Of a stretch of DNA of 28,255 bases, positions 1-28,255 are shown piece by piece (within the stretch, counting starts at the first letter, position 1; every line of letters begins with the position of its first letter). Source of the stretch: a virus; the IMG/VR virus record IMGVR_UViG_3300025141_013604, positions 1 to 28,255 of that record. The stretch is one strand, 5' to 3'. The notes below the pieces were generated by a model. The model was not told the origin of the DNA, did no database searches, and worked only from the letters and a program-made list of their open reading frames with translations. A program made the position numbers and the translations under genes.

Positions 1-801
1 TCAGGTGAAACTCCATCTCAACCACCACATCCACCATCACATACAGCCGGAATGGAAACTGCATTTGGAACCATAGGAACAAATTTATCTCAACATAGCG
101 GAAGACATGGCGGGACTTCAGGTGAAACTCCATCTCAACCACCACATCCAGAAACACATTCTGAATTAGATAGTAAAGTCGGTAGTTTTGGTAGTCCTCA
201 ATACGCTGGTGTGAGGTCTAGTCGAGGAATTGCATTTCCTTTCAACTATTCTCCTGAACTCGGAGGAATTCATGGATTGCGAAGCCCTCAACCACCACAT
301 TCAACGCAACATTCTGCATATGATGTTGGCGTTGGAAGTCGAGGCGTTCCTCAATCTGCTGGAATGAGGACTGATAGCCAAATTACATTTCCGGCAGATT
401 ATGATCCAAATGTTGGGGGAATTCACGGAGACCGAAATCCACAACCACATCAGACAGAAGCACATTCAGTATATGATGATAAAGTTGGAACATTTGGTCA
501 ACCTCAATTGAGAGAACGAAGATTAATATCAGGAACTGGTATTGAATTTCCAACAAATTATGAACCTGGTATCGGTGGACTGTTCGGCGGAACGTCAACA
601 ACAACTCCTTCCTTTCCAGTACATAGCGCTACATATTCTACATTTGATGATGGCGTGGGGAATTTTGGTAATCCTCAATACGCTGGCGCGAAGTCTGGTA
701 GAGGAATTGCATTTCCAACAGATTATGATCCAAATGTTGGGGGAATTCATGGGTTGAGAAGTCCACAGCCACCGCATTCAGAAGCACATTCTTTACTAGA
801 T
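1..801 (+). repeat. Tandem protein-coding repeats, family A
   Basis: An exact 33-nt direct repeat lies at 1-33 and 118-150 (offset 117 nt, a multiple of 3). After it come four imperfect units with period 153 nt: the QPPH-type motif starts at 136, 289, 442 and again at 766, and the PQ.AG-type motif at 196, 349, 502 and 673. The segment encoding DPNVGGIHG is almost identical at about 397-425 and 720-748. The array suggests expansion by unequal recombination within a virion protein. Confidence 0.8.
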
Positions 802-3800
802 AATTTACAAAATAGACTTGGATTTGGACCTGGTGTTATGAGTGATGCTCTATTTGGCCCGAGCGCTTTTGAAAACATGACATCAGAAGAACTTTCACCT
901 ATTGAGAATTTCGCATCTAATGTAGGTTCGAGAGGTTCTGGTATACCAATAGGCGGCGGAGATCCATCAGTAAGTCTTTATCCTGCAGTTACAGTTGCAT
1001 CTAATCAACAGACCTATACGGTCAATAGTCCATCCGGATTTAATTCTATAGTGGATGGTAAAATAAGATTTGATCGAATTCCTCTTGCTGGTGATGGAGA
1101 TCAAACTGCGCATATGAATGGATTATCCCCTAGCAATCTCGAAGTAGATTATTTCAGTGGAGGTCAAGGTGATCGTGGTGGTTTTTATAGCTTTCCTTTA
1201 TCGCCAGGAGGTAATTATTCCTACGCATCACTCCAGAATTATGCAATAGATTCATCTCCTACAATAGAAGGATTTACAAAAAATTTCAATACTTCAAAAT
1301 ATTTAGACAGTGCTGGAGTTATGATCGGAAGTGGATTGAGTGTTCTGAAATCAATGCGTTCTAATTATGGGTTGATATCATTAAATGTCGATACTGCAAC
1401 AAATCCATTTGGATTATTTTCAAATGGTGAAAACGCTAGATCTTATGATACTCATACAACAGCAGCACCAGCGACTGCCCCTAGCGCACCAGCTCTAGCA
1501 GCTCAAGCGGCTGCTAACGATCCGCCCCCAGCAGTAACCGGTTATGACTGGAGATCAGCGCATGGAACTCCAACATCAGTTTATCGAGGGCAGATATTAA
1601 ATTCAAATCCATATCAAGGAAGTAATCTCGATCCGATAGGACCTTTAGAAGGGTTGCTTAGTGTTAGCTCGCCATATAGTATTACTCGACAAGAGGATGA
1701 TGAAGGAGCTCCTAACACCGATTCAGTTGGTGCTGCCGGGAAAGTTAGAACATATGCTGTTGACTTTTTAACTGGAGGATATTCATATACTGGATTGGGA
1801 GATATTTATTCATTAACTGAACCAACTACAATTCCAGGATTTACAGTAAATTTTAATTCTTACGGATATACTTCAGATACTCTATTAGGAAGTTCAAAAT
1901 TTTTAAAACTTGCCCAATCAGGTGACGAGTTTGTCACAACAGCAAGGGCAAGCGGATTAGCACCGAAAAGTCAGGCAGATTCAACACCAGTATCTTCACA
2001 AGCAGGTTATACTGGAGTTAATTCTAAACTTGTTAATTTTTTCAATAGTGAAGGATATTCATATTCTTATCCCGACGGAAGCGCTGTAACCAGTACACCG
2101 ATAATTGATGGATTTACAGCAAATTTAACACATAAAGGTGAAACTCAATATATTAAAGACAACGTAGTAATATCAAGCGGTTTAGCACCAAAAGGCCAAA
2201 CCGACATAACTTCAGTAAAAGAAGAATATGGGAGTGGGAATATTGACATACATAAGATTAACTTTTTTAAGACTGAGGGGTCGTATTCATATCCTTATCC
2301 TATAGGAAGCGCCATGACCAGTTCACCGATACTTTCAGGATTTAAACCTAATTTAACTCATAAAGGAGAATCTCAATATAGTACTGTTAGTGGATTGGCC
2401 TCGAAAAATTGGTCTGGTGTAGTAGATGCAGAACAGCATGATGGTGAAACGATTAAAATACATTCAGGAATAGAAGATCAGTCTAAAGATTTTGATATAA
2501 ATTTTAATTTTGCTAATGATTCTCCACTTTCCAATACTCGAGGTTGGGAAAAGTATTATAATGCTGGTCATACGCCAAAGGGTGGTGGATATCACTATGG
2601 CCCGAATGTATCTCGATCTGGACTTAATATAAAATCTGCTCAATATACAAGTCGATCGCAGGTCGTGGGTTTATCTGACGGAGAACCGTATTACGTCACT
2701 CCAATCGGTGGTGATCATCGGTTTCTTTACAAGACAGGATGGTCATCTCGAGCTTTTCCGTTAGGAAGAGCGACTCAAGATGTCGATAGATTATTACATT
2801 GGCAGCTCAGCGGTGCGGGTTTGCTCAGCATGGCGTCACAATTTGTACAACAATATCTCAATCCACGGAATAAACGGAGATACAATCCACTCAGTCTCGG
2901 TAGTGGTATCTCTCTAGTCGCAGGCGTGAAATTCAGAATGGATCGTTCATATTTGTTTTCAAATGAAACATATGAAGATCAAGTTGAAACATCGGTTGAC
3001 CGAGCGGAAATGATGAATAATTGGGTTATAGGAAATGCTCAAGGTGTTGCGAATAAAGGATTAGGATTTTTTGCTGCAGGTGAAAATTGGAGAGGTGGCG
3101 TGATTCATCAAGTATTGGGAGATAATGCTAAAGGCGAAACAGATTTTTCTGCTGTAGCACCCGATCCACTCGATCCCACGATGTCGAATATCGGTAGAGC
3201 ATTGAGAACCGATCATCGTTCACCACTGATCGACGACGCACCAGCAAAAACAGCTGTTGGGGTACATGGTAAAGGAATGGGTAAAGGAAATGTTAATCCA
3301 CGAAGATTGTTTGCTACACCGATACCAGCCAGTGCTGGCGGAATAATGGTTACTGAAGGTATGCCGTTTTTAGGGGATATTGGCCCATATGAAAATATAC
3401 CGGATGTAACTGGAACAAGAGATACAAAACATCCATATAAACTCAATGGATTCGCAGAGCTTGGTTCCGATCCCATTACTACAACTCCTATTCAACAAGA
3501 TATAAAGGTTGTTCAGACTAATGAAGCTGCTGATAGTGAAGACTACGGCATGCCATTTTATATCAAAGATCTCCGCGACGGGAATTATATCGTCTTCAGA
3601 GCATATATCGACGGTATAGATGAAACCATCACACCTGGATGGGAATCTGAAAATTATATCGGGAGAAGTGAACCGGTTTATACATATGGACCGACGGAAA
3701 GAGCAATATCGATGAATTTAAAACTTTTTGCTCAAACGAAAGATGAATTAGATGCCATTTATCAAAAGCTTAATCGTGTGACTTCATTGTGCTATCCCGA

Positions 3801-4134
3801 ATATCAAAAAGATGTAAGGTTAGGAGATAAAACTAGAATGAAACCTCCGATAATACAATTTCGTCTCGGTGAGCTGTTCGGAAGTGGAACGAGAGATATG
3901 ACGGGATTCATCACTTCACTTACATATACATATGAAGATGATTCGCCATGGGAAACAGAACAGGGGAGAAGAGTACCGAAATACGTCACAGCAGCGTTGG
4001 GATTTCAAGTCATCCATGAAGAAGTTCCGAGTTTAGATTTCTCAAGGCATCAGGATCATGAACAAGCTTCTGATTTTAGATTTTATGGTATTAATGATAC
4101 AGTCGGCGTAGGAGTTCAAGCAGCAACACCATGA
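1..4134 (+). CDS. Large repeat-containing baseplate/tail structural protein (5' end cut by window)
   Basis: The reading frame is open from base 1, and the residues before the first ATG (position 52) repeat a segment found again at 118-150. The ATG at 52 is therefore internal and the gene begins outside the window. About 1377 residues are visible. The N-terminal ~270 residues hold four 51-57-residue repeats with the signatures QPPH, PQYAG, RGIAFP and DPNVGGIHG. Residues ~380-800 hold a second repeat family (NFF..EGYSYSYP, GF..NLTHKGE, SGLAPK). From residue ~1184 to the end there is a compact domain starting MPFYIKDLRDG, with VFRAYIDGI, a TERAISMNLKLFA strand and PPIIQFRLGELF, a pattern I associate with baseplate/tube-initiator proteins of myoviruses. 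It overlaps the next gene, a LysM baseplate protein, by 4 nt. The virion role is well supported by context; the exact T4 equivalent (gp48/gp54-like?) is inference. Confidence 0.7.
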   Translation, partial: SGETPSQPPHPPSHTAGMETAFGTIGTNLSQHSGRHGGTSGETPSQPPHPETHSELDSKVGSFGSPQYAGVRSSRGIAFPFNYSPELGGIHGLRSPQPPHSTQHSAYDVGVGSRGVPQSAGMRTDSQITFPADYDPNVGGIHGDRNPQPHQTEAHSVYDDKVGTFGQPQLRERRLISGTGIEFPTNYEPGIGGLFGGTSTTTPSFPVHSATYSTFDDGVGNFGNPQYAGAKSGRGIAFPTDYDPNVGGIHGLRSPQPPHSEAHSLLDNLQNRLGFGPGVMSDALFGPSAFENMTSEELSPIENFASNVGSRGSGIPIGGGDPSVSLYPAVTVASNQQTYTVNSPSGFNSIVDGKIRFDRIPLAGDGDQTAHMNGLSPSNLEVDYFSGGQGDRGGFYSFPLSPGGNYSYASLQNYAIDSSPTIEGFTKNFNTSKYLDSAGVMIGSGLSVLKSMRSNYGLISLNVDTATNPFGLFSNGENARSYDTHTTAAPATAPSAPALAAQAAANDPPPAVTGYDWRSAHGTPTSVYRGQILNSNPYQGSNLDPIGPLEGLLSVSSPYSITRQEDDEGAPNTDSVGAAGKVRTYAVDFLTGGYSYTGLGDIYSLTEPTTIPGFTVNFNSYGYTSDTLLGSSKFLKLAQSGDEFVTTARASGLAPKSQADSTPVSSQAGYTGVNSKLVNFFNSEGYSYSYPDGSAVTSTPIIDGFTANLTHKGETQYIKDNVVISSGLAPKGQTDITSVKEEYGSGNIDIHKINFFKTEGSYSYPYPIGSAMTSSPILSGFKPNLTHKGESQYSTVSGLASKNWSGVVDAEQHDGETIKIHSGIEDQSKDFDINFNFANDSPLSNTRGWEKYYNAGHTPKGGGYHYGPNVSRSGLNIKSAQYTSRSQVVGLSDGEPYYVTPIGGDHRFLYKTGWSSRAFPLGRATQDVDRLLHWQLSGAGLLSMASQFVQQYLNPRNKRRYNPLSLGSGISLVAGVKFRMDRSYLFSNETYEDQVETSVDRAEMMNNWVIGNAQGVANKGLGFFAAGENWRGGVIHQVLGDNAKGETDFSAVAPDPLDPTMSNIGRALRTDHRSPLIDDAPAKTAVGVHGKGMGKGNVNPRRLFATPIPASAGGIMVTEGMPFLGDIGPYENIPDVTGTRDTKHPYKLNGFAELGSDPITTTPIQQDIKVVQTNEAADSEDYGMPFYIKDLRDGNYIVFRAYIDGIDETITPGWESENYIGRSEPVYTYGPTERAISMNLKLFAQTKDELDAIYQKLNRVTSLCYPEYQKDVRLGDKTRMKPPIIQFRLGELFGSGTRDMTGFITSLTYTYEDDSPWETEQGRRVPKYVTAALGFQVIHEEVPSLDFSRHQDHEQASDFRFYGINDTVGVGVQAATP
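1141..2400 (+). repeat. Protein-coding repeats, family B (GYSYSYP / GF..NLTHKGE)
   Basis: Three to four diverged copies of an ~75-100-residue unit are visible. Each starts with a (V/I)(D/N)(Y/F)F-type strand, followed by a Gly/Tyr/Ser-rich turn, then a P.I.GF..N(F/L) segment. The two best copies start near 2026 and 2252 and share SAVTSTPI/SAMTSSPI and NLTHKGE. More diverged copies start near 1141 and 1756. This family is unrelated to family A in the same protein. Confidence 0.65.
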
Positions 4135-4454
4135 GTAGATATATAAGAACTAAAATGGACAAACTCAACATGTCATCTCGATATCGAGATCGAAGAGGAA
4201 CTGTGGAAAAGTTCAACACCACGACTTATTTTCCTCGAAATCGTGCGATGAGTGAAGAACTCGATGGAAAGAATACTGATCTGAACGTTTTAGCTCAAGA
4301 GGGTGATCGATTGGACAATTTAGCAAATGAATATTATAAAGATCCATCATTGTGGTGGTATATCGCGAGAGTGAATAATTTGAAGACAATGAACGTTCCT
4401 GCCGGAACATCTTTAAGAATTCCACTTTCGACAAATGATGCGAAAGATACATAG
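4131..4454 (+). CDS. LysM-domain baseplate wedge protein (gp53-like)
   Basis: A 107-residue protein whose C-terminal half is a LysM-type module: VLAQEGDRLDNLANEYYKD, then LWWYIARVNN and VPAGTSLRIPL near the end. Short LysM proteins beside the tube initiator are typical of contractile-tail baseplates (T4 gp53 carries such a module). The N-terminal half is basic and includes a tyrosine/arginine-rich strand. It starts at the ATGA overlap with the preceding structural gene, indicating translational coupling, and ends in TAG 19 nt before the hub-like gene. The LysM fold and baseplate context are clear; assignment to gp53 specifically is inferred from size and context. Confidence 0.7.
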   Translation: MSRYIRTKMDKLNMSSRYRDRRGTVEKFNTTTYFPRNRAMSEELDGKNTDLNVLAQEGDRLDNLANEYYKDPSLWWYIARVNNLKTMNVPAGTSLRIPLSTNDAKDT

Positions 4455-4473
4455 ATAGAGGATCGACCAGGTT

Positions 4474-7400
4474 ATGGGATATTCAATCAGTAATAGAGTT
4501 TTCGGTTCTGATATACCGAAACCGATTAAACAAAAGTTAGCTCTCAGGCAAGCTCTTGCAAAAAGTCCTGATGTAAATGAAACAATAGATGCAATATTTG
4601 ATAATCCAGATCAATATGGTGACATACATCCACCACTTAATATTAATTTCGATGGAATAGCAGATCTCTCATCCCGTACACCTTTCGCTCGCATGTGGGT
4701 TGCTATTATGTTAGAATCTGACCAATCTACTGAACATGAATCAGCGAATTTTAATGAACCTGAACCTCTAATGCCTGATGAAGAAAGACAAAAAACAGAT
4801 TGGGCTGCACATAAAGTCGTATATTTCTGGAAAGATGGTAAGATATACTATCGAAAGTTTGCTAAATCGAAACAGAAAGTCTATATGGTTGGAAACAATA
4901 CACTCAATACATTACAAGTACAGCCCAATGAAACACTTACTGGAGATGATGTATTGATACCTGATGAACAACAAACTGATTCAAATGAATTTTTCGCTCC
5001 GCCGGCTGGCATTACTTCAGTTTCTTCAGAAACTGAAGGACCGTTAGGAGCGATTAAAAAAACAACGATAAATTTTATTATTCATAATTTTGCAGACTTC
5101 GAAACCATTTATAGTCGTTATTTTCTTCGGCATGGCGCACAGATATTTGTTGATTTTGGATGGGATTCTCAAATGGATGATCTATACAATCCTGAAGAGG
5201 CGTTGAAAAGGAATGAGCTTGAAGAGTTTGAAGATGATTTATTTGGCGAAGATGGAGCGGTTACGAAATCGTACGGTGACATGGATACGATTGTGGGTTA
5301 TGTAACGAATTATGATGCAAAAATTAAAGAAAACGGTAGTGTGGAATGTACTATTGATCTTTCGTCTAAAAATGCTGTTCTGCTTAATCATAATATAGGC
5401 GGTGATGATAGTTTGAGAAGAAGAATTAAAATGTCTTTAGATATTGAATCTTTACGGTTTGCTGCTAAATCATTTGGGGCGGAAGAATCAGAAAGCATGA
5501 TGGAGAAATCATCCCAGTGGCATTTATCAGCTGATAATAAGGAAAAATGGGAAGAATTCTTTTTTCAATGGGGAGAAAAATTTATTTCTTCTGACACAAT
5601 TATGCCACCTGCCAATGCGGTAGAAGTTGGCGTATATTATGGTGTAAAGGGAAAAGATAAAGCGTTATTCGTATCATGGGGATTTTTTGAAGATAAAATT
5701 TTAAATAATAATTTTGGATTTGGTGATGATGATAGTGAAAATTCTGGAGGGATATTAGATCAAAAAGATCTAAAGATGCAACCAAAATTTGATTCATCGC
5801 GCACGTTTATTAGATATAATGCGAATTTATTAAAAAGTCAACAGGCCAGTACAGAAATATCTAAACTGAAATGGCTTTATCCTGGAAATTGGGATTCCAC
5901 GTATAATACTAAGAGAAAAGGATTTTTGCAGGACAGAGCAGCAAAATATCCCTTTATATATACTCCTTCAGGGGGGGAGCCGACTGAATATACAATTACT
6001 AAATTTGATCAAGCGCTCGATCACATTCCACTAAGAGAACTTTTCATTTCAACAGAAATGATTAAATCTGCAATAGGTGCTGCTAAATCTACTTTAGAAT
6101 TTGTCAAAACTATTTGTAGTGATATTAACCATTCTACCAGAAATATTTTTGATTTCCAGATAGGTAACAATGCGGCGGCCAATCACAAAATATGTATTGT
6201 TGATAGAAATCTGGTAAATGATGAACATGGGAAAGATAAAAAAGATTTTATTGAAAATTTATTCACATTTCATCCTATGTCACCTAATACTATTGTGAAG
6301 AATTATGATATATCATTCACAACTCCACAGGGTAATATGCAAAATATGATAGCGCTTCAGACAGCAGGGCCAGGAGGTCAATTATTCGCTGTTGATGGTA
6401 TGACAGATCGACTCATAGCAAATGAAGCGGTTTTAGGACAAACGAGTGAGACAGATGAAGTTAGTGGAAAATTGATAAGACGTGCGGCTACATATCTACC
6501 CCGAACAGGCGGTTATAGATTCGATAGATATAAAAAAGAAAATAATCCTGGAGGTGTTGCATTAGACTTTTATAGTGATGCCGAACTTTTTAGTGATAAA
6601 AATACTCAGACAGATTCATTATTAAATTCTTTTAATTTAAGTAAGGCTGGCTTAAATTATCCCGATGAAGCAAAAGTTGAAGAAAGTAAGACAGAATCAC
6701 CGGATACTGATACTGAAACATCTGTAGAATTGGAAAGGCTGCGAGGTAAGGCAGTTGCTACTGATTTATCTGATTATTATTTAATGCTTGCGAGGAAAGA
6801 AAATTTTGAAAGTCATATATCGTCATTGCTTTTTTCAACATTGACATTAGAAATTTATGGCATATCAGCAATTGCTCCTGGAGATATTTTTGCTGTAGAT
6901 TATTTACCAAAGAAATATAGAGATCAAGTTTATTTTCAAGTTCAGTCGGTCTCACATGATATCAGTACATCGACTTGGACAACGACTTTAGAAACAACGA
7001 TGAGATTTCATAAAGGATGGAAGAAGGATTATCGAATATATGAAGAAATTTCAGGTGTGATATTAGCAAAGAATTTTTTAACAACAATAGGATTATCTTT
7101 TTGGTATGGTACTGGCGAGGATCTTTACCCATGGCCTGGCGGGAAGTCAGATATAGATAAACTGCCGGGACGTGATGCGCACGACCTCGGTCAAAAATTT
7201 CATATAGATAATTTATTATCATATATTCAAGATCTGGAAGTAATAAAATTAGATACTACTATTGAATATCTCGAATATGCTTTTAGATTTACTGCGCAGA
7301 AGAAAGGAACAGTTTATATTCCAGGGTCGAAGCAGCATGATTGTTCTGAAACTGAAACGAGCCTAGTATACTCATCAGGTCTGCAAGTAATGGTCCCACA

Positions 7401-7617
7401 GAACACTACTACTCATAAACGACAACCAGCAGGTTATCCATATGCGGGTGCTTTTGATTGGAAAGCAGATCTTGTGAAAGATAATAAATATATACTAGTA
7501 GTTCATAAAGATCACATAGCAAATGAGGGTAGGGCTTGGTCAATATTACCTGCAGGTGGTCAGTATGATATAAATCTTTGGGATATCGATATATATGGCG
7601 AATGTGAAGAAATCTAA
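4474..7617 (+). CDS. Large baseplate hub-like structural protein
   Basis: A 1047-residue protein directly after the LysM gene. The region at about residues 180-235 (ITSVSSETEGPLGAIKKTT, then a long aliphatic strand, YFLRHGAQIFVDFGW) matches the form of myovirus hub proteins, in which a flat beta layer is followed by a PG..(V/L)FV.(W/F)GW motif. Residues ~790-850 (LTLEIYG, PGDIFAVDYLP, FQVQSVSHDISTSTWTT) resemble the second tube-like domain of gp27/gpD-type hubs. A C-terminal extension of ~190 residues ends in a beta-rich module with two cysteines (HDCSETET, YGECEEI) and could be a membrane- or host-facing addition. The ATG at 4474 is preceded by CCAGGTT, a weak ribosome site. The structural role is likely; hub identity is inference. 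Confidence 0.55.
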   Translation: MGYSISNRVFGSDIPKPIKQKLALRQALAKSPDVNETIDAIFDNPDQYGDIHPPLNINFDGIADLSSRTPFARMWVAIMLESDQSTEHESANFNEPEPLMPDEERQKTDWAAHKVVYFWKDGKIYYRKFAKSKQKVYMVGNNTLNTLQVQPNETLTGDDVLIPDEQQTDSNEFFAPPAGITSVSSETEGPLGAIKKTTINFIIHNFADFETIYSRYFLRHGAQIFVDFGWDSQMDDLYNPEEALKRNELEEFEDDLFGEDGAVTKSYGDMDTIVGYVTNYDAKIKENGSVECTIDLSSKNAVLLNHNIGGDDSLRRRIKMSLDIESLRFAAKSFGAEESESMMEKSSQWHLSADNKEKWEEFFFQWGEKFISSDTIMPPANAVEVGVYYGVKGKDKALFVSWGFFEDKILNNNFGFGDDDSENSGGILDQKDLKMQPKFDSSRTFIRYNANLLKSQQASTEISKLKWLYPGNWDSTYNTKRKGFLQDRAAKYPFIYTPSGGEPTEYTITKFDQALDHIPLRELFISTEMIKSAIGAAKSTLEFVKTICSDINHSTRNIFDFQIGNNAAANHKICIVDRNLVNDEHGKDKKDFIENLFTFHPMSPNTIVKNYDISFTTPQGNMQNMIALQTAGPGGQLFAVDGMTDRLIANEAVLGQTSETDEVSGKLIRRAATYLPRTGGYRFDRYKKENNPGGVALDFYSDAELFSDKNTQTDSLLNSFNLSKAGLNYPDEAKVEESKTESPDTDTETSVELERLRGKAVATDLSDYYLMLARKENFESHISSLLFSTLTLEIYGISAIAPGDIFAVDYLPKKYRDQVYFQVQSVSHDISTSTWTTTLETTMRFHKGWKKDYRIYEEISGVILAKNFLTTIGLSFWYGTGEDLYPWPGGKSDIDKLPGRDAHDLGQKFHIDNLLSYIQDLEVIKLDTTIEYLEYAFRFTAQKKGTVYIPGSKQHDCSETETSLVYSSGLQVMVPQNTTTHKRQPAGYPYAGAFDWKADLVKDNKYILVVHKDHIANEGRAWSILPAGGQYDINLWDIDIYGECEEI

Positions 7618-7680
7618 AAAATAATTATTATTTTGAAAAAATAGCAGTATATTTATTATTATCAAAACAGGTTATATTAA
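7618..7680 (+). promoter_or_regulatory. Leader of the polA-like gene: AT palindrome, possible promoter, AGGTTAT motif
   Basis: A perfect 17-nt all-AT palindrome (7618-7634) follows the hub gene stop and ends in four T's. A TTGAAA hexamer at 7633-7638 lies 18 nt before TATTAT at 7657-7662, an acceptable sigma70-type pair. AGGTTAT at 7669-7675 precedes the ATG at 7681 and supplies the only purine-rich ribosome-site-like bases. AT richness makes chance matches common, so the promoter call is weak. Confidence 0.3.
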
Positions 7681-8961
7681 ATGAATCATTATATCGTCAT
7701 CCCGATATTTTCTGATAATCAGCTTCACCCCTTCCATCAGGATAATGGTCTGTCGTTACTCTATACTAAACAACTCGATGGTGAATCTAAAATCCTTACA
7801 ATAGATCATCTCGATGCACTTGATGTAGATGATTTTAGTTTTTTAAACGATTCGATCATCCTCACACCGAATAAAAAATATTTACTTAAAATCTGTCCTG
7901 ATGCCCATGTCATTTATGATATGAATTTATTAAATCATTATCTCTATAACAAACCTCTCGATCTCGATTCCATTAGAGTCAACGCAATTGATAATCTGAA
8001 TAGTAAATATTATAAAATGAAAGAGATCAATACCATCATTCCGATGTATAAACATCTGCAGTATTGTGATGAAGTGGCGGAAATCATCACTATACTATGG
8101 GGTGAGAAAGAAAAAATCAATTGGGATTCTTATCAGCGGTATAACAACGAAGCCATTATGGCTTTTTATTCGATTGAAAGGGAAGGTGTCGGGATAGCGG
8201 ATAATGCAGTGGAGATATTTGACAACCGTGTTGAACGACATATCTCTAACAGAAGACTCTATACTGATTATTTCCTCCACACAACAGCAGGTCGACCGAG
8301 TAATAGTTTTGGTTCTGTTAATTTCGCTGCGTTAGATGAACCGAAACGTCGAGCTATAGTGCCGGAAAACGATATGTTATTTGAATTCGATCATGATGCT
8401 TATCACTTGAGATTAATCGCAGATATAGTGGATTATGAATTTCCGAATGGGCCCGCACATGAACATTTGGCTAAATTCTATGGTAGCGAGAATTATCAAG
8501 AGAGTAAAGCTAAATCTTTCCAATATCTCTATGGTGGGATTCCACCTGATGTAGTGCAGATGAATCCATTTTTTTCAAGTGTTGATAATTTATCACGTAT
8601 TCTATGGGAACAATTTAAGGAACAAAAATACATCGAAACTCATATTTATAAAAGAAGAATGATGGCGTGTAATTTGCAAGATATGAATCGAAATAAGTTA
8701 TTGAACTACCTAATCCAGGCTACTGAGACAGAACGTAATATTAAGACGATAATTAAAATTCAAAGATATTTATATAAGAAGAAGACTTCGCTAATTTTAT
8801 ATAATTACGATAGTTTTTTATTTGATTATTGTAAAGAAGATGGATTGGAATTATTAAAAGGAATTATGAAAATATTAGAAAGAAATAATTTTTTAACTAA
8901 AATCAAGATGGGGATGGATTTTGGTCAAATGGATGTGCTCGATAGAGAAAAATTGTTGTGA
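7681..8961 (+). CDS. Minimal family-A (Pol I-like) DNA polymerase domain protein
   Basis: A 426-residue protein carrying the family-A palm and fingers signatures in order. TTAGRPSN (202-208) matches the TGR.SS segment. FDHDAYHLRLIA (236-247) matches motif A, with Asp237 in the catalytic position. KAKSFQYLYGG (276-286) matches motif B, K-x3-F-x3-YG. LNYLIQATETE (341-351) fits the helix before motif C, and LYNYDSFLFD (373-382) replaces the HDE of motif C while keeping the catalytic Asp377. The thumb is very short: about 30 residues separate IEREGVGI from the TAGR motif. No 3'-5' exonuclease motifs are visible in the first 160 residues. Motif A has His where Pol I has the Glu710 steric gate, and the motif B arginine is missing. 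The fold is well supported; activity and role are uncertain. The genome also encodes a complete family-B polymerase. Confidence 0.7.
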   Translation: MNHYIVIPIFSDNQLHPFHQDNGLSLLYTKQLDGESKILTIDHLDALDVDDFSFLNDSIILTPNKKYLLKICPDAHVIYDMNLLNHYLYNKPLDLDSIRVNAIDNLNSKYYKMKEINTIIPMYKHLQYCDEVAEIITILWGEKEKINWDSYQRYNNEAIMAFYSIEREGVGIADNAVEIFDNRVERHISNRRLYTDYFLHTTAGRPSNSFGSVNFAALDEPKRRAIVPENDMLFEFDHDAYHLRLIADIVDYEFPNGPAHEHLAKFYGSENYQESKAKSFQYLYGGIPPDVVQMNPFFSSVDNLSRILWEQFKEQKYIETHIYKRRMMACNLQDMNRNKLLNYLIQATETERNIKTIIKIQRYLYKKKTSLILYNYDSFLFDYCKEDGLELLKGIMKILERNNFLTKIKMGMDFGQMDVLDREKLL

Positions 8962-10832
8962 ATTTCAATTTAAATAAAATCGTAAAAGAATGGTCATATC
9001 GAGTTCATGATGGGATGCCTGATGTAAAAGATCCACTTCATATGGTTGAATTGCAACAAGTATTGCATGAAATGAAATATCCACGAAAATTTATCGAAGG
9101 GTTGTTGAGAAGGTTGAGAGAAGAAAGAGTTAAAGCATGGAATAAAGGAACTAAATCTAGACCAGAAGGATTTTGGACAACGGTCAGCCCAGATACTTTA
9201 GAAGATCCAGTGAAGGGGAAACAATACAGCACAGAGAGACCGAAAGACGAAGATGAAGTAGACGAAAAAGATATAAAGGATAAAGAAAAGGGAACATGGG
9301 AAGATTTTAAAGACATGAATGTACTGGCGATGAAAAAAGCTGGTTTGATGAAAGATGGAATGATTTCTTTGCCATTTAAAACCCGTATACTCAAAATTAG
9401 AATGGGAAAGAAAACTGGAGGTGATTATAAGCAACGTTTGGTCGATGTACTTAACAATCCAGTTTTACAAAGTGGCGATAACCCACAACACCTTGAAAAT
9501 ATGCTTAACGAGTTAGAAAACTTTAAAAGCAATCCAGATGATCCAGAAGCTCTACAACGAGCACTAGATGCAGCTAAAATATTATTAGCAACTGGCTCAA
9601 TCGACGTATCCATATCAGAGTTAGGAAATCCACCAAATAATTATATAAGTGTACGAATCAATAATGCTCCTATATATACATTTGATTCAGGACCGCATAC
9701 AGAAGCAATAGTAGATGCAGCAAGAGAAAACGAAATAGCAAAACGCAAAGGAGCTTCCGACTCATCTAAATGGAAACCTCAAGCACCTGGCGGGCAGGGG
9801 CTCTTGCCTGAAGAACATAAACCCGCTGAAGAGATAGGTGAACCATTAACTTCATTAGGAGTAGGCATTCGAGGCCAGAGATACGGAAAGGGTCAAGAAG
9901 CACAAAATGGCATTGCTGATACATTACAAGCTGTAGTTGATCAGGAAAGAGCAAAAGAAGGCAGCGCTTTCTCAGAAGCAGAGCTTCAGGCAATAGAAGA
10001 TTATAATAAAATTTTAAAAGATACTACATTGAGTCCTGATGAAAAAAAGGAAGCGCTTAAAGCACAGTTTTTAAAACTGCGTCAATCATCTACTGAACCA
10101 AATGAAGTTCATAAAAATTTTGGTGAAATACATGCCGCCGCAACATTATCCGTTGATTATCCAAACGGAGAAGTTATATTTCCAATGGAAGGCAATGCAG
10201 GATTTCATGATTTTGTTATGGTATTTGGAGATGAAGGAACAGGATTTAAAGTAGTAGAATTTCCAGTTAAAGCAGCCGGAACATCTAAAGGTGTTGGATC
10301 TTCATGGAAAACTATTTATAAATCATTTACATTCGAAGATAGCCCTGAAGCAGAAAGAGCTCAAGAAAATCTTAATTGGTTAGCGGATACTATAGGGGGT
10401 ATGTCTTCATCAGCTCAAGATAAATTACTCGATAACGAAAATGCTGAAGAAACTCAACGTACAAAAGTCGCACTTGATGAAATGTGGAACACTGTAGATG
10501 AAGAAACGCAAGTGGCTATTTTAGAAAAATTGGGTATAGAAGATTGGGACCAACTTAGTACAAGAGATAAATATGGATGGTTTGTAAATAAAGCTCTATT
10601 GCAAGAAGCTATGTATAAAGGAGCAGTAGAACCTCATATTGATGAAGAGAAAACAGGAAATCGAGCACGTTATGCTTACGTATACGACGATGGTACAGTT
10701 GAAACGAGAAAAAATAAAGTATCGTGTTATAAATTTGGATCGCCAAAACGTGAAAAAGTTATTGAAGGAAAACCATATAAACGGGGTCAAGTTATTCAAA
10801 CATTTAATTCAAAATGTTTACCGACGGCTTAA
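8958..10832 (+). CDS. Phage protein of unknown function with conserved N-terminal domain and possible nuclease-like core
   Basis: A 624-residue protein starting at a GTG that overlaps the upstream TGA (GTGA), so translation is probably coupled. Residues ~6-55 form a helical module (KIVKEWSYRVHDGMPD, HMVELQQVLHEM) that I recognise as recurring in proteins of T4-like environmental phages, without an assigned function. Residues 90-115 are very acidic/lysine-rich and probably disordered. The core at 385-450 shows NFGEIHAA, NAGFHDFVMVF and VVEFPVKAAGTSKG, an arrangement of E390, D418, E434 and K438 that could be a degenerate PD-(D/E)XK-type site; this is speculative because the last motif is ExxxK rather than ExK. 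The C-terminus holds a basic beta segment. The function is not known to me. Confidence 0.6.
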   Translation: MNFNLNKIVKEWSYRVHDGMPDVKDPLHMVELQQVLHEMKYPRKFIEGLLRRLREERVKAWNKGTKSRPEGFWTTVSPDTLEDPVKGKQYSTERPKDEDEVDEKDIKDKEKGTWEDFKDMNVLAMKKAGLMKDGMISLPFKTRILKIRMGKKTGGDYKQRLVDVLNNPVLQSGDNPQHLENMLNELENFKSNPDDPEALQRALDAAKILLATGSIDVSISELGNPPNNYISVRINNAPIYTFDSGPHTEAIVDAARENEIAKRKGASDSSKWKPQAPGGQGLLPEEHKPAEEIGEPLTSLGVGIRGQRYGKGQEAQNGIADTLQAVVDQERAKEGSAFSEAELQAIEDYNKILKDTTLSPDEKKEALKAQFLKLRQSSTEPNEVHKNFGEIHAAATLSVDYPNGEVIFPMEGNAGFHDFVMVFGDEGTGFKVVEFPVKAAGTSKGVGSSWKTIYKSFTFEDSPEAERAQENLNWLADTIGGMSSSAQDKLLDNENAEETQRTKVALDEMWNTVDEETQVAILEKLGIEDWDQLSTRDKYGWFVNKALLQEAMYKGAVEPHIDEEKTGNRARYAYVYDDGTVETRKNKVSCYKFGSPKREKVIEGKPYKRGQVIQTFNSKCLPTA

Positions 10833-10836
10833 TATT

Positions 10837-11244
10837 ATGAAAACACAACTACTCTGCACATTTACAACTAAATCAGATATCGATTCCACGATTAAAAATA
10901 TCAAAAAGAGTTACGATATCGCTTTCGGTAAAGTCTATGTACTGCAGAATGAAGATCAACCTAAAGAACTGATCTGTACATATAACGTTGAAGTTCAAGA
11001 TTCTTTAGATTACAATCTCGTATCGAATACCATTTCTCTTCATCGGAAAAAACATACCAATACACTCTACACCATCAATGCTCTGAATGAAGTTATTAAA
11101 AATCTCAATAACGGAATACTCGATACCAGTTATAAAATTCCATGGGAAAATTTCCGTAATATGATAATGGTTACGAATTCAGATGGTTTGAATAAAATCC
11201 CTACACGGATTTATCAAATCGTTGAAATAAATGATAATAAATGA
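10837..11244 (+). CDS. Conserved T4-like phage protein of unknown function
   Basis: A 135-residue protein. The frame is open further upstream (to an ATG at 10639), but that would overlap the preceding gene by almost 200 nt. The ATG at 10837, 4 nt after the previous stop, gives a natural start: MKTQLLCTFTTKSDID. The most distinctive segment is LHRKKHTNTLYTINALNEVI at about residues 73-92, followed by an N(N/G)G and a WENFRN segment; I associate this pattern with a small protein shared by T4-like marine phages, of unknown role. No transmembrane or cofactor motif is visible. The ribosome site is weak, which fits translational coupling to the 624-residue protein. Confidence 0.65.
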   Translation: MKTQLLCTFTTKSDIDSTIKNIKKSYDIAFGKVYVLQNEDQPKELICTYNVEVQDSLDYNLVSNTISLHRKKHTNTLYTINALNEVIKNLNNGILDTSYKIPWENFRNMIMVTNSDGLNKIPTRIYQIVEINDNK

Positions 11245-11327
11245 AAAAAAAAAAAGAAAGGTTTTGAAAGATTTATATATATTTATATATAAGTTTAATC
11301 AAATAAAAATTAATTAGGAGATAGGTT
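11245..11327 (+). promoter_or_regulatory. Leader of the thioredoxin-like gene: possible promoter and ribosome site
   Basis: An A-tract directly after the upstream TGA is followed by TTGAAA (11264-11269) and, 16-18 nt later, an alternating TATATATAAG stretch (to 11293) that could serve as a -10 element. AGGAG at 11316-11320 sits 7 nt before the ATG at 11328, and AGGTTATG spans the start itself. The ribosome site is clear; the promoter is tentative because of the AT content. Confidence 0.4.
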
Positions 11328-12044
11328 ATGAGTGAGTCACAATCAAATTGGTATTATTTTTGTTCAACTGGATGCGGTTTTTGTAAAAAAGTCGAACCAT
11401 TAGTGGAAGAACTAAATAAAGAAAACGATAATCCAGAGTTAGAAATTCTTAGATTAGATCTCGCAGATGGTGATAATGAAAAACTTGCAAAAGAGTTAAA
11501 AGAAAAGTATAAGGTTCAGTGTGGAACTCCATGGTTCATTAATGCCGAGACCGGTAAAGGATTTTGCGGATATAGAGAAAAAGATATAATAAAAAAATGG
11601 TTAAATGGCGAAGACATTCCAGCTCCACCAAGACCTAAAGGCTCAATGCCCCGACCCCCATTTTACGGCGCGAGTAAAAAAGAAGAAAAGAAGTGGAAAG
11701 CCGAATATAAAAAATGGACTGAAAAAAATAGCCATTTGCCTAAAATCAGAACTGCTGAAGAGATATTGGCGCAGCCGCGACCTAAATCCGATCCGCCACA
11801 ACCGTGGCCCAATCCATCATTCACAGATAAGCAAACAGAAGAGTGGAAAGCGAAATATGAAAAATGGATAAAGGAAAACGATCACATGCCTAGACTCATT
11901 CCAGCTGAATCTATTATAGCTAGAATGAAACAAGGGCCGCCATCAGCACCAGGAGGCCAAGCGCCATCTGCGCCGTTGGAAGTTCGAGTTGCTTCGATCG
12001 AAACCATGCTCACTAAATTGATGAATCACTTAGGTGTTAAGTGA
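11328..12044 (+). CDS. Thioredoxin-like protein with two tandem C-terminal repeats
   Basis: A 238-residue protein. Residues 8-95 form a thioredoxin/glutaredoxin domain: the WYYFCSTGCGFCKK strand-turn carries the redox pair C16-x2-C19, and CGTPWF gives the cis-proline (P68) that faces the active site. After this, residues ~101-200 contain two copies of an ~50-residue unit: PRPK, a proline-rich stretch, KW or EWKA.Y.KW, (S/D)H(L/M)P and AE.I. The paired tryptophans lie at 123/130 and 173/180, exactly 50 apart. A proline/glycine-rich linker and a short amphipathic helix (VASIETMLTKLMNHL) end the protein. The redox domain could reduce RNR or another phage protein; the repeat tail may be a binding module. 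It overlaps the next gene by 4 nt. Confidence 0.75.
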   Translation: MSESQSNWYYFCSTGCGFCKKVEPLVEELNKENDNPELEILRLDLADGDNEKLAKELKEKYKVQCGTPWFINAETGKGFCGYREKDIIKKWLNGEDIPAPPRPKGSMPRPPFYGASKKEEKKWKAEYKKWTEKNSHLPKIRTAEEILAQPRPKSDPPQPWPNPSFTDKQTEEWKAKYEKWIKENDHMPRLIPAESIIARMKQGPPSAPGGQAPSAPLEVRVASIETMLTKLMNHLGVK

Positions 12045-12424
12045 GATTCAGACCAACTCCTACAGTAGACAGACCACCAACTCAAAATGAACTAGATCGT
12101 ATAGATAAAACAGAGCAGATGCTCGATGGAGAAAAGAAACTCCCTCCAGCGTCTCAAATGGTGAGAAATCTAGCTGTCGATCACTGGAGAAGTTTAAAAG
12201 CTTTCATTAAAGGAAAGCAAGTTATAGTCCCACAGGAAATTGCTGAAGCGAGATGGGAAATATGTAAACAGTGCCCTTATTTAAAATATGATGAAACTAA
12301 TCCAGACACAAATAAAAAAGACGGCCGTTGTACTGAATGCGGATGTTTCATGAATGTTAAAACTCATTATGCAGCGGCTGAATGCCCGGTCGGGAAATGG
12401 GAACGAGAAGATAAAAAGAAATAA
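12041..12424 (+). CDS. Small Cys-rich putative zinc-binding phage protein
   Basis: A 127-residue protein starting at a GTG that overlaps the thioredoxin gene stop (GTGA), with TAGGTG just upstream as ribosome site. The C-terminal half carries C75-x2-C78, C97-x2-C100-G-C102 and C115 in the context ICKQCPYL, CTECGCFM and AAAECPVGKW, a pattern I know from small phage and bacterial proteins of unknown function (DUF6171-like is my best guess). The N-terminus is proline-rich. Coupling to a CxxC redox protein may mean the two act together. The zinc site is inferred from cysteine spacing alone. Confidence 0.6.
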   Translation: MRFRPTPTVDRPPTQNELDRIDKTEQMLDGEKKLPPASQMVRNLAVDHWRSLKAFIKGKQVIVPQEIAEARWEICKQCPYLKYDETNPDTNKKDGRCTECGCFMNVKTHYAAAECPVGKWEREDKKK

Positions 12425-12543
12425 AAAAAAATGATATGTTTGGGTAAAACATATCATATATATATATGAAATGGTTATATTATAAAAATATAACACTAAA
12501 AACTAAAAACTAAAAACTAATACTAATACTAAGGAGAAAGATA
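12425..12543 (+). promoter_or_regulatory. Structured leader of the ssDNA-binding protein gene, candidate autogenous translational operator
   Basis: The leader contains, in order: an A8 tract; a perfect 11-bp hairpin (arms 12431-12441 and 12447-12457, loop GGGTA); an AT-alternating spacer; an 8-bp hairpin (arms 12474-12481 and 12487-12494, loop ATAAA); and an unstructured ACTAA-repeat tract (12495-12532) that runs into the AAGGAG ribosome site (12531-12536), 7 nt before the ATG at 12544. T4 gene 32 is repressed by its own product through a folded element followed by an unstructured A/U-rich repeat tract over the ribosome site; this leader has the same plan. The regulatory role is inference. 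Confidence 0.5.
12495..12532 (+). repeat. ACTAA-type tandem microrepeat before the ribosome site
   Basis: Three copies of ACTAAAA (12495-12515), two of ACTAAT (12516-12527) and a final ACTAA (12528-12532) that overlaps the AAGGAG ribosome site. The tract has no G or complementary partner nearby, so it should be single-stranded in mRNA and suited to cooperative binding by the encoded ssDNA-binding protein. Confidence 0.8.
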
Positions 12544-13311
12544 ATGGATCTTCAAAAAATCAAAGAACGATTAACACAGTTACAAAAATCATCCAACACT
12601 TCAAATTCATTTTGGAAACCCCAACCAGGAAAAACACAAATTCGGATTGTTCCGTATAAATTCAATAAAGATAATCCTTTCATTGAATTGTATTTCCATT
12701 ACAGTATGGGAAATAATAAAACTTATCTTTCACCTGTTTCATTTGGTCGCCCAGATCCGATTAACGAATTTGCGACTAAATTGAAGTCTACAGGTGATCG
12801 CGATGAATGGATTCAAGGTAAAAAACTTGAACCGAAGATGAGAACTTTTGCACCTGTTGTTGTCCGTGGACAAGAACACGAAGGAGTAAAGTTTTGGGGC
12901 TTTGGTAAAACCGTATATCAGGAATTGTTAAGTTTTATTGCAGATCCAGATTATGGTGACATTACTGATCCGATTGCTGGCAGAGATATTGTAGTTGAAA
13001 AACAGACACCTGCAGAAGCTGGTAACCAATATGGAAAAACTGCAATTCGTGTTAAGCCTAATCAAAATCCAATCACTGAGGATAAAGAAGTACTCGAAAC
13101 TATTTTTAATAGCCAAGTCGATATTACTGAACTCTATACTGAGCCAGAGTACGATGTATTGAAAGAAGTTTTGGAAAATTATCTCAATCCAAGTGATAAT
13201 GAAGATGATACTAGTAATGAATCTTCAAATTCTCAAGCGCCAACAAACACCAATACTACTAAAGCTGTATCTGATGTTAGTGATGCGTTCGACGAATTAT
13301 TCAATAGTTAA
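12544..13311 (+). CDS. 32: Single-stranded DNA-binding protein (gp32-like)
   Basis: A 255-residue protein in the position and with the organisation of T4 gp32 (301 residues). A short N-terminal basic/hydrophobic helix (LQKIKERLTQLQ) would mediate cooperativity. The core begins with FWKPQPGKTQIRIVPYKF, the start of the OB-fold in marine T4-like gp32 proteins, and continues with aromatic segments (ELYFHYSMG, KFWGFGKTVYQELLSF) suited to base stacking. A low-complexity Ser/Asn/Thr linker leads to the acidic tip DVSDAFDELF, the usual partner-binding tail. The cysteine/histidine zinc site of T4 gp32 is not visible, so this one probably lacks zinc. It coats ssDNA at the fork and during UvsX recombination. 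It has its own long leader and strong AAGGAG site. Confidence 0.85.
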   Translation: MDLQKIKERLTQLQKSSNTSNSFWKPQPGKTQIRIVPYKFNKDNPFIELYFHYSMGNNKTYLSPVSFGRPDPINEFATKLKSTGDRDEWIQGKKLEPKMRTFAPVVVRGQEHEGVKFWGFGKTVYQELLSFIADPDYGDITDPIAGRDIVVEKQTPAEAGNQYGKTAIRVKPNQNPITEDKEVLETIFNSQVDITELYTEPEYDVLKEVLENYLNPSDNEDDTSNESSNSQAPTNTNTTKAVSDVSDAFDELFNS

Positions 13312-13405
13312 ATAGTAAAATCATAATAATAAACGCTGCGGATACTTATTTTTAAAAATAAGATGATAGAAGTATGCATTTAAATAATCAAATTGGAGAT
13401 TTGTT
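13312..13405 (+). promoter_or_regulatory. Intergenic region before uvsX with 18-bp palindrome and ribosome site
   Basis: A perfect 18-bp palindrome, CTTATTTTTAAAAATAAG, lies at 13345-13362; ATACTT (13342-13347) and AAGTAT (13370-13375) form an alternative outer pair. The palindrome could fold as a weak AT hairpin or bind a dimeric protein. GGAG at 13395-13398 lies 7 nt before the ATG at 13406. I see no convincing promoter hexamers. Confidence 0.4.
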
Positions 13406-14503
13406 ATGTTGAAAAAAAATGAATTAGCTGAAATTATAGCTGATGATTTAAATAAACAGTTCAAGCATCAACAAGTAGCTTTTTTTCTCGATAGCGACGG
13501 CGGAACGCCAACAGATGTTACAGATTGGGTTTCCACGGGCTCATCAATGCTCGATTTAGCGATATCGAATCGACCATATGGTGGATTCCCTGTTGGAAAG
13601 ATAACGGAGATTAACGGCCTTGAAGGGACAGGTAAGTCACTCATTGGTGCTCATGTACTTGCTAATACACAAAAGAAAGATGGGATTGCAGTTTACATCG
13701 ATACTGAATCTGCAGTCTCAAGTGAATTTCTTAAAGCAATAGGAATCGATACATCGAAAATGCTTTACGTTCAATTAGAAACAGTCGAAGAAATTTTTGA
13801 AGCGATTGAGCATATCATTACAAAGATTAGAGAATCTAATCGAGATAAATTTGTTACAATTCTTGTCGATAGTTTAGCAGCTGCTTCTACACGTGTAGAA
13901 ATGGATGCTGATTTTGATAAAGATGGATGGGCAACGTCAAAAGCAATTATTATCAGTAAAGCTATGAGAAAGATAACACAAATGATTGCACGGCAGAAGG
14001 TTGCGTTAATATTTACTAATCAGTTGAGACAAAAGTTAGGTGTGATGTTTGGCGATCCATGGACAACGTCTGGTGGCAAGGCTTTACCATTTCATGCGTC
14101 AGTGAGAGTGAGATTAAAGAATATCGGTCAGATCAAAGATAAAAAAAAGAACACTATTGGGATTAATTTGAGAGGTCAGGTTATTAAAAATAGACTCGGT
14201 CCTCCATTAAGGGTTGCTGAATTTCCGTTATATTTCGATAGAGGTATTGATGATTATGGTGGGTGGCTGAAAGTTATGAAAGAACATAATTTAGTAAAAT
14301 CTGCGGGAGCGTGGTATACAGTCATAGACCAGAACGGGGAAGAAATAAAATTTTTATCAAAAGATTGGGAAAAAACATTAGAAGACGAAGACTTAAAAAA
14401 GTATATTTATGATTTGATTTGTAGTAAAGCAATTCTAAAATATCAATCACAGACATTAGGCATTGATGACGTAATAGAGACAGACAGAGTAGTGGATGAG
14501 TAA
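13406..14503 (+). CDS. uvsX: UvsX/RecA-like recombinase
   Basis: A 365-residue ATP-dependent strand-exchange protein, close to T4 UvsX (391 residues). STGSSMLDLAI (43-53) and GGFPVGKITEINGLEGTGKS (59-78) give the RecA-type substrate-proximal segment and Walker A (71-78). VYIDTESAV supplies the catalytic glutamate strand, VTILVDSLAAAS the Walker B strand, and GDPWTTSGGKALPFHASVRV the loop-2/DNA-binding region. The acidic C-terminal region carries no second domain. It lies between the ssDNA-binding protein and exonuclease/helicase genes, as expected for recombination-dependent replication. It overlaps the next reading frame by 8 nt (ATG at 14496). Confidence 0.93.
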   Translation: MLKKNELAEIIADDLNKQFKHQQVAFFLDSDGGTPTDVTDWVSTGSSMLDLAISNRPYGGFPVGKITEINGLEGTGKSLIGAHVLANTQKKDGIAVYIDTESAVSSEFLKAIGIDTSKMLYVQLETVEEIFEAIEHIITKIRESNRDKFVTILVDSLAAASTRVEMDADFDKDGWATSKAIIISKAMRKITQMIARQKVALIFTNQLRQKLGVMFGDPWTTSGGKALPFHASVRVRLKNIGQIKDKKKNTIGINLRGQVIKNRLGPPLRVAEFPLYFDRGIDDYGGWLKVMKEHNLVKSAGAWYTVIDQNGEEIKFLSKDWEKTLEDEDLKKYIYDLICSKAILKYQSQTLGIDDVIETDRVVDE

Positions 14504-15569
14504 GTCTTCATTAAACTATTCTAATATTTTAAATGAAGTAGAAAAGGAACATACCATCAGCGATGAGACGACTTTTGATATCAATAGTCGAGTTCTTATC
14601 GTTGATGGTCTTTAGCTCAATACATTTATAAGATCTTTTAGCGCTAACCCCTCTACCAATGATGATGGTATTCATATCGGCGGTATAATTGGTTTTCTGG
14701 TTTCGCTCCGTTATTCTTTGTCGAGGATAAAGCCAACTCGATGTATTATTGTTTTTGATGGTAAGGGTGGCGCTAAAAATAGACAAAAGTATTATCCAGA
14801 ATATAAGAATAATAGAAAAGTTAAAAGTCGATTAAATAGAAATATTGATTGGGAAAAGGCATCGATGAATGAAGAACAATCGATCAAAATGCAACTCAGT
14901 CGACTACTCAGATATTTAGAACAACTTCCATTGACATTAATATCGATTGATGGTGTTGAAGCTGATGATGTTATTGCTTATATTACAAAACAAGTTTTGG
15001 TCGACAGTAAAATTTTTATAATGAGTACTGATAAAGATTTTTTACCTCTCGTTAATAAAAGGATAACGGTTTGGAGTCCAACAAAGAAAATAAGCTATAC
15101 CCCCGAAAAGATTTTTGAAGAATATAATATTCATGCAAAAAATCTCTTGACATATAGAATTTTATCTGGTGATAAATCTGATAATATAAGTGGTATTCGT
15201 GGAGCTGGTCTGAAATCAATTATAAAATTTATCGAACCAATAACACATAGTGATAAATTTGATATTATAGATTTGATAAAATGGGCAAGCAATACTGATA
15301 AAAAAATAAAGTTGATAGAAAATGTTAAAAATAGTGAATTAGAAATAAAACGAAACTATTTATTAATGCAGCTAGAAAATGTAGATATAAGCAATCACAT
15401 TAAATTGTATATTCAGGAAGCAGTTCGACGTAAAATTCCGCAATTGGTTAAATATAAATTTTCTACCACATTTATTCAAGATAAATTATGGGGGCAAATT
15501 CCAAATCTCGAATCTTGGATAACAGAATTCATTAGATTGGATAGGTATAGAAATTTAAATGACAAATAG
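14496..15569 (+). CDS. rnh: RNase H / 5'-3' exonuclease (FEN-like), reading frame interrupted by an in-frame TAG
   Basis: The conserved frame begins at ATG 14496 (8-nt overlap with uvsX) and encodes RVLIVDGL, then TAG at 14613-14615, then LNTFIRSFSANP, GIHIGGIIGFL, CIIVFDGKGG and the rest of the protein without further interruption. T4-like homologues, as I recall them, read VDGLNTFIR continuously, so 6 nt (TTTAGC or equivalent) seem inserted. Downstream, YYPEYKNNR, GVEADDVIAYI, MSTDKDFLPLVN, TVWSPTKK and LSGDKSDNISGIRGAG give the FEN/PIN acidic site and the helix-hairpin-helix region, as in T4 RNase H, which removes Okazaki primers. Without readthrough only the part after the TAG could be made, from non-ATG codons such as TTG 14718, missing the first catalytic Asp. 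Other TAGs in this window end genes, so the code is not altered. Confidence 0.8.
14613..14615 (+). other. In-frame amber codon inside the exonuclease gene
   Basis: In the frame set by ATG 14496 the sequence reads GTT GAT GGT CTT TAG CTC AAT ACA. Removing TTTAGC restores VDGLNT, which suggests a 6-nt insertion that keeps the frame but adds a stop. Confidence 0.85.
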
Positions 15570-16920
15570 GTTAGCACAATTCGGACATAGCTTTCAGATC
15601 AAAAGCATTGTTTGTTTTATGACTAAGCCTAATTTTATAGAACAAGTATTCGATATATTGGATGAAAAGCACTATGATGGAGATGCAATGCAGTGGATTG
15701 TAAAACATTGTAAGGATTATTTTACTGAATATAATAAACCCATTACTCTTGATGCATTTAAAGTTAAGTCAAATGAGATTCAAAATGATATTTTAAAAAC
15801 AACAATTGTCGAAACATTAAGAGAAGTTTATCAACATATAGAATCAGCTGATTTAGATTTTGTACAAGATCAAACTTTAGATTTTTTTAAAAATCAAGCA
15901 TTGAAAAAAGCAATTGTTCAATCTGTAGATATTTTAGAAAAAAATGGTGACTTTGAAGATATCAAACAATTGATTGATAAAGCCATGCAGGCTGGAATGG
16001 AACGTGATATAGGACACAAATATCTTGAAATGATAGAAGAAAGATATAGCGAAATGGCGCGCATAACCTTAGAAACTCCATGGGAAGTTATAAATGAAAT
16101 AATGCAAGGTGGATTAGGGACTGGAGAACTGGGCGTAATTGTCGCTCCGGCCGGTGTGGGTAAAACATGGGCGCTAGCGGCAATTGGAACAGAAGCTATT
16201 AAACAAGGTAAAACTGTTGTCCATATTACTCTTGAGCTCAATGAAGCATATGTAGGGTTGAGATATGATAGTATTTTTACAAATATAGCAAATCAAAATT
16301 TAAAGTATCATAAAGAAGATGTAGAGAAAAAACTAGCAACGTTGCCAGGAAATTTAATTATTAAATATTTTCCAACAAAAACAGCATCTGTTCATACTGT
16401 TGCGGCTCAATTACAACGAATAAAAATGTTAGAAAAGAATATCGATTTAGTTATAATCGATTATGCGGATATCATGAGAGATGTTCAATCAGCTAAAGAA
16501 GTGAGGCATCAGTTAGGTAATATTTATGAAGATCTTCGTGGTCTTGCAGGTGAACTTGAAATACCGGTATGGACGGCATCTCAAGCAAACCGTAGTTCCT
16601 TAGATGAAGATGTGATTGAAGCACAAAAAATTTCAGAAAGTTATATTAAAATCATGACAGCAGATTTTGTTATGTCATTATCGCGGAAGGTAGAAGATAA
16701 AATTGCTAATACGGGAAGGTTTCATGTGATTAAAAATCGATTTGGGCCTGACGGAATGACATATCCATCAAAAGTCAATACTAATACAGGAAAAATTGAA
16801 ATTTATAATAGTGAATCTTTAGGTGGTCAAGAACAGCAATATAAAATAAATCATAGAGATAATTTAACAAAAAAAATGTTATCGAGTAAATATAACGATT
16901 TAATGGGAGATGAAATATAA
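15559..16920 (+). CDS. 41: DnaB-type replicative helicase (gp41-like)
   Basis: A 453-residue hexameric 5'-3' helicase, similar in length to T4 gp41 (475). The N-terminal ~150 residues form the helical primase-contact domain. The RecA-like motor follows: VIVAPAGVGKTWALA holds Walker A (196-203), VHITLELNEAYVGLRYDSI is the DnaB motif with E and R, and IDLVIIDYADIM the Walker B (Asp301). VWTASQANRSS is motif 4 with the sensor, and FHVIKNRFGPDG carries the arginine-finger strand. The start at 15559 overlaps the exonuclease by 11 nt; the next Met (15619) would remove part of the conserved FGHSFQIKSIVCF segment. A primase (gp61) is not in the window. The gene ends in a TAATG overlap with the reductase. 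Confidence 0.92.
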   Translation: MTNRLAQFGHSFQIKSIVCFMTKPNFIEQVFDILDEKHYDGDAMQWIVKHCKDYFTEYNKPITLDAFKVKSNEIQNDILKTTIVETLREVYQHIESADLDFVQDQTLDFFKNQALKKAIVQSVDILEKNGDFEDIKQLIDKAMQAGMERDIGHKYLEMIEERYSEMARITLETPWEVINEIMQGGLGTGELGVIVAPAGVGKTWALAAIGTEAIKQGKTVVHITLELNEAYVGLRYDSIFTNIANQNLKYHKEDVEKKLATLPGNLIIKYFPTKTASVHTVAAQLQRIKMLEKNIDLVIIDYADIMRDVQSAKEVRHQLGNIYEDLRGLAGELEIPVWTASQANRSSLDEDVIEAQKISESYIKIMTADFVMSLSRKVEDKIANTGRFHVIKNRFGPDGMTYPSKVNTNTGKIEIYNSESLGGQEQQYKINHRDNLTKKMLSSKYNDLMGDEI

Positions 16921-18887
16921 TGGAAACATTTAAACTATCAGAAAATTTTATCAATAAATATAAAAGAAGGAAAGCACCCTTTGGTTTTAATGGTTTAGGT
17001 GAGTTAGTTTATATGAGAACTTATTCTCGCATTAAAGATAATGGTAAAAATGAAATGTGGTGGGAAACTTGTCAAAGAGTAGTCGAGGGAACATATTCTA
17101 TGCAAAAAAACTGGATTGATCATCACCAGTTAGGATGGAATGCATGGCAAGCTCAACGATCAGCACAAGAGATGTACGAGAGAATATTTTATATGAAATT
17201 TTTACCTCCAGGAAGAGGTTTATGGGCAATGGGTACGAAGCTCACTAATGAAAAAGGGTTGTATGCTACATTAAATAATTGCGCGTTTGTCTCCACAGAA
17301 ACGATTAAAGATGATATAGCGAAACCTTTTACATTTCTTATGGACGCTTCGATGTTAGGTGTTGGGGTAGGGTTCGACGTCAAAGGAGCAGGTCAGATAA
17401 CGGTAAAGGGGCCTAATAAAACACGCGGTCTTGATCTATATATAATTCCTGATACTAGAGAAGGATGGATCGAAAGTGTTAAATTATTGATTGAGAGTTA
17501 TTTTCTTGGTATTCAAGAACTTGAATTTGACTATACACAAGTTAGACCGGCAGGAGAACCTATAAAGGGTTTTGGTGGTATAACGAGCGGCCCTGAACCG
17601 TTAGAAGAATCTCATAACTTAATTAGAAAAATTCTTGATAGAGAAGTAGGAAATCCCATTTCAGCAACTGCAATTGTCGATATAATGAATATATTGGGTA
17701 AATGCGTTGTGAGTGGAAATGTTAGAAGAACAGCAGAGATTGTATTCGGAGAACCAGACGATGAAGAATATCTTGACTTAAAAAATTACAAGGTTAATCC
17801 TGAGAGAGAGACTTACGGGTGGACTTCTAATAATAGCGTATTCGCGAAGTTAGGCATGGATTATGGCCCTGTATGCGAGAGAATTGCAATAAATGGTGAA
17901 CCGGGATTTGCGTGGCTTGAAAATATGAAACATTATGGTAGAATGAGCGATCTTAAAAATGGCCATGATATTAGAGCGGCTGGAGGTAATCCGTGTTTAG
18001 AACAAACATTAGAAAGTTATGAATTGTGTTGTTTAGTCGAGACATTTCCTAATAATCATGATAATTTAGAAGATTACTTTAAAACATTAAAATATGCGTA
18101 CCTTTATGCAAAAACTGTGACGTTAGGTAAAACACACTGGCCAGAAACTAATCGCGTGATGTTGAGAAATCGTAGAATAGGTTGTTCGGTTAGTGGTATT
18201 GCTCAATTTATTAGTAATAAAGGATTGAATGAATTAAAAGATTGGCTTAATGGAGGATATCGAGCGATTCAAGAGTATGATAAATTGTATTCGGAATGGT
18301 TTGCAGTGCCGAGAAGCATAAAAACAACATCTGTTAAACCATCCGGGACTGTTTCGCTATTGGCAGGCGCGACTCCAGGAGTTCATCATCCCGAAAGTCG
18401 ATTTTATATTCGGCGGATGAGATTATCTAACCATTCGCCACTCATCGAACCATTAAAAAACGCTGGGTATGTAATTGAACCAGCATTTGGAAGTAAAAAA
18501 ACTACTGTTGTGGTTGAAGTACCAGTCGATGCAGGTGATGGCGTTAGAACAGCAAAAGATTTAACTATGTGGGAACAGCTTTCTTTAGCTGCATTTATGC
18601 AAAGGTATTGGGCGGATAATCAAGTCAGTTGTACGGTTACGTTTGATCCTAAAACAGAAGGTGACCAGTTGCAATTTGCTTTAGATTATTTTCAATATCA
18701 ATTGAAAGGAATTTCCTTTCTCCCGAGATCTGAAACAGGTGCATATAGGCAAATGCCATACGAAGAAATTACTGAAGATCAATATAACGAAATGTGTAGT
18801 AAACTTCAAAAATTAAATTTTCGAAAAGTAGAAGGAAATGAAGCAGTAGTGGATAAATTTTGTAATACTGATCATTGCGAAATATAA
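16920..18887 (+). CDS. nrdJ: Adenosylcobalamin-dependent (class II) ribonucleotide reductase, monomeric type
   Basis: A 655-residue enzyme that reduces ribonucleotides to deoxyribonucleotides with a B12-generated thiyl radical. Key residues are visible: C121 (NNCAFVST) and C370 or C371 (ELCCLVE) as the active-site disulfide pair, C359 in GGNPCLE as the thiyl-radical cysteine, N357 and E361 beside it, and C648-x4-C653 at the extreme C-terminus as the shuttle cysteines. LMDASMLGVGVGFDV and SVKPSGTVSLLAGATPGVHH are typical of the Lactobacillus leichmannii-type monomeric triphosphate reductase (~739 residues); this one is shorter, and no separate small subunit is seen. It is oxygen-independent but needs host cobalamin. 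It lies between helicase and polymerase, feeding dNTPs at the fork; the thioredoxin-like protein at 11328 is a candidate reductant. Confidence 0.9.
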   Translation: METFKLSENFINKYKRRKAPFGFNGLGELVYMRTYSRIKDNGKNEMWWETCQRVVEGTYSMQKNWIDHHQLGWNAWQAQRSAQEMYERIFYMKFLPPGRGLWAMGTKLTNEKGLYATLNNCAFVSTETIKDDIAKPFTFLMDASMLGVGVGFDVKGAGQITVKGPNKTRGLDLYIIPDTREGWIESVKLLIESYFLGIQELEFDYTQVRPAGEPIKGFGGITSGPEPLEESHNLIRKILDREVGNPISATAIVDIMNILGKCVVSGNVRRTAEIVFGEPDDEEYLDLKNYKVNPERETYGWTSNNSVFAKLGMDYGPVCERIAINGEPGFAWLENMKHYGRMSDLKNGHDIRAAGGNPCLEQTLESYELCCLVETFPNNHDNLEDYFKTLKYAYLYAKTVTLGKTHWPETNRVMLRNRRIGCSVSGIAQFISNKGLNELKDWLNGGYRAIQEYDKLYSEWFAVPRSIKTTSVKPSGTVSLLAGATPGVHHPESRFYIRRMRLSNHSPLIEPLKNAGYVIEPAFGSKKTTVVVEVPVDAGDGVRTAKDLTMWEQLSLAAFMQRYWADNQVSCTVTFDPKTEGDQLQFALDYFQYQLKGISFLPRSETGAYRQMPYEEITEDQYNEMCSKLQKLNFRKVEGNEAVVDKFCNTDHCEI

Positions 18888-18954
18888 ATAAAAAACCTGT
18901 TGCCTGGTATGGAATACTGTTCGTATATTTAAGAGTTAAAAATTAATAACGGTT
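18888..18954 (+). promoter_or_regulatory. Leader of the DNA polymerase gene, tentative promoter
   Basis: TTGCCT at 18900-18905 and TATATT at 18924-18929 are 18 nt apart and could be a sigma70-type pair. GGTTATG spans the polymerase start (ATG 18955), with no clear AGGAG, so polymerase translation may be weak or regulated (T4 gp43 is autogenously controlled at its leader). No stable hairpin is obvious. Confidence 0.25.
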
Positions 18955-21483
18955 ATGTATCAAAATATTTATTGTCGTAGAAAAGGCGGATCTATAAATG
19001 TCCATTTATGGGATGATAAAAGAGGTTATAGTAATTTTATTGTCAAGAATTACGCTTATGTAAGATCGAATACTGGTGTATATCGTTCATTATATAACGA
19101 TAAATTAAAAAAGACATCTTATTGGGCAGAAGAAGATAAAAAAGATGTATTCGAAAGTGATATTCCATTAGAAACAAAAATTTTAATTAATCAATACAGT
19201 GATTCAGATGAAGTTTCGGTAGGCCATCGAGAATTATTTTTCGATATTGAAGTAGATTCATCGGATGGATTTCCTGAATGGAAGGATGCGGATAAAGAAA
19301 TTATTTCAATTGCTCTCTACGATAAAGTAACTGAACAGTATTGTGCCTTCGTTAAGTCGCAGAAAATGAAAGGTTATATAAGAGATAACACAACTGTAGA
19401 AGTATTTGAAAGCGAAGAAGAATTATTACAAAGATTTTTTCAAAAGTATTTAGAAATCAACCCTACGATATTGAGTGGATGGAATATTGATGGATTTGAT
19501 ATTCCGTATTTATTTAATCGGACTGTAAAAGTTTTAGGTCACGAGTTCGCCAGATCATTATCTCCAATAGGGAACGTATGGTATAATGAACGAATAGATC
19601 GGTATAAAATCGCTGGTGTGTCGGTATTGGATTATTTAGCATTATATAAACGGTTTACATTTAAGCAGCAACCGTCATATCGATTAGATTATATTGGTAA
19701 AATTGAAGTTGGTGTTGAAAAAATTAGTTATGACGGAAGTTTAGATGATCTGTATAAGCAGGATATAAATAAATTTGTTGAATATAATTTACGTGATGTT
19801 GACATAATTGTTAAACTTGATAAAAAGTTAGATTTCATTAGTTTAGCTCGAGGGGTTTGTCATTTAGGCCATGTTCAATATGATGACGTATTTTTCCCAA
19901 GTCGTTATATCGAAGGCGCAATGCTTCTTTATATGAAAAAATTAAATGTTATCGCACCTAATAAAGCCTTATGGGGAGCGAAATATAAACAGATTAAAGC
20001 TGAATATGAAAAATATAGTGGTGCATATGTAAAAGATCCAGTTTTAGGAAAACATGATTGGGTTTATGATTTAGATTTAACTTCAATGTACCCATCAATC
20101 ATTATGTCGTTGAATATTTCTCCTGAAATGAAAGTAGGGAAGTTATCAGATTGGAATGCTGAAGAATTTTTTAGTAAAAATAATAAGAAAACATATACAT
20201 TTACACCTATTACTGGAAAAAGTAAAACATATAATGAAACAGAATTAAAAAATATATTTCAAAGTGAAAATATAACGGTGGCAGCAAATGGTGTTATGTA
20301 TAGAAATGATAAGAAGGGATTAATTCCCTCGATTTTGAATACATGGTTTGATCAACGTAAAGACTATAGGCAATTAGCTAAAAAATATGCTGAGGAAGGG
20401 AATGATAAACAACATGAATATTTTAATAGACGACAATATATTCAAAAAGTTATGCTCAATACTGTTTATGGTGTTTTAGGGCTTCCTATTTTTAGATTTT
20501 ACGATAGAGATAACGCAGAAGCAATAACGTTAACAGGCCAGCAGTTAATTAAATTTTCACAGAAAATGACAAATTACATATATAATAAAGAATTGAATAA
20601 TAAGAACGACTATGTTCTTTATACCGATACTGATTCTTTATTCGTTAGCGCTGTCCCGATTATAAAAGAACGTTTTCCTAATGCCGATTTGAAAAATGAT
20701 AGCGATATGACAGAAAAGGCTTTAAATATTGCAGATGAAGTCCAGGCCTTTTTAAATAAATCATATGATGCTTTCGCCCAAAAATTTTTAAATATTAAAG
20801 ATAAACATTTATTTAATATTAAGCAAGAAGTAATTTCAAAAAGTGTATTGCTACTTGCGAAAAAGAGATATGGACAGTGGATTATAAATGATAATGGGCA
20901 AGCATGTAATAAATTAGATATAAAGGGGTTGGATATTATTAGAAGTACAACTGCTCCTGCGTTTCGAGATTTAATGAGACAGATTTTAAAAGATATTTTA
21001 ACTGATGTGGATAAAGATATTATTGATAAATCTATTATCGATTTTAAAAATACAATGAAAGAATTATCGGTTGATGAAATAGTGAACGCTACTGGCGTGA
21101 AAGGTATTGAAAAATATGTTGATAAGAATAGCGACCCAACCGCGTTTACTATTTTAAAAAAAGGAGCACCGATTCATGTTAAGGCATCAGTTCGATATAA
21201 TGATCTATTAAAATATTTTAACGTTGAAAAAAAGCACGAATTGATTCGGAGTAAAGATAAAATAAAATGGATTTATCTAAGACAAAATCCATTTCACATA
21301 GAGGCAATGGCCTTTAAAGGACATGATGATCCGAAAGAAGTTATAGATTTTATAAAAACATATATCGATTATACAAAGATATTTGAACGCAGTTTAGAAA
21401 AAAAAATAAAAATGTTTTACGATGCATTGAATTGGAGTGAACCAATTGATGGTCAAATGAGTTTAGATAAATTTTCAACATAG
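18955..21483 (+). CDS. 43: Family-B replicative DNA polymerase (gp43-like)
   Basis: An 842-residue polymerase with proofreading exonuclease (T4 gp43 is 898). Exo I is FFDIEVDSSDGFPEW (D97, E99), Exo II GWNIDGFDIPYL (D182) and Exo III YNLRDVDIIVKLD (D281). Polymerase motif A is YDLDLTSMYPSII (D374), motif B KVMLNTVYGVLG (around 498-509), motif C VLYTDTDSLFVS (D558, D560), followed by KKRYGQWI. The C-terminus QMSLDKFST resembles a clamp-binding peptide for the gp45-like protein encoded at 26411. It ends in TAG, 10 nt before queD, so the polymerase and the base-modification genes are very likely co-transcribed. Confidence 0.95.
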   Translation: MYQNIYCRRKGGSINVHLWDDKRGYSNFIVKNYAYVRSNTGVYRSLYNDKLKKTSYWAEEDKKDVFESDIPLETKILINQYSDSDEVSVGHRELFFDIEVDSSDGFPEWKDADKEIISIALYDKVTEQYCAFVKSQKMKGYIRDNTTVEVFESEEELLQRFFQKYLEINPTILSGWNIDGFDIPYLFNRTVKVLGHEFARSLSPIGNVWYNERIDRYKIAGVSVLDYLALYKRFTFKQQPSYRLDYIGKIEVGVEKISYDGSLDDLYKQDINKFVEYNLRDVDIIVKLDKKLDFISLARGVCHLGHVQYDDVFFPSRYIEGAMLLYMKKLNVIAPNKALWGAKYKQIKAEYEKYSGAYVKDPVLGKHDWVYDLDLTSMYPSIIMSLNISPEMKVGKLSDWNAEEFFSKNNKKTYTFTPITGKSKTYNETELKNIFQSENITVAANGVMYRNDKKGLIPSILNTWFDQRKDYRQLAKKYAEEGNDKQHEYFNRRQYIQKVMLNTVYGVLGLPIFRFYDRDNAEAITLTGQQLIKFSQKMTNYIYNKELNNKNDYVLYTDTDSLFVSAVPIIKERFPNADLKNDSDMTEKALNIADEVQAFLNKSYDAFAQKFLNIKDKHLFNIKQEVISKSVLLLAKKRYGQWIINDNGQACNKLDIKGLDIIRSTTAPAFRDLMRQILKDILTDVDKDIIDKSIIDFKNTMKELSVDEIVNATGVKGIEKYVDKNSDPTAFTILKKGAPIHVKASVRYNDLLKYFNVEKKHELIRSKDKIKWIYLRQNPFHIEAMAFKGHDDPKEVIDFIKTYIDYTKIFERSLEKKIKMFYDALNWSEPIDGQMSLDKFST

Positions 21484-21493
21484 GAGAACGATA

Positions 21494-22021
21494 ATGAATA
21501 CAGTCACTTTGAAAAATAGATCGCCAGTATCATACAAATATGTTAGTACGAAAGAATATGTAGATAAGTTTCCATGCGCATACAGACAATGGAGAGCAGA
21601 TAGTCATTGTAATGTAATTCATGGATATTGTTTTAGCATGAGATTCTTTTTTGGTACAGATCATTTAGATGTTAGAAATTGGGTCGCTGATTATGGCGGG
21701 CTTAGAGAACTTAAACAGCTTCTTGATGATCAATTCGACCATACATTATTAGTAGCTGAAGATGAACCAGAAATGGATCTTTATAAAGAATTAGAAAAAC
21801 GAGGTTTAGCAAGACTTACTATATTGCCAAATCTGGGATGTGAAGCCATAGCCGATCAATTATACAAGTATGTAAATGGGGTGTTCATTCCAGAGGGATG
21901 GGGTCCAGGAGAAGCAGAAAGACTTTGGTGTTTTAGAGTAGAAGTACGTGAAACACAAACTAATATGGCTTATCGTCAAGGACATAGAGAATGGAACGAA
22001 GATTTATTTGAAGATGTATAA
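21494..22021 (+). CDS. queD: QueD-like 6-carboxytetrahydropterin synthase, variant metal site
   Basis: A 175-residue enzyme of the PTPS/QueD family that turns dihydroneopterin triphosphate into 6-carboxy-tetrahydropterin, the second step to 7-deazaguanines. It belongs to the phage-type branch: FPCAYRQWRADSHCNVIHGY (26-45), WVADYGGLRELKQLL (63-77), QFDHTLL with D82/H83 as catalytic pair, LGCEAIADQLY, and VEVRET with E152. C39 matches the catalytic cysteine. Two of the three zinc histidines of E. coli QueD (H16, H33) align with Tyr30 and Tyr45. The second change (HGY) occurs in the phage branch generally, as I recall it, but Tyr30 in place of His (CAHRQW) looks unusual; His38 may help bind metal. 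The ribosome site AGGAG lies 7 nt before the ATG. It overlaps queE by 8 nt. Confidence 0.85.
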   Translation: MNTVTLKNRSPVSYKYVSTKEYVDKFPCAYRQWRADSHCNVIHGYCFSMRFFFGTDHLDVRNWVADYGGLRELKQLLDDQFDHTLLVAEDEPEMDLYKELEKRGLARLTILPNLGCEAIADQLYKYVNGVFIPEGWGPGEAERLWCFRVEVRETQTNMAYRQGHREWNEDLFEDV

Positions 22022-22766
22022 AACACTTCCAATAATAGAACTGTATAGGTGTATACAATCAGAAGGTAGTAGGTTTGGCATACCAACCATTGCTGTAAGG
22101 ACAACTGGATGTACACATCGATGCTATTTCGGTGAAGGTGGATGGTGTGATTCTTGGTACACGAGTATCCATCCCGAAAAAGGTAGATATACCTTTAATG
22201 ATGTGGCGCGGATATATGATATAAATCCACATATTAAGGAAATGATGTTGACCGGCGGTTCACCAAGTATGCACCCAGAGTTAGTTAATCAGTTGATGAA
22301 GTTTGCTCGTAAACGAGGTATTTTTGTCACTATAGAGACGGAAGGTTCTCATGCGATACAAACTGATATACCGATTGATTTGATCAGTTTAAGTCCTAAG
22401 TTTAGTAATTCTGTTCCTAAAATTGGAGTCGAAACTCCAAAAGGTACGATAGTAGATGAGAAATTTGTTGCCTTGCATAATAGATATAGGTTAAATTACG
22501 ACGTGATTGAAGAACTGATATCATACCATGCCGATTATCATTTCAAACCAGTTTGGGATGGAACCGAAGAGAATATACAAGAAATCGAAACATTTAGATT
22601 ACGGTTGAGTATACCGAAAGAAAAAACATACATCATGCCTGCAGGTGATTGTAGGGAAACATTAATTGAAATGTATCCAAAAGTTTTTGAACTTTGCGCC
22701 GACCGCGGTTATAGAATGACCGGTAGAGATCACATCATAGCATTCAACACAGAAAGAGAGGTTTAA
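22014..22766 (+). CDS. queE: QueE-like radical SAM 7-carboxy-7-deazaguanine synthase
   Basis: A 250-residue radical SAM enzyme that converts carboxy-tetrahydropterin to 7-carboxy-7-deazaguanine (CDG). The frame opens upstream at 21948, but ATG 22014 gives the natural start MYKTLPIIELYRCIQSEG, matching the F.(T/S).QGEG segment of QueE. The 4Fe-4S cysteines are C33, C37 and C45 in GCTHRCYFGEGGWCDSWYT: CX3CX7C, five residues longer than the CX3CX2C of E. coli QueE. A widened loop of this kind is, to my knowledge, usual in phage QueE. MMLTGGSPSMHP is the SAM-binding glycine motif, and VTIETEGSH and LISLSPK are typical QueE strands. Its TAA is followed directly by the TTG of the next gene in the same frame. 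Confidence 0.88.
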   Translation: MYKTLPIIELYRCIQSEGSRFGIPTIAVRTTGCTHRCYFGEGGWCDSWYTSIHPEKGRYTFNDVARIYDINPHIKEMMLTGGSPSMHPELVNQLMKFARKRGIFVTIETEGSHAIQTDIPIDLISLSPKFSNSVPKIGVETPKGTIVDEKFVALHNRYRLNYDVIEELISYHADYHFKPVWDGTEENIQEIETFRLRLSIPKEKTYIMPAGDCRETLIEMYPKVFELCADRGYRMTGRDHIIAFNTEREV

Positions 22767-23525
22767 TTGAAAATAGCATTCATTCCAACAATCCATACAT
22801 TGGAAACTGATAACACCGATTATCATTTAGCACTTACACATTTGGTATTGAAATATCCTGAATATGCAGAATTTTATAAAAAGAAGAGAGAACAGGGTGA
22901 TTTTGTCATACTCGATAATTCCTTAATTGAATTGGGTAAGGCTGCGAGTTTGCATAAAGTACTAGAAGCTGCCAAGATAATCAATCCTTCAGAAATAGTC
23001 TTACCAGATGTTTTTAAAGATTGTGAAAAAACGTTAATAGCAGTCGATGATGCGCTCGAGCAATTTCGCAATATGACTATTGATCAAGATTTTCAATTAC
23101 AAGCAGTTGCGCACGGCAGAAATAAAACAGAATGGAAAAAATGTTGGAATAAATTGAGTAAAAATCCATATATCGATTGCATTGCAATTCCTAAAGTGAC
23201 ATCAGAAATTTTCGGTTCGCGGAAGTGGGCAATTGATTATGCTCTAAATCAGAATCCAAATGATAAACAAATCCATTTATTAGGAATGTGGTCAACGGCT
23301 CGAGAATTAAAAATGTATCCATGCGAACAACAGAAACTCATTAGAGGTATCGACACTAGCATTGCAATTCATTGCGCAATTGATTTTAGGTCTTTTTATC
23401 GTAATGAAATGAAAAAACCTGATTGGAAAATCGATTTAGAATATGAATATGAAATAAATGAAGGTGAGCTAAAAGCACTACAGTCCAACCAAATATGGAT
23501 GCAGGAGATGTTGATATGCGAATAG
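22767..23525 (+). CDS. dpdA: DpdA-like DNA 7-deazaguanine transglycosylase (TGT family)
   Basis: A 252-residue TIM-barrel protein of the tRNA-guanine transglycosylase superfamily. It starts at TTG 22767, preceded by GAGAGG with 5-nt spacing; the next in-frame Met is residue 103, so TTG must be used. Recognisable segments are FIPTIHTLE at the N-terminus, GDFVILDNSLIELGKA (44-59, equivalent to the LDNGA.E segment), EIVLPDVFKD (76-85), QAVAHGRNKTEW, and IHLLGMW and RGIDTS (169-198). Phage DpdA proteins exchange guanine in DNA for a preformed 7-deazaguanine; Asp50 and Asp196 are candidate catalytic residues by position only. It is shorter than bacterial DpdA (~400) and lacks the zinc cysteines of tRNA TGT. 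Its place between queE and folE makes DNA the likely substrate rather than tRNA. Confidence 0.82.
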   Translation: MKIAFIPTIHTLETDNTDYHLALTHLVLKYPEYAEFYKKKREQGDFVILDNSLIELGKAASLHKVLEAAKIINPSEIVLPDVFKDCEKTLIAVDDALEQFRNMTIDQDFQLQAVAHGRNKTEWKKCWNKLSKNPYIDCIAIPKVTSEIFGSRKWAIDYALNQNPNDKQIHLLGMWSTARELKMYPCEQQKLIRGIDTSIAIHCAIDFRSFYRNEMKKPDWKIDLEYEYEINEGELKALQSNQIWMQEMLICE

Positions 23526-24106
23526 CTTTATCAGGCGCGCAAGGAACGGGTAAAACTACGTTGATAAATGAGTTGAAAAATGGATCGTTTTTACCCCATT
23601 ATACCTTTTATGATGAAGTTGTGAGAAATTTGGTAAAGCGAACAGGTATTTCGATAAATAGGAAAGCTGATGATTATTCTCAGACAGCTATTACGAATGA
23701 ACAAGTGAGACTCGCATCAGAGACGGCATTCAATACACCGAATGCGTTTTTCGATAGATGTATTGTCGACTCTCATGCATTTACAATATTTGATTATGTG
23801 AGAGAACAGATTTCAAAAAAAGTATATATGTATAGTAGCGAAATGCTTAAAATGGTTTTTACTTATTTTCCCTACGATATGGTTATCTATATTCCCCCTA
23901 AAATACAATTAGTAGAAGATGGGGTTCGAGATACTGATATCAAATATAGAAATAGAATTGATAAGCTTATGACTAACGTATTGAATTACAATTCAATAAA
24001 ATCATCATCAACAAAAATTTATACTTTAACTGAAATTTCAGTTCAAGGCAGAATAAAAGAAATACTTAACAATATGGAGGAAGTTAATGAAATTAAAAGC
24101 AGTTAA
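23516..24106 (+). CDS. P-loop kinase/ATPase-like protein (AAA_28/NadR-kinase-like)
   Basis: A 196-residue P-loop protein. The frame is open from 23495, but ATG 23516, with AGGAG 8 nt upstream, begins exactly at the first strand, MRIALSGAQGTGKTT, which contains Walker A (7-15). FYDEVVRNL and FDRCIVDSHAFTIFDY give the acid/base strand and a DxxxxD-like element; MVIYIPP is the strand that, in nucleotide kinases, precedes the lid. The fold resembles the ATPase/kinase family including NadR C-terminal kinases and phage deoxynucleotide kinases. It lies between dpdA and folE (10-nt and 20-nt overlaps), so a role in handling pathway nucleotides is plausible but not shown. I do not recognise its substrate. 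Confidence 0.65.
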   Translation: MRIALSGAQGTGKTTLINELKNGSFLPHYTFYDEVVRNLVKRTGISINRKADDYSQTAITNEQVRLASETAFNTPNAFFDRCIVDSHAFTIFDYVREQISKKVYMYSSEMLKMVFTYFPYDMVIYIPPKIQLVEDGVRDTDIKYRNRIDKLMTNVLNYNSIKSSSTKIYTLTEISVQGRIKEILNNMEEVNEIKSS

Positions 24107-24746
24107 TGGAAATATACCTAAAACGTTAGAAGAACGAAATGAAATTATTAAAACCGCTACATCGGCTTATGAGAAATTTTTAGATGCATTGGGATTTGAT
24201 TGGCGTAATGATCCCAATAGTGTAGATACGCCGCATAGAGTTGCAAAGTCATACGTTAATGATTTGATAACGGGATGTTATGATAAAGCTCCCAAGATAA
24301 CCGCATTTGATAATACAGATCAATATGGCGGAATTATATTCCAGGGCAATATTACAGTTAATTCTTTATGTTCACATCATCATTTACCATTTGTTGGATT
24401 TGCTCATGTAGCGTATATTCCGACTAAAACAGGAAAGATTATTGGATTATCGAAAATGAATCGAATTGTGGAACATTATGCGCGCCGACCACAAGTACAG
24501 GAAAATCTTACTGAGCAAATACATAATCATTTAGATAATACTATTGGTGATAGTCTTGGTGTTGCAGTTATGGTTGAAGCTACGCATTTTTGCGCTAAGA
24601 TTCGTGGCGTTAAACATAATTATGGGTTGATGAAAACATCGAGATTATCCGGAGTGTTTCTCGATCCGTCAGATCATCCTGAAGGAAAAGACGCGAGGCA
24701 AGAATTTTATGATTTTATTAAAACAATGAGCAGAGGAGAAATATAA
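24087..24746 (+). CDS. folE: GTP cyclohydrolase I (FolE)
   Basis: A 219-residue enzyme opening GTP to dihydroneopterin triphosphate, the entry step to both folate and 7-deazaguanines; E. coli FolE is 222 residues. TPHRVAKSYV (48-57), VNSLCSHHHLPFVG (91-104) with zinc ligands C95 and H98, KIIGLSKMNRIVEHYARRPQ (117-136), ENLTEQI, and THFCAKIRGVKH with the third zinc ligand C169 are all intact, as is MKTSRLSGVF, so this copy looks fully functional. A phage copy raises flux through the pathway independently of host regulation. GGAGG lies 6 nt before the ATG, inside the end of the kinase-like gene. Confidence 0.95.
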   Translation: MKLKAVNGNIPKTLEERNEIIKTATSAYEKFLDALGFDWRNDPNSVDTPHRVAKSYVNDLITGCYDKAPKITAFDNTDQYGGIIFQGNITVNSLCSHHHLPFVGFAHVAYIPTKTGKIIGLSKMNRIVEHYARRPQVQENLTEQIHNHLDNTIGDSLGVAVMVEATHFCAKIRGVKHNYGLMKTSRLSGVFLDPSDHPEGKDARQEFYDFIKTMSRGEI

Positions 24747-24747
24747 A

Positions 24748-25542
24748 ATGGGAAAAGCAAAACAAGCAGTATTATCACTTAGTGGTGGTATGGATAGTTC
24801 AACGGTTCTATTGCGACTATTAGCAGATGGATATATAGTTACAGCGTTGAGCTTTGATTATGGACAGAAACATAGAGTTGAACTTGATAGAGCGAAATCA
24901 CTTATCTGGTATCTCGCAGATAATCATTTGGATGTTACCCATCAAGTAATAAAATTCAGTGGATTGAGTCAGTTATTAAATTCACATTTAGTTGAAGGCG
25001 GTGACGATATCCCAGAAGGTCATTATGAAGAAGCCAACATGGTCGATACAGTTGTGCCGAATCGGAATAAAATGATGAATTCAATCGTTCAAGCAGTAGC
25101 GTTATCGATAGCGACAAAACTCGATACTGATGTCGTGATAGCGATGGGTATCCATGCAGGCGATCATGCAATTTATCCAGACTGTCGGCAAGAGTTTCGC
25201 GATGCTGATTTTGAAGCATTTAAGATCGGAAATTGGGATTCAGAGAAAGTTTCAGTATCGACACCATATCTCGACACTGATAAATATGGTATTCTTCAAG
25301 ACGGCTTAAATTGTTGTAAGCTCCTTCATCTAGATTTTGATGAAGTGTATAAAAGAACAAATACTTCATATAAGCCTACAGCAGACGGATATAGTGATTT
25401 TAAGAGTGCATCAAGTGTTGAACGCATTGAAGCTTTTATAAAATTAGGGCGCCCTGATCCCGTACAATATGCAGACAAGTCTGGACCTGTTCCTTATGAT
25501 GTTGCTAGAGCGCACGTTCAACGACTTCTTGCAAATTATTAA
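24748..25542 (+). CDS. queC: QueC-like 7-deazaguanine ligase/synthase lacking the zinc cysteines
   Basis: A 264-residue PP-loop enzyme. QueC uses two ATP to turn CDG plus ammonia into ADG and then preQ0. The PP-loop SLSGGMDSS (10-18), SFDYGQKHRVEL (35-46), VDTVVPNRNKMMNSIVQ (99-114) and GIHAGDHAIYPDCRQEF (134-150) are all present. In standard QueC the C-terminal region reads TCY...CGxCxxCxxR, a zinc site. Here the matching region is TSYKPTADGY (206-215) followed by SDFKSASSVER (216-226), in which every cysteine is Ser or another residue; the terminal AFIKLGRPDP is kept. The protein is full length with an intact nucleotide site, so this looks like an evolved variant rather than decay. Whether it stops at ADG or makes preQ0 cannot be told from sequence. 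Confidence 0.88.
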   Translation: MGKAKQAVLSLSGGMDSSTVLLRLLADGYIVTALSFDYGQKHRVELDRAKSLIWYLADNHLDVTHQVIKFSGLSQLLNSHLVEGGDDIPEGHYEEANMVDTVVPNRNKMMNSIVQAVALSIATKLDTDVVIAMGIHAGDHAIYPDCRQEFRDADFEAFKIGNWDSEKVSVSTPYLDTDKYGILQDGLNCCKLLHLDFDEVYKRTNTSYKPTADGYSDFKSASSVERIEAFIKLGRPDPVQYADKSGPVPYDVARAHVQRLLANY

Positions 25543-25556
25543 TAGGAGAGTAATTA

Positions 25557-25724
25557 ATGCGTAGATTTGATATCATGCCCGATCCTGAAAGACATTTCTG
25601 GGTCAGTATATTGAAAAGTATGTTACGAATAGGAGGATTCGTTAGTTTGATTTATTCTACTATTGGTGGCGTAGCGATGTTAGTATTAGCAGAGATTTTA
25701 GGTATAGCGGAGGAAATGGTCTGA
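25557..25724 (+). CDS. Small membrane protein
   Basis: A 55-residue protein: MRRFDIMPDPERHFWVSILK, then a hydrophobic segment from about residue 25 to 51 (IGGFVSLIYSTIGGVAMLVL...) long enough to span a membrane once, then an acidic end AEEMV. AGGAG lies 8 nt before the ATG at 25557, and the stop overlaps the next ATG (ATGA). The positive N-terminus suggests it is retained inside. Position at the end of the deazaguanine genes and before dUTPase gives no clear function; small membrane proteins of phages often affect the host envelope or superinfection. Confidence 0.65.
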   Translation: MRRFDIMPDPERHFWVSILKSMLRIGGFVSLIYSTIGGVAMLVLAEILGIAEEMV

Positions 25725-26218
25725 TGTTTATAAATCCAAAACAGGCTATAGAAAAGGGTTGGATTCGTAATGTAAAAGACCGATGGATTCAACCTAACGC
25801 AGTTGATATTTCTGCAGATAAGCTATTTGAAATGAATTCAAGAACTTTATTTCGTATCGATGAAGATTCAAAAATGCATCGAGAAAGAACAGAAGTTCCC
25901 ATTGTAAGTGATTATTGGATTTTAGATTCAGGCACCTATGATTTTGCAAGCAATGTGTATGTTGAAATACCAGAAGGAATAGTAGGTTGGGTAGTGGTGA
26001 GAAGTAGTTTTAATCGTAATGGAGTATATTTAGGTTCGGGGTTATATGACAGTGGGTATAAAGGCCCGATATGTGGAACTTTATATGTTCACGGTGCTAC
26101 TGGATTGAAATGCGGAACACCTGTAGGTCAATTTATTTTAGCACAAAGTGATAGCCATGGAGTATATGCTGGTGGCTATAATGTAGCAGAAGGTAAATTA
26201 CCAAGTCATATAAAATAA
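25724..26218 (+). CDS. dut: dUTPase-like enzyme (dUTPase/dCTP deaminase superfamily)
   Basis: A 164-residue trimeric-type enzyme. IQPNAVDISAD (22-32) is the N-terminal (Q/L)P...D(L/I) motif, VVRSSFNRNGV (91-101) the RSS motif binding phosphate, GLYDSGYKGPI (106-116) motif III with Asp109 as catalytic base, and VGQFIL (134-139) the subunit-interface strand. The glutamate that dCTP deaminases have in the strand after this motif (TLE) is missing here (GTLYVHGA), so dUTP pyrophosphatase is more likely than deaminase. It would keep dUTP low and yield dUMP for dTTP synthesis. No glycine-rich C-terminal motif V is visible. GGAGG lies 10 nt before the ATG. Confidence 0.78.
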   Translation: MFINPKQAIEKGWIRNVKDRWIQPNAVDISADKLFEMNSRTLFRIDEDSKMHRERTEVPIVSDYWILDSGTYDFASNVYVEIPEGIVGWVVVRSSFNRNGVYLGSGLYDSGYKGPICGTLYVHGATGLKCGTPVGQFILAQSDSHGVYAGGYNVAEGKLPSHIK

Positions 26219-26233
26219 AAAAGAAGAAATAAA

Positions 26234-26410
26234 ATGAAAAAAAAATTAGGAATGACATTACAAGACAAATATAGATTAGCTGGAACTAAACCAAGCGATT
26301 ATGTCATAGATAAAAATGGAAATATCGTATTTGATAAATTGGGAAAACTTCCAGTTAAAAAAATAAATTCATATTTTACTGCTGATATAAAAATTAATAA
26401 GGAAGAATAA
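26234..26410 (+). CDS. Small basic protein of unknown function
   Basis: A 58-residue protein, MKKKLGMTLQDKYRLAGTKP at the start and DIKINKEE at the end, lying exactly between the dUTPase-like and clamp genes (15-nt gap before, 0 nt after). It is lysine-rich with a predicted beta hairpin (DYVIDKNGNIVFDKLG). AAGAAGAAAT upstream gives a usable ribosome site. I recognise no family. The exact fit between neighbours supports it as a real gene. Confidence 0.5.
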   Translation: MKKKLGMTLQDKYRLAGTKPSDYVIDKNGNIVFDKLGKLPVKKINSYFTADIKINKEE

Positions 26411-27127
26411 ATGAACAAATCAACATTAGAACGATTTATCCAAAAATATAGTTTAGGTGGAGCTGTTGAAAGGGCCATGTGGACTTTTAAAGATAATAAG
26501 TTATCAACAACTTTTGTAACGGCCGGTAAAGCTTTGTTAGGAAAAGTTTCTGTTGATGATTTTGCTTTTGAGGATATTAAATTAGGCGTTTATTCGACAA
26601 GTCAATTACAGCGACTATTAAATGTTTTAGGAGATAATATTGATATATTTTTAACTAAAGTTGATAAATCTGCAATATCATTAAAGATATCCGATTCTGA
26701 GGCTACAGTTAATTTTACGCTAGCCGACTTAGCAGTGATTGAAACACCCCCTAAACAGATAAAATGGCCAGTATTTGATACAACAATAGATATTGATAAT
26801 AAATTTATTGATACTTTTATTAGAGGGAAAAGTGCTTTGCCAGATGCTAATACGTTTACAATTGTTGATAATGGAAACGTAAAAATTATTATTGGATATT
26901 CAACAATAAATTCAAACCGTGTAACGATTCCTATTAGTGCTAAAGAAAAATTCTTACCAGATTTTTTATCATTTGATGCTAACTTGTTTAAAGAAATTTT
27001 ACTCGCTAATAGGGAATGTAAATCCGCAACATTTAAAATATCGAGTAAAGGACTCGCGCATATAGCTTTTAATGTTAATAATTATAATGCATCATATTTT
27101 TTAACTGCTGCGCAAAATATAGATTAA
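26411..27127 (+). CDS. 45: Sliding clamp (gp45-like)
   Basis: A 238-residue processivity factor; T4 gp45 is 228. The order clamp, clamp loader is kept as in T4. The N-terminal half begins STLERFIQKYSLGGAVERAM and continues with STTFVTAGKALLGKVSVDDF; the second half has FDTTIDIDNKFIDTFIRGKS and ANTFTIVDNGNVKIIIGY, matching the layout of gp45 as two repeated beta-alpha-beta domains. It would trim to a ring tethering gp43. AAGGAAG lies just before the ATG at the end of the preceding small gene. The call rests on order, length and overall form, as clamps have few invariant residues. Confidence 0.85.
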   Translation: MNKSTLERFIQKYSLGGAVERAMWTFKDNKLSTTFVTAGKALLGKVSVDDFAFEDIKLGVYSTSQLQRLLNVLGDNIDIFLTKVDKSAISLKISDSEATVNFTLADLAVIETPPKQIKWPVFDTTIDIDNKFIDTFIRGKSALPDANTFTIVDNGNVKIIIGYSTINSNRVTIPISAKEKFLPDFLSFDANLFKEILLANRECKSATFKISSKGLAHIAFNVNNYNASYFLTAAQNID

Positions 27128-27130
27128 GTT

Positions 27131-28048
27131 ATGATAAAAAAAGATCATTATCTGTGGTGTGAAAAATATCGTCCTCAAAATCTTGACCAATATATTGGCA
27201 ATCAACATTTAAAAGATAAAGTCAAACGGTATCTTCAATCTGAAGATATTCCACATCTTCTATTATACGGGAAAGCAGGCACTGGGAAAACAACGCTAGC
27301 TAAAATTCTTGTTAAAAATATAAAATGTGATTATTTATATATAAATGCATCAGATGAAAATAAGGTAGATGATGTTAGAGTTAAAATAAAGAATTTTGCG
27401 AGTTCTATCGGGTTTAATCCTTTAAAAATTCTTATTCTCGATGAAGCTGATTATTTAACACCGAATGCACAGGCAGCTTTACGAAATTTAATGGAAACTT
27501 TTTCACGGCATACGAGATTTATTTTAACGTGTAATTATGCAGAGAGGATTATCGATCCAATTCAGTCTCGATGTCAATTGTATAAGATAGTACCTCCCTC
27601 AAAAAAGGAAGTAGCTTTTCATTTAAAGGGTGTGTTAGAATTAGAAAATATTGATTTTAATTTAGATGATATTGCAATTATTATTAATTCGAGCTATCCA
27701 GATATTAGGCAAATAATTAATTCAACACAACGACAAGTCATTAGTAAAAAGTTAGTACTTGACGTTAGCTCAATTATTCATAATAATTATAAACTTAAAT
27801 TATTAGATTTATTGAGTAATAATGGTTCATTTGTAGATATTCGACAATTAATTGCTGATAATTTTATAAATGACTATACAGAGTTTTATAAATTATTATA
27901 TGATGAAATTGATATTTTTGCAAAGAATAAAATTTTAGATGTTATTCCTGCAATAGCTGAAGCACAATATAGAGATCAATTTGTCGTAGATAAAGAAATT
28001 AATTTTATGGCGTTAATAACAATATTGTTAAAAATAATAAGGAAATAA
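27131..28048 (+). CDS. 44: Clamp loader ATPase large subunit (gp44-like)
   Basis: A 305-residue AAA+ ATPase that opens and loads the gp45 ring; T4 gp44 is 319 residues. LWCEKYRPQNLDQYIGNQHL (8-27) is the box II start of RFC-type loaders, LLLYGKAGTGKTTLAK the Walker A (47-55), LILDEADYLT the Walker B (D104-E-A-D), and PIQSRC (143-148) the SRC arginine-finger motif. The helical collar domain follows to the C-terminus. The small clamp-loader subunit gp62 is not in the window and no gp62-like gene follows directly. The gene starts 3 nt after the clamp stop with only AAGTT upstream, consistent with coupling to gp45 translation. Confidence 0.95.
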   Translation: MIKKDHYLWCEKYRPQNLDQYIGNQHLKDKVKRYLQSEDIPHLLLYGKAGTGKTTLAKILVKNIKCDYLYINASDENKVDDVRVKIKNFASSIGFNPLKILILDEADYLTPNAQAALRNLMETFSRHTRFILTCNYAERIIDPIQSRCQLYKIVPPSKKEVAFHLKGVLELENIDFNLDDIAIIINSSYPDIRQIINSTQRQVISKKLVLDVSSIIHNNYKLKLLDLLSNNGSFVDIRQLIADNFINDYTEFYKLLYDEIDIFAKNKILDVIPAIAEAQYRDQFVVDKEINFMALITILLKIIRK

Positions 28049-28050
28049 TC

Positions 28051-28255
28051 ATGTCAACAGTAGATAATATAGATCTTTCAAAAACAACAATTATTAGTTG
28101 TGAGAGTTGTGGCGGTAAAACATTTAAACAGACAATGCTATTAAGAAAAATGTCAGCGATTGTTTCACCTACCGGGCAAGAAGCGTTAATTCCCGTTGCC
28201 GTGTTTGCATGTGAACAGTGCGGTCATGTAAATGAAGAGTTTAGCGATGCATCTT
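28051..28255 (+). CDS. Zinc-ribbon protein (3' end cut by window)
   Basis: The first 68 residues of a protein start at ATG 28051, with AAGGAAAT just upstream. Two cysteine pairs, C17-x2-C20 (ISCESCGGK) and C54-x2-C57 (FACEQCGHV), are separated by 33 residues and give a zinc-ribbon fold, a form seen in small phage proteins near the clamp-loader genes. Function is unknown; T4 has several small zinc proteins that alter host transcription, but I cannot assign one. The reading frame is still open at the window edge. Confidence 0.75.
   Translation, partial: MSTVDNIDLSKTTIISCESCGGKTFKQTMLLRKMSAIVSPTGQEALIPVAVFACEQCGHVNEEFSDAS

Follow-up and report, generated by a model that had tools for sequence, protein, structure and literature searches.

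The window analyzed here, that is, the whole 28,255-base IMG/VR virus record, which is probably a fragment of an aquatic phage, contains six contiguous, mostly overlapping forward ORFs at positions 21494-25542, flanked by the PolB and clamp genes. The original prediction had placed a six-gene 7-deazaguanine operon in this interval; its location, strand and contiguity are borne out by the ORFs, and the six gene identities agree with the family matches or, for the DpdA-like protein, with the evidence from fold and profile comparisons. The genes of the operon and one downstream neighbor are the following.

21494..22021, forward strand: QueD-like 6-carboxytetrahydropterin synthase of the 'HGY' type (phrog_2389, 2.5e-34; PF01242 (PTPS), 2.5e-13)
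22014..22766, forward strand: QueE 7-carboxy-7-deazaguanine synthase, radical SAM (phrog_2076, 1.4e-47; CTHRCYFGEGGWC motif)
22767..23525, forward strand: putative DpdA-like base-exchange transglycosylase with a predicted TGT fold (AF2 model, Foldseek, family profile, and alignments)
23516..24106, forward strand: P-loop nucleoside/nucleotide kinase-like protein (AAA_28/dNK) (AAA_28, 1.9e-17; dNK, 5e-8; phrog_2107, 8e-26)
24087..24746, forward strand: FolE GTP cyclohydrolase I (PF01227, 2.8e-46; canonical zinc-type residues)
24748..25542, forward strand: QueC without the Cx8CxxCxxC zinc site (PF06508, 1.9e-37; motif scan, alignments, and AF2 model)
25724..26218, forward strand: dCTP deaminase/dUTPase-like protein (PF22769, 1e-11)

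The most likely start of QueE is the ATG at 22014, which gives an 8-nt overlap with QueD, rather than the GTG at 21948, and the most likely start of the kinase gene is the ATG at 23516; the DpdA-like gene has a TTG start at 22767, immediately 3' of the QueE stop codon. The dCTP deaminase-like gene, located between QueC and the clamp gene, does not clearly belong to the operon. Given that the operon genes, when compared with their relatives, show purifying selection (dN/dS of 0.07-0.27), the operon is not a chance occurrence. No QueF or PurN-like ORF was found within the window; because the record is a virus fragment, the absence of QueF, which the original prediction had pointed out, stands for these 28,255 bases and not as a statement on the whole phage. 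The lack of an operonic QueF is nevertheless meaningful because the junctions between the DpdA-like, kinase, and FolE genes are tight and are common to the window and the related IMG/VR contig L105. Elsewhere in the window, a B12-dependent (class II) ribonucleotide reductase is encoded at 16920-18887, directly upstream of PolB, and two ORFs look structural, namely the first one (1-4134), which contains proline-rich repeats of the type GGIHGLRSPQPPHS within positions 1-700, and the ORF at 4474-7617, for which no match was found in the phage collection.

On its own, the DpdA-like protein has no sequence match in Pfam, NCBIfam or PDB, and the only PHROGs that it matches are of 'unknown function' (phrog_20335/19058). 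When the AF2 model built from a 51-member alignment (pLDDT 89) was compared with PDB using Foldseek, the top 50 matches were all tRNA-guanine transglycosylases (best 6.5e-7; TMq of about 0.6-0.7); the best viral fold match is a protein of Cellulophaga phiST. The best PDB sequence match of the family profile is 7UI4, a bacterial DNA-guanine transglycosylase (E 1.8e-4), and the homologs of the protein include CPT_0056 of CP220 and an immuto protein that carries a DpdA annotation. The HLLG motif and three aspartates (D50, D81, and D196) do not vary across the 51-member alignment; equated by motif, these aspartates would be the base-binding and nucleophilic residues of TGT. At position 116, 96% of the first set have Gln, but the proteins of the window, L105, Youna2, and BSTP5 have His, as does 7UI4 at the matching position. 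A His at position 196 of the 9g DpdA has been described as conserved (PMC6884629), and these two histidines may occupy the same position. The relatives of the DpdA-like protein are remote (about 22-56% identity), the protein itself is short (252 aa), and its family profile did not match the DpdA1 sequences (9g/Rosebush type) that were tried, TA17A and Sonali_87. A DpdA3 subfamily has reportedly been named in a 2023 paper, and the homologs in CP220 and phiST make membership of the window protein in it a possible lead. The profile, alignment, and model comparisons support the assignment of this putative enzyme to a remote family of the DpdA/TGT superfamily, and the profile match to 7UI4 is consistent with DNA as its target. 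The neighborhoods of DpdA also contain a basic protein with an AT-hook-like RGRPPK tail (family 11; L179:2934-3461 and 52 others), which is encoded within four genes of DpdA at 47 of the 109 loci, has no Pfam match, and is absent from the window.

The QueC family is defined by the SGGxDS, YxQxHxxE, VPxRN, and YPDC motifs, a conserved Lys (K165 in Escherichia coli), an essential Tyr located within the zinc region (Y189), and a Cx8CxxCxxC zinc site, which is treated as a hallmark needed for function (Libby et al., 2026, PMC13329287). In the window QueC, the motif scan recovered SGGMDS at 12, YGQKHRVE at 38, VPNRN at 103, and YPDC at 143, and residues K179 and Y208, which are invariant in the zinc-site-less clade, align with the Lys and Tyr. 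The scan yielded no match to Cx8CxxCxxC, and the four Cys columns of the alignment are occupied by S207, D217, S220, and S223. The best fold matches of the AF2 model (pLDDT 88) are the QueC structures 2PG3 and 3BL5. As judged from these residues, the window QueC appears to lack zinc; other ligands might bind metal. An identity as QatC or Cap9, which belong to protein deazaguanylation, was considered and rejected: QatC has motifs of its own in place of those of QueC, which the window protein keeps, and Cap9 is a short form with a CD-NTase neighbor, whereas the window protein consists of 264 aa and its operon encodes no CD-NTase. No published zinc-site-less QueC was found in the literature searched.

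The four cysteines (Cys4) are missing in 73 of the 77 QueC sequences of the first set, the window included, and kept in the other 4. This loss occurs in a great many aquatic phages as well as in some archaea and bacteria from the sea. Relatives of the window QueC are encoded in at least 599 viral stretches, with the zinc sites examined for part of these; Cys4 is kept in QueC of CP220, Sonali, TA17A, KVP40, Seurat, phiSM, Youna2, and BSTP5. In the QueC tree, all zinc-site-less members fall on one side of a single branch (support 99/96), and the L105 protein, which keeps Cys4, branches just outside this clade, the simplest reading being that Cys4 was lost once. The cellular contigs with Cys4-less QueC belong to Thalassarchaeaceae/Poseidoniales, where the gene sits in FolE-QueE-QueC-QueD clusters, Pirellulaceae (Planctomycetes), Neomarinimicrobiota, Cysteiniphilum, and Facilibium. 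Some of the top matches from MAGs (L184-L189, L198, and L199) are close to phage sequences; several have DpdA, and these contigs might come from phages. In all 14 cellular genomes searched, for which completeness was not reported, no other full-length QueC accompanies the zinc-site-less gene, other matches being partial and weak; a full-length TGT is encoded in 13 of these 14 genomes and a QueF above the cut-off in 6 of the 9 genomes checked. Among these six are three proteobacterial genomes (Thiotrichales/Fastidiosibacteraceae, including Cysteiniphilum and Facilibium), each of which also encodes TGT along with a single PTPS and a single zinc-site-less QueC. If true, the presence of a Cys4-less protein as the sole full-length QueC in whole genomes would imply that the zinc site is unnecessary for the chemistry, and the annotation of QueC genes would change.

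QueF also accompanies zinc-site-less QueC in phages, the two genes being located near each other in the loci L103, L014, L038, L017, L031, and L033; immuto carries both genes as well, with QueC located elsewhere. Both QueF proteins inspected over their full length, from immuto and L103, retain SNCxVTxQPDW as the catalytic motif. Given that the co-occurring QueF uses preQ0, and that no other full-length QueC is present in the 14 cellular genomes, 13 of them with TGT, the zinc-site-less QueC very probably still makes this compound, which could also be supplied by a host QueC. Many relatives with the window-type QueC encode, near FolE, a PRA-PH/MazG-like pyrophosphohydrolase (L005:6228-6752 and about 23 other loci) that might act on nucleotide pools.

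The window QueD also departs from the canonical metal site. According to the alignment, the catalytic-type residues C39, D82/H83, and E117 are kept, and among the three canonical zinc-binding histidines, one is kept and two are replaced by Y30 and Y45; H38 might substitute for a lost zinc His. This HGY type is common to phiST, phiSM, immuto, Cysteiniphilum, and others, and the aligned cellular QueD of Cysteiniphilum and Thiotrichales are also of the HGY type. FolE of the window keeps the canonical metal residues C95, H98, and C169. A FolE2 (GCYH-IB; PF02649, 9e-70 in L110) is encoded instead of FolE in the relatives L106-L113, where the surroundings of DpdA include a dNMP kinase and a His-rich protein of 118 aa that has no Pfam match; no QueC was seen near DpdA in these loci. 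We consider the chances evenly balanced that a zinc-independent QueC and a QueD without two of its histidines, joined by FolE2 in L106-L113, constitute a low-zinc 7-deazaguanine pathway of aquatic phages and marine archaea and bacteria, in which Cys4 is dispensable.

The window and its sister, the IMG/VR contig L103, have QueD, QueE, and QueC in the same order and share 94, 89, and 87% identity in these three proteins, respectively, but only 30% in DpdA and the kinase; at that spot, unlike the window, L103 contains a DpdA-PurN-kinase-QueF block, with a PurN-like (formyltransferase) gene and QueF inserted. With L105, the window shares the DpdA-kinase-FolE-QueC order and 56, 63, and 74% identity in DpdA, the kinase, and FolE, respectively, but 48% in QueC; QueE is 88-89% identical in L103 and L105. 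The DNA matches agree with the protein identities to both loci, and the DpdA tree separates the window/L105 type from the L103 type. Within a conserved precursor operon, the DpdA-kinase pair forms a cassette that can be exchanged, and the final base probably depends on the cassette type: a preQ1-derived base, perhaps formylated, is expected for L103, and an end of the pathway at preQ0 for the window. The link between the PurN-like gene and a formylated base reportedly comes from one paper. A correspondence between the polymerase type and the DpdA type was considered and dropped, given that in L104 a Gln-type DpdA is combined with PolB DNA resembling that of the window. The exchange of a DpdA-kinase block for a DpdA-PurN-kinase-QueF block between operons that are alike in other respects amounts to a natural experiment on the change of DNA base identity. 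This swap, the QueF and formyltransferase genes of the sister contig, the loss of the QueC zinc site, and the remoteness of the DpdA family had been overlooked in the original prediction.

PurN accompanies the AAA_28/dNK-like kinase at 9 loci but not in the window, L105, or CP220, and small P-loop genes of other kinds are found next to DpdA in Bacillus/Weizmannia phages and in phiST/MA9V-3. In CP220, the DpdA homolog has an HD/P-loop protein on one side and an AAA_28 kinase on the other (L006:5811-6842 and 7762-8304). A universal pairing of DpdA with a kinase was rejected, most DpdA loci having no kinase nearby: a small P-loop gene is located within 2.5 kb of DpdA at 12 of 73 loci, as detected with a pattern that is blind to the GKD-type Walker A, and kinase families 38 and 57 are present at 19 of 109 DpdA loci in the wider set. 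Scans found no further relatives of the window kinase, the L105 kinase or the L105 DpdA. A role of the kinase in salvage or in nucleotide supply is a guess.

From the genes, motifs, fold, gene order, and comparative pattern, we infer the following activities. FolE, QueD, QueE, and QueC would convert GTP to the free base preQ0, with the window QueC performing two ATP-dependent steps, from CDG to ADG and on to preQ0, without the Cys4 zinc site, and the DpdA-like transglycosylase would swap preQ0 for guanine in the phage DNA. The product would be expected to be mainly dPreQ0, which would block guanine-reading restriction enzymes, the altered guanine probably serving as armor against bacterial defenses. 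Such a preQ0 operon, with DpdA-like insertion into DNA, a zinc-site-less QueC, and an exchangeable DpdA-kinase cassette, appears to be the probable reading of this locus. In Rosebush and CAjan, dPreQ0 was the outcome of minimal FolE/QueD/QueE/QueC/DpdA sets, and dADG is present in Campylobacter phages (PMC6884629). Because Campylobacter phages carry dADG and CP220 encodes a Cys4 QueC together with a DpdA of the same broad family as the window protein, the identity of the base does not follow from the gene content by itself. The gene identities and the general role, the insertion of a 7-deazaguanine into DNA as originally predicted, are supported; the modification itself, its being dPreQ0 rather than dADG, and resistance to restriction are predicted features.

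Three other readings were considered. First, the operon might end at ADG, with the zinc-site-less QueC performing the first amidation only and dADG being inserted into DNA. The loss of the zinc site along with the retention of the ATP and CDG motifs is compatible with this possibility, as are the dADG of Campylobacter phages and the related DpdA of CP220; however, the QueC of CP220 itself keeps Cys4, so that the loss does not track dADG, and zinc-site-less QueC co-occurs, in both phages and cells, with QueF, which needs preQ0. An ADG endpoint therefore appears unlikely, and zinc loss causing dADG, as a simple rule, is ruled out by the Cys4 of CP220. Second, modification might precede replication, with the DpdA-like enzyme exchanging the base of a deoxynucleotide and the kinase next to it phosphorylating the resulting compound to the modified dNTP used by the polymerase. 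A P-loop kinase-like gene adjoins DpdA or lies at most three genes from it in the window, L105, immuto, CP220, L103, Youna2/BSTP, and phiST/MA9V-3, L106-L113 have the dNMP kinase, and for Campylobacter phages a route through modified dGTP has been proposed in the past. However, most DpdA loci have no such kinase nearby, phage replication regions often contain kinases, the kinase families differ between the loci, with those of Youna2/BSTP lacking a kinase Pfam match, and the prevailing view is that DpdA modifies DNA that has already been replicated, so this route seems quite improbable. Third, it is very unlikely that the genes boost host queuosine or another tRNA modification, with the DpdA-like protein acting on tRNA as its TGT fold and the occurrence of cellular homologs of the window QueC in genomes with a tRNA-type TGT might suggest, given that, among proteins of solved structure, the one nearest in sequence is the bacterial DNA enzyme 7UI4, that the DpdA-like form is short (252 aa), and that the operon lies in the replication region, with relatives adjoining DNA replication genes in many phages.

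Among the known systems, the preQ0 operon favored here is most readily compared with the phage preQ0 group 2 (CAjan and Rosebush; Hutinet et al., 2019, PMC6884629), with which it shares FolE, QueD, QueE, and QueC along with DpdA and the lack of an amidotransferase; it differs from this group in that the profile of the window DpdA family revealed no relationship to the DpdA1 sequences of the Rosebush type that were compared, QueC has no zinc site, and a kinase is inserted. Flavobacterium phage immuto (NC_055915) encodes a QueC that is 57% identical to that of the window and is also zinc-site-less, and, as in the window, a DpdA of the same broad family and an AAA_28-type kinase; unlike the window, immuto has QueF and a formyltransferase, and its Gln-type DpdA is about 24% identical to that of the window. 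L105 differs from the window in its Cys4 QueC and in a QueD of the canonical HGH type. With the canonical QueC of cluster 1 (E. coli and the Bacillus subtilis 3BL5; PMC13329287), the window QueC shares the substrate, ATP, and Tyr motifs and the fold but not the Cx8CxxCxxC site. The pathway is an ordinary one and the operon is of a known kind, with a remote DpdA and a notable, widespread QueC variant.
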